From contig NZ_CP016776.1 in NCBI RefSeq assembly GCF_002288185.1, forward strand, positions 1,240,001-1,304,000: 64,000 bases of DNA, read 5' to 3'. Source of the stretch: Candidatus Planktophila vernalis. GTDB lineage: Bacteria > Actinomycetota > Actinomycetes > Nanopelagicales > Nanopelagicaceae. The notes under the pieces are model-generated. The model saw nothing but the letters and a program-made list of their open reading frames with translations, searched no databases and was not told the DNA's origin. This document shows, piece by piece, positions 1-64,000 of the stretch (the stretch's first letter is position 1; each line of letters opens with the position of its first letter). A program made the translations under genes and the position numbers.

Positions 1-741
1 AACATTGAAACCTTCTGCGCCATCTTTCATAAACAGACCTTCAATGTTTTGCATCATTCTCGTTGCAAGACGACCTTGACCTGAAACCATTTCTGGAAAC
101 TCTCTACAAGCTGCCGCAACGCTTTGGTGCACAGGATCAGTTGAAATAGTTAATTGACGAACTGCTCTTGCTAAACCAAGCAGAGAAAACATAAATAGCG
201 GAGCCCCACAACCATCAACGGTGGTGTTACTAATTCTTTCACCACTCATCATCTCTACTTCTTTAGCAATAGCTAATTGCAGTGGATGCTCTGGGCTCAA
301 ATAAGAATCAATAGGCCAACCATTGATATGACACGTCAGAATCATTCCTGAATGCTTACCGCTGCAGTTCATGGCAAGTCGTGTGGGCTGCGCCGTTCTG
401 CGCAGCTCTTCATCTAATGGTCTATCCATCACACATTGCAGTGAATGCTCATCTAAATCAGCCTTTGCCAATATGGCGAGCGCTCCGCTTTGGTGCATCT
501 GTGTGCCAGCATGGGAAGCGCACACCAGAGCCAATAAACGTGGTTCTAAATCAAGGCCTGCGCGCACCATCGCTGATGCTTGAATAGATTTAAGTGAAGA
601 GCGTGAATACATAGGCAGAGTTGGATCGCCTTTTTGAAAAGCGATTGAGCCATCAGCATTTAAAACAACAACGTGGCCTGCATGAACAGATTCCACTTTC
701 CCGCCTCGTGTTACTTCGGCTAGGACTTCACCTAACATCAT
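1..741 (-). CDS. Asparaginase II-family protein, C-terminus cut by window edge
   Basis: The frame is open from the ATG at 741 to base 1, giving 247 codons without a stop, so the gene continues past the left edge. The reading includes the stretches SLKSIQASAMVRAG, CASHAGT, NCSGKHSGM, DGCGAPLF and VSGQGRLATRMM, which I recognise from the asparaginase II family (L-asparagine to aspartate plus ammonia, usually about 310-330 residues). Its ATG overlaps the stop of the upstream nitrobindin gene by 4 nt (ATGA), so the two are probably translationally coupled. The family call is good; the substrate is inferred from the family only. Confidence 0.8.
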   Translation of the reverse strand, partial: MMLGEVLAEVTRGGKVESVHAGHVVVLNADGSIAFQKGDPTLPMYSRSSLKSIQASAMVRAGLDLEPRLLALVCASHAGTQMHQSGALAILAKADLDEHSLQCVMDRPLDEELRRTAQPTRLAMNCSGKHSGMILTCHINGWPIDSYLSPEHPLQLAIAKEVEMMSGERISNTTVDGCGAPLFMFSLLGLARAVRQLTISTDPVHQSVAAACREFPEMVSGQGRLATRMMQNIEGLFMKDGAEGFNV

Positions 742-1238
742 TCGGCTGAACGTGGCAGAGATGACCACACATGTGCTTGGAGCTCTTGTCCCTCAGCTGC
801 CATGTCATAGGCATAAAAGAGTTCACCAGCAACAAGACCATAGAGGCGAACACCTGCTGTAACAATCTTGGCAGAAGGCGCGGAATAGCCCTGATCCATT
901 ACTAATTGAATCTTGGGACCATCAAAGGTTCCAACCCAACCTTCAGTAATTCCAGTTGAATGTGAAATCAATACCTCTAAAACATTATTAGGTTGCACGC
1001 GCCAAAAACCTACTTCAGATGCACCCGGGCGAACTATCTCTCCATCAGCATCTAATATCCATGAGCGAGAGAAGTAATTGAGAAAATTACGTCCATCATG
1101 ATTAAAGACAACTTCATGGGCAAACTCAAAGCCTTCGATATTTGGATACTCACCACGGCCCTTGCCGCGCCATGTGCCAACTAGCCAGGCAAGTGGATTT
1201 AAATCTGGATGCAATCCTTCAGGGATTGTGAAAACCAT
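738..1238 (-). CDS. Nitrobindin / FABP-like heme-binding beta-barrel protein
   Basis: A 166-residue protein with the hallmark GxWxGxG motif near residues 21-27 (GTWRGKG) and a C-terminal HVWSSL segment with the histidine that typically ligates heme. It fits the nitrobindin family (THAP4-like; peroxynitrite isomerase activity is reported for some members), which are 150-210-residue beta-barrels in the cytosol. It follows a 42-codon small membrane-protein ORF with no spacer and overlaps the asparaginase start by 4 nt. A nitrobindin (Rv0813c) also lies near thioredoxin, GlnR and MshD genes in Mycobacterium, which supports the call. Confidence 0.85.
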   Translation of the reverse strand: MVFTIPEGLHPDLNPLAWLVGTWRGKGRGEYPNIEGFEFAHEVVFNHDGRNFLNYFSRSWILDADGEIVRPGASEVGFWRVQPNNVLEVLISHSTGITEGWVGTFDGPKIQLVMDQGYSAPSAKIVTAGVRLYGLVAGELFYAYDMAAEGQELQAHVWSSLPRSAE

Positions 1239-1367
1239 TTATGGACGTCCTCTAAATTTGGGCGAGCGTCTGGCCTGTGATTGACGTCCGCGAAATGCGT
1301 AAAAGATGAGCGCGATACCAAAAGCGATGGCCACTAAGCCAAGGATTACTGAGGTAAGAAGCTCCAC
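1239..1367 (-). CDS. Small single-span membrane protein (42 aa)
   Basis: A short ORF starting at a GTG. Residues 3-24 are a continuous hydrophobic span (LLTSVILGLVAIAFGIALIF) followed by a basic tail rich in Arg, Gln and Lys, so a one-pass membrane peptide with a cytoplasmic positive tail is likely. Its stop directly abuts the nitrobindin ATG. A TACGCT hexamer lies 7 nt before the GTG, matching the leaderless promoter pattern of this window. It has no recognised family. Expression is unproven, but the fit between ygfZ and nitrobindin argues that it is real. Confidence 0.55.
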   Translation of the reverse strand: MELLTSVILGLVAIAFGIALIFYAFRGRQSQARRSPKFRGRP

Positions 1368-1384
1368 GCGCTAAAGCGTAGCGG

Positions 1385-2284
1385 TTAAACAATAGGTTGC
1401 TGCGCTGCTGCAATTCCATCAACGCTTAGCGTGGCATCCAACGGTGTATTTCGCTTCACGATAGCAAGGGCAATAGTGCCCAGTTCATGGTGTCTTGCCA
1501 CAGTGCCAATAAAACCAACTACAACGCCATCATTTTCAATCTTTGTCCCGGTTGCTGGAAATCCCACATCACTGCCATCGAGGTGGAGCATGGTTAATCT
1601 GCGAGGCGGATTACCTAAGTTAAATACCTTGGCCACAGTTTCTTGTCCCCGGTAGCAACCCTTATTCATATGCACAGCGCCATTTAAGACACCGATCTCA
1701 TTAGGAATTGTTTTGTGATCAGTTTCAAAACCAATACGTGGACGTCCTGCAGCAACGCGCTCGGCATCAAGTGCCCATGTGCCCACTTGTGTAGCCACAG
1801 CGTTAAAAGCCTGTGCCATCTGCGCAACTTCTGCTCTTGGCACTAATGCAAAAGGTCCACCAATATCTGTTGTTGCACCTGGTGCGCGAAGAACAGCAAA
1901 CTCACTTGTTGCATCCCGCACATCTACCTTGAGCATGAATCTCATTTTGCTCAGGTATGCAACCAAAGCCTCTGCATAGCTGGCATCCAGTACAAGAAAA
2001 GTGGTTGTTCCATCATCAACTAAGTTGAATTGATACTCAACGTGGCCCTGTGGATCCAAAATCATTGCAGGCTTCCAGATACCAGCCTGAAGATCTGTTA
2101 AAAACTGTGTTGTTAAATCATGCAACCACTTCAGGCGATCTTCGCCATCAACTGCAATGACTGAAAGATGTGAAAGATCTGCCCAGGCAGTTCCTGCCTC
2201 GATAGCTCTTTGTTCTTTTACTGGTTCACCAAAATGCCAAATTGCGCCTTTATCAGGACCATCTTCAACTAATACCGCACTCAT
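1385..2284 (-). CDS. ygfZ: YgfZ/GcvT folate-binding iron-sulfur maintenance protein
   Basis: A 299-residue protein of the folate-dependent YgfZ family. The diagnostic KGCYxGQE motif (NKGCYRGQETVAKV) lies around residues 209-222, with the GcvT-like folate-binding fold before it and a beta-barrel C-terminal part after it. YgfZ proteins help assemble or repair Fe-S clusters under oxidative stress, using tetrahydrofolate. The ATG overlaps the TGA of the preceding Fur-family gene (ATGA), so regulator and YgfZ form one operon, which makes metal- or stress-dependent control plausible. Confidence 0.9.
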   Translation of the reverse strand: MSAVLVEDGPDKGAIWHFGEPVKEQRAIEAGTAWADLSHLSVIAVDGEDRLKWLHDLTTQFLTDLQAGIWKPAMILDPQGHVEYQFNLVDDGTTTFLVLDASYAEALVAYLSKMRFMLKVDVRDATSEFAVLRAPGATTDIGGPFALVPRAEVAQMAQAFNAVATQVGTWALDAERVAAGRPRIGFETDHKTIPNEIGVLNGAVHMNKGCYRGQETVAKVFNLGNPPRRLTMLHLDGSDVGFPATGTKIENDGVVVGFIGTVARHHELGTIALAIVKRNTPLDATLSVDGIAAAQQPIV

Positions 2285-2685
2285 TGACAGTTAGAGCAGG
2301 TTCCATAGATTGCAAAGTGTGAAACATCTGTCTTAAAACCATAGTCATCTGAGAGTGCGTTAACAAAAGTAGAAGCAACATCTAATGGTGCATCTCCTAC
2401 AGCCTCACACTTTCCACACACTAAGTGCAGATGGGTCAGCTCTTCAGCTGCGTGATAAGTAGCACCGCCATGGCCTAGGTGAGTGTGTTGAACTAAACCA
2501 ACATTTTCTAGAGTTTCTAGGTTGCGATAGACAGTTGAAAGATTAATTCCTGGATGGGTCAGACGTACCTTCTCTGCCACTTCTTCAGGGGTTGAATGCC
2601 CAAGTGCGCGCACAGCAGCAAGGACTAGTTCACGTTGTGGTGTTAAACGTAATCCTTTATCGCGCAGTTCGTGCTTATCAGCCAT
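2281..2685 (-). CDS. Fur-family metalloregulator (Fur/Zur type)
   Basis: A 134-residue Fur-family repressor. The N-terminal winged helix includes LTPQRELVLAAV and STVYRNLETLENVGLV. The C-terminal dimer and metal domain has THLHLVCGKC and a final CSNC, giving the two CxxC pairs of a structural zinc site. Fe versus Zn specificity cannot be decided here; actinobacterial Zur/FurB proteins look similar. An in-frame ATG lies at 2691, but 2685 is preferred because a TAAGGT hexamer ends 6 nt before it and the protein then begins MADKHEL. It is first in an operon with ygfZ. Confidence 0.87.
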   Translation of the reverse strand: MADKHELRDKGLRLTPQRELVLAAVRALGHSTPEEVAEKVRLTHPGINLSTVYRNLETLENVGLVQHTHLGHGGATYHAAEELTHLHLVCGKCEAVGDAPLDVASTFVNALSDDYGFKTDVSHFAIYGTCSNCQ

Positions 2686-2691
2686 GTGCAT

Positions 2692-2697
2692 ACCTTA
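2692..2697 (-). promoter_or_regulatory. Putative leaderless -10 of the Fur-ygfZ operon
   Basis: TAAGGT on the minus strand, six bases before the ATG at 2685. The same spacing recurs in front of many genes in this window. Confidence 0.5.
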
Positions 2698-2710
2698 CTT
2701 TGTCTTAGAT

Positions 2711-2769
2711 TACTTTGCGCACCTGGGCTTAAAAACCCCCCGGTAACTACGCCCAGGTGCGCCAAAGTA
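2711..2769. repeat. Long inverted repeat between DUF4395 and Fur genes
   Basis: The left arm is TACTTTGCGCACCTGGGC (2711-2728). The right arm (2751-2769) is its reverse complement with one extra C. They make an 18-bp stem around a 22-nt loop. It lies downstream of DUF4395 and just upstream of the Fur-family gene, both on the minus strand. It could terminate the upstream unit or act as a dyad operator for autoregulation. No classical U-run directly follows the stem, so the role is open. Confidence 0.6.
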
Positions 2770-2797
2770 TCTTTTTAAAGGCTTAACGCTAGAGACG

Positions 2798-3247
2798 TTA
2801 AGAGGCTTGTGGTTTTCTTGCGCGCAGGAGCAACAAATACATCTCGCAACCTAGGCAGAAGTTAAATGCAGCGTTAAGGAAGGCTGCTGCAAGTGCAAAT
2901 GAAACGGCAACTACAAAGAGTCCAGAGATTCCGCTAATTGATCCAGCGATTGCAACGAGTGCAAATATCAGGCCAACACTTTGTGCAAACTGCGGTGGGC
3001 GCACATCTTCGGTAATGACTGCGCTCTTTAAACGTGGCTTAACAATGTTTTTGAAGATCAGCGCATAGGGAGTGAACTGTGGACCACGAAAGGCACCGAT
3101 TGCAAAAACAATTGCCTGCGCAACGATAACCCAGAGGTTAGAAGTTGCTAGGGCGGTCGCTAAAACTGCCGTTGTAATCACTGCGCCAAAACGTGGTCCA
3201 CGAGCATCAATCACCGTGGATTGCTTAATCTGAGTTTCTTGTGTCAT
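2798..3247 (-). CDS. DUF4395 membrane protein
   Basis: A 149-residue integral membrane protein with about four hydrophobic segments and the DUF4395 hallmark near the C-terminus, NAAFNFCLGCEMYLLLLR, which carries a CxxC pair (CLGC). These proteins often sit next to thioredoxin-like genes and have a proposed but unproven role in thiol or sulfur metabolism. The start has a strong Shine-Dalgarno (AAGGAGATAAGAA). It follows a leader peptide gene by 49 nt, so its expression is probably attenuated. Confidence 0.82.
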   Translation of the reverse strand: MTQETQIKQSTVIDARGPRFGAVITTAVLATALATSNLWVIVAQAIVFAIGAFRGPQFTPYALIFKNIVKPRLKSAVITEDVRPPQFAQSVGLIFALVAIAGSISGISGLFVVAVSFALAAAFLNAAFNFCLGCEMYLLLLRARKPQAS

Positions 3248-3274
3248 TTCTTATCTCCTTGGTAGACGAATAGT

Positions 3275-3299
3275 TAATTGTTTAAATGAAAAACAATTA
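3275..3299 (-). promoter_or_regulatory. Hairpin at the stop codon of the cysteine leader peptide
   Basis: The 9-bp perfect arms TAATTGTTT and AAACAATTA (3291-3299 and 3275-3283) enclose a 7-nt loop. The leader TAA is inside the first arm, so a ribosome finishing or stalling on the leader would change whether the hairpin forms ahead of the DUF4395 ribosome-binding site. Confidence 0.5.
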
Positions 3300-3374
3300 C
3301 ATTCGGCACAAAGAACCAGCCAGGCGACCGTAATCAACGACACGGCGCTTGGTGAAGAAGCTGGCTAATGACAT
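3297..3374 (-). CDS. Cysteine-type leader peptide (25 aa)
   Basis: A tiny ORF of 25 residues ending VVDYGRLAGSLCRM. This matches the pattern of the putative leader peptides of Actinobacteria (RxxVDxxRxAxxLCR), found upstream of sulfur and thiol genes and thought to sense cysteine supply through ribosome stalling at the Cys codon near the end. Here it precedes DUF4395 by 49 nt. A TACTAT hexamer lies 7 nt before its ATG, so it is probably translated from a leaderless mRNA, as described for mycobacterial cysteine-sensing uORFs. The family match is by eye. Confidence 0.72.
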   Translation of the reverse strand: MSLASFFTKRRVVDYGRLAGSLCRM

Positions 3375-3381
3375 AGTGCAA

Positions 3382-3387
3382 ATAGTA
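3382..3387 (-). promoter_or_regulatory. Putative -10 for leaderless leader-peptide/DUF4395 mRNA
   Basis: TACTAT on the minus strand, seven bases ahead of the leader-peptide ATG at 3374. It would make the leader ORF the first thing translated on the transcript. Confidence 0.5.
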
Positions 3388-3431
3388 AAGAAGGTAGTTC
3401 ACTAACGCGAGTTGCGAGTTATTTGCACAAA

Positions 3432-3839
3432 CTATCTAATGGCAGCAAGGGCATTAAGGACTTGTTCACGCTTAGGTGCACCCACAGCCCGCCCCACTTC
3501 ATTGCCCTTGGAATCAAGGATCAGGGTAGTTGGCGTGCTCAAAATGTTTAATTGACGCACTAGCTCTAAATGATCTTCTGCATCTATATCTATGTGAACA
3601 ACATCGTCTAGATCTTCAACAACGTTTTCTAGTAGCGCTCTGGTTGCCCGGCATGGTGTGCAAAAGGCTGAAGAGAACTGAACCAGGCTGGCTCTTGAGC
3701 CAAGGGGTGCGCCAATCATCTGGGGAGTAATCACACCGGCCCGCTCTTTAGCCTTTACTACGCCCCTTGAGCGCTGATACCAAAAGCCATATGCGCTAGC
3801 TAGCGCCAGCACAATAAGGATTGGAAGCAACGATTTCAC
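3432..3839 (-). CDS. Membrane-anchored thioredoxin-family protein
   Basis: About 135 residues: an N-terminal hydrophobic anchor (LLPILIVLALASAYGFWY), then a thioredoxin fold with the active-site CTPC inside FSSAFCTPCRATRALLE and the cis-Pro region LNILSTPTTLIL. It likely acts as a thiol:disulfide oxidoreductase on one face of the membrane. The start is ambiguous: a TTG at 3857 would overlap the divergent glnR ATG, so the GTG at 3839 is preferred. The neighbourhood (DUF4395, GlnR, MshD) matches the mycobacterial thiX (Rv0816c) locus, which is my basis for considering it a ThiX-like protein. Confidence 0.82.
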   Translation of the reverse strand: MKSLLPILIVLALASAYGFWYQRSRGVVKAKERAGVITPQMIGAPLGSRASLVQFSSAFCTPCRATRALLENVVEDLDDVVHIDIDAEDHLELVRQLNILSTPTTLILDSKGNEVGRAVGAPKREQVLNALAAIR

Positions 3840-3844
3840 GAGGG

Positions 3845-3850
3845 TAGTCT
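3845..3850 (+). promoter_or_regulatory. Putative leaderless -10 of glnR
   Basis: TAGTCT ends six bases before the glnR ATG at 3857. It sits at the very 5' end of the divergent thioredoxin gene, so the two promoters must overlap the two coding starts. Confidence 0.5.
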
Positions 3851-3856
3851 GTACCA

Positions 3857-4537
3857 ATGGCCAAGGTTCTGCTACTTACGAACACTCATGGTGCTAGTGC
3901 TGAAGTTTTACCGGCACTTGGTTTGCTCCAGCACAGCGTTCGCATTTTGCCCGCAGAAGCATCTGTTCTAGTAGATGCACCAGAAGTAGATGTTCTCCTC
4001 ATCGATGCTCGCCGTGAACTACCGGCTGCAAAATCTTTGACCAAGCTCATCACAACAACTGGAATTGGTTGCCCGATCATTGCAATTACTACTGAAGGTG
4101 GTCTTTCTGCATTTAATGCAGACTGGGGCATTAGCGATGTCATGCTCGACACTGCTGGACCTGCAGAAGTAGATGCTCGCATCCGTATTGTTTTAGGCAA
4201 GCAAGCTGCCTCTGATCTTCACAACGACCCACACAGCGGTGAGATTAGAAGCGGTGATGTTTCAATTGATGAATCCACATACACCGCCCGCCTTAAGGGT
4301 GAAGTTCTTGATCTAACTTTTAAAGAGTTTGAACTACTCAAATACTTAGCTCAGCACCCAGGCCGAGTCTTTACACGCGCTCAACTTTTGCAAGAGATCT
4401 GGGGCTATGACTACTTCGGTGGCACACGCACCGTTGACGTTCACATCCGTCGCCTTCGCTCAAAGCTAGGTCCTGAGTTTGAAGCAATCATTGGAACCGT
4501 TAGAAATGTGGGATATCGCTTCACTGTCGATGCATAA
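3857..4537 (+). CDS. glnR: GlnR nitrogen-response regulator (OmpR type)
   Basis: A 226-residue orphan response regulator. The receiver-like domain (1-115) has [34 protein letters not shown] and the very GlnR-typical [20 protein letters not shown]. The OmpR-type winged helix (about 130-226) has [40 protein letters not shown] and [10 protein letters not shown]. It is nearly identical in layout to Streptomyces and Mycobacterium GlnR, which controls nitrogen assimilation genes without a cognate kinase. It is followed 3 nt later by an MshD-like acetyltransferase, as in Mycobacterium (Rv0818-Rv0819). Confidence 0.93.
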
Positions 4538-4540
4538 ACT

Positions 4541-5017
4541 ATGCGTCATATTCTAAAACTCCATCGCGATCTCACCAGCGATTCACTTCCGCAACGCACA
4601 CACGACTACACCATCGAAACATTCAACACCGCTACCCATAAACAACAATGGCTAGATTTAAACAATCACATCTTTGCCCACCACCCAGATCAAGGTAATT
4701 GGGCAATGGCAGATCTAGATAACAGAATTAAAGAGGACTGGTTTGATCCCCAAGGTTTCTTTCTTGCAACCGAAAAAGGAGTAATTGAAGGCTTTGTCTG
4801 GACCAAGATTCACCAAGATCTAGTTAATCAAGATCCAGTCGGTGAGCTCTATGTTGTTGGCACAGCCCCTGCCCACCACGGCCGCGGCATAGCACGAGCA
4901 CTCTCGGTTGAGGCTATTAACTACTTTGTTACTAAGGGTTTAAAGCATGCGATGTTATATGTCGATGCTGATAATGAAAAAGGATTAAAGCTCTATCAAT
5001 CGTTAGGGTTTAACTAA
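4541..5017 (+). CDS. MshD-like GNAT acetyltransferase, single-domain
   Basis: A 158-residue protein that aligns by eye with the second GNAT domain of mycothiol synthase MshD: HHPDQGNWAMADLDNRIKED, FFLATEKGVIEGFVWTKIH, GELYVVGTAPAHHGRGIARAL (acetyl-CoA loop) and AMLYVDADNEKGLKLYQSLGF. Normal MshD is about 300 residues with two tandem GNAT domains and acetylates Cys-GlcN-Ins in the last step of mycothiol synthesis. Here the N-terminal domain is absent and the protein stops right after LGF. It begins 3 nt after glnR, the usual position of mshD. It may be a minimal mycothiol synthase, a repurposed acetyltransferase or a decaying gene. Confidence 0.75.
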   Translation: MRHILKLHRDLTSDSLPQRTHDYTIETFNTATHKQQWLDLNNHIFAHHPDQGNWAMADLDNRIKEDWFDPQGFFLATEKGVIEGFVWTKIHQDLVNQDPVGELYVVGTAPAHHGRGIARALSVEAINYFVTKGLKHAMLYVDADNEKGLKLYQSLGFN

Positions 5018-5060
5018 AGTCACTCTGAGTAATTATGTTTTCCACTACTATTTCCCCAAA

Positions 5061-5110
5061 GCCCAAGAGAGATCCCTAGCGAAAGCTATATCGCTTGGGC
5101 CTTCTTCTTT
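5061..5110 (+). terminator. Terminator of glnR-mshD unit
   Basis: GCCCAAG (5061-5067) pairs with CTTGGGC (5094-5100), with an inner TAGC/GCTA stem, followed by a pyrimidine-rich CTTCTTCTTTT tail. Confidence 0.6.
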
Positions 5111-5121
5111 TCATGTACAAG

Positions 5122-5154
5122 AAAAAAGGAGCCAGGGGAACTGGCTCCTTTTTT
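5122..5154. terminator. Bidirectional intrinsic terminator
   Basis: A perfect 14-bp stem, AAAAAAGGAGCCAG / CTGGCTCCTTTTTT, around a GGGAA loop. A-run and U-run on both sides let it serve the plus-strand glnR unit and the minus-strand secreted-protein gene at 5171. Confidence 0.9.
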
Positions 5155-5170
5155 ACTTTCTCAACTCTTT

Positions 5171-5536
5171 TTAAGGACGAGCTGGTTTCACTGGCTTGGC
5201 AGGAATTCCTGCTCTAGCAGTTGCCACCGCGGCTTTCAAAGCATCGCGTGCAGCTTTCTTAGCTTCAGGTGTTGTTGCGCCAGAACGTGCAGCTTCAAAG
5301 GTAGCTCTTGCGGATTCAATCGCTGGCTTTGCAGTTGCAACTGCAGCTTGACGTGCTGTTTGTGCAGATTTAAATGCTGCGCGAGCTGCATCGAATGCTG
5401 CTTTTTGTTCTGGTGTTAATGCCACTTTCTTCACTACTGGTGTAGTTGGTTCAGCAGCTTGTGCCCCCGAGACACCCACAAGTGCAAAGAGTCCTGCAGT
5501 AGTTGCCACTGCAACAATGCGCTTTAACTTGATCAT
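5171..5536 (-). CDS. Small secreted Ala-rich helical protein
   Basis: A 121-residue protein with a clear Sec signal peptide (MIKLKRIVAVATTAGLFALV, cleavage predicted after GAQA near residue 28). The mature part is Ala/Lys/Thr-rich, with heptad-like AAFDAARAAFKSAQTARQAA repeats that would form an alpha-helix or coiled coil, and a Pro/Lys-rich end (PAKPVKPARP). The start has a good Shine-Dalgarno (GAGGGGATTTC). No family is recognised; an envelope-associated or cell-wall-binding role is a guess. It is monocistronic, between a bidirectional terminator and a 103-bp upstream gap. Confidence 0.75.
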   Translation of the reverse strand: MIKLKRIVAVATTAGLFALVGVSGAQAAEPTTPVVKKVALTPEQKAAFDAARAAFKSAQTARQAAVATAKPAIESARATFEAARSGATTPEAKKAARDALKAAVATARAGIPAKPVKPARP

Positions 5537-5639
5537 GAAATCCCCTCATCTCTTCCACAACCTCTTGCGGATAAGTGAAAAATAGAACAAAACTCTGTGG
5601 TCAAGCTCTGGCACTCTTGTGAGTTGTTTGTGAAAAAAC

Positions 5640-6842
5640 CTACGCAGTAAGCTCTTTTAAGCCTGCAATGAGGCGATCCACATCATCCCTCGTTGAGTAT
5701 GGCGCTAAGCCTGCGCGCAGCGCGCCAGCATCACCTAAGCCAAGTGCTCTTGAGACCTCTAGGGCATAGAAGTTAGAGGCAGGAAGAGTGATGCTTTTTT
5801 GCGCCATAGCTTTATAGATATCAACGCTGTCATGGCCTGCAAAAGAGAAATAGATTGTTGGTGTGCGGTGCTTTGCTTTTCCATACAAAGTTACTCCGGA
5901 TAATGATGCAACAGAGCTCTCTAGATACTCCAGAAGTTCATCTTCATATTTTTCTAGCGCGTTCATAGAGTTAACGATCTTCTCGCGTCTAGTAACACCA
6001 TTACCTGGTGCCATCTCGGCAATAAAGTTCACTGCTGCAATACATCCAGCCATGAGCTCATAGGGCAATGTGCCGAACTCAAAGCGCTCTGGGACGATAT
6101 TGGTTGCAGGCAATAACTTGTCATTAGACAGAGTCTCTAGAAGTGCTGGAGAGGCTGCTAGGGCCGCACAGTGTGGTCCCATTAACTTATAGAAAGAGAA
6201 ACCAAAGAAATCTGCGCCAATATCTTTAACACTAATTGCTGCATGTGGTGTTAAGTGCACGCCATCAACATAGAACAGCGCTCCCACCTTGTGCACAGCA
6301 GCCCCAATAGCCTTTAAATCAGGTCTAGTACCAATGGTGTTACCAGCACCTGTTATTGCAACAAGCTTTGTCTTAGACGATAAAACCGCTTCGACTGCGC
6401 CCACGCTAATCTCAGTTGTCTTGGTATCTAGCTCTGCCCAACGAATCGTTGCCCCAACAGCCTCTGCTGCTTGAATCCATGGACGAACATTTGAATCATG
6501 ATCTAGGCGTGAGACAACTACTTCATCCCCTGGTCCCCAGTTCTTCGCCAGTGTGCGAGAGAAGTCATATGTGAGTTGTGTCCATGAGCGTCCATAGACA
6601 ACACCACGTGGATCAACATCGATGAGATCACCGACTGCTTCTCTAAAGCCCACCACATACTCTTCAGCGTTCTTCTCACTCTCGGTATTGGTATTTCGAT
6701 TAGAGATCGGCTTAGTAATTGCGTGAGCAATTGCTGCTCCAACGACTAACGGAACTTGAGATCCCCCAGGGCCACAAAAGAATGCAAGGCCGGTGTTAAG
6801 TGAAGGAAAGTGGGAGCGGATCTTGTGGACGTCGTATGTCAT
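5640..6842 (-). CDS. Cysteine-desulfurase-like class V aminotransferase (VC1184 type)
   Basis: A 400-residue PLP-dependent fold-type I enzyme resembling the cysteine desulfurase-like subfamily TIGR01976. It begins with the typical RSHFPSLNTGLAFFCGPGGSQVP, contains VVSRLDHDSNVRPW and YVDGVHLTPH, and has the PLP lysine around residue 219 in GFSFYKLMGPH. True SufS/IscS function is not implied; members of this subfamily are uncharacterised. AGGTTA on the plus strand (minus-strand TAACCT) lies 7 nt before the ATG, consistent with a leaderless start. Confidence 0.83.
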   Translation of the reverse strand: MTYDVHKIRSHFPSLNTGLAFFCGPGGSQVPLVVGAAIAHAITKPISNRNTNTESEKNAEEYVVGFREAVGDLIDVDPRGVVYGRSWTQLTYDFSRTLAKNWGPGDEVVVSRLDHDSNVRPWIQAAEAVGATIRWAELDTKTTEISVGAVEAVLSSKTKLVAITGAGNTIGTRPDLKAIGAAVHKVGALFYVDGVHLTPHAAISVKDIGADFFGFSFYKLMGPHCAALAASPALLETLSNDKLLPATNIVPERFEFGTLPYELMAGCIAAVNFIAEMAPGNGVTRREKIVNSMNALEKYEDELLEYLESSVASLSGVTLYGKAKHRTPTIYFSFAGHDSVDIYKAMAQKSITLPASNFYALEVSRALGLGDAGALRAGLAPYSTRDDVDRLIAGLKELTA

Positions 6843-6874
6843 GCGGAGCAGGTTATCAGCAAGGCTCTAATTAC

Positions 6875-8005
6875 TTAAGCCTTCTTTTTATAGCCAGCTG
6901 GGCACTTGGGCTTAACACCTGTGACTTTCTTTGTTGTCTTTCCTTTAACGCAGGTAATCGTTGTTTTCTTGGCGGTAGTTGTTGGTTTAGCAACGACAGG
7001 TACAGGTGTTGGTGAAGGTGTTTCTGTGACTGTCGGTGTTGGAGTTGGTGTTGCACTCACTGTTGGGGTTGGTGTTGGAGTAGGAGTAGCAACAGCTTCT
7101 TTCCATGTGAGCACCGCGCGCTTGAGAATGTAATTGCGATTAACAATCATGCCTGGTTCAGAAGAAACATAGTAAATACGCCAGGTATTTGTGCCTGTCT
7201 CATAACCAGTTGGATCAAGTGCTGATTCACTGCTACCTGAAATAGGAGTGGGATGGACATCCCACGTTAATCCATCTTTTGATGTGGCCATATACAAATA
7301 CTGTGTTCCAGCACCTGGTCCAGTAGATGTCATCATCACCCAGTCACCATCAACTGCTCGCAAGATATCTGTATCAACATAACCGCCTGTTAATCGAACT
7401 CCTGCATCACGCACAAAAGAGCTAGCAGTTGTGTCAGTTGATGTCGCACTGACTATAGATTCAGGCAACCCAGGCTTGCCAGTTGCTTTATCTGAAAGCA
7501 CCCAATAGACCCGCACGCGTCCATCTGGAAGCAGCACAGCATCTGGAACTCCCCAAGCCTTTTCATTTTGAGAAACACTTGATCCAGCAACGTTTAACTC
7601 AGATGTTGTTCCATGAGCCAATGAGCTACCTGTGATGGTTGCAAACATGATTCTTTTCCCACTAGGACCCATTTCAACGAAAAACACTTTGCGTGTTCCA
7701 TCTTTAAGGGTCACAACTGTTGCATCAGAGCCAAAGCGTGAGGAGAGAGTTTGGCGGGTACAGGTGCCTGCTTCTGTGCAATCAACAACCATGATGGGAT
7801 CTGGAAGTGCATCAGGGGATGCAAACCACAATCGATCTAAACCTGTACTTGTTTTTTCAACGTAAGGGCTAACGCCTTTGAGATTTAGATTCACGCTCTC
7901 AGTTGTAAGAGTCCAAGTTCCACCGCTTATCTGAGCAGTTGCTGGAGAAACTAATACGCCTGCGGACAGGGCATAGGCTGCAATAAGAGCTACGTAGCGC
8001 TTCAT
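6875..8005 (-). CDS. Secreted beta-propeller-like protein with PT-rich linker and basic Cys tail
   Basis: A 376-residue protein with a signal peptide (MKRYVALIAAYALSAGVLV, AxA site about residue 24). A central domain of about 270 residues has repeated blade-like strands (DRLWFASPDALPDPIMVVDC, GYVDTDILRAVDGDWVMM, MATSKDGLTWDVHPTPI) that recall exo-sialidase-like propellers. A Pro/Thr linker (PTPTPTPTVSATPTPTPT) follows, then a short tail, CVKGKTTKKVTGVKPKCPAGYKKK, with two cysteines and many lysines. The function is unknown. The tail looks like a surface-attachment or disulfide-stabilised module. Confidence 0.75.
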   Translation of the reverse strand: MKRYVALIAAYALSAGVLVSPATAQISGGTWTLTTESVNLNLKGVSPYVEKTSTGLDRLWFASPDALPDPIMVVDCTEAGTCTRQTLSSRFGSDATVVTLKDGTRKVFFVEMGPSGKRIMFATITGSSLAHGTTSELNVAGSSVSQNEKAWGVPDAVLLPDGRVRVYWVLSDKATGKPGLPESIVSATSTDTTASSFVRDAGVRLTGGYVDTDILRAVDGDWVMMTSTGPGAGTQYLYMATSKDGLTWDVHPTPISGSSESALDPTGYETGTNTWRIYYVSSEPGMIVNRNYILKRAVLTWKEAVATPTPTPTPTVSATPTPTPTVTETPSPTPVPVVAKPTTTAKKTTITCVKGKTTKKVTGVKPKCPAGYKKKA

Positions 8006-8045
8006 TGTCCAAGTGTGAAGCAGGGTTAATTAACTCGTCAATAGG

Positions 8046-9395
8046 TTATTGGACGAGTTCTGCACACATCGCCCTAAAGGCATGCGTATGGGCATCCACA
8101 TCAGCCTCACTGGTGTCTGGACACATCAGCGCCATGTTATGGAAAGGCGTAATCAAAAAGCCATCATTGAGCATGCGCAAGTGAATGTATTGCTCTAGTT
8201 CAAAATCTCCAGCGTTATTAGCATCAGCCCCAGTTACTGGGGCGCTTTTGCCAAACATGTATTCACCACGTGCACCTAAGCGATTACAGGTCCATGGCAA
8301 ATCAAACTCTTTGATAGCTGCGTCCACACCATCAGACCAGCGTGTGCCAAGTTGGATCATGTGATCAAAGTTCTTTTGAGTAAGAACTTCACTTAAAGTG
8401 GCTCTCATAGATGCTAGAGAAAGAGCATTACCGGCCAACGTTCCACCAATGCCACCCGTATCAATGATTTCAAGCTCCACCATGCGCTTAATGTCATCAG
8501 CGATTTTGTGAGTCATTCCAAAAGTTCCTGTTGGTATGCCACCTGCAATTGCTTTACCAATAGTTAAAAAGTCTGGCTTTAAGCCACGATCTGCCGTCAT
8601 TCCACCTGGGCCAACGGAGATCGTATGTGTCTCATCAATAATCAAGATGGTGCCGTATTTCTTAGCTAGCTCTTGCACTGCCTCCAAATAACCTGCTTGT
8701 GGCAAAACAATTCCCACATTAGTCATTGCAGGCTCCATCAAGATAGCTGCAACATCCCCGTGAGCTAAAGCTTTTTCCATCCCTGCAATGTCATTGAACT
8801 CCACAACCCGAGTTGTTTGATCCAGTGCAACTGGTGCTCCAATGTTTCCTTCTCGGGCAACTGTGTTGCCAAGAGAATCTAGCGTTGCAAAGGTTTCATC
8901 TACTGAGCCGTGATAACAACGATCAATAACTACGATCTTTGAACGTCCTGTAATCATGCGGCTATAGCGAATCACGTGGCGGTTAGCATCGGTGGCAGAG
9001 ACTGTGAACTGCCAGAGCGGTAAAGAAAAGCGCGCAGCAAGCTCGCCTGAGACAATGGCAGCATCTTGTGTTGGCAGCATTGCTGTGATGCCTTTGCCCA
9101 CTTGTTCACGAATAGCTGCAACTGTTGCATCAGGTGAGTGCCCAGTCATTGATCCTGTATCACCTAAACAAAAATCAATATAGGTATTGCCATCCACATC
9201 GCTAAAGCGTGCTCCTTTAGCTTCCTTTACAAAGACTGGATAAGCACCTGGCCACTTAGCCATCCACGACATTGGCACACCGCCAGGCATGTTCTTTTGC
9301 CCAGCTTTAAACATCTCTCCTGATTTAGGGTGTAGTGCAAGAAAGCGTGCATCTTCTTTTGCACGCAAAGTAGCTAAACGCTCACGATTAATCAT
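8046..9395 (-). CDS. Class III aminotransferase, glutamate-1-semialdehyde aminomutase-like
   Basis: A 449-residue PLP enzyme of the ornithine/GSA family: DVDGNTYIDFCLGDTGSMTGH, the pyridoxal-contacting RYSRMITGRSKIVVIDRCYHGS, the aspartate in LIIDETHT and the PLP lysine near residue 280 in LTIGKAIAGGIPTG. It is too divergent and too long for housekeeping HemL, so it is more likely a catabolic or secondary transaminase. A TAGACT hexamer (9402-9407 on the minus strand) lies 6 nt before the ATG, within the end of the upstream epimerase gene. The substrate is not determinable. Confidence 0.82.
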   Translation of the reverse strand: MINRERLATLRAKEDARFLALHPKSGEMFKAGQKNMPGGVPMSWMAKWPGAYPVFVKEAKGARFSDVDGNTYIDFCLGDTGSMTGHSPDATVAAIREQVGKGITAMLPTQDAAIVSGELAARFSLPLWQFTVSATDANRHVIRYSRMITGRSKIVVIDRCYHGSVDETFATLDSLGNTVAREGNIGAPVALDQTTRVVEFNDIAGMEKALAHGDVAAILMEPAMTNVGIVLPQAGYLEAVQELAKKYGTILIIDETHTISVGPGGMTADRGLKPDFLTIGKAIAGGIPTGTFGMTHKIADDIKRMVELEIIDTGGIGGTLAGNALSLASMRATLSEVLTQKNFDHMIQLGTRWSDGVDAAIKEFDLPWTCNRLGARGEYMFGKSAPVTGADANNAGDFELEQYIHLRMLNDGFLITPFHNMALMCPDTSEADVDAHTHAFRAMCAELVQ

Positions 9396-9404
9396 GTTCG
9401 TAGT

Positions 9405-10172
9405 CTATTCAAGTGATTCAAAAACAAATAAAGCTTCGATGTAGTTCTCACCACTAATACCTAGGTTTTGCGCATCAGGGGGCGCTGTCTGAGGCTCTAA
9501 ACACACACCTTCACTATCTTCTGTGTAAACAACCCACCAAGGTGCATCGCACTCAATAGAAATCCTTGCCACATCTTCCCAAACAACTGCTGGCGTGCCT
9601 TTAATGCCAGTAAAGGCATCATCCCAAGGCTGGGGCGTTGGCGCACTTCTCTTTCCTGTTGGTATTCCATCACTGCCACGAATAAGCATCTCTGTGGCTG
9701 CAAACTCAATCTCAGCACTGCCCCCACGATCTAAATCTCTAGCAAACCAGGGATGAAAACCCATCCAAGCAGGTAGGCCGCAACCATTAGGTTCATATTC
9801 AAGTGACCAACGAATTGCATCATCTAAAACCTCTATAGATTGCTCAACAGTTGCACCGTTATATGGCGCTGGCAGATGAAGCAGTGATCTACCAGGACCA
9901 ATCTCTTGCCAAGAAGAGATAAGCCCAAACCCATGCAGCGCATGGGGTGGATCAATTGTTGCTGGTAGTTGAAACTCTTGTCCGCTTGCATCTTTAATCA
10001 AACCTTCATTAATGCGACCAGCCCACGGCGCCATCGCATACCAACCAGAAGTATGCACTTGTCCTCTAAAGGGCACAGCAAATTCATTATCGCGCCACTT
10101 TAGTGAGGTAATACGAGCACCATTGTCATTATCAATCGCAATCTGAAACTCCGCATCATCAATAAACTCCAT
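9405..10172 (-). CDS. Aldose 1-epimerase (galactose mutarotase) family protein
   Basis: A 255-residue protein of the galactose-mutarotase fold: GARITSLKWRDNEF, HTSGWYAMAPWAGRI, DPPHALHGFGLISSW (catalytic histidine region), WMGFHPWFARD and a late CLEPQTAPPDA with the usual catalytic Glu. It should interconvert alpha and beta anomers of free sugars. It is one base apart from the PfkB sugar kinase upstream, so a small sugar-utilisation operon (UPF0303, kinase, mutarotase) is likely. The sugar is unknown. Confidence 0.85.
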   Translation of the reverse strand: MEFIDDAEFQIAIDNDNGARITSLKWRDNEFAVPFRGQVHTSGWYAMAPWAGRINEGLIKDASGQEFQLPATIDPPHALHGFGLISSWQEIGPGRSLLHLPAPYNGATVEQSIEVLDDAIRWSLEYEPNGCGLPAWMGFHPWFARDLDRGGSAEIEFAATEMLIRGSDGIPTGKRSAPTPQPWDDAFTGIKGTPAVVWEDVARISIECDAPWWVVYTEDSEGVCLEPQTAPPDAQNLGISGENYIEALFVFESLE

Positions 10173-11075
10173 TTACTTCTCCATTGCATCTACTAATTCG
10201 TGCGCTCGTGGAGGTTGTGCGCCAGCACGTGAACAAGTAATACCAGCAGCAATTGCTGCTTTGTGTAACAAAGCATTTAGAACCTGACCCTGCAAACCAT
10301 GCACGGAATGCTTAATAATGCCCTCCACAACAATTGCGCCAACAGTGTCACCTGCACCCACCGTGTCCACAACGTCCACCTTCACACCATCTACTTCTTC
10401 CATGCCGTTGGCTGTGAAGCCAATAAGCCCCTTTGCACCGCGTGTAATAACCACGCAGCTCACTCCCGCTTCAATCCAGCGATGAGCAACAACATCTAAA
10501 GATTCACTTGGATAAAGCCATGCAATGTCATCATCACTCACTTTCACAACAGAAGAAATACTGACCCATTTCTCAACAGCAGCAGCGTATTTAGCTCTAT
10601 CTGCCATAACAGAAGGGCGAATATTGGGATCAAAGACAATCGGTGCAAATTCGCCTACTTTAACTGCCCAATCAAAGAGAACGCTTGCCCCAGGCTCAAT
10701 GATTGTTACGAGTGTTCCTATGTGTAATACAGAAGGCTTTAAACGCTCAGGATCAGGCAGCCAAGAGGAATTGAAATCAAAAGTAGCGGTGCCATTGATA
10801 AGAAACTCATATGAAGCAGAGCCCTTTGAATCTAAAGTAACGGTTGCCGCGCAGGTGGGTTTATCACTTGTAAGAGATAGTCCTAATCCCACACCATCTC
10901 TGTTCAATTCCTTTTTTGCACTCACACCGTAGGCATCAGTTGAAATACCGTCAATAAAATCAACTTCGTATCCTAAGCGCGCGAGCGCTTTGGCAGTATT
11001 TGCTGGTCCACCGCCGACTACAGGACCTGTTGGCAAAATATCTATTAGTACTTCACCACACACCCAGATGCTCAC
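10173..11075 (-). CDS. PfkB-family sugar kinase (fructokinase-like)
   Basis: A 300-residue ribokinase/PfkB-family kinase. It has the N-terminal GGGPANTAKALARLGYEVDFI substrate motif and the C-terminal VVDTVGAGDTVGAIV signature with the catalytic Asp in GAGDT near residue 245. The IWVCGEVLIDILP start resembles fructokinases. It overlaps the upstream UPF0303 gene by 4 nt and abuts the mutarotase. It likely phosphorylates an imported hexose or pentose. Confidence 0.87.
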   Translation of the reverse strand: MSIWVCGEVLIDILPTGPVVGGGPANTAKALARLGYEVDFIDGISTDAYGVSAKKELNRDGVGLGLSLTSDKPTCAATVTLDSKGSASYEFLINGTATFDFNSSWLPDPERLKPSVLHIGTLVTIIEPGASVLFDWAVKVGEFAPIVFDPNIRPSVMADRAKYAAAVEKWVSISSVVKVSDDDIAWLYPSESLDVVAHRWIEAGVSCVVITRGAKGLIGFTANGMEEVDGVKVDVVDTVGAGDTVGAIVVEGIIKHSVHGLQGQVLNALLHKAAIAAGITCSRAGAQPPRAHELVDAMEK

Positions 11076-11563
11076 GGTAGTTCGCCTTTGCGAGCTAAAA
11101 ACTCAGTGAGTACTTCCACGCCCAACAAGTGATCTTGCACCTGAGGCAAACCACTAATCAACAAAATTCCCATGCAACCAAAACCTGCAACGTTAAGTGG
11201 CAGGCCACCGCCGTGAATCGCATGAGTCTCTTCTGGTAATCCTTTAGTGGCATACCAATCAATGCCTTGTTCTTCAGCTAATACTCGCTCAAACATTGTT
11301 GAGTTACCTGTTGCTAACACAACGCGCGCTTTGCGCGCGATCCATGAATCATTATCAGGAGAGGATCCTGGAAGGGATGCGTGAAAAACAACCCACTCTT
11401 TTAATCGCACTTCAACTGCGATGGGCACAGAGCGCTCAAAGCCAAGATCAAGTGCGATCTCGCCAATTTCTATTGCCTCTTTTTGGGACAGGGAAGGAAG
11501 TTCTAAGGTTTTAGCCTCTAGAGCCAACCCTGCACTTGTGAACCCGCCCGTTGTTTCGACCAC
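11072..11563 (-). CDS. UPF0303 / HbpS-like domain protein
   Basis: A 163-residue protein matching the UPF0303 group of the HbpS-like fold: the central WIARKARVVLATGNSTMF, GLPEETHAIHGGGLPLNV and the closing GCMGILLISGLPQVQDHLL are typical. It starts at a GTG. Function is unproven; related HbpS proteins bind heme and cobalamin-like ligands. It is first in an operon with PfkB kinase and mutarotase, divergent from an aldo/keto reductase only 27 nt away. Confidence 0.78.
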   Translation of the reverse strand: MVETTGGFTSAGLALEAKTLELPSLSQKEAIEIGEIALDLGFERSVPIAVEVRLKEWVVFHASLPGSSPDNDSWIARKARVVLATGNSTMFERVLAEEQGIDWYATKGLPEETHAIHGGGLPLNVAGFGCMGILLISGLPQVQDHLLGVEVLTEFLARKGELP

Positions 11564-11578
11564 GCGCTAATTGTGCCT

Positions 11579-11584
11579 TACTGT
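11579..11584 (+). promoter_or_regulatory. Putative leaderless -10 of aldo/keto reductase gene
   Basis: TACTGT ends six bases before the ATG at 11591. This supports that start over the in-frame GTG at 11573. Confidence 0.5.
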
Positions 11585-11590
11585 GCGTGC

Positions 11591-12520
11591 ATGATCACTA
11601 TCCCAGAAACCGACCTCGTAGTTCATCCGCTGTGCCTTGGCAGCAACATCTTTGGCTCCAATGCCGATGAAGCCCAGTCCCATGCAGTGATGGATGCCTA
11701 TAGCGCACATGCCGGTAACTTCATCGACACTGCCGATATGTATAACCAGTGGGTAGAAGGGCATGTGGGTGGTGAATCAGAATCAGTTATTGGATCGTGG
11801 ATGAAAAAGTGCAACAACCGCCAATCAATGGTTATTGCTACCAAAGTCTCAAAGATGGATAAAAGACCAGGGCTATCTGCAAAGAACATCTTTGCAGCCT
11901 GTGAAGAATCTTTAAATCGTCTTCAAACAGATTACATCGATCTTTACTACAGCCACGCAGATGATGAGACTGTTGCGTTGGAAGAAACTCTGGGTGCTTA
12001 TGCCCAGCTCATCGCGCAAGGCAAAGTCCGCTACATCGCTGCCTCTAACTTCACACCAGCACGCCTGCGTGAATCAATAAAGTTCAGTGAAGATAACAAC
12101 ATCCCCGCATATGTTGCCGTTCAAGATCTCTATAACCTCGTTGATAGAAAAACCTATGAAGGTGAAATGTCACAAGCTGTTTCAGATCTTGGAATCTCCA
12201 ATATTCCTTTCTATGGCATCGCTAGAGGATTCCTCACAGGCAAATACCGCCCAGGTGTTACTGAAGTTGATTCAAAGCGAGCAGCTGGTGCCCGAGAATA
12301 TGCAACTGATAAGAACTACGCAGTGCTTACTGTTATGGATGAAGTTGCAAAGAACCACAACGCATCACTGGCAGCCGTTGCACTTGCCTGGCTTCGTGCT
12401 CAACCAAGCGTGAGTGTTCCTATTGCATCGGCTAGAACTGTGGAACAGGTGGAAGAGATTATTCAGGTGGTGGAGTTGAGTAAGGAAGAAGTGGAAAAGC
12501 TGAATGGGGTTTCTGCTTAG
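11591..12520 (+). CDS. Aldo/keto reductase
   Basis: An NADPH-dependent AKR-superfamily enzyme of about 309 residues. The family tetrad is visible: Asp and Tyr in FIDTADMYNQW, Lys in VIATKVSKM, and His in DLYYSHADDETVALEETLGA. The cofactor-binding end PSVSVPIASARTVEQVEEI is present. The substrate is unknown. The ATG at 11591 is chosen because it places the normal beta-strand start (MITIPETDLVVHPLCLG) first and is preceded by a -10-like hexamer. Its stop interlocks with that of the convergent wecA-like gene in a 4-nt overlap. Confidence 0.87.
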   Translation: MITIPETDLVVHPLCLGSNIFGSNADEAQSHAVMDAYSAHAGNFIDTADMYNQWVEGHVGGESESVIGSWMKKCNNRQSMVIATKVSKMDKRPGLSAKNIFAACEESLNRLQTDYIDLYYSHADDETVALEETLGAYAQLIAQGKVRYIAASNFTPARLRESIKFSEDNNIPAYVAVQDLYNLVDRKTYEGEMSQAVSDLGISNIPFYGIARGFLTGKYRPGVTEVDSKRAAGAREYATDKNYAVLTVMDEVAKNHNASLAAVALAWLRAQPSVSVPIASARTVEQVEEIIQVVELSKEEVEKLNGVSA

Positions 12521-13557
12521 TCACTGGAAGGAATACGCCAGAACCACACAAAAGCACCTAACCAATAAAGACCAGCTAGAACCACACCTGGTGTGCCAAG
12601 GGTGGTGCTGTAGAAATAAACAACTAAAGCAATCCCAACAAAGCTAGCCTGCATACCCCACAGGCAAAAAGCAGTGTTTGTTTTGCTAATTCCTTTGCGC
12701 ATTAAGCGATGGGATAAATGATCTTTGCCGCCAGTAAATGGGGATATGCCACGTCGTATTCGTGAAAAGACAACTATGCACGTGTCCAAAATAGGAACTG
12801 CAAGCAAGATAGGCAAAATAGCTAAAGAGTTGATTTGCGGTGAGATTCCGGGATCAAGGCGAATCGTTAAAACAGCAACCAAAACTCCGAGGAAAAGAGC
12901 TCCAGCATCACCCATATAAATCTTGGCAGGAGATTTGTTCCATAGTAAGAAGCCCACAGTTGCACCACATGTAACACAAGCTAGGGCAGTGATAAGTTCT
13001 TGACCTTGATTAGCTGCAATAAGTGCAATACCAAAAGTTGAAACAGCAACAGTGCCAGCAGCACCGCCATCTAAATTGTCAAAGAAGTTAATTGAGTTGC
13101 ATATTGCAACTATCCAAATAATGGTTATAACGTTATTGAGTAATTGATTAGCAGATGGCATAGGGTTGAGTTCAGCGTTGAGCATAAAGATTGCCACAAG
13201 AATTGCAACTACGGTTTGTGCGATTAATCTAGGCAGGGCTGGTAGGCCTTTGATGTCATCAATTAAACCCATTAAACCTAAAACCGCTGCTGGAAGAAGT
13301 GCGTATGTGATTAAAGGAAAGTTTGTTTTTGTGTTATCAGAATAATAAATTGCACCATAGGTAACAATGATGATGCTGAGCGCAATTGCCACTCCACCTA
13401 AATATGGAACCGGCTCTTTTTGGGTCTTGCGCTCCATGTTGGGTAGATCCATCACACTGAGTTTGATTGCTAAGGCTCGAACTGGCCAGGTTAAAAGACC
13501 GGCGAGCACAAATGCGGATACACCAAGAATCACAAACTGTATTGAGGTAATACTCAC
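12517..13557 (-). CDS. WecA/TagO-like undecaprenyl-phosphate sugar-1-P transferase
   Basis: A 346-residue polytopic membrane protein of the MraY/WecA family with about ten membrane spans. Family motifs: GLIDDIKGLPALPRLIAQ (Mg-binding DD), NSINFFDNLDGGAAG, and KIYMGDAGALFLG. It would transfer GlcNAc-1-P (or a related HexNAc-1-P) to undecaprenyl phosphate, the first committed step of a surface glycan, and could prime the glycans built by the large island to the right. TATACT lies 7 nt before its GTG, suggesting a leaderless mRNA. Confidence 0.87.
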   Translation of the reverse strand: MSITSIQFVILGVSAFVLAGLLTWPVRALAIKLSVMDLPNMERKTQKEPVPYLGGVAIALSIIIVTYGAIYYSDNTKTNFPLITYALLPAAVLGLMGLIDDIKGLPALPRLIAQTVVAILVAIFMLNAELNPMPSANQLLNNVITIIWIVAICNSINFFDNLDGGAAGTVAVSTFGIALIAANQGQELITALACVTCGATVGFLLWNKSPAKIYMGDAGALFLGVLVAVLTIRLDPGISPQINSLAILPILLAVPILDTCIVVFSRIRRGISPFTGGKDHLSHRLMRKGISKTNTAFCLWGMQASFVGIALVVYFYSTTLGTPGVVLAGLYWLGAFVWFWRIPSSD

Positions 13558-13580
13558 GGGGATGAGTATATGACGGGGTT

Positions 13581-16220
13581 TTAGCCCTTAAGGCGAGAGG
13601 CCATCGTGGCGGCAACTTTCAGCCACTTTGCCACCTGAGCATCGCTAAAGCCCTCAGTATTCATCACATAAAGGCCTGTAAACATGTCCCCATTGAATTG
13701 ATAGAAACCTAGAAGAGTTCTACCCCGTACACCTGAATCGATATTTGTATACACAAATACTCGATTAGATTCGCCCATAACACCAGCTGGAATATTTGTT
13801 AAGGTTTTAAATTCATAGGGGACTAGCGCTCCAGTTGGATCCTTATATCCCTTTTCACTTTGGCACTGAGCTAGAACCTTTACTAACTCCTTTTGCGCGG
13901 CAGCGGCAGCTGCAGCTGATGAATAGCGCACTACTTCTGATGAAAGAAAAGCAAATGTGCTGCCTTCTTTTGTGGCAGCAACCTGGCGGCGCTCTACGCG
14001 CTCTTTCTCTGAAAGATACACACCATTACATAAATCTAACGATGGATCTTCAAGAGTAGTTCCTCTGCCCATAGGCAGCACAGTCCACTCTTGGCTGAAA
14101 TCACTTGCGCGGAATCCAAACTTTGCCAGCTTTATTTGCTTCTCATCACTAAGGGAAGGATCACTAATTGCAGGTGCGCGATCGAGATCCTTTAAAGAAC
14201 CAAGTGTGGTTGTGAAGGAAGATAGGCCAATTAAGACAAAGTTTGAACCTGTTACACGCACAACTTTTTTACTTGGCCCAACATCAATAGTTGCACCAAT
14301 GCGCAGCTTGGCAACCTTGCTATCTGCAACTGTGGCAACGGTTTTATTACCCACAGACACTGTGGCAGCACCAGTTCCCATCAAAACATCGTTTTTGCCA
14401 GAGATGGTCAATGATGCCGTGCACTTACCAACGCACTTAATGGCACCTGTCCCATAAGCAGCCCCTGCTGGGCTCCACTTACCAGTCTTTGAACTCTTAT
14501 CACCTGCAACTAACTTACCTGTCACAGATAGATCGCCAGCCTTGCCGTTACCTAAGCAATCAAAAACTTGAGCCAAACCAGTAACAGTTGCTCCAGCTGC
14601 AACCTTTATGACAGGTGCGTTTTTAACGGAAGAGCTCTGAATAACCAAACCATCTTCATCAACAACATTCACCTGACAGATTCCACTGCCAGCATCAGTT
14701 GCACCCTTCCAGGTGAGTGAGAGCTCATTTGCCGCCGCCCCAGTTAAGACAAAATCATTGGTGACTACAGGATCTGCGCGATCGATTACAACTTTTTGCG
14801 ACGTTGACCAATCACTTTTATTTCCCACAATATCGATTGAGCGCATTGCAAATGAGTAAGTGCCTTCAGGAAGATCTCTTAGGTAAAAAGTCTTCGGTGC
14901 AATAAAGGGAGACAAATATGTTGGCAACCAACCATCGATATCTGAAGCTTTAAGTGTTTGCACAACACCATCAATCTGACCTTCAAAGCCAACAATCGCT
15001 GTGTCTGCATCTTCCCCACCTGGTCCGAGAATGACCATGTTAGGAGAGCTCCACTGTGCAACTGGAATCACGTTTGGCACTGGAGGAGGTGTTGTGTCAG
15101 CTTTCTTTGTAATGGTGACAACAGCGCCAGTCTCTGAAGCAACCGCGCTAAAGGAGACGTTGCCAGAGTAAGTCTTTGCAGTCAGCGCAGTCATAGAACC
15201 ACCAACAGAGCGTGAATCTTTGTATTGATATGTATCTAGGTTAAGCATCCACACATCAGTGCCTAAAACTGAGCCAAATTCAGCTGCTTCAGCATCTTCT
15301 GGGTTAGGTGAGACAATGGCTGAAATTGGCGGAGGATCAAGGCGATAAATAGCAAGGCCTGGCTTATATCCAACGCCATCTGTCTTGCGTCGGTACTCAA
15401 TCCAATATGCAGCCCTGCCATCACGAATAAAGACTGCCTTAATTCCATTAGCAAAATCACTCGGTGCAAGGTTAATAACCTCAGATTGCCACACCTGTTT
15501 AATCTGAGAGTCATCTATATATCCCATACGCCACTGGTGGTAAGTATTAAGTGGTGATGTTGTATCAATATTGCCCATCACATCAATAGTTCCGCCGTAT
15601 TCAACACCCTTACAGGTCTCACCCCACGGTCCATCGTATGCAGCGTTATCGCATCTTAAAAAGTTTGAGTGACCCAAACCAAAGTTATGGCCAAGCTCGT
15701 GTGTAATAACAAATGAAGAAGCGCTGTCATGCAAAATTAATGTACCACTCTTGCTCTTTGCACCACCCAACTGAGCACGACCAGACCAAACACACCCAGC
15801 CTTTGGCGCAACTACAACTAAGTAGCGCTCTGAGTAATCTGTAATTCCCAAACGTGAATACGCTTCTGGGCGAATCGATCTCATGAACTCAGATGATGCA
15901 AATCCAATACATGCCATTTTTGAAACCAAGGTGATTTGGGTTTCTAAAACCTTGCCAGTCTTAAAAGAGACAGTGCGATCCTTGGTGTCTCCAAACATCG
16001 TCGTGTACTTTTTCCAGTCAGCGTTCACTTCGGTATCTATAACTGAAGCAACCTTCTTGGCATCACCAGCAGGTGCTGGCGCTCCTGCCCAAGTAACCTC
16101 AACAACATCGATGACACGCTCATCAACTGCATATGCAGGTGCTAAACCAATTGATACAAATCCAAAAACTGCTGCGAAAATTAAGATCAACCGATTTCGT
16201 AGCTGGCTTTGCGGGGACAT
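13581..16220 (-). CDS. Secreted zinc metalloprotease (HExxHxxGxxH), multidomain
   Basis: About 880 residues. It has a signal peptide (LRNRLILIFAAVFGFVSIGL, AYA site) and a catalytic domain with the metzincin motif HELGHNFGLGH near residues 174-184 plus a downstream Met-turn candidate IDVMGNID; the layout is gametolysin/M11-like. Fibronectin-III or Ig-like domains follow (about 380-580), a Cys-containing beta domain, and a C-terminal globular domain of about 200 residues (SDFSQEWTVLPMGRGTTL onward). In-frame ATGs also exist at 16256 and 16229. The ATG at 16220 is chosen because a TAGGAT hexamer lies 7 nt before it and it gives an ideal signal peptide. The target may be S-layer or surface proteins (inference). 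Confidence 0.82.
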   Translation of the reverse strand: MSPQSQLRNRLILIFAAVFGFVSIGLAPAYAVDERVIDVVEVTWAGAPAPAGDAKKVASVIDTEVNADWKKYTTMFGDTKDRTVSFKTGKVLETQITLVSKMACIGFASSEFMRSIRPEAYSRLGITDYSERYLVVVAPKAGCVWSGRAQLGGAKSKSGTLILHDSASSFVITHELGHNFGLGHSNFLRCDNAAYDGPWGETCKGVEYGGTIDVMGNIDTTSPLNTYHQWRMGYIDDSQIKQVWQSEVINLAPSDFANGIKAVFIRDGRAAYWIEYRRKTDGVGYKPGLAIYRLDPPPISAIVSPNPEDAEAAEFGSVLGTDVWMLNLDTYQYKDSRSVGGSMTALTAKTYSGNVSFSAVASETGAVVTITKKADTTPPPVPNVIPVAQWSSPNMVILGPGGEDADTAIVGFEGQIDGVVQTLKASDIDGWLPTYLSPFIAPKTFYLRDLPEGTYSFAMRSIDIVGNKSDWSTSQKVVIDRADPVVTNDFVLTGAAANELSLTWKGATDAGSGICQVNVVDEDGLVIQSSSVKNAPVIKVAAGATVTGLAQVFDCLGNGKAGDLSVTGKLVAGDKSSKTGKWSPAGAAYGTGAIKCVGKCTASLTISGKNDVLMGTGAATVSVGNKTVATVADSKVAKLRIGATIDVGPSKKVVRVTGSNFVLIGLSSFTTTLGSLKDLDRAPAISDPSLSDEKQIKLAKFGFRASDFSQEWTVLPMGRGTTLEDPSLDLCNGVYLSEKERVERRQVAATKEGSTFAFLSSEVVRYSSAAAAAAAQKELVKVLAQCQSEKGYKDPTGALVPYEFKTLTNIPAGVMGESNRVFVYTNIDSGVRGRTLLGFYQFNGDMFTGLYVMNTEGFSDAQVAKWLKVAATMASRLKG

Positions 16221-16501
16221 AGTGAGCATCCTAAATCTCCCACGAACTTTCTTCATGTCGAGTCACAGCAAATACCCGATAAAGCGCCAATTCAGGCTGC
16301 CCAAACCATTTCACAGACTACTCACCGCCAACGATGACCGCAGTTGCCATGGAATCACAGAGCCAACCCAAAGGACCAGTCATAGTTGGGCTCTGCCAAA
16401 TAATGGCGCCTCCCAGTCGGTGCCAGCCGATGAATGCTTATAGATACGCGTTGGCTGGGTCATGGACCTATTAGAACGCAGAAGGCTGAGAACTAACTGA
16501 G
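16221..16501. other. Non-coding stretch upstream of the metalloprotease
   Basis: About 280 bases. Near 16228-16233 is the putative minus-strand -10 TAGGAT of the metalloprotease. Between 16355 and 16400 an imperfect stem (CAGAGCC... / ...GGCTCTG, minus-strand sense) and a GGCGCC-containing segment suggest local RNA structure, but no known riboswitch motif is recognised. No convincing ORF is seen. Confidence 0.35.
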
Positions 16502-16537
16502 GAAAAACAAGCAAATTTCTATATTTGCTTGTTTTTC
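16502..16537 (-). terminator. Terminator overlapping the end of the polymerase-like gene
   Basis: The perfect 15-bp arms GAAAAACAAGCAAAT and ATTTGCTTGTTTTTC enclose a 6-nt loop. The TAG stop of the minus-strand gene (16519-16521) lies in the loop, so translation termination and transcription termination coincide. Confidence 0.85.
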
Positions 16538-18219
16538 GGATCTAGTTCTCTCATTTTTGCCTTAATCTCAGCAGTTTGAGCATCTGGCACCTCCGGAAAC
16601 TCACTTAGTAATCGCCAAAGAATGTAACTATCTGGGAAGTTTTTCAAGCCAACCTCAAGCACATCTAATGCCTCTTTATCGAATTTATTGTTTTTAAGGA
16701 CTGATGCAACTTGATATATTCTGAATGGTTCTAAAGGAATCAATTTCGCAGAATTCGCAATCCTATCAACTTGACCGCTCTCAAGTGCTGACCTAAATTT
16801 TATTGATGAAATCATAGGTTGTGATCCAACCAAGAAACCTAATGTTCCAGTGATGAATACAATTAAAACATATTTGGGTTGTAATACATTCTTGCTCTTT
16901 GTCTTACCAGACTCGTTCTTCTGAGCTTCTTTAGACTTATTCCTGGTTGAAATTTCATAACCGATCAAAAGCCCTGATAAAACCCAGCCGATAAAAACTA
17001 GGGCGAGTTGGTTTATGCTAATAAAGCTTTGAACTTGATAGGAAACCCACGCGCCTACTAATGCCGAATGACTTGAATTGAATTTATTTTGACGCATAAT
17101 TACTCGAATAATTGACAAGGTAGTAAAAGCCATCAAACTAACATAAATACCTAAAAGTAGCAGCCCTCCATTCGATGAAAAGTCAAGAAGGACATTGTGT
17201 GCAACATCTGAGACGCTATCAGGACCAAACTCAGTTGCTGCTCGAGAAGTACGCGCACGCCTGAACCAATCTCCATAATTATCCAAACCAACACCCCATA
17301 ATGGATGCTCTAATGTCATTTTCAAGCCAGCTTCCCAGTAAAAAATTCGGGCTGAAACTGAGCGTTTGTATAAAACATCGCCTAGCGGACCGTAATTAAA
17401 TACCCCCAACGCAACAAGAGACCCAAAGAAAAGCATAAATACTGTGACAAGGTGGGTAAACTTCTTTTGTCCTATTTCTTTAATGTAAATCCAAATTACG
17501 ATTGCAACTCCCGCCAAAAGATTCAGGAGCCCTTGTTTGGAGTTGGTCTGATAAATTGTAAAGACTAAGGCCAACAAGAAGATTCCTGCGGATATTTTCG
17601 CCTTGCCGGTACCGGTATTAAACATGCTAGTAAAGACTATTACGCCACAAATGCCTAGCAATGCTGATTGAAAATTTGGATTCCCAAGAAAGCCAATTAC
17701 AGGGCTGAAGATATTATCCCACGGAACTGGATCTAAACCGAGAAACTGAATAACTCCATAGATTGTTGCAATCAGGCCAACCAAATAGAACATCTTGTTA
17801 AATTTGATCAATGACTCTTCATTACTAACCAGTGCCGCAGAAAAAAGAATGACTGAGAGTGAAATATATGTCAGAAGCCCAGTGTTTCTTCCAAAGGTTC
17901 CATAAAATTGTAATCCTAAATTGGCTTTTGAAAAGATAAAAACCATAAGTAAATCTAGGTTGAATACTGACAATAAACCTAAGGTTACCCTGAAGCTTGA
18001 GAATTCGATTGAGCTTCTTGCCGCAATCAGAATTCCGAAAATAACAAAAGCTACTACTACCAAAACAGCGAGTTGCGGGGTATTAATTGGATCAATAGCC
18101 GAATATGGGAGAATTGAGATTGGAATTAAGATTAGGCCTGCAAGTATTATCTTTGTGAGTAATTCCCGGATACTTTGGTCGAGCACTTTCCAATTGTAGT
18201 CCGGAAATGACGCTGGCAA
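16519..18219 (-). CDS. O-antigen ligase/polymerase-like membrane protein
   Basis: A 566-residue polytopic protein with about 11-12 hydrophobic segments. It carries a Wzy_C/WaaL-type region around residues 290-370 (HPLWGVGLDNYGDWFRRART, then VAHNVLLDFSSNGGLLLLGI) containing the conserved periplasmic H-N pair. The C-terminal 100 residues are soluble and TPR-like (DKEALDVLEVGLKNFPDSYILW). It likely polymerises undecaprenyl-linked repeats or transfers glycan to an acceptor such as a surface protein. It lies next to the secreted S-layer-like protein, so a glycoprotein ligase role is possible but inferred. Confidence 0.78.
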   Translation of the reverse strand: MPASFPDYNWKVLDQSIRELLTKIILAGLILIPISILPYSAIDPINTPQLAVLVVVAFVIFGILIAARSSIEFSSFRVTLGLLSVFNLDLLMVFIFSKANLGLQFYGTFGRNTGLLTYISLSVILFSAALVSNEESLIKFNKMFYLVGLIATIYGVIQFLGLDPVPWDNIFSPVIGFLGNPNFQSALLGICGVIVFTSMFNTGTGKAKISAGIFLLALVFTIYQTNSKQGLLNLLAGVAIVIWIYIKEIGQKKFTHLVTVFMLFFGSLVALGVFNYGPLGDVLYKRSVSARIFYWEAGLKMTLEHPLWGVGLDNYGDWFRRARTSRAATEFGPDSVSDVAHNVLLDFSSNGGLLLLGIYVSLMAFTTLSIIRVIMRQNKFNSSHSALVGAWVSYQVQSFISINQLALVFIGWVLSGLLIGYEISTRNKSKEAQKNESGKTKSKNVLQPKYVLIVFITGTLGFLVGSQPMISSIKFRSALESGQVDRIANSAKLIPLEPFRIYQVASVLKNNKFDKEALDVLEVGLKNFPDSYILWRLLSEFPEVPDAQTAEIKAKMRELDPKNKQI

Positions 18220-18273
18220 TGGATTGCTTCCTTTTTCAGCCTATGAAAATTCACTTTCCTTCTGTTTTTAAAG

Positions 18274-18313
18274 CCGAAACCCGGCCCCCACCTAAGTGGG
18301 AACCGGGTTTCGG
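18274..18313 (-). terminator. Two-tier terminator of the S-layer-like gene
   Basis: The outer stem is CCGAAACCCGG / CCGGGTTTCGG (18274-18284 and 18303-18313) and the inner stem CCCAC/GTGGG (18287-18291 and 18296-18300). In the minus direction it is followed by an A/T-rich CTTTAAAAACAG. A strong terminator suits a highly expressed gene. Confidence 0.85.
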
Positions 18314-18342
18314 TTCTAGATCTTTATCAGATCAAAGGGGGC

Positions 18343-21066
18343 TTACGCCTTTACCTTCTTCTGGATCTTGATTACTAGGTTTGTCAACGCTGTCAACTGG
18401 GACTTTAGACCAGAGATCAGTGAGGCAACCTGAGCAGATAGTGCAGCTACTGCATCTGCAGCATCTTGTGCTGCAGCTGTTGCTGCATCTGCTGCTTCTG
18501 CTGCAGCATTCGCTGCATCAGTTGCTGCATTTGCTGCATCAGTTGCTTCTGCTGCTGCATCAGTTGCTGTTTGACCTGTGTCAGTACCTGCTGCAATTGC
18601 TGCAGTTACTGAGTTGACACCAGCTGCTGAGAATGAAGCACCAACGCCCTCTTCAGCTACTAGTGCAGTTCCAGCTACTGTTGCAGTCAATGCATCAGGT
18701 GCTGTTCCACCATCAACGTTACCTGCTAGAGCATCTGTGTAACCGTATGTTGCAGATGGTGTATCTGCAGCTGAGGCTACCTGGTACTTCACAACAGAAT
18801 CAGCTGATCCTGCGTTGAAGATGAACTCAGCAACACCTGTAGTTGAATCAACCACAACTGGCGCTGCTGTAATTGCGTTAGCTGTAGGAGCTCCGCCACC
18901 GAATAGGCCGTTACCTGTGCGTGTACCGTAGATACGAACATTAGGAACAACGTTTCCGAAGCGATCCTTAGCAGTTACGAGATGACGGTTTCCGTCTGCA
19001 ACTACAGAGATTGAACGAACCTCAGCTGCGTCCGCTTGACGGTAGTTAACTGTCTCAGTTGAAGTAACTGTTCCAGCAGTAACTGTGAATGTCTTAGCTC
19101 CTGAAGTCCAAGCATAGACCTCAGGTGCAACAGTTCCAGCTGCATCTGTGTAAAGAGTTGCAGATGTTGAAACAACTGCTGCTCCTGCAGAGGCTGTTGT
19201 AACTGTAACTGGTACGCCAACCATGATTGCTCCGTTAGCGTCCTTGATAGTTACTGTACATAGTGAAGCAGCGCCTTCTTCAGCACCGTCACCTGATGAG
19301 ATATCACGGTATGTAACTGATGTTGCTGTATCTAGCTCTGCACCTGAAGTACAAGCGATTGTAGATACTGCTGTTGAGCCGTAGATAACAGTCATCGTCT
19401 TTGTTACAGCAGAACCAGTTGTAGGTGTGTGTGTGAAAGTTACAACATCCTGCTTGTTAACAGATGCTGAAGTACCTGCATCTGTACGTGTATACGTGAT
19501 GTAACCACTTGCATCTGAAACAACTGTAGTAGATGTTGTTGATGCATTGCGGCCTGTAGTTGCAACTGTCACAACTGATGAAGCCACTGGAGCACCAAAT
19601 TGATCTTCAACACGTAGTGTCATAGCTGTGCTTGCGCCATCAGCCTGGCGAACTGTTGTCGCTGTAGGTGATTGCGCTGTGATTGCTGTCACTGCAGATG
19701 TTGCAGATGTAACAGTCAATGTTCCGCCCGCTACAGTAACAGAGAAACTGTTTCCTGCAGTTGAAAGAGTTGCAGTGATTGAAACAGCTGCGGTTCCACC
19801 AGTTGTGGCGGTACCTACTGCTGCTGTAGCAATCGCGTAACCGTAGGTTGCGCCAACAAGACCAGAGATCTTGCCTGAAGTATCAACTACTGCTCCGAGA
19901 ACAAAGTCACCTGCGAGTGTTGCTGCAGTTCCAAGAGTTACCTTGTATGAGTGTGAAGTTGCTGTACGTGATGCAGCTGATGCATATGTACCTGTAACAG
20001 CTGTGTGACCACCTGTACCAGCTGTAATTGCTGCAGCCTGAGTAGTTGAGTCAGTGAATACACCTGTTGCAGCTACAGTTGATGCTGTCTTTGTTGTCAA
20101 AGAAAGCGTTCCTGTTACTGTTGAAGATAGTAGACCTGTTCCAACTGCAGTAATTACTGCTGTTTCAGCCACGGTGTTTGTAAACTTCAAATACGCAACA
20201 CCATTGGTGAAGTCTGCATTTGTCAGTGTGTACTCAGATGTTGTTGTCTGAGTTGTCAAAGTGTTTCCGGCAGCAGCTGAACGGATTGCATCCATTGTCA
20301 CTGTTCCAGTCGCTGATGATGCGTAGACACGAATTGACTCGTTTGCACCTAACTGAGACACAGTTCCAGTTGAATCCTTAATTGTTGCCTTAAAGATCAT
20401 ACCGTTTGCCTTAGTTGCTGTAGCAATACCGTTTCCAGTAGGTGCTACCTGTGCAAGAGTTACAGTTGCGGCTGCAGCTGCTGTTGTGAATGTATATGAA
20501 ACATTCGCATCGCCAGCTGTGTACTCCTCATTTTCATGAGCTCCATTAGCATCTTCTTGTGTTGAGACAAGAACAGTGTATGAACCAGCAACATCTGGAG
20601 TTACGTTGATTTTAAACGATGCTGCAAGTGATGTTGCAGCAACCTGAGCTGTTGATGGTGAGAACATAGCTGAGACAGTTAGGCCATCAGCAAGATCTAC
20701 TCCATCGCCAGTCAATACGCCACCATTGCCGGTTGCGACATCGATAGTGATCTTTGCCTTGACAGTGTTTCCTGTCGCAGCAACACCTGCGTTAAGACCA
20801 GATGCGTTGATGCTGCGGTATGCAGAACCAGCTGGCGCAGATGTAACACGAACGCTGATCGCGTAAGTGTCTGCTGTTGTCGCTCCGCTTGGCAATGTGA
20901 TGGTGATTGGAGCTGTATTAACAACACCCACCTGTGCCGTAGGAATTGTTCCCACAGTAACTGCTGTTGGAGCGGCTGCGCTCGCAGATACTGAAGAAAG
21001 CATTCCAAAGCCCAAAGCCGCAACAGTCACAAGCGCGATGCGCTTGAAAGTTGTCTTTGTAGACAT
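18343..21066 (-). CDS. Large secreted S-layer-like surface protein
   Basis: A 907-residue protein. It has a signal peptide (MSTKTTFKRIALVTVAALGF, cleavage after ASA near residue 30). The long mature part is dominated by Ala, Thr, Val, Gly and Ser with Ig-like/invasin-like beta repeats (for example TTVRQADGASTAMTLRVEDQ, SVVADGNRHLVTAKDRFGNV). The C-terminal Ala-rich helix (TDAANAATDAANAAAEAADA) leads into SQVASLISGLKSQLTALTNL with heptad spacing and a basic end. It has very few cysteines and a strong Shine-Dalgarno (GAAAGGAAACAA). Composition, size, structured 5' leader and double-stem terminator fit a dominant surface-layer protein. The helical tail may anchor or oligomerise it. S-layer identity is inference. 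Confidence 0.75.
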   Translation of the reverse strand: MSTKTTFKRIALVTVAALGFGMLSSVSASAAAPTAVTVGTIPTAQVGVVNTAPITITLPSGATTADTYAISVRVTSAPAGSAYRSINASGLNAGVAATGNTVKAKITIDVATGNGGVLTGDGVDLADGLTVSAMFSPSTAQVAATSLAASFKINVTPDVAGSYTVLVSTQEDANGAHENEEYTAGDANVSYTFTTAAAAATVTLAQVAPTGNGIATATKANGMIFKATIKDSTGTVSQLGANESIRVYASSATGTVTMDAIRSAAAGNTLTTQTTTSEYTLTNADFTNGVAYLKFTNTVAETAVITAVGTGLLSSTVTGTLSLTTKTASTVAATGVFTDSTTQAAAITAGTGGHTAVTGTYASAASRTATSHSYKVTLGTAATLAGDFVLGAVVDTSGKISGLVGATYGYAIATAAVGTATTGGTAAVSITATLSTAGNSFSVTVAGGTLTVTSATSAVTAITAQSPTATTVRQADGASTAMTLRVEDQFGAPVASSVVTVATTGRNASTTSTTVVSDASGYITYTRTDAGTSASVNKQDVVTFTHTPTTGSAVTKTMTVIYGSTAVSTIACTSGAELDTATSVTYRDISSGDGAEEGAASLCTVTIKDANGAIMVGVPVTVTTASAGAAVVSTSATLYTDAAGTVAPEVYAWTSGAKTFTVTAGTVTSTETVNYRQADAAEVRSISVVADGNRHLVTAKDRFGNVVPNVRIYGTRTGNGLFGGGAPTANAITAAPVVVDSTTGVAEFIFNAGSADSVVKYQVASAADTPSATYGYTDALAGNVDGGTAPDALTATVAGTALVAEEGVGASFSAAGVNSVTAAIAAGTDTGQTATDAAAEATDAANAATDAANAAAEAADAATAAAQDAADAVAALSAQVASLISGLKSQLTALTNLVIKIQKKVKA

Positions 21067-21208
21067 TTGTTTCCTTTCGATTAGTCGATCGAGAGAATTT
21101 CTCCCGTTCGGCTTGGAGTTAAAGTTCTTAACTCCGGTTCGATGAATCGCACGTGCTGATTCACCAAATTCCCCACCGTGTATCCGGACGCGGCGAGGAA
21201 ACCTATTT
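21067..21208 (-). promoter_or_regulatory. Structured 5' leader/promoter region of the S-layer-like gene
   Basis: 142 bases between the sigma-factor gene and the S-layer-like gene. It contains a perfect 8-bp hairpin GGAGTTAA/TTAACTCC (21115-21122 and 21128-21135) and a near-perfect 21-nt dyad TGAATC...GATTCA around GCACGTGC (21143-21163). The Shine-Dalgarno lies next to the ATG at 21066. Stacked hairpins in an S-layer leader commonly stabilise the mRNA; one dyad could instead be a sigma or regulator site. Confidence 0.5.
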
Positions 21209-22624
21209 TTAGTTGTTCACCTGCACTGCTTGCGCTAGTACTTGTGTTTTTCCCGCATTCATAAGAATGCGAGTGGTAATCGAGGCAGGAGCATCAGCTA
21301 GGTCATAGCCGCGGGACCCTGTTGGGATTACGAAATCTGATTCGTTGAGATAGCCAAGGTTGAACGTGGCTGTGATGAGGTACTGGCCATTGGCTAGGCG
21401 ATCGATTGAGGAATCTGTGCTCTTGATTTCAACTGAGTTCCAGTTGCCAACCCATCCAATGTTGATGCCATTTGTTGAATAACGGGTTCCGGTTCCATCA
21501 ACTGTGATGAGCTGATCGATAATAAGGTTTGGTCCAACTGAGCCTGTGATGAACTGGTTATTGACAACGATTCCTTCGCTGTCAACAGATGTTACACCCT
21601 TTGTTACGCGGCCAACACCTTGTGTGCTCTTTGAGTCTGTGACTGTAAATCCAGTTGGAACTCCATCTTTATTCAGTCCGAAAAATGAAAGCGCTGCAAT
21701 CTTTGCATTCAGCGCTGCAATCTGTGCCTTCTTAGTGGCAGCAGCAACGGCTGCCTTAGTTGCAGCAACAGTTGATGGTGACTCACTCACAGCTGCTGGT
21801 GCTTTGGCAACAGATGACATTGAAGGAATAGTTGAAACAACAGATCCTTCATTGCCAGTCATTGAGTTAAAGCCAAAGAATGCTGTGATAACTAGAAGAA
21901 GAGAAAGTGCGGCCTTAGATGATTTTTGGGCAATCTGAGCAGCTTTTTTGTATGTGGTTGAAAGAGCGTTAAGTGCAGTTAAGCCAGTTGCATCATCAAC
22001 GACCCACTCTTCAAGAACGCGCACCATAGATTTGCGAGCGCGAACAAGGATGTGGCGAACATTTGCTGGGCTTGTGTTAAGCGCAGTTGCGATTTCCTCT
22101 GTTGTGCGGCCTTCCATTTCCCACATCACTAGCGCTGTGCGCTGATCTGATGTCAGGCGGGAGAGAGCTTCGCGAATAATCGCGGCATCTTCTGCTGCAG
22201 TAATAGAGGTATCAAGGTCGATGTGGTTTTCAGAGGCGATCTCATTCAGTCGCTCCTGGGTTGTGTCAGCATCGATAGCAACCAAGTTAGGACGTGCTCC
22301 GCGAGCGCGGATGATGTTAAGAGATAGGTTTGTAACAGAGGTGCGAAGGTATGCAATCGCACGATCTGTTGAATCTAGCTCTGGGGCAGCAAGCATGAAC
22401 TTCAAGAATGCTTCCTGGACTACTTCATTGGCTTCTGCCTCATCGCGGGTGATGCGGCGAGCCTGTGAAACTAGCTGTGTGCGGTGTTCTGTGTATAGCG
22501 CTGAGAGCTGAGAGATAGACCAGTCTGCAGCAGAGCCTTGAGCTGATGCGGGGGCAGCTTCAAGAATGCGGGTGGCGGCAGTCATCGCAGCTAGTTTCGC
22601 TGCCTTTGACTTTAATAGTGCCAT
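21209..22624 (-). CDS. Membrane-tethered ECF-type sigma factor with extracytoplasmic domain
   Basis: A 471-residue fusion. Residues about 35-105 are sigma region 2 (QLSALYTEHRTQLVSQARRI, then EANEVVQEAFLKFMLAAPEL). Residues about 155-215 are sigma region 4 (IIREALSRLTSDQRTALVMW, TTEEIATALNTSPANVRHIL). A single hydrophobic span (SLLLVITAFFGFNSM, about 238-253) follows, then a roughly 210-residue Ser/Thr/Ala-rich exported part ending in a beta-rich domain (GYLNESDFVIPTGSRGYDL). No separate anti-sigma gene is seen. Release by proteolysis or direct coupling of an outside signal to transcription is the obvious idea. It lies immediately upstream of the S-layer-like gene, a likely target. The start has a GGGAG ribosome site. 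Confidence 0.85.
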   Translation of the reverse strand: MALLKSKAAKLAAMTAATRILEAAPASAQGSAADWSISQLSALYTEHRTQLVSQARRITRDEAEANEVVQEAFLKFMLAAPELDSTDRAIAYLRTSVTNLSLNIIRARGARPNLVAIDADTTQERLNEIASENHIDLDTSITAAEDAAIIREALSRLTSDQRTALVMWEMEGRTTEEIATALNTSPANVRHILVRARKSMVRVLEEWVVDDATGLTALNALSTTYKKAAQIAQKSSKAALSLLLVITAFFGFNSMTGNEGSVVSTIPSMSSVAKAPAAVSESPSTVAATKAAVAAATKKAQIAALNAKIAALSFFGLNKDGVPTGFTVTDSKSTQGVGRVTKGVTSVDSEGIVVNNQFITGSVGPNLIIDQLITVDGTGTRYSTNGINIGWVGNWNSVEIKSTDSSIDRLANGQYLITATFNLGYLNESDFVIPTGSRGYDLADAPASITTRILMNAGKTQVLAQAVQVNN

Positions 22625-22913
22625 TTAAGTAACTCCCGCGAGTTTGAATAAGAAGAACAACGTCTTGCCCTCTATTAGTTAAGACACCGCGCAGGGGCAA
22701 ATGTTGTTGCCTTGGTGGATTTATTTTTACCTTATATATGGGGGAAGTGCGAGCAGGGCTTTCGCCGAATGGCAGCGTGAAACAACCCTGCCGGAATCAG
22801 GTCTCTAGTCTATGGGATGGGCAAGCCTAAAGCCTGCATTGAGGGTTTTGAGCGTGTCTAGCCGCCTGTCGCGGGGTTGGAAGGCGAGCCTTTGAACCTA
22901 TTCTTTGAAGACT
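22625..22913. other. Divergent intergenic region, structured, no gene recognised
   Basis: About 290 bases between the sigma-factor gene (minus) and a glycosyltransferase gene (plus). Several complementary segments are visible: TTGCCC/GGGCAA (near 22664 and 22695), GGCAA/TTGCC (near 22696-22712) and GCAGGG/CCCTGC (near 22754 and 22786). Base composition is GC-richer than the flanks, and no ORF of coding character was found. It may be a long 5' leader or a non-coding RNA. I could not match it to RNase P RNA, tmRNA, SRP RNA or a known riboswitch. Confidence 0.4.
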
Positions 22914-23618
22914 ATGAAGACCCTCGCCGTCTTGATCCCCATCTTTAATGAAGAGCGAACTATTTCTGAGCTTGTGGCTCAACTTTCTATGCTCCCAAAA
23001 GGCACTGTCGATCAGTATGTCTTTGTCGATGATGGAAGCACGGACAGCTCTGTGATGCTCCTAAACCAGGCGTTAACGGAGGTTAACTTCCCGCACCTGC
23101 TGCTGAAAAAGGAAAATGGCGGAAAGGCCAGCTCTGTCAGGGAAGGTGCAATCCACCTAACCACCTCACATGTTGTTATTCTCGATTCTGATCTTGAACT
23201 TGCTACTTCAGATATTGCACGGCTATGGGCGGTTGTTCAAGATGGAAAATCAGATTTTGTCTTTGGTTACCGAAAGTTTCTTGCTCATTCATCTTTCACT
23301 TGGAGATACAGCCGTGGAAATCAAATACTCTCAAATCTATATGGGTTGTTTTTCAACGAGGTAATAACCGACATCATGTGCGGCTACAAGCTCATTCCTA
23401 CCAGTAGCTTGCAACAGCTTCCCTATAAGTACAATAAATTTGGTATTGAAATTGAAATCCCTATGAATATGTGGAAAAACCATCAAAGAGCTTATGAAGT
23501 AGAAGTTTCATACAAAGCGCGCTCACGAGCCGAAGGTAAATCCATTTCTGTCTCCGATGCAGTTCGAGTGATTCTCTCGATGGTTGTATTTCGGCTATCA
23601 AACAAGAGATCTAAATGA
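22914..23618 (+). CDS. Family 2 glycosyltransferase (polyprenyl-phosphate sugar synthase-like)
   Basis: About 234 residues, GT-A fold: ILIPIFNEERTISELV at the N-terminus, FVDDGSTDSS (nucleotide site), VVILDSDLELA (DxD-type metal site) and FGYRKFLAHSSFTWRYSRG. It resembles dolichol-phosphate mannose synthase-like enzymes that load a sugar onto a polyprenyl carrier. The ATG at 22914 is preferred over the in-frame TTG at 22905. It overlaps the following membrane-protein gene by 4 nt, a typical pairing of carrier-sugar synthase and GT-C type transferase. Confidence 0.85.
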   Translation: MKTLAVLIPIFNEERTISELVAQLSMLPKGTVDQYVFVDDGSTDSSVMLLNQALTEVNFPHLLLKKENGGKASSVREGAIHLTTSHVVILDSDLELATSDIARLWAVVQDGKSDFVFGYRKFLAHSSFTWRYSRGNQILSNLYGLFFNEVITDIMCGYKLIPTSSLQQLPYKYNKFGIEIEIPMNMWKNHQRAYEVEVSYKARSRAEGKSISVSDAVRVILSMVVFRLSNKRSK

Positions 23619-24916
23619 AACTTTTACTCAGAAATACTGAACTTAAACACTCCTTGCTTAGGAACTCATTAGTCCAGATTTTTTGGTGGATTGTATTTTT
23701 CCCAGGCTTTTTCTCTGGGGATTCCTTTGCAGCAGTTGATATGGCCAAGTCTGGTGAACTAACTAATTCTTATACCGCCTCCTGGGCCATATATGTGCGG
23801 ATTTTTTCATTTCATGGGCATGCAATTGCACTTCTAACTCTTGTTAATGGGTTGTTGCTGACTTACTCCATAACGAGGTTTGCATATTCAGTTATGGCAA
23901 AAAAGAATGCCTCTATCGCATCATTCATCATAATTCTCACGCCGCTTGCATGGGGCATGGGAATAACACTGTGGCATGACATTCCAATGACCTCAGGCTT
24001 CTTAATCTTAACCGCCATTTACACTGAGGTCCTCCGGAAAAAAACCCTCACCAAATTAAACTTGTACTTGAATTTAATTCTTGGCTCAATTCTGATTACT
24101 TTTCGGCCAAATGGATTACCTACGCTAGTTATATTTGGAATTCTGTTCTTCGTCATAATTAGAAATCGTAATTTAGTTCGATTATGGTTGTTATCTACAG
24201 TCACAGCATTGTTGACTATATTGATAACTTCTTATGTAATTGTAGGAATGAGTCCAATTAATAATTACTATGCTCAGGAGTGGATGCGAAATGATATTTC
24301 ATGTTTTGCAAGTACAGCTAAAGGTGAAGGCTTCGTTGAGGCCAATATTCCTTCAATAGGCACAACCGAAACTTGGAGATCGAATCGAGCCTGTACATTC
24401 TTGAATGATGCAGAGATAACCCAAGACCAGAAAGTTGCAGCTCAAAGGTACATTTCCGGTGCGTGGGGAAAACTTTTTTTAAGTGAGCCTGGTTTTATTC
24501 TCTCAACACATGCGCAAAGAAATGCCTACTTGATTCCCCTGCCAATTTACGGGATACCAAAGCCACCATTCTTACACAGCACAATTGAGTTTCAAGATCG
24601 AGGAATTGTGTGGGCCTTTCCTGCTCTTGCAGAAAATGCAAGGATTGCAATGAGACTCTGGAATGCATTGAGTGGGTTATTGGCTTGGGCTGGGCTTTGG
24701 CTACTTTCTCTTATCGCCTTTGCAATTTGGAAAGCACCGGCTCATCTTTATATACCTATTTCGATGGCAATCTCGTCGACGCTGATTCTCTTTGTCTTTT
24801 CCCCAATTCCAGACGGCCGATATACACTTCCAATTCTTCTCATGGCACAAATTTACCTAATTGGGAATTCAACAATGTGGGCCCAGACGGGCTCGAACCG
24901 TCGACCCACGGATTAA
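23615..24916 (+). CDS. Polytopic membrane protein, GT-C glycosyltransferase-like; 3' end runs into tRNA-Lys
   Basis: A 433-residue membrane protein with about ten hydrophobic spans and a periplasmic loop (SSYVIVGMSPINNYYAQEWM-like region onwards). It is translationally coupled to a polyprenyl-sugar synthase, so a GT-C transferase using that donor is likely. The last 13 residues (MWAQTGSNRRPTD) are read from the antisense of the tRNA-Lys gene, so the native C-terminus was probably lost or replaced by recombination at the tRNA. The call on function is moderate. Confidence 0.7.
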   Translation: MKLLLRNTELKHSLLRNSLVQIFWWIVFFPGFFSGDSFAAVDMAKSGELTNSYTASWAIYVRIFSFHGHAIALLTLVNGLLLTYSITRFAYSVMAKKNASIASFIIILTPLAWGMGITLWHDIPMTSGFLILTAIYTEVLRKKTLTKLNLYLNLILGSILITFRPNGLPTLVIFGILFFVIIRNRNLVRLWLLSTVTALLTILITSYVIVGMSPINNYYAQEWMRNDISCFASTAKGEGFVEANIPSIGTTETWRSNRACTFLNDAEITQDQKVAAQRYISGAWGKLFLSEPGFILSTHAQRNAYLIPLPIYGIPKPPFLHSTIEFQDRGIVWAFPALAENARIAMRLWNALSGLLAWAGLWLLSLIAFAIWKAPAHLYIPISMAISSTLILFVFSPIPDGRYTLPILLMAQIYLIGNSTMWAQTGSNRRPTD

Positions 24917-24950
24917 AAGTCCGTTGCTCTACCGACTGAGCTATAGGCCC
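24878..24950 (-). tRNA. tRNA-Lys (anticodon TTT)
   Basis: A 73-nt cloverleaf on the minus strand: acceptor GGGCCTA pairs with TGGGCCC, anticodon stem ACGGA/TCCGT with loop CTTTTAA, T-arm GACGG TTCGAGC CCGTC, discriminator A. The CCA end is not encoded. Its 3' end overlaps the last 39 bases of the convergent membrane-protein frame. Confidence 0.95.
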
Positions 24951-25029
24951 TCGAAGGCAACTATAACGACTTAGAGGCATAATTCCTAAAGCGCTTATGC
25001 AACTAGTCAGTATCTTGAGAAGAAGATAC

Positions 25030-26085
25030 CTACTCCGATTGTAGTCTTTCAATTCCCAGCCGGATTAATTCCATATTGACGGGATCTAAAGGTGTGCCAG
25101 GAAAAACTACTGGAAAATATCTCTGCCTTCGAATATCTGTGATTCTTGGTCCTAGCTCTGTCCAGTAATTTTCATTCACAATATCCAGTAAACTCGCGCC
25201 TTCTGGCATGAATATAGAATTTACATGTGCTGAACCATGAACGCCAGCAAAATTCTTCGTTTCCGCTAGCAACTTTATTTCATCCATAAAATTCAATTCC
25301 TCAAGAGCAACTACTTCGAATCCACTCTTTTGAAACTCCAATTCAATTAATTTCTCATTTCTTGGGGACCTCTTCGTGTTGCGACGACTTGCATAAACGG
25401 AATTTGTTGGTAAGTCAAAACCTAAAACTGCTTTAAATTGTGGAAGGTTTCGAATTTCTTCTACGTCTTTCGGATGCATCCAACCTGAGTCTTGCGACTT
25501 AGACACAAACAACAAATTCTTAACTCTTACGGGTCCTTCAAGTTCAATACAGTCTTTATCGATTATTGAAAGAAAGTCTCTAACATATTTTGGTGCAGAT
25601 TTGCTGACAAGAATCTTTGCATTTGGATAATTTGATATCAAATGAACTATCGATCCGAGATCTTCTGCAAGCCAGTGACCATAAGCATTTGATGTGATCA
25701 AAATTGATTCACCAACATCAATTACCTTGGTTATATGTTTCGGCATCCATGGGAAGGAATAGTAAAGTTGATACAAAGGCCAAACGGTTGATTCTGCAAG
25801 GAGTGATCCGCTTAAATCATATACTAATCCTTGAACAGGTTCGATTACTGCCTCGCGAAGGCAGTACACATTTCGTGCGTTAAAGTAGTGGCCAACAATA
25901 TTCCCATTTCGATGGTCAAATGATGATATTGACGTCCCTTCAGAGTAAGTACCAAGGAATTCACTACTTAAGGAACAAGGCTTCTCGTCTCTAATGAGAT
26001 AGGTTGATGAAAAACTTCCCCCCGATATTAGCCTTGCCAAATTTCTGCGAAACCCTAGTTTAAATCGTAAGGCCGATTGATTCAT
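25030..26085 (-). CDS. Family 61 glycosyltransferase (DUF563)
   Basis: 351 residues. The GT61 (DUF563) C-terminal signature is clear: VYASRRNTKRSPRNEKLIE, FEVVALEELNFMDEIKLLA, FAGVHGSAHVNSIFMPEGAS and LLDIVNENYW. It also has the mid-protein NAYGHWLAEDL (H-W-L/D pattern). These enzymes add sugars to surface glycans in bacteria; the donor is unknown. TAAAAT lies 7 nt ahead of the ATG. It is separated by tRNA-Lys from the glycosyltransferase pair to the left. Confidence 0.85.
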   Translation of the reverse strand: MNQSALRFKLGFRRNLARLISGGSFSSTYLIRDEKPCSLSSEFLGTYSEGTSISSFDHRNGNIVGHYFNARNVYCLREAVIEPVQGLVYDLSGSLLAESTVWPLYQLYYSFPWMPKHITKVIDVGESILITSNAYGHWLAEDLGSIVHLISNYPNAKILVSKSAPKYVRDFLSIIDKDCIELEGPVRVKNLLFVSKSQDSGWMHPKDVEEIRNLPQFKAVLGFDLPTNSVYASRRNTKRSPRNEKLIELEFQKSGFEVVALEELNFMDEIKLLAETKNFAGVHGSAHVNSIFMPEGASLLDIVNENYWTELGPRITDIRRQRYFPVVFPGTPLDPVNMELIRLGIERLQSE

Positions 26086-26092
26086 GAAATAA

Positions 26093-26098
26093 ATTTTA
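26093..26098 (-). promoter_or_regulatory. Putative leaderless -10 of GT61 gene
   Basis: TAAAAT in minus-strand sense, seven bases before the ATG at 26085. Confidence 0.45.
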
Positions 26099-26154
26099 CT
26101 ACCTCTGATCCATAACTTGACTCAATACCTCAAAATTAGTCAAAATTCAACGAT

Positions 26155-26979
26155 TTAACTGAGTGGTGATTTATCTGGCTTGTTGGATCTTTGGCGCATT
26201 CCCAAAAGAATATGTCTAGTCATTTGGAAATTAAAATAGGCTGAAGAAAAGTGTCCTTTTAACAGTGGTCTAAGTGATCTGATGATTGGAATTCGCACCA
26301 AAACATGAAAGTAAATCGGGAGTCGACGAGCTGGGAATTTCTCAATAAATTCAATGTATCCCACTCCATAATTCGTCCATTTCAAAATATTTCTGCTCAT
26401 AGTATCCGGCACAATTCGATATGAAATAACTTTAGAAATTCCTTGCTTCAAACCACGATCCGTAAAAACCTTTGAGCCTTCCGTGTCGCAATGTATATGT
26501 TGTATATTCTCCGGAAGAGCTTGAAGATCTTCTGCACGGTGAATAGCGGGCCTACCGACCATGTTAGTGGATTTCTTTGGTCTAAGACTCTCTTGAAAGT
26601 AGTCATTCCATCCCTTTGTAATCCAATTCGTTCTGTTATAGACGCGCAAACCAGAGCCTAATGATGAATAATTCCCATTTTGCAAGCTAGATAACATCAA
26701 TTCAAGCCAACCCTCAGGAATGCGATCATCCGCATCAACTACGGCGATGTAATCCAGACTTGTATTCAAATAACCCATACGATGCCGAAATCCTTTTGAA
26801 GTATTCGGAAAAACAAATACTTTCGCGCCTAAGCCTCGAGCAAGTTCTACGGTTCTATCCGTCGATCCCTTATCTATCACGAGTATTTCTCTAGGACTAT
26901 TGGCAAGAATTGAATTTATGCAATCGACTATGTTGTCTTCTTCATTGAAAGTAACAATCTGTACAGATACTGGAAGCAT
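26155..26979 (-). CDS. Family 2 glycosyltransferase
   Basis: 274 residues, GT-A fold: VSVQIVTFNEEDNIVDCIN, ILVIDKGSTDRTVELARGLG, YIAVVDADDRIPEGWLELM (DxD) and a basic, aromatic C-terminus likely to touch the membrane. It has its own -10-like hexamer TAGAAT (26986-26991) six bases ahead of the ATG. It probably extends a lipid-linked or surface glycan; donor and acceptor are unknown. Confidence 0.83.
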   Translation of the reverse strand: MLPVSVQIVTFNEEDNIVDCINSILANSPREILVIDKGSTDRTVELARGLGAKVFVFPNTSKGFRHRMGYLNTSLDYIAVVDADDRIPEGWLELMLSSLQNGNYSSLGSGLRVYNRTNWITKGWNDYFQESLRPKKSTNMVGRPAIHRAEDLQALPENIQHIHCDTEGSKVFTDRGLKQGISKVISYRIVPDTMSRNILKWTNYGVGYIEFIEKFPARRLPIYFHVLVRIPIIRSLRPLLKGHFSSAYFNFQMTRHILLGMRQRSNKPDKSPLS

Positions 26980-26985
26980 GAGATA

Positions 26986-26991
26986 ATTCTA
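26986..26991 (-). promoter_or_regulatory. Putative leaderless -10 of GT2 gene
   Basis: TAGAAT in minus-strand sense, ending exactly six bases before the ATG at 26979. Confidence 0.5.
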
Positions 26992-26997
26992 GCATAA

Positions 26998-28611
26998 CTA
27001 ATTCTTTGAAATTTTCTGAAATATCACAGCCGCGAAATAGTCTGAAATTGCCAGCTTGTCCCTAACCTCGAAAACTTCTTTTTTGACTATGACTTCTGCA
27101 CGGCGATCTACGAGAAAGGTATCAATTAAAAAATCAGCATCTTCGATGTTTTCTACAATGACAAAGCGTGAGCTGAATTTTGTATCAATACTCTCCAATG
27201 TCTTTCCCATCGATGAATCGCTGAGTAGAAAAATCTTGATTAATTCCCCGTCGTTGTATTTGGCAAGTCTATGCAATATCTCTTTATTAGCCGTACCCCA
27301 ATAATCTACATCAAACTTAACTTGTACATTTTTGCTAAATTGAGAATTAAAATACAAATTTCCATAAGGATGATATGTGATCATCCAAATTAAATTAGGA
27401 ACTAATGTAAGCAAAACAACAGATATGATTTTTTTGTAATCTAAATGGAACTCTATTTGTATAATCCTAATGCCAGCTAAGCACAAATAGACGAGGGATG
27501 GATAGATGAAGAATAGGTGCCTCCAACTATTGTAGAGACTTGAGTTTAGAACTATTACCGAGGTTAGGGCCAAGAAGAAAATCATAAAATGGAATGTTAC
27601 AAAAGGTACTTTAGGCAAATTCAGGCTCCTGTTTTGTCCTGTTCCAAAATGTATACAACAAATTAGAATCGAGAGCGAAACCAGTATTGTCAGAGAGAGG
27701 GGGTTAGAAACCAAAAACCAACTGAAGAAGTAATGCCAAGGAAGGCTCTCTGAATTAATTATATTTCCCCAATAGTTCATGTCTAAATCCAGGGGATATC
27801 TTGCGAATTTCATAATCGCAATTAGGAAATTCTTTAAGGGGTTGGACCAGAGGAAGGGAAACGTCACAATTGTTAGAGATGAAATTTGGAGAAGGTAGAT
27901 TGTAAAAATATAGCCAAGTTGCTTTATTGATTTCTTCTGCACGACATGTAATGTTTGGAGAGTATAAATGAAGACCAAAATTAAAAGCACGCCAGTCATT
28001 CGCGTGTTGATAGCAAACACGGTAGCTACAGAAACCAAAGATAAATTCACAAGATTTTGCTTCGCTAGATATCTAACTATCGACAAAAAACCTAACATAA
28101 AGGCACACATATGGACAATGTCTTTTGTATTGTAAAAGCTATCGACATATATTCTTGGGTTTAATACAAATAGTAAGAAACATAGAACTCCAAAAAAATG
28201 CCCTCTGAACAATGTGGATGCTTTCTTCGAAAAGAAGTAGATAACGATAATGAAAAAGGTATTATTCAGAAGGTGTCTAGTTTCAAAGATATTTTCTGGC
28301 CGATTAAGTCCGAATAGAATTTCGATTACGATGAGACAGATTTCATATATTGAACCAAAAATGGAATCTCCGAAATCGAGCAGTTTCGGTATGTTCTCAA
28401 ATTTTGCCAAACTTGAAAAATTCAAGACTTCCTCATAAATAAATTTTGAATTTACCAAACCGATTAATCTCTGTTGTCTTTCATCCGTTGAAATGCCATA
28501 GTCTTTGTAGGTAAGCAGGCCTACAATTAGAGCGATGAACGTGATTACCTCGAGGGAATACTTAAATTTCCATTTATTTAAAGTGATTTCTCTAATTCTA
28601 AGATTAGGCAT
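26998..28611 (-). CDS. GT-C type membrane glycosyltransferase (PMT/ArnT-like)
   Basis: A 537-residue polytopic protein with about 10-12 spans. After the first span comes the loop YKDYGISTDERQQRLIGLVN, whose acidic STDE fits the catalytic Asp-Glu loop of GT-C enzymes using polyprenyl-phosphate sugars. The region FVLNPRIYVDSFYNTKDIVH resembles the second conserved loop. The C-terminal soluble part (after about 430) is small. It could glycosylate surface proteins or lipid acceptors. Local composition is very AT-rich, typical of the exchangeable surface genes here. Confidence 0.72.
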   Translation of the reverse strand: MPNLRIREITLNKWKFKYSLEVITFIALIVGLLTYKDYGISTDERQQRLIGLVNSKFIYEEVLNFSSLAKFENIPKLLDFGDSIFGSIYEICLIVIEILFGLNRPENIFETRHLLNNTFFIIVIYFFSKKASTLFRGHFFGVLCFLLFVLNPRIYVDSFYNTKDIVHMCAFMLGFLSIVRYLAKQNLVNLSLVSVATVFAINTRMTGVLLILVFIYTLQTLHVVQKKSIKQLGYIFTIYLLQISSLTIVTFPFLWSNPLKNFLIAIMKFARYPLDLDMNYWGNIINSESLPWHYFFSWFLVSNPLSLTILVSLSILICCIHFGTGQNRSLNLPKVPFVTFHFMIFFLALTSVIVLNSSLYNSWRHLFFIYPSLVYLCLAGIRIIQIEFHLDYKKIISVVLLTLVPNLIWMITYHPYGNLYFNSQFSKNVQVKFDVDYWGTANKEILHRLAKYNDGELIKIFLLSDSSMGKTLESIDTKFSSRFVIVENIEDADFLIDTFLVDRRAEVIVKKEVFEVRDKLAISDYFAAVIFQKISKN

Positions 28612-28617
28612 GTCGAA

Positions 28618-28623
28618 ATCCTA
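28618..28623 (-). promoter_or_regulatory. Putative leaderless -10 of GT-C gene
   Basis: TAGGAT in minus-strand sense, six bases before the ATG at 28611. Confidence 0.5.
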
Positions 28624-28664
28624 CATTTTATGTTATGGCTTTTATCCCAAATTTTGCTAGAGTT

Positions 28665-29633
28665 CTACTTATAGTTCGAGGCGCGCTTTAATCGGTCACG
28701 AATCGCGGTTGCTATTCCTTCTCCGGGTGGTTGATTCACAACAACGGTTTGTAACCCTTGTTCATCGGCTGCACGAAGCGCTGCATATAAAACCCGCCCA
28801 AACTCATCATCACTTTTCGGCGCAGCCAATCGCACAACTCCATCAGGTGTTGCCACATCTGACATTGCTATAAACCCTTGACCTGCGAGGGGGGATTGAT
28901 CCAAAACAACTGTTGCCGCCGGCGCATAGTGACTATCTAAGGAACCACTGACTCGAATATCGGATTTATCCATATCTTCTTCAATGGTGTCTAACCCAGT
29001 TGCCCCAGCAATCATCGCAACAGTCACCGCACCTGGACGCAAGATCCTCGGCAAATCACCAGTGCAATCAATAATCGTTGATTCAACACCGACATCACAC
29101 GCCCCACCATCAAGAATCAAATCATCATCGGCCAAGTAATCACTTAACTCATCTAACACGGCTTTCGGAGTTGTAGGTGAAACTTTTCCAAAGCGATTAG
29201 CACTGGGAGCAGCAACTCCCGAACCACCAATACGCGCAAATGCTTCTAACAAACCCAATGCAACTGGATGATTCGGAACACGCACACCGACTGTGTCCTG
29301 TCCTCCCGTTACAAAATCTGCAGCTAACCGCGAGCGATGAACCACCAAAGTCATTGGCCCTGGCCAAAAAGATCGAGCAAGTGCAATTGCATACTCAGGA
29401 ACATCACTTGCCCACTCACCCATGCGATCCATAGATGCAATATGAACGATTAAAGGATGATCGTTAGGTCGTCCCTTGACTGAATAAATCCTTGAAACAG
29501 CCTTTGAATTAGAAGCATCTGCCCCAAGGCCATAAACAGTCTCAGTAGGAAAGGCCACTAAATCCCCTGCTTTTAAGTGCGCAGCAGCATCGAGCATGGC
29601 ATCTGCCGTGCAGTTAGATAGGAATTGGCTCAC
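28665..29633 (-). CDS. Threonylcarbamoyl-AMP synthase (Sua5/TsaC)
   Basis: A 322-residue enzyme that makes threonylcarbamoyl-AMP from threonine, bicarbonate and ATP for the t6A37 modification of ANN-decoding tRNAs. The YrdC domain (1-205) shows LVAFPTETVYGLGADASN, YSVKGRPNDHPLIVHI, SFWPGPMTLV, GVRVPNHPVA and APSANRFGKVSPT. The extra C-terminal domain of about 100 residues makes it the longer Sua5 form. A core gene: here the AT-rich surface patch to the left ends. It starts with GTG. Confidence 0.92.
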   Translation of the reverse strand: MSQFLSNCTADAMLDAAAHLKAGDLVAFPTETVYGLGADASNSKAVSRIYSVKGRPNDHPLIVHIASMDRMGEWASDVPEYAIALARSFWPGPMTLVVHRSRLAADFVTGGQDTVGVRVPNHPVALGLLEAFARIGGSGVAAPSANRFGKVSPTTPKAVLDELSDYLADDDLILDGGACDVGVESTIIDCTGDLPRILRPGAVTVAMIAGATGLDTIEEDMDKSDIRVSGSLDSHYAPAATVVLDQSPLAGQGFIAMSDVATPDGVVRLAAPKSDDEFGRVLYAALRAADEQGLQTVVVNQPPGEGIATAIRDRLKRASNYK

Positions 29634-29701
29634 CCTCTAATTCTCTCACTTTTCTCAGCATTAATTAACGCTAATGCAAGCCATTGAGGGATAATAGAGA
29701 C

Positions 29702-30427
29702 ATGAAACTAAAACTATTTCGCATAATCGCATCCATTATTACCGTCTCTGCAGTGGCAGGAGTTGTTGCCCTGGCTATCCCGGCAAATGGTGCTGACACC
29801 ACCAATACCCGCTACATCACTGTCACAGGCGTTGGCACAATCTCAGTTGTCCCTGATGCAGTTCGCTTTAATGCAACAGTCTCATCCCTAGCATCAACAA
29901 ATGCTGCTGCACTCTCTTCAGCTAGTAAATCAGCAGCAGCTGTGCGCGCAGCGCTAAAAGATAAGGGCATTGCCCTTAAAGACATCCGCTCAGCAAACAT
30001 CTCTGTCTATCCTGAATACAACTGGACACAAGAAGCTGGCACAAAGATCACCGGCTACCGTGCATCACAATCATTTGATGTTCTTGTAAGAAAAGCATCT
30101 GATGCTGGCACAATCATTGAAGCAGTCGTCACCGCAGGTGGCGACAAAGTCCAACTTGGTGGAGTTATCCCAACTACTCTCAACCCAGCGATTGCAACTG
30201 AAGAAGCACGAGCAGCTGCAGTTGCTAATGCAAAATCTAAAGCCTCTTCCTATGCAAAGCTTCTAGGAACAAGCATCGGTAAAGTCCTTTTTCTTGAAGA
30301 GCAATCTTCACCTATCTACTCATCACCATTTCCAATGGCAAAGGCCGAAGCAGACTCAGCTGTTCAGATCGATCTAGGTGAGCAAGATGTAACAGTGACA
30401 ATTACTGTGCGTTGGGCGCTCAATTAA
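29702..30427 (+). CDS. Secreted SIMPL-domain (DUF541) protein
   Basis: About 241 residues: a signal peptide (MKLKLFRIIASIITVSAVAG, cleavage after NGA) and a SIMPL/DUF541 domain with ITVTGVGTISVVPDAVRFNA, DIRSANISVYPEYNWTQE, GYRASQSFDVLVRKASDAG and the end VQIDLGEQDVTVTITVRWAL. These are oligomeric periplasmic or extracellular proteins of unclear stress-related function. The ATG at 29702 is preferred over an in-frame TTG at 29684; GATAAT lies six bases before it. Confidence 0.87.
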   Translation: MKLKLFRIIASIITVSAVAGVVALAIPANGADTTNTRYITVTGVGTISVVPDAVRFNATVSSLASTNAAALSSASKSAAAVRAALKDKGIALKDIRSANISVYPEYNWTQEAGTKITGYRASQSFDVLVRKASDAGTIIEAVVTAGGDKVQLGGVIPTTLNPAIATEEARAAAVANAKSKASSYAKLLGTSIGKVLFLEEQSSPIYSSPFPMAKAEADSAVQIDLGEQDVTVTITVRWALN

Positions 30428-30458
30428 TAGGTAATTAAGCACAATAATCGCGGTTTGG

Positions 30459-30480
30459 TTACCCGCCTTTAGGCGGGTAA
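30459..30480 (+). terminator. Hairpin after the SIMPL gene / before tRNA-Glu
   Basis: A perfect 9-bp stem TTACCCGCC/GGCGGGTAA with a TTTA loop, extendable by an imperfect GGTTTGG/CCAAGCC outer stem. There is no following U-run, so termination is likely but not certain. Confidence 0.5.
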
Positions 30481-30499
30481 GATTGCCAAGCCTTGAAAC

Positions 30500-30572
30500 G
30501 TCCCCATCGTCTAGGGGCCTAGGACATCGCCCTTTCACGGCGGTAACACGGGTTCGAATCCCGTTGGGGGCA
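30500..30572 (+). tRNA. tRNA-Glu (anticodon TTC)
   Basis: A 73-nt cloverleaf: acceptor GTCCCCA/TGGGGGC, anticodon loop CTTTCAC, T-arm ACGGG TTCGAAT CCCGT, discriminator A. CCA is not encoded. First of three clustered tRNAs. Confidence 0.95.
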
Positions 30573-30638
30573 CGCACGAAATGTAGTAACGGCTTTAAGG
30601 TGACATAAGAGCCACTTATGTTTATGAGTTTCACTTAA

Positions 30639-30712
30639 GGCCCGGTAGCGCAGTTGGTTAGCGCGCCGCCCTGTCACGGCGGAGGTCGCGGGTTCAAGTC
30701 CCGTCCGGGTCG
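30639..30712 (+). tRNA. tRNA-Asp (anticodon GTC)
   Basis: A 74-nt cloverleaf: acceptor GGCCCGG/CCGGGTC, anticodon stem CCGCC/GGCGG with loop CTGTCAC, T-loop TTCAAGT, discriminator G. Confidence 0.95.
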
Positions 30713-30764
30713 CAAAGGTTTTGGTGTCGTATGCCTTTAGGTGAATGACATTAGAACCTTGTTT

Positions 30765-30838
30765 GGCTTGGTAGCTCAGTTGGTACGAGCGAACGACTGA
30801 AAATCGTTAGGTCGCCGGTTCGATCCCGGCCCAAGCCA
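30765..30838 (+). tRNA. tRNA-Phe (anticodon GAA)
   Basis: A 74-nt cloverleaf: acceptor GGCTTGG/CCAAGCC, anticodon stem AACGA/TCGTT with loop CTGAAAA, T-arm GCCGG TTCGATC CCGGC, discriminator A. It forms the left border of the polysaccharide island. Confidence 0.95.
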
Positions 30839-30931
30839 CACTTATTCAATTCTTGGCACTCCCAATTGAGTAATTAAACTAAAGACCAATCAGTGAAAGC
30901 AACTAATGAGTAATCTTAAAGCAATCGTCTG

Positions 30932-30958
30932 TTGAATCTCACCTTTGCAAAGTATAGT
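30932..30958 (+). promoter_or_regulatory. Promoter of the first island gene (rfbG), leaderless
   Basis: -35 like TTGAAT (30932-30937), 15-nt spacer, -10 TATAGT (30953-30958), six bases before the ATG at 30965. Confidence 0.55.
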
Positions 30959-30964
30959 TAATTT

Positions 30965-32035
30965 ATGCTCAGTGAAGACTTGCGAGGTCTTGAAAAACTC
31001 AATGGGCCTGTTTTGATAACAGGACATACCGGTTTTAAAGGAACTTGGCTTACTTTCTTGTTAGAAAAATTGGGTGTTCCGAGCATTGGCTTCTCTTTGC
31101 CTCCTGAAAGAGATTCACTCTTCTCTCGAATTCATAATTCTAAGGAGCCAACAGGAGAGTATGGCGATATTCGAAATCCCCATGCTTTGCAAACTATTTT
31201 TAACAAACAAAGGCCTTCAGCGGTGATACATCTAGCTGCACAACCTTTGGTTTTAAGGTCATTCACAATGCCGATTGAGACATTTGAAACTAACTCAATG
31301 GGAACTGCCAATCTTTTGAAGGTAGCGAGTGAGTTCAGTTCTGTGAAAAGCATGATTATTGCTACAACGGATAAGGTTTATGACAACGACGAAAGTGGAA
31401 AGTTCTTTAAAGAAAGCGACCCCCTAAGAGGGAAAGATCCCTACAGCGCAAGCAAGGTTGCTGCCGAGGCAGCTGTAGATGCATGGAGGGAAATTTCAAA
31501 ACTAAATGGCGGACCAAAGATTACTTCCGTTCGCGCAGGAAACGTAATCGGTGGTGGAGACTGGGCTGAAAATCGATTGCTTCCTGATGCTATTCGATCT
31601 TTTTCAAAACTAGAAAGCTTGATTGTAAGGAACCCCAATAGCGTTAGACCTTGGCAACATGTTCTTGATCCATTAATTGGGTATCTGAAAGTGCTCTCTC
31701 GCTCACTTCATGAGGAAGAATTCGACGTAAGAGCTGTAAATTTCAGTCCTAAGGAGTCAGGTCTAAGTGTGCGCAAAGTTGTCGAGGTTGCCGAGCAGAG
31801 TTGGCCTCAGAGAACCTCTGTTGACTTTGGTCAAGAGGAATCCAATATGAAAAAAGAATCAGCGATTTTAAATTTAGATTCAAGTTTTGCTGAACGAGAA
31901 TTCGGTTGGATACCGAAATGGAGTCAAGAAGAAGCGGTTATATCCACTGTCTTGTGGTGGCATGATCACTTACTCAATGATATCGATGCTAAAACACTAT
32001 GCCAGAGAAATATAGAAGAATTGCTCGAAGAATGA
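30965..32035 (+). CDS. rfbG: CDP-glucose 4,6-dehydratase
   Basis: A 356-residue extended SDR. The family-specific start VLITGHTGFKGTWLTFLLEKLG (NAD Rossmann motif with the typical HTGFKG), IIATTDKVYDND, the catalytic Tyr-Lys in DPYSASKVAAEAA and RAGNVIGGGDWAENRLLPD are diagnostic of CDP-glucose 4,6-dehydratases. It makes CDP-4-keto-6-deoxyglucose, the substrate of RfbH. The partner genes rfbF and rfbH lie about 17 kb away in the same island. Its TGA overlaps the following epimerase ATG (ATGA). Confidence 0.9.
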   Translation: MLSEDLRGLEKLNGPVLITGHTGFKGTWLTFLLEKLGVPSIGFSLPPERDSLFSRIHNSKEPTGEYGDIRNPHALQTIFNKQRPSAVIHLAAQPLVLRSFTMPIETFETNSMGTANLLKVASEFSSVKSMIIATTDKVYDNDESGKFFKESDPLRGKDPYSASKVAAEAAVDAWREISKLNGGPKITSVRAGNVIGGGDWAENRLLPDAIRSFSKLESLIVRNPNSVRPWQHVLDPLIGYLKVLSRSLHEEEFDVRAVNFSPKESGLSVRKVVEVAEQSWPQRTSVDFGQEESNMKKESAILNLDSSFAEREFGWIPKWSQEEAVISTVLWWHDHLLNDIDAKTLCQRNIEELLEE

Positions 32036-32973
32036 ATTGGCTTATCACTGGTGGGGCTGGATATATAGGTTCGCACATTGCAGAGCTTTTTCAACAAGAA
32101 GGTCTTAATTACTACTGTTACGACAATCTTAGTACTGGAGATCCAGCCCGAATTTCCGATAGTGAAAGGTTGATCATTGGTGATATTCATGATGAAGTTA
32201 AGCTAGAGAGAATCATCAATAAAATGGAAGTTTCGGGCGTAATACACTTGGCAGCAAAAAAATCTGTTGAAGAGTCAAGAGAAAAACCAATCCTATATGA
32301 GAAAACAAACTTTGAAGCAACTGAAAGAATCTTAGATATATGTAGTAGAAATGGTGTCTCCCAATTTATTTTTTCTTCCACGGCAGCTGTTTACGGCGAG
32401 AGTAAATCAGGGTTTGTTTCTGAAGATGCAGAGCTTCACCCCATATCTACCTATGGTGTCACTAAAATGAAAGCTGAGAGTGTTCTTACTTCATACATTA
32501 GCCGGGGACTTATCCAGGGTGTGTCCCTTCGTTACTTCAACGTCATTGGGCAAGCTAGTGCGGCCCTGAAAGACAATTCAAGTGATAACTTGGTTCCAAG
32601 AGTGCTCACAGCAGCACGCCAACACTTAAAGCCGCAAATCTATGGAAATGACTATCCAACATCAGACAGAACCTGCATTCGAGACTATGTAGATGTCAGA
32701 GATATCGCGAGATTGCACCTACGGCTTTGTAGAGATTTTGATGGTCCTAAACTACCTCCCGCTCTTAATGTGGGCACCGGTGTTGGGGTCTCCGTACTTG
32801 AGGTGATGCAATCGATTTACTCGAGAATGGGATTGTCCTTGAATCCAGAAGTTCTGCCAAGACGCCAGGGAGATCCTGCGACACTTGTAGCTGAAATTGG
32901 AAAGTTAAAGGAAAAAATAGGCTTCGTTACAAAATTTGATTTCGAAAGTTCTATAGAAAGCCTCCTCCATTGA
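32032..32973 (+). CDS. UDP-glucose 4-epimerase-like SDR (GalE family)
   Basis: About 313 residues: NWLITGGAGYIGSHIAELF (NAD motif), VIHLAAKKSVEESREKPILY, FSSTAAVYGESKSGFVSE, the catalytic Tyr-Lys in HPISTYGVTKMKAE, and LRYFNVIGQASAAL. The DYVDVRDIARLHL motif and the N-terminal pattern match GalE. It interconverts UDP-Glc/UDP-Gal or the N-acetyl forms. The ATG at 32032 is fixed by the 4-nt overlap with rfbG; an upstream in-frame start would add a tail inside rfbG. Confidence 0.87.
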   Translation: MNWLITGGAGYIGSHIAELFQQEGLNYYCYDNLSTGDPARISDSERLIIGDIHDEVKLERIINKMEVSGVIHLAAKKSVEESREKPILYEKTNFEATERILDICSRNGVSQFIFSSTAAVYGESKSGFVSEDAELHPISTYGVTKMKAESVLTSYISRGLIQGVSLRYFNVIGQASAALKDNSSDNLVPRVLTAARQHLKPQIYGNDYPTSDRTCIRDYVDVRDIARLHLRLCRDFDGPKLPPALNVGTGVGVSVLEVMQSIYSRMGLSLNPEVLPRRQGDPATLVAEIGKLKEKIGFVTKFDFESSIESLLH

Positions 32974-32992
32974 GGCGTAGCCGGAGTATTTA

Positions 32993-33967
32993 ATGTCAAA
33001 AATTGCAAACATCCAAGTTATGCGAGGGATGGCCGCCCTCGCGGTGACCTTCTTCCATATAGCGGGGACGCAGAGAAAGGAAGGGTTCGATACTTGGATT
33101 TTCTCTCCATTTAGAAATTGGGGTAGTTGGGGAGTCGATCTATTCTTCATTATTTCTGGATACGTCATGGCGGTTTCACTAGGCCAAAACTTACAAACCT
33201 CCACCCAGTTTCTTCTGAAAAGATTCATTCGAATCTATCCCTTGTATTTTTTCTTAACTGTTTTGTTTTGCTTGATATCGATCATTACTCCTAAGCTTTT
33301 TTCCAACTTTTCTTTAGAATTTGATTGGTTACTAGCTTCACTTACCATGACCTCTGGTTTTTTGGGTTTTGGGGAGCCTATTTTGGGACAGGGTTGGACT
33401 CTGGAATTTGAAGCTCTCTTCTACATCCTGATTGGTCTTGTGATTTTCTTCAGGCAAAGCAAAAGACTTGAGTTGTTAACATTTCTGCTACTGCTAGGTT
33501 TCTGTCTATTCGGAGTCAACACAATAATTTTAGAATTCAGTTTTGGGTTGTTCGTTGCCAAGTTCAGGAGAGAAGTTAAAAAGTTATACCGTTATCGATT
33601 GCTAATCATTTGGTTTGGAATAGCAACCTTGTTGATACAATTAAGATATGGTGTTGAAACGCTACCAAGATTTATCTTAATTGGAATCCCTTGTTTACTG
33701 ATGTTTTTGGGTTTTATTCTAATTACTCCCGCTAAAAATACGGTAATCCTCTATCTTGGTGAGATTTCATACAGTATTTACCTTATCCAATTCTTCATTA
33801 TTCCAGCTTGTTTTAAATTTTTTAAAGAAAGTTCTCAATCTGAGATTATTGCAGATGCCCGTGGAATATTCGCAGTTGCATTGATAATTGGCTCTTCACA
33901 CTTGACACATAAGTTTATTGAAGTTAAAAGTGCTATTTTTTTAAAAACAGTATTTAAATTAATTTAA
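32993..33967 (+). CDS. Acyltransferase 3 family membrane protein
   Basis: A 324-residue polytopic protein of the OafA/AT3 family: IQVMRGMAALAVTFFHIAGT (catalytic-type His in a membrane helix), GSWGVDLFFIISGYVMAVSL and FIRIYPLYFFLTVLFCL. These enzymes O-acetylate exported sugars. It has a GGAG ribosome site. Its 3' end overlaps the convergent glycosyltransferase gene by 14 nt. It is short for the family and lacks an SGNH domain. Confidence 0.87.
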   Translation: MSKIANIQVMRGMAALAVTFFHIAGTQRKEGFDTWIFSPFRNWGSWGVDLFFIISGYVMAVSLGQNLQTSTQFLLKRFIRIYPLYFFLTVLFCLISIITPKLFSNFSLEFDWLLASLTMTSGFLGFGEPILGQGWTLEFEALFYILIGLVIFFRQSKRLELLTFLLLLGFCLFGVNTIILEFSFGLFVAKFRREVKKLYRYRLLIIWFGIATLLIQLRYGVETLPRFILIGIPCLLMFLGFILITPAKNTVILYLGEISYSIYLIQFFIIPACFKFFKESSQSEIIADARGIFAVALIIGSSHLTHKFIEVKSAIFLKTVFKLI

Positions 33968-34883
33968 ATTGTCTTTTGAATTCAAATTTAATTCTTCGAA
34001 AAATCCTGCCAAGCAAAGGTAGTTTGGGAAAAATTCGATAGTAGTAAGCAATCAATTGTTCTCTTCCTACTTCTGACTCAGCAATCACCTCTGGGAATAC
34101 CCAATTTGTTTCAGTAGAGATTTCTGTTTTCCAAAACTCTGAATTTTCAACCACATGTGTTCCTGAACCGTCAGCTCCAGCATACTCCACTAGAGATGTA
34201 CCAGGAAAGAGAGTTAGACGCCCTTCAGAAAACATCGAAGCATGCCAATAAATTGCCCATGAGTGGAAACCTTTTTTTGCCTCCCCTTGTAGAGCTGAAT
34301 AGTATGAATGAGAGCCATCTAAGTTAAAATCTTGAATCTGACCAAGGTTTTCAATCCGATTCAATAACACTCTTGGATCCCAATTAATGCTTTCCCATCT
34401 GTCTTTCCATGTTGCCCAGCCTAGACAATCAGCACCCCTTAAGAAGAATGGGTCTTTAATTGGCTGATCAAACCCAAAACAGTATCCATGAATACTGGCA
34501 ACTTTAGGTTCAGTTTGATATTTGGTTAATCCCGCGTTCATGTACTTTAAGAACGAGTTCGTTACAATTAAATCATCCTCTAGCACAATAATTTTATCAC
34601 TCTTACTAAGGACTTCTGTGACTCCGGTTTTGAGTGAGCTACCTAAGCCTAAATTTTGCTCACGCATCACAAGATGCTTTGCTTTCACGCCCAAGAAGCT
34701 TTTAGCCACTTCTCTGGTTTCTTGAACCAACTTTAGGCCTGAGCTATCTCTTGGACCATCAACATAAATGTAAAGTTCGCTTTCAGCAAACTCTTTGTTC
34801 TGCGAGAGTGATTTCAAGAGTTCTGCTAAGTGATTGGGTCGGTTAAAGGCGAAGATGACTATGGGAGCCAATTGTGTCGTCAC
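33954..34883 (-). CDS. GT-A glycosyltransferase (GT2-like)
   Basis: 309 residues: IVIFAFNRPNHLAELLKSLS, YIYVDGPRDSSG, MREQNLGLGSSLKTGVTEVL, KIIVLEDDLIVTNSFLKYMN (DD metal site) and DCLGWATWKDRWESINWD. This layout matches GT2-like or GNT1-like transferases in capsule clusters. It starts at a GTG with TTAGGAG as ribosome site. Donor and acceptor are unknown. Confidence 0.8.
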   Translation of the reverse strand: MTTQLAPIVIFAFNRPNHLAELLKSLSQNKEFAESELYIYVDGPRDSSGLKLVQETREVAKSFLGVKAKHLVMREQNLGLGSSLKTGVTEVLSKSDKIIVLEDDLIVTNSFLKYMNAGLTKYQTEPKVASIHGYCFGFDQPIKDPFFLRGADCLGWATWKDRWESINWDPRVLLNRIENLGQIQDFNLDGSHSYYSALQGEAKKGFHSWAIYWHASMFSEGRLTLFPGTSLVEYAGADGSGTHVVENSEFWKTEISTETNWVFPEVIAESEVGREQLIAYYYRIFPKLPLLGRIFRRIKFEFKRQFKLI

Positions 34884-34909
34884 ACTGGTTCTCCTAACTA
34901 TTTTGCGGC

Positions 34910-34915
34910 TATCCT
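34910..34915 (+). promoter_or_regulatory. Putative leaderless -10 of the GT8-like gene
   Basis: TATCCT ends six bases before the ATG at 34922, in a 38-bp divergent gap. Confidence 0.5.
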
Positions 34916-34921
34916 AACATC

Positions 34922-35854
34922 ATGTCAGTGTATGTGACCCACTGTGATGGCAACTACATCACGCGAGTAATTTCGCTAGAGGATTCCTTGCGCAAAAATG
35001 GAGATTCCAGAACTCTTTACATAATTGCCCATGATCAAGCCACACGAGTTCAGATTGAGTCCTTAAACTTAAAGTTTAGTCGGGTAATTGAGTTAAGTGA
35101 ACTTGAGCAACAGTATCCGGAATTACGCGTTGCAAAGATGAACCGGAGCAAAATTGAATACATATTCTGTCTGTCGCCGTTTGTTGTCTCCTATGCCCAT
35201 TTCATTTCAGGTAGTTCACTGGTTACCTATCTCGATGCTGACCTCTACTTCTTTAAGTCACCCGAATTTGCGATGGAAGGGTTTTCAGAAAATGCAAATG
35301 TTTCAATAATTGAGCATGATTTTCATCCAAAATTTCTTCATCTTAGTGAATATGGGACTTTCAACGTCGGATGGATGTCCTTTAGGATGCAAAAACATGG
35401 AAACTCGACCTTAGATTGGTGGAAATCAGCCTGTATCGAAAGTACGTCAACTTCAGTTAGTGAAAAAGTGTATGCCGATCAAAAATATTTGAATGAGTTT
35501 TCATCGCAATTCAGCGAGACCCAAGTAAATTACAAACAAGGGTTGAATATCGCACCTTGGAATATTGAAAATTACTTGCAAAAAAATACTAGCGAGATAG
35601 AAGCATTATCGAATATAGTGTTTTTCCATTTTTCAGGTTTGAGAATTTATGGAAAGTTCGTCGTGCTAGGGCTATCCGGATATTCATGCACACCAAGCCG
35701 ACAAGTTAAGCGCAAAGTGTACAAACCGTATGCTAAATCATTAAATGAAGCAGGTAAGAAACTTAAGTTGAATCCTCAGGCTGATTCAAGAAAATACAAA
35801 TTGAGAGAAATTTTTAAGATTATTCTGCATCGAGATTTTATTTTGAATTTATAG
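34922..35854 (+). CDS. GT8-like glycosyltransferase
   Basis: 310 residues with a GT-A, family-8-like pattern: VYVTHCDGNYITRVISLEDS at the N-terminus, LVTYLDADLYFFKSPEFAME (DAD metal site), NVSIIEHDFHPKFLHLSEYG, FNVGWMSFRM and the late NIVFFHFSGLRIYGKFVVLG. It would transfer a hexose from a nucleotide donor. The last 17 nt overlap the convergent FdtB-like gene. Confidence 0.78.
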   Translation: MSVYVTHCDGNYITRVISLEDSLRKNGDSRTLYIIAHDQATRVQIESLNLKFSRVIELSELEQQYPELRVAKMNRSKIEYIFCLSPFVVSYAHFISGSSLVTYLDADLYFFKSPEFAMEGFSENANVSIIEHDFHPKFLHLSEYGTFNVGWMSFRMQKHGNSTLDWWKSACIESTSTSVSEKVYADQKYLNEFSSQFSETQVNYKQGLNIAPWNIENYLQKNTSEIEALSNIVFFHFSGLRIYGKFVVLGLSGYSCTPSRQVKRKVYKPYAKSLNEAGKKLKLNPQADSRKYKLREIFKIILHRDFILNL

Positions 35855-36947
35855 CTTCGACTACAACACACATCTCTTCGTGAGTAAGTTCAGGATAACA
35901 AGGTAGCGAAAAAATAGAATTTGACAGCAATTCTGAGTTCATTAAGCTCAAATCTTTATTGTTGCTGATTATTTGATGATGATCCGTAATCGGATAATGA
36001 ATCGCATACCCTACGCCGGCATGCGAAAGCTTCTCCAAAATGCTGTTACGTGAACTTGATGCAACGGCATATATGTGAGCAACAAACTGTCCCTCCTTCC
36101 ATTGTGGCTTTAGAATCTCAACAGATTGAATCTGTTCATTGTAAAATTGTGCTATCTGCAGTCTTTTTTCATTGTCTAAAGTGAGGTGGCGCAGAAACAC
36201 TCTAAGAATTGCTGCTTGCACTTCATCCAAACGGCTGTTTCGTCCACGAGCAATTTCAACTCGATACTTTTCCCCCCAGCCATAAGTTCGAAGTTTCAAC
36301 AATTTTACAAATAGCTCGTCGTCGTCGGTAATCAAAGCTCCGCCGTCACCCAAACCACCTAGATTCTTGGTTGGATAAAAACTGAAAGTGGAAATACTGC
36401 CAAATGTCCCGACTTTTTTTCCAGAAATCTCCGCACCGTGTGCCTGTGCGCAATCCTCAATGAGGATGACATTGTTATCTTTGCACAAAATTGAGATCTG
36501 ATCAATATCTCTAATTGCCATTCCATACAAGTGAGTAGCAATAACATATTGTGCGCCTTGTTTAATTGCGTATTTGACTGACTCAATCGTTATGTTTCGG
36601 GATTCCAGTTCTACATCCATAAACATCGGCGTAGCACCAATACAGCTAATTGCAGTGCTGGAATAGCCTCCGGCATTTGCACATGTAGCTACCTTAGAAC
36701 CCAACCCTGCACCAACAGCTATTAGTGCAATTTCTAATGAGTCAGTGCCATTTGCTGTTCCAACGCAATACTTTGCGCCGAGGAAATTAGCAAATTCTTT
36801 TTCAAAACTAGCCACTTCGCTGCCGAGTACCAAATTTCCAGAGTTAAATACACGTTCTACTGCCTCATTGATTTCACTACGATACTTTGCAATCTTCCGT
36901 GAAGAATCATAAAAAGAGACTTGGAATCCTGGGACTGATTTATTCAC
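35838..36947 (-). CDS. DegT/DnrJ/EryC1 sugar aminotransferase (FdtB-like)
   Basis: A 369-residue PLP sugar aminotransferase: NSGNLVLGSEVASFEKEFAN, GTANGTDSLEIALIAVGAG, LIEDCAQAHGAEISGKKVG and the PLP lysine near residue 193 in FYPTKNLGGLGDGGA. Directly behind an FdtA/QdtA-type 3,4-ketoisomerase and RfbA, it should transaminate a dTDP-3-keto-6-deoxyhexose to a 3-amino sugar such as dTDP-Fuc3N or dTDP-Qui3N. It overlaps the ketoisomerase by 8 nt. No dedicated N-acetyltransferase (FdtC/QdtC) was found next to it. Confidence 0.85.
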   Translation of the reverse strand: MNKSVPGFQVSFYDSSRKIAKYRSEINEAVERVFNSGNLVLGSEVASFEKEFANFLGAKYCVGTANGTDSLEIALIAVGAGLGSKVATCANAGGYSSTAISCIGATPMFMDVELESRNITIESVKYAIKQGAQYVIATHLYGMAIRDIDQISILCKDNNVILIEDCAQAHGAEISGKKVGTFGSISTFSFYPTKNLGGLGDGGALITDDDELFVKLLKLRTYGWGEKYRVEIARGRNSRLDEVQAAILRVFLRHLTLDNEKRLQIAQFYNEQIQSVEILKPQWKEGQFVAHIYAVASSSRNSILEKLSHAGVGYAIHYPITDHHQIISNNKDLSLMNSELLSNSIFSLPCYPELTHEEMCVVVEAINSK

Positions 36948-37449
36948 TTGCGCTATCCCGAATCATTTGAGAATACAACTCAAAATCCTCAATGTAATCT
37001 TTTGGATCATATGTGTGTGATGCAAGAACAATCAGAACGGTATTTTTGTCTTTATAAGTTTGGGTAGCCCAAGTCATTGCTGGTAAGAGGACCCCTATTT
37101 CGGCAGAATCCATGATTATCTTGAGGTTCTTCTGCCCCCTTTTGATTTCAAGGGTACAAACACCATGTGCAGCAATCAATAGCTGAATGCAATCTTTGTG
37201 CGCATGGAATCCTCTTGAATTATTCGGTGGAACATCATGAACAAAAAAGAATCTTCTTGGAATAAAGCTATCCAGCTCCGTAAATTCAAAGATAGAAATT
37301 GAACCATCAGATCCAAGGTGATTTTGTAGATTAATGAACTTGATTCCGGGAGCAAAAGACTCGGAATCAAAACTCAAATCCTTATCAGTATTGAGTAGGT
37401 TCGAAAGTGTAAGTTCTTTACAATCCGTTTCTTGAACTTGGTTACTCAT
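36940..37449 (-). CDS. dTDP-4-keto-6-deoxyglucose 3,4-ketoisomerase (FdtA/QdtA-like cupin)
   Basis: A 169-residue cupin: RRFFFVHDVPPNNSRGFHAH (catalytic His pair HAH) and LPAMTWATQTY with SHTYDPKDYIEDFELY at the end, typical for FdtA/QdtA. It moves the keto group from C4 to C3 of dTDP-4-keto-6-deoxyglucose made by RfbA and RfbB. C4 stereochemistry (Fuc versus Qui) cannot be told by eye. It has an unusual 35-residue N-terminal extension. It is overlapped by rfbA (4 nt) and the aminotransferase (8 nt). Confidence 0.85.
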   Translation of the reverse strand: MSNQVQETDCKELTLSNLLNTDKDLSFDSESFAPGIKFINLQNHLGSDGSISIFEFTELDSFIPRRFFFVHDVPPNNSRGFHAHKDCIQLLIAAHGVCTLEIKRGQKNLKIIMDSAEIGVLLPAMTWATQTYKDKNTVLIVLASHTYDPKDYIEDFELYSQMIRDSASE

Positions 37450-38333
37450 TTTAAGTCATTTCCAAATTCACGCGAACGCGGAAGATGACGTAAGTAATTG
37501 CCATATGGCGAATTCGCGTATCTATCTGCAATAGATTCTAAGTTTGAATCTTCAATCCAGCCTAGACGCCAAGAGACTTCCTCTATGCAACCAACTTTAC
37601 TACCCTGTCGTTCTTCAATAACTTTAATGTATGACGATGCATCATGGAGGTTTTGAATCGAACCAGTGTCTAACCATGCCGTGCCACGCGGCAAAATTGA
37701 TACATGAAGCTTTGAGTTGTCCATGTAGTTTCTAATTACATCGGTAATTTCTAGCTCACCTCTCGGACTAGGTTTCAGATTTTTTGCAATCTCTATCACT
37801 GAATTATCAAAAAAATATAAACCTGGGATAGCAAAGTTGGATTTTGGCTCTAGAGGCTTTTCCTCAATAGAAATTGGAACGCCCTCATCACTAAATTCAA
37901 TAACTCCATAGTCTGATGGATTTGATACTCCATATGCAAAAATCTGCGCTCCATCAATTTCGGTGTTTTCCATTAGTTGTCGTCCCAAACCAGATCCATG
38001 AAAGATGTTATCTCCTAGGATTAAACAAACCGGAGAGCCTTGAAGAAACTTCTCAGCGATTATGAAACACTCAGCGATTCCACGGGGATTTTCCTGAATC
38101 GCAAAATGAAACTGAACCCCTATTTCGGATCCATCTCCCAATAGTTTTTTGTATGAATCTAAGTCCGATGGGTTAGAAACTATCAATATTTCCCGGATAC
38201 CGGCGGCCATTATGGTCGCTATCGGATAGTGAATCATTGGCTTGTCATATACAGGTAAAAGGTGCTTATTGGTACCTAATGTGATGGGCCAAAGACGTGA
38301 TCCAGTTCCACCCGCAAGCACGATTCCCTTCAT
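37446..38333 (-). CDS. rfbA: Glucose-1-phosphate thymidylyltransferase
   Basis: A 295-residue nucleotidyltransferase: MKGIVLAGGTGSRLWPIT, the KPMIHYPIATIMAAGIREIL segment, LILGDNIFHGSGL (metal Asp), YGVIEFSDEGVPISIEEKP, FAIPGLYFFD and PRGTAWLDTGS. It makes dTDP-glucose and heads the three-gene minus-strand unit rfbA, FdtA-like, FdtB-like. It is divergent from rfbB, with overlapping leaderless promoters in the 39-bp gap. Confidence 0.92.
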   Translation of the reverse strand: MKGIVLAGGTGSRLWPITLGTNKHLLPVYDKPMIHYPIATIMAAGIREILIVSNPSDLDSYKKLLGDGSEIGVQFHFAIQENPRGIAECFIIAEKFLQGSPVCLILGDNIFHGSGLGRQLMENTEIDGAQIFAYGVSNPSDYGVIEFSDEGVPISIEEKPLEPKSNFAIPGLYFFDNSVIEIAKNLKPSPRGELEITDVIRNYMDNSKLHVSILPRGTAWLDTGSIQNLHDASSYIKVIEERQGSKVGCIEEVSWRLGWIEDSNLESIADRYANSPYGNYLRHLPRSREFGNDLK

Positions 38334-38340
38334 GAAAATA

Positions 38341-38366
38341 AGTGTACAGGTTGCTTGAAGTACAAT
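38341..38366. promoter_or_regulatory. Divergent leaderless promoters for rfbA and rfbB
   Basis: Minus strand: TACACT (38341-38346), seven bases before the rfbA ATG. Plus strand: TACAAT (38361-38366), six bases before the rfbB GTG at 38373. Confidence 0.55.
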
Positions 38367-38372
38367 ATAGAA

Positions 38373-39356
38373 GTGCAGTCACTTAGTGAAAAAACCCTCG
38401 TTGTCACTGGCGGGGCGGGTTTTATAGGCTCCAGTTATGTCCGAATGTTGCTTGGAGGACATCTGGGCGAAATTCCTAAACGCGTTTACGTTTTGGATTC
38501 CCTGACATATGCAGGCTCCCTTGAGAATTTGTCATCCTCCTTGGACAATAAAAATTTTGAGTTTGTTAATGGCGATATTCGGAATCCAAAACTAGTAAAT
38601 GACTTGTTCTCCGAAATTGATTTAGTTGTCCACTTCGCTGCCGAATCACATGTCGATCGCTCAATTTCAGATAGCTCCAATTTTATTTCAACAAATGTAC
38701 TTGGAACTCATGTTTTACTTGAAGCTTCCGTCCGGGAGAATATTGCTACTTTTCTTCATGTCTCCACAGATGAGGTATACGGATCCATCGATGAAGGTTT
38801 TTGGGATGAGAATCAACCTTTGCAACCAAACTCACCGTATGCCGCCTCAAAGGCAGCATCTGATTTAATCGTAAGATCATTTGGAAAAACTCATGGCTTA
38901 GATGTCAGAATTTCAAGATGCAGTAATAATTATGGGCCATTCCAATATCCAGAAAAACTCATTCCGTTAGTTATTACAAATCTGATGAGTGATAAGAAGA
39001 TTCCGGTCTACGGTGACGGAATGAATAAGCGTGAATGGATCCATTGCGAGGATCATTCACGAGCAATACACAAGATATTGTTAGGTGGAACTCCACAAAA
39101 TGTTTACAATATTGCCGGACAGATTGAAATATCAAACTTAAGCTTAGTAAAAATGATCCTAGGCATCATGGGGAAAAATGCTCATGAAATCGAATTCGTA
39201 AGGGATCGCAAAGGGCATGACTTCCGTTATGCACTTGATGGTGGCAAATTACAAGACACCTTAAACTTCACTCCCAAAATAGATTTTGAAATCGGACTTA
39301 GAGAAACCGTCAACTGGTATGTAGATAACCAGAATTGGTGGAAATCTCGAGTTTAG
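38373..39356 (+). CDS. rfbB: dTDP-glucose 4,6-dehydratase
   Basis: About 327 residues: LVVTGGAGFIGSSYVRML (NAD), LVVHFAAESHVDRSI, HVSTDEVYGSI (catalytic Asp-Glu), SPYAASKAASDL (Tyr-Lys), RCSNNYGPFQYPEKLIPL and RKGHDFRYALDGGK. It makes dTDP-4-keto-6-deoxyglucose. The GTG at 38373 is chosen over an upstream TTG because of the -10 spacing. RfbC and RfbD are not seen, so the pathway goes to the 3-amino sugar and not to rhamnose, at least within this window. It ends in an interlocked stop with the convergent GT4 gene. Confidence 0.92.
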   Translation: MQSLSEKTLVVTGGAGFIGSSYVRMLLGGHLGEIPKRVYVLDSLTYAGSLENLSSSLDNKNFEFVNGDIRNPKLVNDLFSEIDLVVHFAAESHVDRSISDSSNFISTNVLGTHVLLEASVRENIATFLHVSTDEVYGSIDEGFWDENQPLQPNSPYAASKAASDLIVRSFGKTHGLDVRISRCSNNYGPFQYPEKLIPLVITNLMSDKKIPVYGDGMNKREWIHCEDHSRAIHKILLGGTPQNVYNIAGQIEISNLSLVKMILGIMGKNAHEIEFVRDRKGHDFRYALDGGKLQDTLNFTPKIDFEIGLRETVNWYVDNQNWWKSRV

Positions 39357-40390
39357 GATGCAACTAAATTATGTATTAATACTTTCCAAGAATTTCCAAT
39401 TGCGTCAATCCCACGTTCATTTTTGAGTGACTCAACAGCCAATGTGGCTGGAATCAAGTCATCAATTTTCATAGAAAACTCACGGATTCTTGAAATGAAT
39501 TCCTCTTCGGAGTCGCAATAGCAGTATTCTGAGAGACGAAACTTTCTAAACTCGCTAATTTGGGATGCCAATAAAGGGAATCCGCCTAGTACTGCTTCTG
39601 CAATTACCAATCCATCACCTTCGAACTTTGAAGGCACAATGAGTAAATCACCATCCTTAAGCAACTTCCAAGGTTCCAAGTTATGGCCGGCAAACTCTAC
39701 ATCTGGCAATTTGTCTGCAGTTTGATTCTTAAGTCCTTCCATTAAGACTCCATCACCTATTACTAGCCCTGGATAATGTAAGCGGCGAAGTATCTCAATA
39801 AATGCTTCGGGGTTTTTGTCGGACGCCAATCTTCCAATAAAAACAAGTCTTTTGATTGACTTATCATTCCTATTTTTCGGATATTTACTAACTTGAAAAA
39901 CAGGATTTGGAATTGTACGAGTTTTGATTTCTGGAAGCGACCAAATCTTTAAGTGCGCGGACACAGTGATAAAAGTCGACTTGCGCAGTTTAAGGATTCT
40001 TCTAACCACCAGCCCTAGGGATTCTCGCCCAAGCCAAGGATTTCTGGAATGTTCCACAACCACAAAGCTTGTTTTTACTGGAATGAAGCACGCAAATAGT
40101 TCTGGAAGCGCACAATTGAGAATCATGACTTTTGGCTTTTCACGAACGACGAGTGAAATAAATTTTAAATAACTAAATAAAGTGTTACTGAAAGTCCCAC
40201 GCCACTTTCTTCCAATTGGAATTACTCGACAATTGGGATCCACTAAGTCTCTTGGTCCCTGATTTATTGGAACTAAAGTAAACTGATAATCATTTTGATT
40301 CTGTTTGCTAATATCCGAACAAACCAAATTCATGGCCCGTTCTGCTCCGCCACCTGTCAGGGAATTAGTTACAACAAAGACTTTTTCCAT
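39353..40390 (-). CDS. Family 4 glycosyltransferase
   Basis: 345 residues, GT-B fold: VVTNSLTGGGAERAMNLV (donor loop), RLVFIGRLASDKNPEAFIEI, VEFAGHNLEPWKLLKDGDLL, and IVPSKFEGDGLVIAEAVLGG with the E-x7-E-type motif. A retaining glycosyltransferase of surface glycan assembly. TAACAT lies six bases before the ATG. Confidence 0.88.
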   Translation of the reverse strand: MEKVFVVTNSLTGGGAERAMNLVCSDISKQNQNDYQFTLVPINQGPRDLVDPNCRVIPIGRKWRGTFSNTLFSYLKFISLVVREKPKVMILNCALPELFACFIPVKTSFVVVEHSRNPWLGRESLGLVVRRILKLRKSTFITVSAHLKIWSLPEIKTRTIPNPVFQVSKYPKNRNDKSIKRLVFIGRLASDKNPEAFIEILRRLHYPGLVIGDGVLMEGLKNQTADKLPDVEFAGHNLEPWKLLKDGDLLIVPSKFEGDGLVIAEAVLGGFPLLASQISEFRKFRLSEYCYCDSEEEFISRIREFSMKIDDLIPATLAVESLKNERGIDAIGNSWKVLIHNLVAS

Positions 40391-40434
40391 TTCATCATGT
40401 TACTACTGGTACTCTTTTATCTAGGGGAAGTGAG

Positions 40435-41223
40435 GTGTTGCAGGTGGTACCTTCAGTCTCCATAATTTCAATTGCGCGCAATAACAAAGAAGGATTGGCT
40501 AATACCTATAGAAGTGTCTTACCCCAAACATACAAAAACTGGGAATTAATTCTTGTCGTTGCCCCTTCACAAGACGGCACAATCGCGTTGAGCGAGAATC
40601 TCGCTAGTTCCGATCCGAGAATAAAAATTCTTGCTCAAAATGGTCTCGGAATCTACTCGGCAATGAATCAAGGATTAAAGAAAGCTAATGGCGATTATGT
40701 GTGGTTCTTGAATAGTGGAGATGAGTTCTATGATGACGCCACTCTTGAATTTGCCCTAAAACAAATCCAACTGCTAAACGCAGATTTATTGATAGGTGGT
40801 TACTCAGTATCGGGTGATAGTAATTCGCAACCATACTTAAAGAGTGCCAAGAGGTTGAGTAGCTTTGAATTTGCATTCAATAGACGCGGTGGATGCCATC
40901 AAGCCATGTTATTCCATAAGAAGAAAGTTCTTGAGTTTGGAGGGTTTGATATAGATTTTGAATTAGCCAGTGATTTCGATCTAGTTATGAAAATAGTTAA
41001 AGGGGAAAATTCATTTCGAGCCGAAAGAGTATTTGCATGTATTGAGCCAGGAGGAGTTTCGGATCAGCGGATTTATGACGTTATTCGTGAAAAACATCAG
41101 ATTAGGCGAAGCCACTTTGGGAGAAAGACTCCTCTTTTGTTTATTTCGATAGGATGGGGAATTGCCGTAAAGTCAAAAATTCGTGCAAGAAACTTCCTCA
41201 GGTCGCTAAGTAAAGCGCTTTAA
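40435..41223 (+). CDS. Family 2 glycosyltransferase (WcaA/PglI-like)
   Basis: 262 residues: VSIISIARNNKEGLANTYRS, GLGIYSAMNQGLKKANGDYV, WFLNSGDEFYDDATLEFALK (the SGD/DE region), GGYSVSGDSNSQPY and RGGCHQAMLFHKK. The YxAMNxGIxxAxGxxxxFLNSGD pattern is very common in capsule and O-antigen GT2 enzymes. It starts at a GTG with a GGGGAAGTGAG ribosome site. Confidence 0.85.
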   Translation: MLQVVPSVSIISIARNNKEGLANTYRSVLPQTYKNWELILVVAPSQDGTIALSENLASSDPRIKILAQNGLGIYSAMNQGLKKANGDYVWFLNSGDEFYDDATLEFALKQIQLLNADLLIGGYSVSGDSNSQPYLKSAKRLSSFEFAFNRRGGCHQAMLFHKKKVLEFGGFDIDFELASDFDLVMKIVKGENSFRAERVFACIEPGGVSDQRIYDVIREKHQIRRSHFGRKTPLLFISIGWGIAVKSKIRARNFLRSLSKAL

Positions 41224-41250
41224 CTGACTTATCTGAGATAACCTATCCTA

Positions 41251-42210
41251 ATGAAAATACTGGTGACTGGTGGTGCAGGATTTATCGGTTCGCACCTTGT
41301 AGAAAGATTGCTCAATCTTGGTCACGAGGTTTCTGTTCTCGACGATCTCAGCACCGGTTCAATGGAGAATCTAGAGAGCACTTCGGACAAGAAAAATCTA
41401 GAAGTAATCGAGGGTTCGGTTCTAGATTCTGAATTAGTTTCTAAGCAAGTGGCAAATAGCGACTATGTCTTTCACTTAGCTGCGGCCGTAGGTGTATTTA
41501 ACATTGTCCAAAAACCACTACAAAGTCTGTCTATTAATCTAACCGGCACAGAAAACGTTCTGTCAGCTGCAGATAAATTCTCGGTGCCTGTTTTAATCGC
41601 GAGTAGTAGTGAGATTTATGGGAAAAATACCTCTGATTCTTTGTCTGAAAATAGTGATCGAATTCTTGGAAACCCCCTCACTCTACGTTGGTCTTATAGT
41701 GAAGCCAAGGCGATAGATGAATCTTTTGCATACGCTTACTTTGTTGAGAAATCGCTCGAAATTAGGATTGCTCGTTTCTTCAATACGGTCGGCCCACGAC
41801 AATTGGGAGCATATGGAATGGTAGTACCGCGATTTGTATCGTCAGCACTTGAAAACTCTCCCATCACTATTTATGGAAGTGGGGATCAAAGTCGTTGTTT
41901 TATTCACGTCCAGGATGCTGTTGACGCACTAGTTGGAATTGCATTTTCAAAGAATACTATTGGTAGGGCCATTAATATTGGAAACTCCACAGAAATTTCT
42001 ATATTGAAACTAGCTGAATTCATTAAGCAGCGACTCAAATCCAAAAGTGAAATAGTTTTTCTGGATTACGAAGAGGCTTACGGTAACGGTTTTGAAGACA
42101 TGCAACGGCGTGTCCCTGATATCACATTAATAAAGCAATTGATTGAATGGGAGCCACAACTTTCTCTGGAAAACATCGTGGATGACATTGCAAAGGCTAT
42201 GAAACGTTAA
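41251..42210 (+). CDS. Nucleotide-sugar epimerase/dehydratase (extended SDR)
   Basis: 319 residues: KILVTGGAGFIGSHLVERLL, LDDLSTGSMENL, HLAAAVGVFNIVQKPLQSL, the catalytic WSYSEAKAIDES (Y-x3-K) and RFFNTVGPRQLGAYGMVVPR. The HLAAAVGV and RWSYSEAKA patterns recall UDP-glucuronate decarboxylases and 4-epimerases, so UDP-xylose synthesis or UDP-sugar epimerisation is possible. TAACCT lies six bases before the ATG; the stop interlocks with the convergent dehydrogenase. Confidence 0.8.
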   Translation: MKILVTGGAGFIGSHLVERLLNLGHEVSVLDDLSTGSMENLESTSDKKNLEVIEGSVLDSELVSKQVANSDYVFHLAAAVGVFNIVQKPLQSLSINLTGTENVLSAADKFSVPVLIASSSEIYGKNTSDSLSENSDRILGNPLTLRWSYSEAKAIDESFAYAYFVEKSLEIRIARFFNTVGPRQLGAYGMVVPRFVSSALENSPITIYGSGDQSRCFIHVQDAVDALVGIAFSKNTIGRAINIGNSTEISILKLAEFIKQRLKSKSEIVFLDYEEAYGNGFEDMQRRVPDITLIKQLIEWEPQLSLENIVDDIAKAMKR

Positions 42211-43445
42211 AGGTTGAATACTTTTTTTCCCATAATTTTAGAGTTGGTGCAATCTAACAATGGCTTTCGGTCATTGCGAAGTAAGTTTAATTGCATACCA
42301 GGTTGATTTGTTGCCAAGATTGCGACATCATAATCCACATTCAAATCAACCGAAGAAGTTCCTTCCCAATTAGCAACAAGGGGATCATGCCAAACCACTT
42401 GCGCTCCTAGATCTTCGAGGGCTAATTTTAATTCGCTTGCAGGTGTCTCGCGAACATCTGCCACACCGGGTTTATACGAAACTCCCAGAATCAAGATTTT
42501 TGGATTTGTTATTCCTGCTACTAAGCTCAAAGCACGTTGTGCAACGTAGGACGGCATGTTCCTGGAAACTCTGCTGGCTGACTTTGTCAGATCTAATGAG
42601 ACTCCATTCGAATCTGCCCAACTTGTTAAATACGAATGGTCGACAGGGATACAATGGCCCCCAATCCCAACACCAGGATAAAAAGCCATAAATCCATACG
42701 GTTTGGTATTTGCAGCAGCTATTACCTCATACACGGATAAGTCCGCCGCAGAGCATGCTTGAGTTAACTCATCTACCAGTGCGATATTCACGAGCCTGAA
42801 GGTGTTTTCTAAAAGCTTTGCCGCTTCAGCTACCTCCGGGGAAGATACAGACACCACAGAGTCACAAATTTGTTGATAGAACCCGACGGCACTTTCCAGT
42901 GAATCAGAATCAATACCACCTACCAGCCGCGGTGTATTGCCTTGATTCCAAACCTTATCTCCAGGGTTTACCCTTTCCGGTGCGCACGCAAACTTCAAAT
43001 CTTTTGATTTGTTCTCCTGGTGTTCCATAATTATGGGGATAATGACATTCCTAAGCGTTCCAGGAAAGGAAGTTGATTCACTAACTAACAGGGTTCCTTT
43101 TGCCAAGTATGGGGCAATACTCGTGGCTGCCGATCGCAACATAGACAAATCTGGCTTCAGCGAATCATCTAATGGCGTTGGGACGCAAATGGCGATAACC
43201 TTCGCTTGAGAAATTCGCTCAAAGTCAGCTGTTGGCTCATATAGATCTCGTTCTAAAGCTGATTTAATCTCACTACCTTGAATATCCTCAACAGGACTGA
43301 CGCCTTGTCGGAGTTTCTCAATTTTTCCAAGATCAAGATCTACTCCATAGACTTTCCAACCAGCTTTTACAGCGGACATTGCTAGTGGGAGCCCAACGTA
43401 TCCCTGTCCAATAATCGCGATTTCATCTGGTTGTCCTTTGGGCAT
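42207..43445 (-). CDS. UDP-N-acetyl-hexosamine 6-dehydrogenase (WecC/WbpA-like)
   Basis: About 412 residues of the UDP-glucose/GDP-mannose dehydrogenase family: IAIIGQGYVGLPLAMSAVKA (NAD), CVPTPLDDSLKPDLSMLRSA, SESTSFPGTLRNVI, AAKLLENTFRLVNIALVDEL (active-site region) and GGHCIPVDHSYLTS with the catalytic Cys. It oxidises a UDP-HexNAc to the uronic acid. The ATG at 43445 is chosen because TATGCT (43453-43458) lies seven bases before it; upstream in-frame starts at 43457 and 43484 are less likely. Confidence 0.88.
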   Translation of the reverse strand: MPKGQPDEIAIIGQGYVGLPLAMSAVKAGWKVYGVDLDLGKIEKLRQGVSPVEDIQGSEIKSALERDLYEPTADFERISQAKVIAICVPTPLDDSLKPDLSMLRSAATSIAPYLAKGTLLVSESTSFPGTLRNVIIPIIMEHQENKSKDLKFACAPERVNPGDKVWNQGNTPRLVGGIDSDSLESAVGFYQQICDSVVSVSSPEVAEAAKLLENTFRLVNIALVDELTQACSAADLSVYEVIAAANTKPYGFMAFYPGVGIGGHCIPVDHSYLTSWADSNGVSLDLTKSASRVSRNMPSYVAQRALSLVAGITNPKILILGVSYKPGVADVRETPASELKLALEDLGAQVVWHDPLVANWEGTSSVDLNVDYDVAILATNQPGMQLNLLRNDRKPLLDCTNSKIMGKKVFNL

Positions 43446-43452
43446 GGGTGTT

Positions 43453-43508
43453 AGCATACATTTTGAAGGAAAAAAATCACCCAAATAATCTATTTTTTAG
43501 GATAATTT
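43453..43508. promoter_or_regulatory. Divergent leaderless promoters (dehydrogenase / GT4)
   Basis: Minus strand TATGCT at 43453-43458 serves the dehydrogenase. Plus strand TAATTT at 43503-43508 ends six bases before the GT4 ATG at 43515. Confidence 0.45.
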
Positions 43509-43514
43509 GAAAAA

Positions 43515-44675
43515 ATGACTGCTAGTAACTCAAAAATCAAGATCATGCACGTCATTTCTCGCATGAATGTAGGTGGACCTGCGGTTATGATCTCGAACAG
43601 TATTCAAATGCTGGATTCTGACATGTTTGAGCAAAAAGTCTTTGCAGGTGAATGCGAATCTGGAGAAGCGGATTACCTCCAAACACACGGTCAAGAAATT
43701 GATGTGACGATGGTTAAAGGCCTTGGGAGGAAAATTAATTTAAGAGGAGATTTGTATGCATTGATTTCACTCACTAACGCGATTAAGCGAGATCGGCCGG
43801 ACATCATTCACACCCATGCATCAAAGGCAGGACTACTTGGGAGAACGGCAGCAGTCTTATCAAGACATAATGTTCATCTAGTGCATACATTTCATGGACA
43901 TATACTCTTTGGTTATTTTAATAAGTTGAAAACAACGATCTTCGTTTGTATAGAAAGAATACTTGCAAAAAAGACAGATGTACTAATTGCTGTTGGACAC
44001 AAGGTTGCCGCGGATTTATTGGCTGCCAAAATTGGCAGACCAGATAAATATGTTGTTGTTCATCCAGGTGTTATCCAACCAAAAGAATACTTAAAGAATT
44101 TCGCCCATGAACAACTAGGTTTGGATTTTCCGGAAAGCAACTTGGTGTGTGGTTTTTTTGGAAGAGTAACCGGCATCAAAAGACCAGATCGATTCTTGGA
44201 GCTCGTGCAAAAATCCTCACAAAGGTCTCTTCCGATTTCATTTTTCATAGCTGGTGAAGGTGATCTTTCCCAATCAATTAGGAGTCAAATCAATGACTTA
44301 AATCTTCCAGTTAAATGGTTGGGGTGGCAAGCTGATGTTGGTTTAGTGATGTCAGCATTAGATGTTCTAGTGATTTGCAGTGACAACGAAGGATTACCAC
44401 TAAGTGCAATTGAAGCTGGTTACATGTCAAAACTAGTGATTGGCACAAATGTTGGTTCTATCTCTGAGGTCATCTCGGATGAAATAACCGGATTCATCAC
44501 CGAGAGAGAGAGTAATGAGGTCGTAGAAATCCTAGAGCTTCTTCTGCGGAACCAATCAATGCTTAAAGAGATGGGTATCTCTGCTAAGGAAAAAATCGAG
44601 AACCAATTTGGTTTATCAAAGTATCTTGCAGAAATGTCAAGACTTTATATCAGTTTGGCTCCTTTTAAACACTGA
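43515..44675 (+). CDS. Family 4 glycosyltransferase
   Basis: 386 residues, GT-B: IMHVISRMNVGGPAVMISNS, DIIHTHASKAGLLGRTAAVL, VHTFHGHILFGYFNKLKT, VCGFFGRVTGIKRPDRFLEL, DVLVICSDNEGLPLSAIEAG and YMSKLVIGTNVGSISEVISD. It resembles the GT4 enzymes early in capsule or exopolysaccharide repeat synthesis. Its 3' end overlaps the convergent membrane-protein gene by 39 nt. Confidence 0.9.
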   Translation: MTASNSKIKIMHVISRMNVGGPAVMISNSIQMLDSDMFEQKVFAGECESGEADYLQTHGQEIDVTMVKGLGRKINLRGDLYALISLTNAIKRDRPDIIHTHASKAGLLGRTAAVLSRHNVHLVHTFHGHILFGYFNKLKTTIFVCIERILAKKTDVLIAVGHKVAADLLAAKIGRPDKYVVVHPGVIQPKEYLKNFAHEQLGLDFPESNLVCGFFGRVTGIKRPDRFLELVQKSSQRSLPISFFIAGEGDLSQSIRSQINDLNLPVKWLGWQADVGLVMSALDVLVICSDNEGLPLSAIEAGYMSKLVIGTNVGSISEVISDEITGFITERESNEVVEILELLLRNQSMLKEMGISAKEKIENQFGLSKYLAEMSRLYISLAPFKH

Positions 44676-46073
44676 AAGTTTGGTACTAGCTTCAACAGTA
44701 GCAAGGACAATGATTAAAATCAAAATAGATCGATGCCTGACTAATGTACCTAGATTGATTTCTATTAATGCGGATTGGACAGTGAATAAAACGGCAAATA
44801 GACACAATCCGAAAAACAGTTGGGGCTTTCTTGGTTTTTTCCTTGTGACGATAAGCAGATACCAAAATAGGATAAAATATGCCAAATACAAAAGTGGGCT
44901 CTCTATAGATTGTAAATTCATAAAATAACTTCCGTTATTTGCAAATGGAATTGGAAGAACCAGGAATTTAATTACAGCCAGAACTAGTTGACTCACATTA
45001 GTCAGTGACCCGTTCTTGAAAACATTGCTCACCACAGTTGACTCATTCTCAGACTCTCTGACCGATGCCACTTCACTCAGGTGATCTAAAATACCGAGCT
45101 TTGAAAGTGTTGATTCCAAAAGTGAGTTTTCATTTAACTGCTCCAATAGTAATTTCAGGGTTTGGCCATTGTCGGCTCCATTCACACCCGAACCAGAACC
45201 ATTCACACCCGAACCAGAACCATTCACACCCGAACCAGAACCATTCACACCCGAACCAGAACCATTCACACCCGAACCAGAACCATTCACACCCGAACCA
45301 GAACCATTCACACCCGATTGGGAAGCTGTCTCAGATAGAATTGCACTACGAGCCCCCGAAATCAATTCCCCTTTTACTCCTGGAAGTGTTAAAAGGGGCG
45401 ACAGTAAAACTAGAGCCATCAAGACAATATTTCTGTATCCTTTTGACCTTACCAACAGGATTAAAGTTATAAATCCCATAAAAAGTGCAAGTGTGTACAA
45501 ATAAATTTTTGTTGTTGCCAAACCGTTAACGCTGAGTGCCAAAAGAACAAGATATCTTATTGAATGTTGATCAATCAACTTATGCAGTGACAACCAAATT
45601 AAAGTAATCCAAAAAAATATATAACTTTCGCGTAGTCCAAGTGATGTCCAAACAAATATGCTTGGTAAAAACATAAGACCTATAAGCAGTGCGATGTTGG
45701 CTCTCCTATAAATATTACCAATTTGTCTAAAAATGATCCAGCAAGTGATGTAGAAGAGGACAGAAGACTGAATTCGAAGTGCTAAATAGTCGGGTATTCC
45801 AATAAGCGAAACAAGTTTAGCGGGAAGATATATAAGTTGAAGTAGGGCTGTGCTATTAGTTGGCCAACTAATCTGAGAATGAATGTCAAAAGATCCTGAA
45901 TATATCTTCCTGAATACTTCAAGGTACCCATCCTCATCGATTCCAAAAGCTGTGATCTTTCCTAGTAAAATCAAGAATAAGAGATGAAAAATGACGTATG
46001 CTGAAGTTATCGTAAACCAAACACTGGAGTAAGGATTACTTCTTAAATGGTTGTGTCGCCAAGGTCCAACCAT
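44637..46073 (-). CDS. Polytopic membrane protein (polymerase-like) with GSGSGVN repeat loop
   Basis: About 478 residues with roughly ten membrane spans in two blocks. The first block has FGIDEDGYLEVFRKIYSGSF and FVWTSLGLRESYIFFWITLI, seen in EpsG/Wzy-like and related glycan polymerases. Between the blocks is an extracytoplasmic loop with the perfect heptad repeat GSGSGVN about six times, then a hydrophilic region and four more spans. The ATG at 46073 is preferred because AGGGAGAGCA precedes it; a TTG at 46121 would add 16 residues. Repeat-unit polymerase is inferred from topology and context. Confidence 0.72.
   Translation of the reverse strand: MVGPWRHNHLRSNPYSSVWFTITSAYVIFHLLFLILLGKITAFGIDEDGYLEVFRKIYSGSFDIHSQISWPTNSTALLQLIYLPAKLVSLIGIPDYLALRIQSSVLFYITCWIIFRQIGNIYRRANIALLIGLMFLPSIFVWTSLGLRESYIFFWITLIWLSLHKLIDQHSIRYLVLLALSVNGLATTKIYLYTLALFMGFITLILLVRSKGYRNIVLMALVLLSPLLTLPGVKGELISGARSAILSETASQSGVNGSGSGVNGSGSGVNGSGSGVNGSGSGVNGSGSGVNGSGSGVNGADNGQTLKLLLEQLNENSLLESTLSKLGILDHLSEVASVRESENESTVVSNVFKNGSLTNVSQLVLAVIKFLVLPIPFANNGSYFMNLQSIESPLLYLAYFILFWYLLIVTRKKPRKPQLFFGLCLFAVLFTVQSALIEINLGTLVRHRSILILIIVLATVEASTKLSVFKRSQTDIKS
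45179..45317. repeat. Perfect 21-bp tandem repeat, 6.6 copies, inside a membrane-protein gene
   Basis: Unit CATTCACACCCGAACCAGAAC (plus strand), six full copies and 13 bases of a seventh, with no mismatch. The unit is a multiple of three, so copy-number change keeps the reading frame and only lengthens a Gly/Ser/Asn loop. Confidence 0.97.
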
Positions 46074-46171
46074 TGCTCTCCCTATGTGAGGTTGTAAAGC
46101 GATTATATATGAACCACTCAATTGGAAGTCTTTATGGCCCCCCGATCAAGTGTGTTGAGAAATATTCCTGA

Positions 46172-46177
46172 TAACCT
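46172..46177 (+). promoter_or_regulatory. Putative leaderless -10 of fcl-gmd
   Basis: TAACCT ends six bases before the GTG at 46184. Confidence 0.5.
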
Positions 46178-46183
46178 AATTTA

Positions 46184-47116
46184 GTGAGAGTCTATGTTGC
46201 TGGTTCAAGCGGCCTTGTTGGCTCCGCTATCTCTAGAGCTGTTGTTAACAAGGGATACGAGTTGATAGCTTCAAAAAGATCTGAAGTAGACCTCTTTGAC
46301 TTTTCACAGACGCTCACATTTATTTCAGATACAAAGCCTGATCTTGTCATTGATGCGGCGGCCCGTGTGGGTGGAATCCTGGCTAACCGAGAGCACCCTG
46401 TAGATTTTTTGTTAGAGAATTTACGTATCCAAGAAAACTTGATGCGTGCATCAAATCTAGCAAACATTAGTCGGTTCGTGTTTCTAGGCTCTAGCTGTAT
46501 TTATCCGCGCAATGCGCTTCAACCAATCAAAGAAGAATATTTAATGACTGGCCCACTTGAAGAGACCAATTCAGCATATTCGATAGCAAAAATTGCTGGA
46601 GTAGAATTGATTAAGTCATATAGACGCCAATTTGGTAGAAAATGGATTTCTTTGATGCCTACCAATATTTATGGCCCCAATGACAATTTTAATTTAGAAA
46701 CTTCTCACGTCCTGGCTGCATTAATCCATAAGTTTCTAAGTGCAGCTAATTCTGGCCAAGCATCCGTTACCTTATGGGGAACAGGGAGTGCGCGTCGTGA
46801 GTTTCTCCATGCCGACGACTTGGCCCGTGCGGTTTTAGTTGCGGTGGATAAATATGACTCTGAAAGCCACCTCAATGTAGGGACAGGGGAGGACATCTCA
46901 ATAAAGGAGGTCGCTCAATTAATCGCAAAGATTTCAGGTTATTATGGCGCAATCAAATGGGATCCGACAAAGCCGGATGGAACTCCGCAGAAACTCTTGG
47001 AGGTCACTAAAATTAAAAAACTAGGGTGGAATCCCGAAATTAGCCTTGAAGATGGAATTTCATCAACCATGACATGGTTTAAAAGTGCTATCGAAAGAGG
47101 TGAGGTAAAAAAGTGA
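46184..47116 (+). CDS. fcl: GDP-L-fucose synthase
   Basis: A 310-residue [23 protein letters not shown] (the GSxGLVGSA motif of Fcl), [40 protein letters not shown] and the catalytic [14 protein letters not shown]. It converts GDP-4-keto-6-deoxymannose to GDP-L-fucose using NADPH as epimerase-reductase. It starts at a leaderless GTG and overlaps gmd by 4 nt; the gene order (fcl before gmd) is reversed from the usual one. Confidence 0.9.
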
Positions 47117-48093
47117 GCCGAAAAGTAGCATTTATCACAGGAATTACAGGTCAAGATGGTTCATATCTAGCTGAATTTTTATTGAGTAAGGACTACGAAG
47201 TACATGGTCTCATACGTCGCTCTTCTACCTTCAATACTTCCCGTATCGACCATATATATCAAGATCCTCATACCGAAAATCCGAGATTATTCTTACATTT
47301 TGGGGACTTAATAGACGGAGTTGGCCTGACGACTTTAATACGCGAATTGCAACCAACTGAAGTTTACAATTTAGCTGCACAATCTCATGTTCAAGTGTCC
47401 TTTTCAATGCCGCAATATACTGGGCAGGTAGACGGTGTGGGCGTAGTCGGAATACTAGAAGCAATTAGATCCGCGGAAGTAAACACTAGATTTTATCAAG
47501 CTAGTACATCCGAACTATTTGGCTCTACTCCTCCACCTCAAAATGAAGAGAGCTCTTTTAGGCCTAGAAGTCCTTATGCTGCAGCTAAGTTGATGGCTTA
47601 TTGGGCAACCGTTAATTACCGTGAAGCATATGGTTTGCATGCAAGTAACGGAATTCTGTTTAATCATGAGTCTCCGCGACGTGGTGAAACATTTGTGACT
47701 AGGAAAATATCTCGCGCCGTTGCCGCAATTGCAAAAGGTTCAAAGGAGAAATTGTTTTTAGGAAATCTTGAATCTGTCAGAGATTGGGGGTATGCCAAGG
47801 AGTACGTAGAGTCAATGTGGTTAATGCTCCAACAAGATAGTCCATCCGACTATGTAGTTGCCACGGGTGTAGGGGCGAGCGTTCGTGATTTTGCTAAAGC
47901 AGCATTTTCGCATGCAGATCTTGACTGGGAGGAACATTTAGAGATTGATAAGAAATATCTTCGCCCGACTGAGGTAGATTCATTGATAGGAGATCCTTCA
48001 AAAGCCAAAAAATTGCTCAGGTGGGAGGCCAAAACTAAGTGGCAGGAATTGGCTAAACTGATGGTTGATTCCGATTTACAAAGTAAAAATTAG
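47113..48093 (+). CDS. gmd: GDP-mannose 4,6-dehydratase
   Basis: A 326-residue [23 protein letters not shown] (typical GITGQDG), [60 protein letters not shown], the Tyr-Lys in [20 protein letters not shown], and [20 protein letters not shown]. It makes GDP-4-keto-6-deoxymannose for Fcl. Together they supply GDP-L-fucose. No manA/manC gene is visible in the window, so GDP-mannose must come from elsewhere. Confidence 0.93.
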
Positions 48094-48189
48094 AGCCGTA
48101 AACTTCCTTTCAGGCGGCGGTCAACCACTTCCAAGCTGTACCCTTTGTATGATTTTTAATTCGATTCCAATCGATAGGGGCTTGCTTCA
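48094..48189 (+). promoter_or_regulatory. Upstream region of the rfbH operon
   Basis: A 96-base gap. TATGAT near 48148-48153 could be a -10 giving a short leader, and AGGGG (about 12 nt before the ATG) a weak ribosome site. It is one of the few longer gaps in the island and marks the start of the five-gene rfbH block. Confidence 0.35.
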
Positions 48190-49497
48190 ATGCAGAATTT
48201 AGAACCTTTAATTGAGCAGCTTGCCTCAGATGCATTCCAAACTTTGCATGCGAAGTCACCGTTTATAGCTGGAATCTCTGCGATTCCTGTAACTGGAAAA
48301 GTCTACGGCCGTGAAGAATTAATCGCCGCAACTAAAGCAAGTCTGGAGTTCTGGCTAACCTCCGGTCCATACACCGAAAAATTCGAATCTCGTTTTGCAA
48401 AAACTGTTGGAATGCGAAACGCATTCATGGTTAATTCGGGTTCCTCGGCGAATCTTTTAGCTCTTAGTTCTCTTACTAGTCGCGAGCACGGCCGGCGGGC
48501 CCTAAATCAAGGGGATGAGGTAATAACGGTTGCCGCAGGCTTTCCTACAACCGTAACGCCAATACTCCAGAATGGTTTGGTACCCGTTTATGTTGATGTG
48601 GATCCAGCAACTTACGTGGCAATAGATGAGCAATTGGAGGCTGCAGTTTCTTCAAAGACCAAGGCAGTGATGATGGCACACACTTTGGGGAATCCATTTA
48701 ATTTAGATTTCGTACAAGATTTAGTGAAGAAACACTCACTTTGGTTAATAGAAGATAGTTGTGACGCACTTGGCGGCACTTATGATGGTCAGAATTTGGG
48801 TACTTTTGGAGATCTTTCTACATTTAGCTTTTATCCAGCGCATCATATAACTACAGGTGAGGGTGGAGCTGTTCTGGCAAAAAATGTTGCGCATAAACGG
48901 ATAGTTGAATCATTCCGTGATTGGGGTCGTGACTGTTGGTGTGCACCTGGGTGTGATAACACATGCTTCAAGAGGTACGAATGGAAACTTGGTGAGCTTC
49001 CAGAGGGTTACGACCATAAGTACACATATTCACATCTTGGTTACAATTTAAAGTCTGGAGACATTCAAGCCGCAATTGGTCTGGCTCAATTAGATAGATT
49101 GGACTCCTTTGTTGGGTTGAGGCGCCGAAATTGGAATTACCTTTTAGAGGGATTGAAGAGTTTAGAAGATTTCGTCACACTTCCCAAGCCAACTCCAAAA
49201 AGCGATCCTTCATGGTTTGGCTTTGCCCTCACCGTCAAGCCATCTTCGCCTAAAACTAGAAATGAGATTGTCCAAGAGTTAAATGAGAGGAAGATCGGCA
49301 CAAGGCTGTTGTTTGGTGGAAATCTCTTAAGGCAACCTGCGTTTATTGGTACACCAAGGAGAGTGATTGGAAGCCTTGAAAACACCGACCGTATTATGAA
49401 TGGTACTTTCTGGATAGGCGTTTGGCCTGGCCTCTCGACTGAAATGTTAGATTTTATGATTGAATCAATTTACGAGATTCTAGGGATTAAGCCATGA
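48190..49497 (+). CDS. rfbH: CDP-4-keto-6-deoxyglucose 3-dehydrase (E1)
   Basis: A 435-residue PMP- and [2Fe-2S]-dependent dehydrase that removes the C3 hydroxyl of CDP-4-keto-6-deoxyglucose. Two features identify it. The PLP lysine is replaced by histidine (H218-H219 in FYPAHHITTGEGGA). The cluster ligands are present with exact E1 spacing: C191, then C249-x-C251-x7-C259 (C-x57-C-x1-C-x7-C). It begins the tight block rfbH-rfbF-transketolase N-transketolase C-SDR, each overlapping the next by 1-4 nt. The E3-type reductase that normally reduces it was not found in the window. Confidence 0.94.
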   Translation: MQNLEPLIEQLASDAFQTLHAKSPFIAGISAIPVTGKVYGREELIAATKASLEFWLTSGPYTEKFESRFAKTVGMRNAFMVNSGSSANLLALSSLTSREHGRRALNQGDEVITVAAGFPTTVTPILQNGLVPVYVDVDPATYVAIDEQLEAAVSSKTKAVMMAHTLGNPFNLDFVQDLVKKHSLWLIEDSCDALGGTYDGQNLGTFGDLSTFSFYPAHHITTGEGGAVLAKNVAHKRIVESFRDWGRDCWCAPGCDNTCFKRYEWKLGELPEGYDHKYTYSHLGYNLKSGDIQAAIGLAQLDRLDSFVGLRRRNWNYLLEGLKSLEDFVTLPKPTPKSDPSWFGFALTVKPSSPKTRNEIVQELNERKIGTRLLFGGNLLRQPAFIGTPRRVIGSLENTDRIMNGTFWIGVWPGLSTEMLDFMIESIYEILGIKP

Positions 49498-50198
49498 AAG
49501 TTTTGATCCTTGCTGGTGGGTTAGGAACCCGCATTTCTGAAGAAACTGCAGATAAGCCTAAACCTATGGTGACACTGGGTGGTAAACCAATTCTTTGGCA
49601 CTTAATGAATATTTACGCTAAGCAAGGTCTGAATGAGTTTGTGGTGGCAACTGGATATCGAGGCAATGTAATTTCAGATTGGGTGTCGCGACTAGAGAGT
49701 GACTGGAAAATCTCAACTATCGACACTGGTCTTGAAACACAAACAGGTGGTCGTATCAAGTTGTGCATGGATCTATTTCCTGGGGAAAGGGTACTTGCTA
49801 CTTATGGCGACGGATTAGGTAATGTAAATCTTACAAAACTCATTCAATTTCATGAAAATCATGGTCGATCAGCAACTTTGACTGCTGTCCGACCTCCCGC
49901 AAGATTTGGTTACCTAAACACCAAGGATGGGCAGGTCATACACTTTGGTGAAAAGAATCAGAGTGATGCTGGGTGGATAAATGGTGGATTCTTTGTCTTG
50001 GAGGCCCATGTCGCAAGCTACATTCACAATCTGAATGAACCTTTTGAAACAGGCGCGCTTCCAAGGCTGACGGAGCATGAACAGTTGATGGCTTATGAAC
50101 ACTTTGGCTTCTGGCAGCCTATGGACACTCTCCGAGAAAAAAATGATCTAGAGAAACTTGCAACCAAAACAATCCCCCCTTGGCTTGAAATTCTGTGA
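49494..50198 (+). CDS. rfbF: Glucose-1-phosphate cytidylyltransferase
   Basis: A 234-residue nucleotidyltransferase: KVLILAGGLGTRISEETADK, KPMVTLGGKPILWHLMNIYA, EFVVATGYRGNVI, LATYGDGLGNVNLTKLIQFH (metal Asp), LTAVRPPARFGYLNTKDGQV and INGGFFVLEAHVASYI. All are typical of RfbF/AscA enzymes making CDP-glucose. It is slightly shorter than the usual 255-260 residues. GTGA/ATGA overlaps tie it to rfbH before and the transketolase subunit after. Confidence 0.93.
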   Translation: MKVLILAGGLGTRISEETADKPKPMVTLGGKPILWHLMNIYAKQGLNEFVVATGYRGNVISDWVSRLESDWKISTIDTGLETQTGGRIKLCMDLFPGERVLATYGDGLGNVNLTKLIQFHENHGRSATLTAVRPPARFGYLNTKDGQVIHFGEKNQSDAGWINGGFFVLEAHVASYIHNLNEPFETGALPRLTEHEQLMAYEHFGFWQPMDTLREKNDLEKLATKTIPPWLEIL

Positions 50199-50980
50199 CT
50201 TTGATGTTTGAAATCGAAAAATCTATTGCAAAAAATTCTCGAAAAACTGCTTTGACCATGGTCCACCATGCTCGAAGCGCACACATCGGTTCGTCACTTT
50301 CATTAATTGATATTGCTGTCCAACTCTTCTTGAAATCAACAAGAAACGTCGATGACGTGGTATTAGTCTCAAAGGGCCATGCAGCGGCGGGCGTTTATGC
50401 AGTCCTAAATATTCTTGGCATGGTGCCTGATGGATGGATTTCAAACTACTGTACAAATGGTTCGAAATTGGGTGGACATGTAACCTCTACAAACTTACCA
50501 TTTTTGGAATTGTCTACTGGCTCGCTAGGCCATGGACTTCCATATGGGGTCGGTCGCGCCCTTGGAAAGTCTCGAGCCGGACAAAAAGGGCATGTTTACG
50601 TAGTTCTCTCGGATGGTGAGTGCGATGAAGGAAGTAATTGGGAAGCTGCTCTCATCGCTCCACAGTTGAAGTTAAACAATCTGACGGTAATAATTGATAG
50701 AAATCGCATACAGTCCCTAGGTGGCACTGAGGAAACAGTTGCCTTGGAACCCCTAGCAAGAAAATGGGAAGCGTTCAATTGGGAAGTCTTTGAGATCGAC
50801 GGTCATGACTTTAAAGATTTAGCGAAGATAACTCAACACATCAATCAGACGAAGCCAAGGGTTTATATCGCTGAGACGATAAAGGGAAAAGGTGTGAGCT
50901 TTATGGAGAATTCAGTGCTTTGGCATTATCGTCCGCCAAATTTTGAAGAACTGAATGCGGCAATCAAGGAATTAGAATGA
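50195..50980 (+). CDS. Transketolase-like N-terminal subunit (TPP-binding half)
   Basis: 261 residues: RKTALTMVHHARSAHIGSSL at the N-terminus (His for substrate and TPP), GHAAAGVYAVLNILG, LGGHVTSTNLPFLELSTGSL and the TPP motif YVVLSDGECDEGSNWEAALI...LNNLTVIIDRN. Split transketolases divide the usual 650-residue enzyme into this half and the next gene. Placement between CDP-deoxysugar genes suggests a dedicated ketol transfer onto a nucleotide sugar and not the pentose phosphate pathway. GTG 50195 (4-nt overlap) or ATG 50204 are possible starts. Confidence 0.88.
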   Translation: MTLMFEIEKSIAKNSRKTALTMVHHARSAHIGSSLSLIDIAVQLFLKSTRNVDDVVLVSKGHAAAGVYAVLNILGMVPDGWISNYCTNGSKLGGHVTSTNLPFLELSTGSLGHGLPYGVGRALGKSRAGQKGHVYVVLSDGECDEGSNWEAALIAPQLKLNNLTVIIDRNRIQSLGGTEETVALEPLARKWEAFNWEVFEIDGHDFKDLAKITQHINQTKPRVYIAETIKGKGVSFMENSVLWHYRPPNFEELNAAIKELE

Positions 50981-51891
50981 GAGATACATTCGTCAGGAAT
51001 TTAATGCGGCTTGCCCATGAAGATCCTGATATTTTTCTAATTGTCGGCGACCTTGGGTATGGCGTAATAGAAGAATTTGCGACAACCTATCCTGGCAGAT
51101 TCTTGAATGCAGGTATATCGGAACAAAACATGCTGGGCATGGCAGGTGGGTTGGCCGCCACTGGTTATAAAGTCTTTGTCTATTCAATCGCTAACTTTCC
51201 TACAATGCGATGTCTAGAGCAAATTCGAAATGATGTTGCATATCATGATTTGAATGTAACGATCGTTTCCGTCGGTGCAGGATTTGCCTACGGAACTCTG
51301 GGGTACTCACACTTCGCGGTGGAAGATCTTGCGGTGATGCGCGTTCTACCGAATCTGGAAATCTACTCACCGGGTGACACAATCGAGCTCGAGGTCTTAA
51401 TGCCCTATATTCTAAAGAAACCAGGACCTAAGTATTTAAGACTGGGGAAAAATGGAGAACCCCCTTTGAGTGATTCGCGATTAACTAACGTAGAAATCCC
51501 TCGTCTCTTGAATGAAGGCCAAAAAATTGTAGTACTTAGTACGGGCGGTATAGGAATTGAAGTTGTAAAAGCCATTAATGAATTAACAGCGACGGAAAAA
51601 ATCCAAGTCTCACATTTTTCAGTGCCGACTCTAAGTTTCAAAAGTATAGGCTCTATCAATCTGCAAAATTATGAAAAAATCATTACAGTAGAGGAACACA
51701 TACTTGATGGTGGATTTGGAAGCTTTGTTTTGGAATTTCTAGAAACAACTCAGCTCCAGGTTCCCGTGAAAAGAATTGGGATATTACGAACATTCGTTTA
51801 TGAAATTGGAGATCAACAGTATTTACGTGAATTAGCAAAAATAGACTCACAATCGATAAAAAGGGAAATTGAAATTGGTTTAGGTTTTTAA
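50977..51891 (+). CDS. Transketolase-like C-terminal subunit
   Basis: 304 residues: the pyrimidine-binding half with FLIVGDLGYGVIEEFATTYP, NAGISEQNMLGMAGGLAATG (Glu that activates TPP), FAYGTLGYSHFAVEDLAVMR and the C-terminal domain (KIITVEEHILDGGFGSFVLE). It pairs with the preceding subunit. Its TAA shares a base with the ATG of the following SDR. Sequence features cover both halves, so a working TPP enzyme is expected; donor and acceptor are unknown. Confidence 0.88.
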   Translation: MRDTFVRNLMRLAHEDPDIFLIVGDLGYGVIEEFATTYPGRFLNAGISEQNMLGMAGGLAATGYKVFVYSIANFPTMRCLEQIRNDVAYHDLNVTIVSVGAGFAYGTLGYSHFAVEDLAVMRVLPNLEIYSPGDTIELEVLMPYILKKPGPKYLRLGKNGEPPLSDSRLTNVEIPRLLNEGQKIVVLSTGGIGIEVVKAINELTATEKIQVSHFSVPTLSFKSIGSINLQNYEKIITVEEHILDGGFGSFVLEFLETTQLQVPVKRIGILRTFVYEIGDQQYLRELAKIDSQSIKREIEIGLGF

Positions 51892-52772
51892 TGACTTTCC
51901 AAGATACTCTACAGAATAACCGTATTTTGATCACTGGAGCTTCAGGCTGGATTGGACATGAGTTTTTATGCCAACTGCAAGGCAAGTTCGGAAGACTCGA
52001 ACATCTCGATTTGACCTGTGCCTCGAGTAAGCAAAAAACGATTTACATTCATGGTGAACCGATTGAGTGTAAATCTCTTACATCCATAACTGATTCGTTC
52101 TCCTACGACTTAATCGTTCACTTAGCATTCGTGTTACCAAATCCATCAAAAGCCATTAAGGTTGAGGAATACATCAGGATGAATCAGGAGATTTTAACCT
52201 TAACCAAAGATTTGTTTGATCAAAGTCAGAATGCATTGAAACTCATCATGTCGAGTGGTGCGGCATTAGACGGTAGCAATTTTTCTCACTCAGATATCTT
52301 GAAAAACTACAGTTTGCTTAAGCAGAATATGGAATCAGTCTTAAGGGATTCAAATAGCTTGGTGGTTCGATTATGGTCTGCAACGGGCCACCATATGCCT
52401 TTGGAATCTCATTACGCTTTAGCGGACTTTATTAGAAGGGCCAAGATAAATGAAGATATTTTCATTCAAAATGACGTTCTTCGTTCATATGTTTCTGCGC
52501 CTGAAATACTTGAAGCGGCCTTAGATCATTTATACAATGGTGGGCGGGGGATGATTAATTCAGGCGGTTCCGCTATCACTCTTTCAAAGCTAGCAGACAT
52601 TACGGTTAAAGCCATGAATTCAAATAGTCGTGTTATTGTCAAAAAACTAAGGCCTGACAGCAAATTAGATTACATTTCGCCTGAATCCAAACTATATTTA
52701 AACAATTTTAAAAAGCTAAGCTCAATTGAAATTCAAATCTCAGAAATGATTCAGGGGATTTACAAGTCTTGA
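51891..52772 (+). CDS. NAD(P)-dependent epimerase/dehydratase or ketoreductase (SDR)
   Basis: 293 residues of the extended SDR group: ILITGASGWIGHEFLCQLQG (cofactor motif), LIVHLAFVLPNPSKAIKVEE, LIMSSGAALDGSN, a Y-x3-K pair in KNYSLLKQNMES, and SLVVRLWSATG. It is the last member of the rfbH operon. By position it could reduce the C4 ketone or the ketol branch left by the transketolase, in analogy to reductases that finish branched or dideoxy sugars. It is more divergent than the other SDRs here; the exact reaction is unknown. Confidence 0.8.
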   Translation: MTFQDTLQNNRILITGASGWIGHEFLCQLQGKFGRLEHLDLTCASSKQKTIYIHGEPIECKSLTSITDSFSYDLIVHLAFVLPNPSKAIKVEEYIRMNQEILTLTKDLFDQSQNALKLIMSSGAALDGSNFSHSDILKNYSLLKQNMESVLRDSNSLVVRLWSATGHHMPLESHYALADFIRRAKINEDIFIQNDVLRSYVSAPEILEAALDHLYNGGRGMINSGGSAITLSKLADITVKAMNSNSRVIVKKLRPDSKLDYISPESKLYLNNFKKLSSIEIQISEMIQGIYKS

Positions 52773-52781
52773 CTCTATGAA

Positions 52782-53426
52782 TTAATCCAGTCTCACAACA
52801 CCACTAGGTGTTATCAAATCCACTGCAACAATTCCTGACTCACCATCATTTGTTGACGGGTCAATAAACTCAAGATTTGTGCCGTTTAATCCAGCAAGGA
52901 TCTCTGTTTTAAACCATGAGTCTGATAGTTGATCAGAGTCAGAAATTGTAATCTTTTCAATTGCAGCAACCGCTTTGCCATCTTGTGATGGGTGATCAGC
53001 AGTTAGCCATTGAATAAAGAATGGAAGTTCGCGAGACTCGGCAATTTCATTCACTCCGATTTGCTTCCACTTAAGATCGCTTCCATCTGGGCGTGTGCGG
53101 TGACCTTCGATTGCACTGCGCCCAAACTTCTCTTCAACCTTTGAAATATTGTCAGTTGCGAAAACCCAGGTTAGCCAACCGCCGCCTTCTTGTGCTTTCT
53201 TGCTAACAGCCTTACCCCAAGGAGTTTGCTCTGTTGCAGGATGATCAAGTGGGCAGACAACTTCGATGTATTGACCGTTTTGAAGAGGCAGTGTGAAGTT
53301 GCGTGTGCCAAAGCGTGGGTGGACACCACCATCTACGAAGGTGCTGCCGAGTCGTGAGCCAAGGCGTTGAACTGTGTCGGCTAGTTGATCATGGGAAGTT
53401 ACATATGAGACATGGTCTAAGCGCAT
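52782..53426 (-). CDS. Glyoxalase-like (VOC superfamily) protein
   Basis: A 214-residue VOC protein with a Glyoxalase_3-like pattern: MRLDHVSYVTSHDQLADTVQ, GGVHPRFGTRNFTLPLQNGQ, YIEVVCPLDHPATEQTPWGK, GGGWLTWVFATDNISKVEEK and a C-terminal beta-rich part. Codon and base use are less AT-rich than its neighbours and its content is metabolic and not surface-related, so it may be a core gene left inside the island. Substrate unknown. Confidence 0.8.
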   Translation of the reverse strand: MRLDHVSYVTSHDQLADTVQRLGSRLGSTFVDGGVHPRFGTRNFTLPLQNGQYIEVVCPLDHPATEQTPWGKAVSKKAQEGGGWLTWVFATDNISKVEEKFGRSAIEGHRTRPDGSDLKWKQIGVNEIAESRELPFFIQWLTADHPSQDGKAVAAIEKITISDSDQLSDSWFKTEILAGLNGTNLEFIDPSTNDGESGIVAVDLITPSGVVRLD

Positions 53427-53610
53427 GGGTAAATCCTGCCCTATGAAAGGGGGTGGTCGTTACCATTCTGAGCCGCACTTCGAATATTGCTACGAAAATA
53501 GCCCTTCCGAGCGTGGAGGGTCGAAATCTTCCCATAAATTCTCCGCTGAATTGATCGAGAGTTTGTCTGACAATCCAAATAGCTGCTCAGGTAGCAAAAC
53601 TAATCTCAGA

Positions 53611-55593
53611 CTATGGCCGTTGATTATCATCGGGCTTGGTCACGAAATTTTGATTGACCGCCACCAGTGGGGTACTCGCCAAGTTCGCAAGTGCGAGTTT
53701 TGTACCTATCAGTCGGCTACCGGGAACAGACAGATGTCCTGAGTCTCTGTATAAGGCAATACCATCCATGGTTGCTAAACAATATTTCTCACAAAGGAGA
53801 TGATCTAGCCATATTATATTCGTACCTTGGTTTTCAACTCTCTGAATAAAACTAATTGTGCTTCCTCTGGCCTTGATCCAATCAGACTTTAAAAAGTCAC
53901 AATCTCTAATTGATTGGTGTAAAGTCACTTTTCTCAAAACACATTTTCCAAGATCAGAATCATTGGTTGGTGGTGGTGAGATGATAACTACATGGTAACC
54001 CAAAGACTCTATTTCTTTAATTGATTTCTGAAAAATCTCTTCAGCAACATTTGCGCCTACCAATCTATTTGACAATCTATACTTTCTACCTTGTTCAACA
54101 AATTGAACAAATGGTGACGAAACAACTACTGTCGCTAATGCATATTTGCGGGAAGAAAATAACTCACGGACCTCCCCATTGAATTCTTTGCAATCTCTCG
54201 AATTTGGAAATCGACCAAATGAATCTGAAATTTCTAAGTCAAAAACCGGAGTACAGCTGGAAAACGTAGCTTGAAAGATGCCGATCTTTGGATTTGAAGC
54301 ATTTATTCCATCAACCAAATGCATCGCATAAGAATCACCCCAGACGATGAATCGTACATTGTCACCTGATTGACATTCAGTATAATCCAAGTTCTTTGAA
54401 TCACATTTAGGTGATAAGCCAACATTTGGGCGTAGGTCACTTTGTAATTCTTGTATTTTCGGTCTCAAATCTTCCCTAAGTAAATAACCTCCCGAGAACA
54501 TTTGAACTCCGGACAAAAATGTAATTGAAGTTGCAATGATCAGAATGCCGGAGAGAAATCCTCTATCTGAAGCGAAGGTTTTTCTAAAGGGCATTTCTAT
54601 GTACTTCCAGGTTAAGAATGACACACTGATAAGAACAAACAACATAAAAGCCAATGAACTTATATGTGTTTGATGAATCCCTGCTTGGATACCAAATGCA
54701 ATAATTGGCTGGTGCCAAAGATAAAGGCTGTAACTGATATCGCCTAAAAATACAAAAGGTTTTTGCAAAGTTAGCATTCTTAAATTACTCGCTGGCTTCA
54801 TTTCTCCTAACTTCAGCAAAATTGTCGTGGCGATTAGTGTTGTAAACAATCCGGGAAGGGGAATTGAAGTACTTTCATCAATCAATATCACTTGGTAAGT
54901 CAAGACAAACCAAAGCAGTATTCGAATTAGGCTTGCATGTTGCATTAGCAAGGGTAATTTGTATTTTCCTGGCAAAACTGTGGCCAGAACACCAAAGAAG
55001 AATTCGAAAACACGCGATGGGGCTAGAAAAAATGCTGCAATCGGTGAAACGCGAGATAGCCAGAATGAAAGAATAATTCCTATAAGAAGGACAAAAAAAG
55101 TGGTAACGCCCTTTTTCCGTAATTTAAAGACTATAATTGCAAAAATTGGAAACAACAAGTAAAACTGCTCTTCAACGCCAAGCGACCAAGTATGGAGAAG
55201 AGGGTTTTCAGCCTCGCTTGGATTAAAATAATTTATGCTCCTCCAGAAATAGATGTTAGAAACCATAAACAATGCCGATATTGTGGACTTACTGTGTTTG
55301 ATTGTCTCCGGTGGTGGGGTAAAAAACATTGACAAAAGCAATGAAATAGAAATTACAAAAAGAAAAGCTGGAAGAATTCTCCTAGCCCGCTTTAAATAGA
55401 AATCGCCTAAAGAGAATTTTCCAAGACTTATTCCACGAAGAATAATTCCAGAAATTAGATACCCGCTTATTACAAAGAAGATATCTACACCAATAAAACC
55501 TCCGTCAAATCCACTAACGCCGAAGTGATCCAAGATTACGATTCCGACCGCAAATGCTCTAAGGCACTGGATATCAACTCTTTTTAGGGCCAC
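53611..55593 (-). CDS. OafA/YrhL-type acyltransferase 3 with SGNH domain
   Basis: 660 residues. The N-terminal half is an AT3 membrane domain with about ten spans: KRVDIQCLRAFAVGIVILDH, GFIGVDIFFVISGYLISGII, YLKRARRILPAFLFVISISL and LLHTWSLGVEEQFYLLFPIF. The C-terminal half is an SGNH-type domain with FIVWGDSYAMHLVDGIN (GDS nucleophile), VVVSSPFVQFV and a late DSGHLSVPGSRL (D-x2-H). The two domains together O-acetylate exported polysaccharide. It starts with a GTG six bases after TACTAT. Confidence 0.93.
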   Translation of the reverse strand: MALKRVDIQCLRAFAVGIVILDHFGVSGFDGGFIGVDIFFVISGYLISGIILRGISLGKFSLGDFYLKRARRILPAFLFVISISLLLSMFFTPPPETIKHSKSTISALFMVSNIYFWRSINYFNPSEAENPLLHTWSLGVEEQFYLLFPIFAIIVFKLRKKGVTTFFVLLIGIILSFWLSRVSPIAAFFLAPSRVFEFFFGVLATVLPGKYKLPLLMQHASLIRILLWFVLTYQVILIDESTSIPLPGLFTTLIATTILLKLGEMKPASNLRMLTLQKPFVFLGDISYSLYLWHQPIIAFGIQAGIHQTHISSLAFMLFVLISVSFLTWKYIEMPFRKTFASDRGFLSGILIIATSITFLSGVQMFSGGYLLREDLRPKIQELQSDLRPNVGLSPKCDSKNLDYTECQSGDNVRFIVWGDSYAMHLVDGINASNPKIGIFQATFSSCTPVFDLEISDSFGRFPNSRDCKEFNGEVRELFSSRKYALATVVVSSPFVQFVEQGRKYRLSNRLVGANVAEEIFQKSIKEIESLGYHVVIISPPPTNDSDLGKCVLRKVTLHQSIRDCDFLKSDWIKARGSTISFIQRVENQGTNIIWLDHLLCEKYCLATMDGIALYRDSGHLSVPGSRLIGTKLALANLASTPLVAVNQNFVTKPDDNQRP

Positions 55594-55598
55594 TCATG

Positions 55599-55605
55599 TA
55601 TAGTA
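55599..55605. promoter_or_regulatory. Overlapping divergent -10 elements
   Basis: TATAGTA is near-palindromic. Minus-strand TACTAT (55600-55605) ends six bases before the acyltransferase GTG. Plus-strand TATAGT (55599-55604) could start the amidotransferase-like mRNA. One sequence may serve both genes. Confidence 0.5.
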
Positions 55606-55640
55606 TCTGAGGGGATCAACGATGAAAATGAACGGAATTC

Positions 55641-57353
55641 ATGACACATAAATTCTGGAATCTGAGTCTCGCGGAGCAGCGCGAAGGTGACCTTGAGTTC
55701 TACGGAGAAGACTCTAAAGAGATACCTAAATTAACTCATGGGGCATCCCTTGAAAGTGAATTGAATTTAGACCCAATTAATATTGGAATGTCAATAGCGG
55801 GTTCGTGGGCTAGTTATAACCCAATTAAACAAAGTTTAATCACGTCAGTTAATTTCACTGGTGCATACCATGATACTTCTGGAAACTTCTCTAGCAGTAT
55901 CTCGAATCTACTCGGCCTCTCTGGTAAATCCGCTATGTTAGATTCAGATTCGACTCGAGTTTTCCTCTCTAAACGGAATGGTTCCCCTGTCCAACCACTT
56001 GCCTGCAAGACACCTTTTTCTAATGTAAGTTTTGCAACCGCATTAACGAGTTATTCATATCAGCCCGAAGATAGATTGAAAATTTCGCGTACGGCACTAA
56101 ATGACTTGGGTAACCTGCCAGAAATTTCCTTACTTGATTCATTCCTTGAGACTGCAGCGCTCTACGAAAAGCAGTACTCTAAAGTAGGAGTGCTTTTCAG
56201 TGGGGGTAAAGATTCTTTAGCTGTGGCTTTGGCCTTGAGATCAGCCATGGGGCCAGAGAGAGTTATTTGCATATATGTATTAACTGACGGTATTGAAAGT
56301 GGCGGAAGCCTTGAACAAGCAAGGCTTGTTGCCAAGGAATATGGGTTTGAATTAGAGATTATCTCAAGTAGTTTCGGTTGGCCCTCAGATAATCCATCAG
56401 ATGTCCAAGAAATTCTAGATTCCATGAAGCATCGAATCATGTCTCCTTTTGAATATCAATTTTCTGTAAAGATGAAACTTGATTGCCTAGTATCAGGTCA
56501 AAATATGGATTCAGTATTGTCTCTCGCCATACCCAAGCCCCCACAATTTGGGTGGATGTCAGAACCTGGTTACCGAAATTTTCTGATTCATCGCATCGTT
56601 CTTGGTTTGCCATATACATCGTTTTTTGCAAAGTCACCTATATTGGATTCTTCACTTACAGGATTAATAAATCTTCGTAGCAAATTGCTAAGAAGCAAAA
56701 AACGTGCAGAACGTTGGGGTTCAAATTTAAATGAACACGTGTCTCGACTTGCAATGGCTTCAGAATGGACCGATCCTGAATGGGAAAATCGAATTCCAGA
56801 TATCGAAGCTTCGGCTGACCTAATCTCAAGCATCATTCAAGGTCGTGGCGATATTCAACTCCACGATACGGTGAGAAAATCTTGGTATTACTTACACCCA
56901 GGTATGGCCGTGCATATGATGGGGGTACCAAACTCCCTAGGCCTGAACTCGAGATCTTTTGTAACTGAAACTCCATTTTTAAAACATTGGATAAAACCTG
57001 TTCCAATAAAGAATATATTTAACAAGAAACCGCTTGAAGATGTTATTTATCAAATTTCTGGGATCCCCTGGAGAAATGTGGCAAAAAGTGGTTTCTCATT
57101 AGATCGAGGTATTGATGGTGGAAACGAGATTAGCAAGCAATTCTTCAATATACTTTCGTCGGAAAAACTCGCAATTTATGATCACGTAAATGGGGCTGAA
57201 TTTACTGATTTAATCAAATCTAAGATCGAATTTTCGAATTTGGGTCTTAGTTCAAAAAAAGTTGGAGTGACTTTTCGTGAGTCTAACTATACTGTAGTTT
57301 TTAACCTGGCTGCTAGACTTACCAACCTTGAGCTTATTCTTCGGAATGCTTGA
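55641..57353 (+). CDS. PP-loop ATP pyrophosphatase, asparagine-synthase-like, unknown substrate
   Basis: 570 residues. The PP-loop SGGKDSLAVALALRSAMG lies at about residues 188-205, followed by VICIYVLTDGIESGGSLEQA and a long helical C-terminus (HRIMSPFEYQFSVKMKLDCL, GQNMDSVLSL) like the synthetase half of asparagine synthases. The N-terminal about 180 residues do not start with the catalytic Cys2 of a class II glutaminase, so ammonia must come from elsewhere or the reaction uses another nucleophile. In a polysaccharide island it may amidate or otherwise adenylate a sugar acid. A 9-codon upstream ORF overlaps the start. Confidence 0.75.
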   Translation: MTHKFWNLSLAEQREGDLEFYGEDSKEIPKLTHGASLESELNLDPINIGMSIAGSWASYNPIKQSLITSVNFTGAYHDTSGNFSSSISNLLGLSGKSAMLDSDSTRVFLSKRNGSPVQPLACKTPFSNVSFATALTSYSYQPEDRLKISRTALNDLGNLPEISLLDSFLETAALYEKQYSKVGVLFSGGKDSLAVALALRSAMGPERVICIYVLTDGIESGGSLEQARLVAKEYGFELEIISSSFGWPSDNPSDVQEILDSMKHRIMSPFEYQFSVKMKLDCLVSGQNMDSVLSLAIPKPPQFGWMSEPGYRNFLIHRIVLGLPYTSFFAKSPILDSSLTGLINLRSKLLRSKKRAERWGSNLNEHVSRLAMASEWTDPEWENRIPDIEASADLISSIIQGRGDIQLHDTVRKSWYYLHPGMAVHMMGVPNSLGLNSRSFVTETPFLKHWIKPVPIKNIFNKKPLEDVIYQISGIPWRNVAKSGFSLDRGIDGGNEISKQFFNILSSEKLAIYDHVNGAEFTDLIKSKIEFSNLGLSSKKVGVTFRESNYTVVFNLAARLTNLELILRNA

Positions 57354-57396
57354 AGTGATTAATGTTTGGAATTTCACTTGAGGTGGAGAGAATCGC

Positions 57397-58146
57397 GTGA
57401 AAGAATCGAAATCAATTGTAATTATTCCAACCTTCAATGAATCCCTAACCATTGAAGGTTTGATAGTCGATCTATGCGACTTACAGGCTAATGTGCATAT
57501 TCTTATAATCGATGATGGGTCCCCGGATGGGACCGCAAATATATGCAAGAGATTGGCAGTTGAGAACCCAATCGGAAAGATTAGTGTTATTGAGAATAGT
57601 TCAAAAAATGGCTTGGGGGCTGCCTACCGGCAAGGTTTTGAGTATGCCGTGAGTAAATACGACTATATCTTTCAAATGGACGCCGACAGATCACATGAAG
57701 TCGCTGACCTAATGTCGATTTATAGGAAAATTACGTGCGAACCTAATGTTGGCTTGGCATTGGGCTCAAGGTGGATAGAGGGTGGGAATGTCAAGGATTG
57801 GTCCTTTTTTCGAATTTATCTATCTAGATTTGCAAACAGATTTGCTTCCTCAGCGCTGATGACTAATCTGTCAGACTCCACATCTGGATTGAGAGGCTAT
57901 AGAGCTTCTGCTCTAAGTATCATCCCTTTCTCCGCAACGGAATCAAATGGTTATTGCTTTCAAATAGAAATGACCAAACTCATGCTCGAAACAAACTTTG
58001 ATATCGTCGAAGTACCGATTTCATTCACCGAAAGAAAACTAGGAAGTTCAAAAATGGACTCGAAGATCGTTTGGGAAGCACTAAATATAGTTGCAAAATG
58101 GTGGTTATTGAATAGAAAAAAATCACTTTTCAGCAAATGGGGTTAA
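57397..58146 (+). CDS. Polyprenol-phosphate mannosyltransferase-like GT2
   Basis: 249 residues: SIVIIPTFNESLTIEGLIVD, ILIIDDGSPDGTANICKRL, NSSKNGLGAAYRQGFEYAVS, YIFQMDADRSHEVADLMSIY (DAD), LGSRWIEGGNVKDWSFFRIY and STSGLRGYRASALSIIPF. This is a very close match to the Dpm1/Ppm1 pattern, which makes polyprenyl-phosphate-mannose. It starts at a GTG with GGTGGAGAG as ribosome site. It may feed GT-C mannosyltransferases. Confidence 0.87.
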   Translation: MKESKSIVIIPTFNESLTIEGLIVDLCDLQANVHILIIDDGSPDGTANICKRLAVENPIGKISVIENSSKNGLGAAYRQGFEYAVSKYDYIFQMDADRSHEVADLMSIYRKITCEPNVGLALGSRWIEGGNVKDWSFFRIYLSRFANRFASSALMTNLSDSTSGLRGYRASALSIIPFSATESNGYCFQIEMTKLMLETNFDIVEVPISFTERKLGSSKMDSKIVWEALNIVAKWWLLNRKKSLFSKWG

Positions 58147-58176
58147 TCACAGTGCATCGTTCTGTAGGTAATCGGA

Positions 58177-58182
58177 TAGACT
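58177..58182 (+). promoter_or_regulatory. Putative leaderless -10 of the ABC flippase gene
   Basis: TAGACT ends six bases before the ATG at 58189. Confidence 0.5.
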
Positions 58183-58188
58183 TGGATT

Positions 58189-60018
58189 ATGCTGGAGATA
58201 TTACTAAAGACAAGTAGACTAGTTGGTGCTCGAACTAGGACTCGATTAATCGCACTTACAGCTTTCCAATCTTTACTAAATTTCTTAGATCTTGCCGCCA
58301 TAATTGGTCTAGGCTTTCTAGGGAAGTTCGTGAGTTCTCCGCCCGAAGTGCAGGAGAGTTTACTACCCAATTTTCTGCAGAAATCCTCTCTTTCCCAATC
58401 ACCTGATGGCTCCGTATTTATAATTGGGCTGAGCGTCTTACTGCTTTTTCTCCTTAAGAATATAACTTACTTGGTTGTTTCTAAAGAAATCTTCAAAGCC
58501 ATCCAAACTGGTCAGAATGAGACTAATAACATGCTTGTTGATAAGTTGTTCTCAACGAATTATTCAAATGTGCGGAGTCAAAATCCTCATCACATCGCAT
58601 ATTTTCTTAGCAATGGACTGTCAGGGATCTACATTGGAATTCTCGCAACACTAATTGCTTTAATTTCAGAAATTACCTTGTTAATAATTCTTTTCTCGTT
58701 CTTAGTTAGTTTAGACTGGATTTCATCTTTACTTGCTTTTGCCTACTTTTGTTCAATTTTGGTTCTATTAAACCTTGTCTTTCTGAAGAGAATTTCCAAA
58801 TTAGCCCTTGATTCTATGGAATCTTCAGTAAAGGCTCGAGAGCTATTGATGGAGTTTATCAAACTCTTTAGAGAAATAAGGATTTCAGGCAACTCGTTCT
58901 GGTTCAAGACTCAGTACATTGGAACAAAAAAGGTAGGCATAGACGCCGAAAGCAAATACTCTTGGTTCCAGCAAATTCCAAAAGCAGTAATAGAGACTTC
59001 TCTAATTATTGGTATCTTCCTTGTCATAGTTATGGTTAATGCTTTTTTCCCTGAAGAGTCAAGGCTTTCTGTCATTGCCATTTATTCAGGTGTTGCAATC
59101 CGACTTATGCCCTCTTTGTTGAAAATTCAAAACAGTGTTTTTACTTTAAAGAATTCATTGCCTGGGTGTGAATCTACTTTTAGCACTCTAAAGCAGATTG
59201 AAGATTCTAGAGAAAGTAGCTTTCCTCTTAGTGATGGATCTGCTGCTTTCAATCCATTAGCGCCTGATTTCACCGCGTCTATTGAACTTCTCGGCGTAAC
59301 TTACTCTTATCCCGATAGACCAAGCAATCCAGTTCTTAATGACATAAATCTAAGATTTTATCCAGGCGAGAGAGTTGTAATTTGCGGCCCGTCTGGCAGT
59401 GGAAAATCAACATTAACGGACGTTCTTCTGGGTCTACTAAAGCCTGATGTCGGATCTGTGCGAATTAATGGAGTCGAATCTCAAGAAAGTATTTTCCAGG
59501 ATCAATACTTTGTAGCTTACTTGCCACAGGACACCACTCTTTTCCCTGGAACTATTTTGGACAACCTAATGTTCGGTGCTAAAAATCGGGTTGACATTGA
59601 ATCCAATTTAGATAGAACATTAGAAGTTGCCCAATTAACTTCGTTCATAGATAGCCTACCTCTTGGTCTAAATACAGTTGTTGGAACGGGTTCGTTACAA
59701 TTAAGTGTTGGGCAGAGGCAAAGGATTGGAATTGCTCGACTACTGTTACAAAATCCAAAAGTAATCGTCATGGATGAGGTTACAAGTAGTCTTGATGCTC
59801 TGACTGAGAATGCATTTGTAGACTCTTTATCTAAATTCGACCAAGATACCTTGCTGATCTATGTAGCCCATAGGCTAAATGTTATTCCCAACTTTAACAG
59901 AGTGATTTACATGGAAAATGGCCAAATAATCAGTGATGGTTCTTTGCAAGAGGCGATAAAGACTTCGAAAAATTTCCAAGAATCAGCAAGCCTCTTCGGA
60001 GTAAAAGATATAGACTAA
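58189..60018 (+). CDS. ABC exporter/flippase (PglK/MsbA-like)
   Basis: A 609-residue half-transporter: six membrane spans in residues 1-330 and one nucleotide-binding domain with Walker A CGPSGSGKST near 400-408, Q-loop YLPQDTTLFPGTIL, signature LSVGQRQRIGIARLLL, Walker B VIVMDEVTSSLDA and H-loop YVAHRLNVI. The size and the glycan context suit a lipid-linked oligosaccharide flippase such as PglK. No Wzx-type flippase was seen in the island, so this could be the exporter of its repeat unit. Its stop interlocks with the convergent gene. Confidence 0.88.
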   Translation: MLEILLKTSRLVGARTRTRLIALTAFQSLLNFLDLAAIIGLGFLGKFVSSPPEVQESLLPNFLQKSSLSQSPDGSVFIIGLSVLLLFLLKNITYLVVSKEIFKAIQTGQNETNNMLVDKLFSTNYSNVRSQNPHHIAYFLSNGLSGIYIGILATLIALISEITLLIILFSFLVSLDWISSLLAFAYFCSILVLLNLVFLKRISKLALDSMESSVKARELLMEFIKLFREIRISGNSFWFKTQYIGTKKVGIDAESKYSWFQQIPKAVIETSLIIGIFLVIVMVNAFFPEESRLSVIAIYSGVAIRLMPSLLKIQNSVFTLKNSLPGCESTFSTLKQIEDSRESSFPLSDGSAAFNPLAPDFTASIELLGVTYSYPDRPSNPVLNDINLRFYPGERVVICGPSGSGKSTLTDVLLGLLKPDVGSVRINGVESQESIFQDQYFVAYLPQDTTLFPGTILDNLMFGAKNRVDIESNLDRTLEVAQLTSFIDSLPLGLNTVVGTGSLQLSVGQRQRIGIARLLLQNPKVIVMDEVTSSLDALTENAFVDSLSKFDQDTLLIYVAHRLNVIPNFNRVIYMENGQIISDGSLQEAIKTSKNFQESASLFGVKDID

Positions 60019-61490
60019 CGTCTATTCATGAGTCTTGGTAATTTACGATGGAAATGAAAATTCATTCTTTGAATTTGTAAACGAAGATTTTTTTTGGGTT
60101 TTGATTTAATTCGTTTGCCAAATAGTTCATAATCCCTTGATTGATCATCGTATTTTACGTATTCGTAAATTTGACCATAATTCACATTCCAAGATCCATA
60201 TTTGATTGCATTTAAAATCGGTTTTGGCGTAAGGTTTTGCCGAAGTAAGTTCTTCAATTCTCTAAAATCCTTCGGCTCATAAACAGAATTTAGACCCATA
60301 TATCCGCATGGTCCGGCGACGACTGAGGTCTTGCCATAATAGGTCGCCTCGATTCCAAGCGTAGATCCAAAGGTGAGTACCAAATCTGCCTGGAGAAGAA
60401 GCTGATAGGAATCAACATTACTCTCTGGCTCGAACTGTAAAACATCATGATCAGATGAAAGAATTTCCTTCATCCTCCGCCGTTCATGTTTTCCTGCGTT
60501 CACTAAGTTTGGGTGCCACCTGATAATAATTTCGTAGTCTTCCAAAATATTTGAGTCATGAATTAATGTGTTCAACAAATTATATGGGTCACGAAAATCA
60601 TTTGGTACTTCGACTCCTGAGGCTGCGATCCACTCCCAATAGCTGCTTGTAAAGATGACGAGCTTTTTTCTGTCAGTGTGAAAGTAGTCAACATTATTCG
60701 TCTCAAAATTTCCCCCAAACCACTGAGCTGCTAAATCAGTTTGTCCGGTATATCTCTGGCGGTAGAAGAAATCGCTCCCGTCCTTAAAGTATTTGTTCTT
60801 TAGCTCCCCAACGGTGTTTTTCTCGTAGTAATCTTCAATTAATTGCATCCTTATTCTTGTTGAATGGATTCCCCCTTCTGGAAATATTGCGTATTTCTCT
60901 GGGGTACTCCCTGAGATGTGACTAAACACTCTTTTCCCTTCTGAAATTCCCGCATAAAGCACCGGTCCATCACATCCTCTACGACCGTTCCAGACATAGA
61001 CTTCGTCAATATCACTTTCGCGAATAATACTTAGAGTTTTTTTGTATAGTTTAACTGCGGATAAAATCTCTCGCTTACCACGCTTTTGCAGTATTGATTC
61101 TTCGACATATATATCCTGTAGCTCATCAACTAATTGTGAAAGTACCATTTTGCCAATTGGTACACCTTCATATTCAAAATCTCTAAAGCCTTCAAAATTG
61201 GTCGGCATCTCTTGGATATCGCATTCTTCCGACAAGTTCAAAATCAAATGATTCACATTCAATGGTAACAAATTCGATTTTGAGTAGGTGGTCTGTTGTG
61301 AACAGAGGTTGCAAACGAATTTATCTTTTGTTGGGTTTGCTGGGCATGATGCCAAATCGCCTAGACAGCTCAACAAGAATACTTCGTGGCCGCTATGAAC
61401 CAGACTATTCACAATCTCTATGGTTTCTGCGTGGTGCACCGACCATAAAGGCACGTGCGAATAAACAAGGACTTTCTTACTCTGTGACAT
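60015..61490 (-). CDS. GT-B-like surface carbohydrate biosynthesis protein, unassigned
   Basis: 491 residues without a firm family. The C-terminal half has a GT-B/KpsC-KpsS-like pattern: YEIIIRWHPNLVNAGKHERR, LQADLVLTFGSTLGIEATYY and GKTSVVAGPCGYMG. The N-terminal half has HAETIEIVNSLVHSGHEVFL, a C-x7-C-x9-C-x2-C stretch (CLGDLASCPANP...CNLCSQQ, four cysteines in a possible metal site) and VYVWNGRRGCDGPVLYAGIS. Position next to the SpsF/aminotransferase block suggests it uses the sugar or nonulosonic acid made there. Function not assigned. Confidence 0.65.
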   Translation of the reverse strand: MSQSKKVLVYSHVPLWSVHHAETIEIVNSLVHSGHEVFLLSCLGDLASCPANPTKDKFVCNLCSQQTTYSKSNLLPLNVNHLILNLSEECDIQEMPTNFEGFRDFEYEGVPIGKMVLSQLVDELQDIYVEESILQKRGKREILSAVKLYKKTLSIIRESDIDEVYVWNGRRGCDGPVLYAGISEGKRVFSHISGSTPEKYAIFPEGGIHSTRIRMQLIEDYYEKNTVGELKNKYFKDGSDFFYRQRYTGQTDLAAQWFGGNFETNNVDYFHTDRKKLVIFTSSYWEWIAASGVEVPNDFRDPYNLLNTLIHDSNILEDYEIIIRWHPNLVNAGKHERRRMKEILSSDHDVLQFEPESNVDSYQLLLQADLVLTFGSTLGIEATYYGKTSVVAGPCGYMGLNSVYEPKDFRELKNLLRQNLTPKPILNAIKYGSWNVNYGQIYEYVKYDDQSRDYELFGKRIKSKPKKNLRLQIQRMNFHFHRKLPRLMNRR

Positions 61491-61498
61491 TATCTTGA

Positions 61499-62782
61499 CT
61501 AACGAACCCTAAATAAAGGAGTTAGTGGAGCAACCTTCAGATCGAGGTGTAACGTTTCTGCTTCAATGGCATTTGCAATGCGGTGTAAAACGGCGTCATA
61601 CTTGTCAAGTATCCGATCAATGACTTTATTGCTGTGGGCTAGTGTAAGGTTGTGGGTGTTAAGAACAAGAAGTCCAGCAGAAAATGCTTCCTGTAGAAAG
61701 TATGTCTTTATTTCATTCTCTGCGTATCGCCCACCCTCAAACCAGTTTAGAAATGTCCAGGTGGGATGACCTGATAATTTCAGTACGGCATCGAGTGCCT
61801 TATCTGAAATCAACTGATTCAGCTTAGTATTTAGATTTTCCCCACTTGAATATAAACTTTCACAAACTTTATTATTAGAATGATAACTTAGATTAACTCT
61901 GGCTGCGGTTAGAGAAAGCAACTCGCCACCGAAGGTCCCTGAGAAAAACACTTCTGACATTTCCTTCATCACTTCGTCGGAACCTACTATGGCAGATATT
62001 GGAAACCCATTCGCCAATCCTTTTCCAAAAGTGGAAAGGTCTGGAATAACATTAAAAAGCTTTTGAGCTCCGCCATTGTTGAATCGAAATCCAGTTATCG
62101 TTTCATCAAATATCAATAGTGCGCCATATTTATGGGCTAATTCTTTTACACTCTCTAAGAATCCTGGATTGGGATAAGTGATGTTCATTGGTTCCATGAT
62201 CACAGCTGCAATATCTTTAGGAAAACTTGAAAAAATCATCTCAAGAGATGAAAGATTGTTGTAGTTGAACGCGTGAGTTAAATCAATGACACTTTTTGGA
62301 ATACCTTTGTTTCGAGTCGTCGACGCAATCGACCAGTCTTGCCATCCATGGTAGCCGCACATCGCAATGTGGTCACGTCCGGTATAAGCCCTCGCTAGTC
62401 TTATCGCAGCTGAGGTTGCGTCACTACCGTTCTTACCAAATCGAACTTTTTCAGCCGAAGGAATCATTTCTATCAGCATTTCTGCAACTTCAGCCTCAAG
62501 GCGTGTTGGCAGTGAGAGAGTTACTCCACTTTTGAATTGCCGTTTGACTGCTCTACTAATCTTCTTGTCACCGTAACCAATCGTTACTGCAGCTAGAGAG
62601 CTCACTAAATCAATGTACTTATTTCCGTCCAAATCCCAAGAATAGGGTCCCTTAGATTTCTTCAAATAGAGCGGAGATACTCCGACGGGGTACTGAGTGC
62701 GGGACTTACTAAAGGTTTGAGAGCCAAGGGGAATAGAGGCTTCCGCTCTATCTAGATGTTGTTCAGATAATTCATATCTCAT
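61499..62782 (-). CDS. Class III aminotransferase (GSA aminomutase-like), surface sugar type
   Basis: 427 residues: WDLDGNKYIDLVSSLAAVTI, RFGKNGSDATSAAIRLARAY (PLP phosphate loop), ALLIFDETITGFRFNNGGAQ and the PLP lysine near residue 252 in LSTFGKGLANGFPISAIVG. It is similar to GSA-aminomutase-like enzymes found with SpsF cytidylyltransferases in polysaccharide clusters. It is a second such enzyme in the window, not a duplicate of that at 8046 (different sequence). It overlaps the SpsF-like gene by 11 nt. It likely transaminates an aldehyde or keto acid of the modified sugar. Confidence 0.8.
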   Translation of the reverse strand: MRYELSEQHLDRAEASIPLGSQTFSKSRTQYPVGVSPLYLKKSKGPYSWDLDGNKYIDLVSSLAAVTIGYGDKKISRAVKRQFKSGVTLSLPTRLEAEVAEMLIEMIPSAEKVRFGKNGSDATSAAIRLARAYTGRDHIAMCGYHGWQDWSIASTTRNKGIPKSVIDLTHAFNYNNLSSLEMIFSSFPKDIAAVIMEPMNITYPNPGFLESVKELAHKYGALLIFDETITGFRFNNGGAQKLFNVIPDLSTFGKGLANGFPISAIVGSDEVMKEMSEVFFSGTFGGELLSLTAARVNLSYHSNNKVCESLYSSGENLNTKLNQLISDKALDAVLKLSGHPTWTFLNWFEGGRYAENEIKTYFLQEAFSAGLLVLNTHNLTLAHSNKVIDRILDKYDAVLHRIANAIEAETLHLDLKVAPLTPLFRVR

Positions 62783-63548
62783 CTATTAATCCATCTCTTT
62801 GTTTTGCCAAGGATTCATTTCGTTTATGGCTACTCATGAGACTTTCATGCGCCTTCGAGCTGTCCACCCAGTCTAGAACATCGCTATAGCTGAATACGTC
62901 TTCCGAGCCCGCGAAATGACCATAAACTTCCCTTACAAAAAGTAGATCTTCTTCATAGTCTACTGTCCAGCGAAAACTCGAGTGATTTTCACTTGCGTGA
63001 AAGTTCACTACCTGAAATTGATCTTGCCGATTATGAAAACCGATCGTTACATGTTCCTTTTCATATTCCTTCAACTGCAATTTACTGAGCTCAATTAAGG
63101 CTTTGGGTTTGAAAATCTCTATATCTAGGCCATCCGGAAAAGTAGGGTGGACTGTGTTGGAAAGGTAGTCTGGTTTCAATTTCAGGAATTTCCCTAGCAT
63201 TTCGTCGATAATTTCTGGCATAACTAATGGGCAATCTGCAGTTAGCCGGATACAGATGTCTGGTTCTGACTCCGTGATCACCTTAAGAAATCTCTCTAAA
63301 ACGTTATTCTCGGGCCCTCTGATTACCCTGTATCCAGATTCCTGCAAGATCCGTGCTAGTCCACTATTCTGCGTGCCTTCTGGAATAGCAATGATAATTT
63401 CTTTAATCATACTACTGCGGCTTATCCGGCTTAGTTGGCGAAGAATCATGGGCATCTTGTTGATTTCTGCTAAAACTTTCTCTGGAAACCGTTTTGAACC
63501 GATTCGTGCTTGGACAATGGCAACAATCTTCAACTTCTCTTCCCCCAC
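62772..63548 (-). CDS. SpsF-family cytidylyltransferase
   Basis: 258 residues: IVAIVQARIGSKRFPEKVLA (the xxQARxGSxRxPxKxL motif of SpsF and NeuA-type enzymes), PDICIRLTADCPLVMPEIID (metal Asp) and HPTFPDGLDIEIFKPKALIE. It activates a sugar acid or polyol as a CMP- or CDP-ester. It starts at a GTG and overlaps the AKR-like gene by 19 nt and the aminotransferase by 11 nt. Confidence 0.88.
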   Translation of the reverse strand: MGEEKLKIVAIVQARIGSKRFPEKVLAEINKMPMILRQLSRISRSSMIKEIIIAIPEGTQNSGLARILQESGYRVIRGPENNVLERFLKVITESEPDICIRLTADCPLVMPEIIDEMLGKFLKLKPDYLSNTVHPTFPDGLDIEIFKPKALIELSKLQLKEYEKEHVTIGFHNRQDQFQVVNFHASENHSSFRWTVDYEEDLLFVREVYGHFAGSEDVFSYSDVLDWVDSSKAHESLMSSHKRNESLAKQRDGLIDEI

Positions 63549-64000
63549 TTTCTGGGATCCGCAAATTTAGGTTTCATGCTCTTCAATTTCAAATATTCTA
63601 ATATGTCGGAATCTCTTGGCTCTAAATCGAAAAGTTGCTTTACGTGTGTAGGATTGAGAAACCCCACTACTAAACTGGTGAAAAGACTCTGACATTTATA
63701 AACTTCTAACGCTACCTCTAAATGTGTCGACTTCTTGTATTTCACATAATTCGTAAATTCTTCCAGACCTTTAAAAAATGGATCTTGAATCATTTGATGA
63801 CTATTCAGAAGCAGGCCTTGGAGAAAAATGCTCCGGGCTTGCAGTTCAACACCAGCTGACACTAATTCTAAGACCAAGCTAGAATTCAAAAATTCAACAT
63901 TAAAGAAATTCAAAGGCGCTTGAATTATTCCCAAATTAACTAGTTGAGGCGATAATTCACTCTCTTCGTATACGGATATACCTATAGAATCTGTAATTCC
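63530..64000 (-). CDS. Aldo/keto reductase, 5' part beyond the window
   Basis: The C-terminal 156 residues of an AKR-superfamily enzyme are in frame from base 64000. Recognisable parts are DSIGISVYEESEL, then LGIIQAPLNFFN (the QxPxN strand), ARSIFLQGLLL and a C-terminal helix. The start is outside the window. With the SpsF cytidylyltransferase and class III aminotransferase it forms a three-gene block also seen in spore-coat and flagellar-glycan clusters. A TTG at 63934 that would give a 134-residue protein is internal, not the start. Confidence 0.78.
   Translation of the reverse strand, partial: GITDSIGISVYEESELSPQLVNLGIIQAPLNFFNVEFLNSSLVLELVSAGVELQARSIFLQGLLLNSHQMIQDPFFKGLEEFTNYVKYKKSTHLEVALEVYKCQSLFTSLVVGFLNPTHVKQLFDLEPRDSDILEYLKLKSMKPKFADPRKWGKRS

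Follow-up and report, generated by a model that had tools for sequence, protein, structure and literature searches.

Five overlapping genes in the window, the 64,000-nucleotide stretch of DNA analyzed here, probably encode most of the route by which a branched CDP-deoxysugar is made for a surface polysaccharide; in it, a split transketolase would add a hydroxyacetyl group to a C4 ketone. The gene set comes from a freshwater-type actinobacterium and has related forms in many phyla; judged from sequence, it seems to be a case of a transketolase re-tooled to branch an activated surface sugar.

The gene array and the proposed pathway

The genes lie on the forward strand in the order RfbH, RfbF, transketolase N subunit (TK-N), transketolase C subunit (TK-C) and short-chain dehydrogenase/reductase (SDR). 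ORF coordinates give overlaps of 4, 4, 4 and 1 nt, in agreement with the five overlapping genes of the original prediction. The first gene (48190–49497, +) encodes a 435-residue RfbH/E1-type CDP-4-keto-6-deoxyglucose-3-dehydrase. It scored 673 bits against NCBIfam NF011936 (cut-off 423) and 551 bits against PDB 3bcx, a CDP-6-deoxy-L-threo-D-glycero-4-hexulose-3-dehydrase that we take to be the Yersinia E1. An E1 with histidine for lysine and a four-cysteine cluster had been predicted, and both features are present: His218 aligns with the lysine of PDB 3bb8, and Cys191, Cys249, Cys251 and Cys259 are spaced C191-X57-C249-X1-C251-X7-C259, presumably the [2Fe-2S] pattern of E1. A further cysteine, Cys255, in the middle of the CWCAPGCDNTC block, is variable among relatives and falls outside the C-X57-C-X1-C-X7-C pattern.

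The second gene (49494–50198, +) encodes a short RfbF-type glucose-1-phosphate cytidylyltransferase of 234 residues. The cytidylyltransferase type assigned earlier stands; specificity for CDP-glucose is likely, though uncertified by a score of 276.8 against the curated equivalog cut-off of 300.25. RfbG, a CDP-glucose 4,6-dehydratase, was located in the same island as expected (30965–32035, +). At 358 bits it is the sole gene above the curated cut-off of TIGR02622 (278) in the 1.364-Mb genome. The predicted absence of an E3 reductase for RfbH from the window extends to the whole genome by one test, a PF00175 (NAD_binding_1) search, whose single match was the electron-transfer subunit of dihydroorotate dehydrogenase, adjoining the dihydroorotate dehydrogenase gene. 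A regular-expression search likewise gave no ORF with paired Fd and FNR motifs in the window or the examined neighborhood loci (28 of class A). As no dedicated E3 was found, RfbH would need a general electron donor.

In the proposed pathway, RfbF would form CDP-glucose, RfbG would convert it to CDP-4-keto-6-deoxyglucose and RfbH would take off the 3-hydroxyl. The split transketolase, a ThDP enzyme and α2β2 by analogy with its Carboxydothermus counterpart, would draw hydroxyacetyl from either hydroxypyruvate or a ketose phosphate as ketol donor. Placed on the C4 ketone, this would give a tertiary alcohol, CDP-3,6-dideoxy-4-C-(hydroxyacetyl)-hexose, whose side-chain ketone the downstream SDR may then reduce, leaving a 1,2-dihydroxyethyl branch. 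While the gene families are assigned from computed search results, the acceptor is suggested by linkage, residue changes and a correlation at position 469, and the ketol donor by retention of H100. Hydroxyacetyl transfer to C4 of CDP-4-keto-3,6-dideoxyhexose is on these grounds the most likely reaction.

Branch reduction by the window SDR, suggested by gene position alone, is only plausible. This candidate reductase (51891–52772, +; 293 residues) is an extended SDR that keeps GxxGxxG, Tyr140 and Lys144. The divergence ascribed to it is evident, as only PF01370 was matched, at 22 bits, and none of the NCBIfam models. Its nearest solved sequences, 8v4g and 8v4h, are weak matches, the latter recorded as a reductase that depends on NADP and serves CDP-glucitol synthesis. 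Among neighboring ORFs of related loci its best relative reached 34 bits; it is non-orthologous to the SDR beside TK-N in many other loci and is not conserved there. An AlphaFold model from a 6-row alignment (mean pLDDT 60) was too weak to separate reductase from epimerase, and its Foldseek matches were generic extended SDRs.

Residues and family of the split transketolase

The claimed transketolase subunits, TK-N (50195–50980, +; 261 residues) and TK-C (50977–51891, +; 304 residues), matched PF00456, PF02779 and PF02780 (transketolase N, pyrimidine and C domains) above gathering scores. Among solved structures the split transketolase of Carboxydothermus matched best, with both of its chains (6yak, 182 bits; 6yaj, 146 bits), and the assignment holds. 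Eighteen sites were surveyed, numbered as in E. coli TktA. TK-N keeps the equivalents of H26, H66, H100, H261, D155, E160 and N185, with R91 replaced by Cys and a WHYR motif where WHG is expected. TK-C keeps those of E411, H473 and R358; its changes are H461 to Gly100, D469 to Leu108 (codon 51298–51300, +), S385 to Gly, R520 to Lys and F434 to Ile. The catalytic and cofactor residues for ThDP and ketol transfer (H26, H66, H100, H261, D155, N185, E411, H473) are thus all present. The set contacting acceptor phosphate and hydroxyls (H461, S385, R520, R358, D469) is reduced to R358, and the D469–R91 pair is lost. Loss of phosphate-binding residues, proposed as a test, is borne out to the extent that H461 is gone and the catalytic and C1-OH residues are kept. 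Changes at these sites have precedent in E. coli transketolase, which was evolved away from phosphorylated acceptors through S385, D469 and R520 (accessible text of PMC5073344) and whose H461S and R520V variants were more active on non-phosphorylated aldehydes (accessible text of PMC3657141).

The pattern is general among relatives. H26, H66, H100, H261, E411, H473 and R358 do not vary in any of the 48 rows of classes A (27) and B (21), while H461 and R91 are lost in 48/48 and D469 in 47/48. All three are kept in the 16 comparison rows (15 split transketolases and E. coli TktA). Glycine at 461 also occurs in 27/27 class C rows, which are relatives in loci lacking CDP genes. The genome's own unsplit transketolase (681 residues) equals TktA at 18/18 surveyed sites and so provides for the pentose-phosphate pathway.

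A quick tree, with TktA as a long branch, placed the 16 comparison rows on one side of a branch with SH-aLRT 100 and the window enzyme among the other 100 rows, setting its type apart from control split transketolases; trees against pentose-phosphate enzymes had been proposed. Left out were duplicates (L004–L023, L028), the loci L141–L143, L008, L148 and L138–L140 (TktA itself was kept) and, for want of a TK-N frame, L066, L096 and L129. The refuting case named in the original prediction, a housekeeping transketolase unlinked to rfbH, was rejected on residue losses, tree position and recurring CDP-gene linkage.

Genomic linkage and position 469

Among the matches listed (the best 80 of 580 reported), 43 of 80 named loci of the closest TK-C relatives, from 13 phyla, carry rfbF, rfbG or rfbH within at most 10 kb on each side, which is not a random-sample frequency because the scan started from a nine-row seed alignment picked once neighbors were known, with CDP linkage in 4 of the 8 rows other than the window. 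Among these 80 listed loci, rfbF occurred in 37, rfbG in 28 and rfbH with the Cys motif in 24; the rfbF of L066 was assigned by hand from two pieces (134 and 108 bits). CDP-glucose genes were seen in 0/15 control split-transketolase loci (Fisher p 8e-5 against 43/80). At least one CDP gene lies on the transketolase's strand in 44/49 class A/B loci. Phylum and relatives samples gave CDP genes in 4/18 loci. Among the listed matches, 37/80 loci were without CDP genes, 14 of these 37 with less than 15 kb of sequence covered. A DegT aminotransferase occurs instead in 23/37, so that the association with CDP sugars does not extend to the entire transketolase family.

The recurring arrangement elsewhere is rfbF-rfbG-(rfbH)-(SDR)-tktN-tktC. 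A Methylovirgula sp. HY1 plasmid carries contiguous rfbF-rfbG-SDR-rfbH-tktN-tktC, and a Paenibacillus plasmid has an SDR fused to TK-N within an rfbF-rfbG operon. In the same-genus IMCC25003, RfbH (75% identical) and RfbF (65%) lie within ~2.6 kb of TK-N/TK-C on the opposite strand. Of the five-gene order sought in other genomes, then, the linkage to rfbF, rfbG and rfbH recurs, but the exact order of the window was absent from the other loci examined. In three RfbH-less loci that were checked (L134, L114, L144), a C-methyltransferase gene (Methyltransf_13/14) separates rfbG from the transketolase genes. A wider search for relatives (own order and class, plus the classes of G396, G331 and G061) yielded 17 larger loci, with rfbF and/or rfbG in 8 (IMCC25003 also rfbH) and neither in 9, including L269 (contig of 4.5 kb). 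Viral contigs gave 12 relatives; the loci of two contained an RfbH-like match, and residue 469 of these two was not recovered by motif search.

Position 469 ranked first of 569 columns for separating loci with and without RfbH. Gln was found in 0/27 loci with RfbH versus 11/20 without (p 9.6e-6), leaving nine RfbH-less loci without Gln; L128, whose rfbH is cut by a contig end, was excluded. On the tree, 8 pairs gave 4.8 same, 0 opposite and 3.2 undecided (median p 0.06), and a polar/nonpolar coding was weaker than Gln/other (median p 0.22). That position 469 tracks RfbH is marginal, the pattern having been found post hoc with p about 0.06 after tree correction. Such a pattern is expected if the acceptor is the C4 ketone and loci differ in whether its 3-OH is present. 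Eight same-genus loci of a second arrangement (L269–L275, L277) all have Gln and no rfbH; they form one clade overlapping L119, L121 and L124 and so provide no independent test.

We put at roughly even odds a broader proposal, that a widespread and unrecognized class of two-chain transketolases has nucleotide-sugar ketones for acceptors. Residue 469 would then reflect the state of C3, being Leu, Ala or His in loci whose RfbH takes away the 3-OH and often Gln in the others. Variants that have a C-methyltransferase, a fused SDR or an aminotransferase would produce many surface sugars with hydroxyacetyl or dihydroxyethyl branches, a large family new to chemistry.

Known systems and competing explanations

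Among the closest parallels is yersiniose synthesis by YerE/YerF (and erwiniose, ErwE), where an RfbF/G/H-type route to CDP-3,6-dideoxy-4-keto-glucose precedes carbon addition at C4 by a ThDP enzyme (PMC12247030). YerE, however, is a pyruvate-using member of the decarboxylase superfamily, whereas the window subunits match transketolase models and keep the ketol-donor histidine. AviB1/AviB2-type and other alpha-KADH2 enzymes are likewise two-chain ThDP enzymes that put a two-carbon branch on a keto sugar, but belong to another ThDP superfamily with pyruvate as donor (PMC12247030; accessible text of PMC4753412). In the miharamycin and amipurimycin clusters, a split transketolase was proposed to move hydroxyacetyl onto a keto sugar. 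That case was "still pending" in a 2025 review, such enzymes for antibiotic sugars being unproven in vitro; 13 further candidates were named, all streptomycete and none characterized in vitro (PMC12247030). Those clusters belong to Streptomyces secondary metabolism and the present genes to CDP-deoxysugar operons for surface polysaccharides in many phyla, a separation drawn from descriptions. The Carboxydothermus hydrogenoformans enzyme (6yak/6yaj) shares the two-chain architecture but retains, in THAG/GEDG, the equivalents of H461 and D469 that the window enzyme lacks. The accessible text of PMC7661550 views split transketolases as limited to archaea and certain thermophilic bacteria, a view that the CDP-linked enzymes widen. 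Among the open-access matches listed, titles and abstract openings revealed no paper linking CDP-glucose genes to a branching transketolase; PMC3877843 contains both terms.

If true, hydroxyacetyl transfer would give bacteria a second biosynthetic logic for making branched sugars, provide enzymes for chiral tertiary alcohols and predict new structures among the sugars of many surface polysaccharides. It bears on whether transketolases naturally accept ketones. In small, contiguous and annotated gene sets such as that of Methylovirgula sp. HY1, the acceptor is obtainable with well-known enzymes, and residue 469 may predict its type.

Three other explanations were weighed. The transketolase might transfer pyruvate-derived acetyl, giving a yersiniose-type sugar through a different enzyme family, much as alpha-keto-acid dehydrogenases do in avilamycin/paulomycin-type sugars. 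DXS is a pyruvate-using family with a sugar phosphate as acceptor; the genome's own DXS has Tyr at the H100 position and Arg at the 461 position. Known two-carbon branches on CDP-4-keto-3,6-dideoxyglucose do derive from pyruvate (YerE), which alpha-KADH2 enzymes also use (PMC12247030), but conservation of H100 in 48/48 class A/B rows, set against the Tyr of DXS, makes acetyl transfer improbable, as does the failure of the characterized Carboxydothermus enzyme to accept pyruvate (accessible text of PMC7661550). We similarly give little credence to the SDR being a plain C4 reductase that yields an unbranched CDP-3,6-dideoxyhexose of the abequose/paratose type, with the transketolase serving another island sugar. 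The SDR is indeed an extended one of nucleotide-sugar type, and among the window proteins scanned (sets of 10 and 20, a part of all) we recognized nothing else as a dedicated reductase for C4 of the RfbH product. Such a role is countered by the SDR matching no NCBIfam model, by recurrence of the transketolase genes with rfbF/G/H in 13 phyla and by the tracking of RfbH at position 469.

Slightly less probable again is that the split transketolase works on sugar phosphates in the ordinary way to provide a precursor (e.g., a heptose), its place in sugar islands being due to chance. Related transketolases do occur in loci without CDP genes, and DXS works on a phosphorylated acceptor without His at 461, so loss of H461 alone is compatible with one. 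Retention of R358 and the conservative change of R520 to another basic residue would also allow a phosphorylated substrate, perhaps the donor. Hydroxyacetyl transfer to the CDP-sugar is favored over this role by the combined loss of H461, D469 and R91, the intact housekeeping transketolase, the SDR–TK-N fusion and the linkage in 43/80 loci, among matches listed, against 0/15.

Gene array and CDP-sugar enzymes

As in the original prediction, five overlapping genes (rfbH-rfbF-tktN-tktC-SDR, 48190-52772, + strand) were found with successive overlaps of 4, 4, 4 and 1 nt, in a host genome of one 1.364 Mb contig of which the window spans 1240001-1304000. Genes of the fcl-gmd type precede rfbH on the same strand (46184-48093). 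RfbH exceeds its curated model cut-off (673 bits vs 423) and retains His218 and C191, C249, C251 and C259, in agreement with its assignment as an E1 with His and a four-Cys cluster. RfbG, placed in the same island at 30965, scores 358 bits against a cut-off of 278 and is the only gene in the whole genome to exceed that model's cut-off. The assignment of RfbF to CDP-glucose synthesis stood at the level of a family match, but the curated cut-off was missed (277 vs 300). RfbF (49494-50198) is ~20 residues shorter than the family model, skipping profile positions about 69-90, and is 65% identical to the copy in IMCC25003 (same genus) despite its sub-cut-off score.

A general electron donor would be needed for RfbH, as had been anticipated, because no E3 reductase partner was found either in the genome, where the sole PF00175 protein is a dihydroorotate dehydrogenase subunit, or by motif search near related transketolase (TK) loci. 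The SDR retains GxxGxxG, Tyr140 and Lys144. Its closest solved sequences are 8v4g/8v4h (E about 0.01); the record of 8v4h names an NADP-dependent reductase that serves CDP-glucitol synthesis. We only infer that it may act as the reductase of the last step, since other loci use different, better-conserved SDRs beside TK-N.

Two features flank these genes. A tRNA-Glu, tRNA-Asp and tRNA-Phe cluster (30500-30839) immediately upstream of rfbG is a possible left border of the sugar island. A Glyoxalase_3-domain gene (52782-53426, - strand), with 77-78% homologues near TK genes in IMCC25003 and at a further locus, L119, perhaps marks the conserved edge of a variable island of surface-sugar genes.

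Neighbourhoods of related transketolases

TK-C relatives (E <=1e-35) were present in 8/60 relative genomes and in 95/396 phylum genomes, control-type split TKs among them. A nine-protein TK-C seed alignment, mostly top TK-C matches picked after their neighbours were known (CDP-linked in 4 of the 8 rows other than the window's), yielded 580 relatives in a profile search of genome contigs. Neighbours of the best 80 of these 580 were scored by tblastn at fixed cut-offs. Class A (an rfbH that has the Cys motif) comprised 24 loci, class B (rfbF and/or rfbG but no such rfbH) 19, class C (only a DegT aminotransferase) 23 and class D (none of these genes) 14. In classes C and D together, the stretch examined was <15 kb at 14 of 37 loci. 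The predicted conserved linkage was thus seen in 43 of these best 80 loci, vs 0/15 control split-TK loci, the controls being lower-ranked matches from one phylum whose housekeeping role is itself presumed. CDP genes occurred in 4/18 loci from the phylum and relatives searches.

Classes A and B span 13 named phyla, including one archaeal MAG, with MAG binning errors possible. Among 49 class A/B loci, the median distance from the TK pair to the nearest CDP gene was 1.3 kb, and 28 had one within 1.5 kb. Annotated examples are the plasmids of Methylovirgula sp. HY1 (rfbF-rfbG-SDR-rfbH-tktN-tktC; RfbF, RfbG and RfbH all above NCBIfam cut-offs) and Paenibacillus cellulosilyticus (rfbF-rfbG-C-methyltransferase-[SDR fused to TK-N]-tktC). 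The latter's natural fusion (L144:7097-9004) joins an extended SDR (residues 19-247) to TK-N (residues 383-612).

For miharamycin and amipurimycin, split transketolases have already been suggested as the enzymes that branch a keto-sugar, in vitro proof pending, and 13 further streptomycete candidates are named (PMC12247030). YerE catalyzes an analogous step, but with pyruvate as donor and from a different enzyme family (PMC12247030). We found no paper on a CDP-sugar operon with such a transketolase in the mainly open-access literature, at the level of titles and abstract beginnings.

Active-site residues, donor and acceptor

The closest solved structures to the TK halves (50195-50980 and 50977-51891, + strand) are both chains of the Carboxydothermus split enzyme. 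The genome additionally encodes a DXS and an unsplit 681-aa transketolase matching E. coli TktA at all 18 surveyed sites. The split pair retains H26, H66, H100, H261, D155, E160, N185, R358, D381, E411 and H473 (TktA numbering), and carries S385->Gly, F434->Ile, H461->Gly, E468->Thr, D469->Leu, R520->Lys and R91->Cys; Y440->Gln is shared with most control split TKs. In TktA, the phosphate of the substrate is bound by H461 and S385, and mutating H461, D469, R520 and S385 shifts the E. coli enzyme toward non-phosphorylated or non-polar acceptors (PMC3657141, PMC5073344); R91 is the salt-bridge partner of D469 (PMC5073344).

The anticipated loss of phosphate-binding residues was thus observed at H461 and S385, with R358 kept and R520 replaced by Lys. 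Loss of H461 alone is no proof of a non-phosphate acceptor, because the DXS of this genome carries Arg there yet has a sugar phosphate as its acceptor; this very slightly weakens the branching reading and strengthens the rival view of the split TK as an ordinary sugar-phosphate enzyme, which we consider improbable. In a quick-method tree of both halves (116 rows), a branch (100) set TktA and the 15 control split TKs, 16 rows in all, apart from the other 100 rows, the window among them, in line with the predicted separation. Taking the whole pathway together, the split TK probably branches C4 of CDP-4-keto-3,6-dideoxyhexose. A ketol donor is favored over pyruvate from residue comparison, since H100, which contacts the donor C1-OH, is present in every class A and B row (48/48) vs Tyr in the genome's own DXS.

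Position 469 and locus variants

Among 47 class A/B rows, Gln at 469 occurred in 11/20 without RfbH and 0/27 with it. This pattern, spotted post hoc, made 469 the best separator of 569 columns scanned (p 9.6e-6; next column 2.9e-4). A tree-corrected test on 8 independent pairs gave 4.8 in favor, 0 against and 3.2 undecided (median p 0.06). RfbH removes the OH adjacent to the C4 ketone, and D469 contacts the acceptor alpha-OH; the pattern is therefore that expected if the C4 ketone were the acceptor. The nine class B loci without Gln have Leu (4), Met (3), His (1) or Ala (1). Three class B loci (L134, L114 and L144) have a C-methyltransferase (Methyltransf_13/14) between rfbG and the TK genes, all with Gln at 469.

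The window falls in a starred (99), mostly actinobacterial 14-row set (7 B, 4 A, 3 D). Its genus shows two arrangements. One, seen in the window and in IMCC25003, includes RfbH; in the other, rfbG-rfbF is divergent from tktN-tktC, rfbH is absent and position 469 is Gln. Classes A and B intermix on the tree (their labels change 19 and 17 times, of which starred branches require at least 10 each), although class B labels may also arise from rfbH beyond the stretch examined. This intermixing suggests many gains or losses of 3-deoxygenation while the type of transketolase stayed the same.

At two further loci (L064:7706-13352 and L107:3901-9051), related TK pairs accompany a Bac_transf sugar transferase, a DegT aminotransferase and methyltransferases, and CDP-glucose genes were not detected; by gene content, TKs of this type would also serve another pathway here. 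The Enterovibrio escacola plasmid pMJ1 locus, counted as class B and with His at 469, has a DegT-family protein between rfbG and the TK genes. It lacks the Cys motif, has a His aligned to RfbH His218, and is perhaps a ColD-like 3-dehydratase acting on a CDP sugar. Twelve IMG/VR viral contigs (L167-L178) encode TK-C relatives, either host sequence or genes carried by phage; one of them (L171) also encodes RfbH with the Cys motif.
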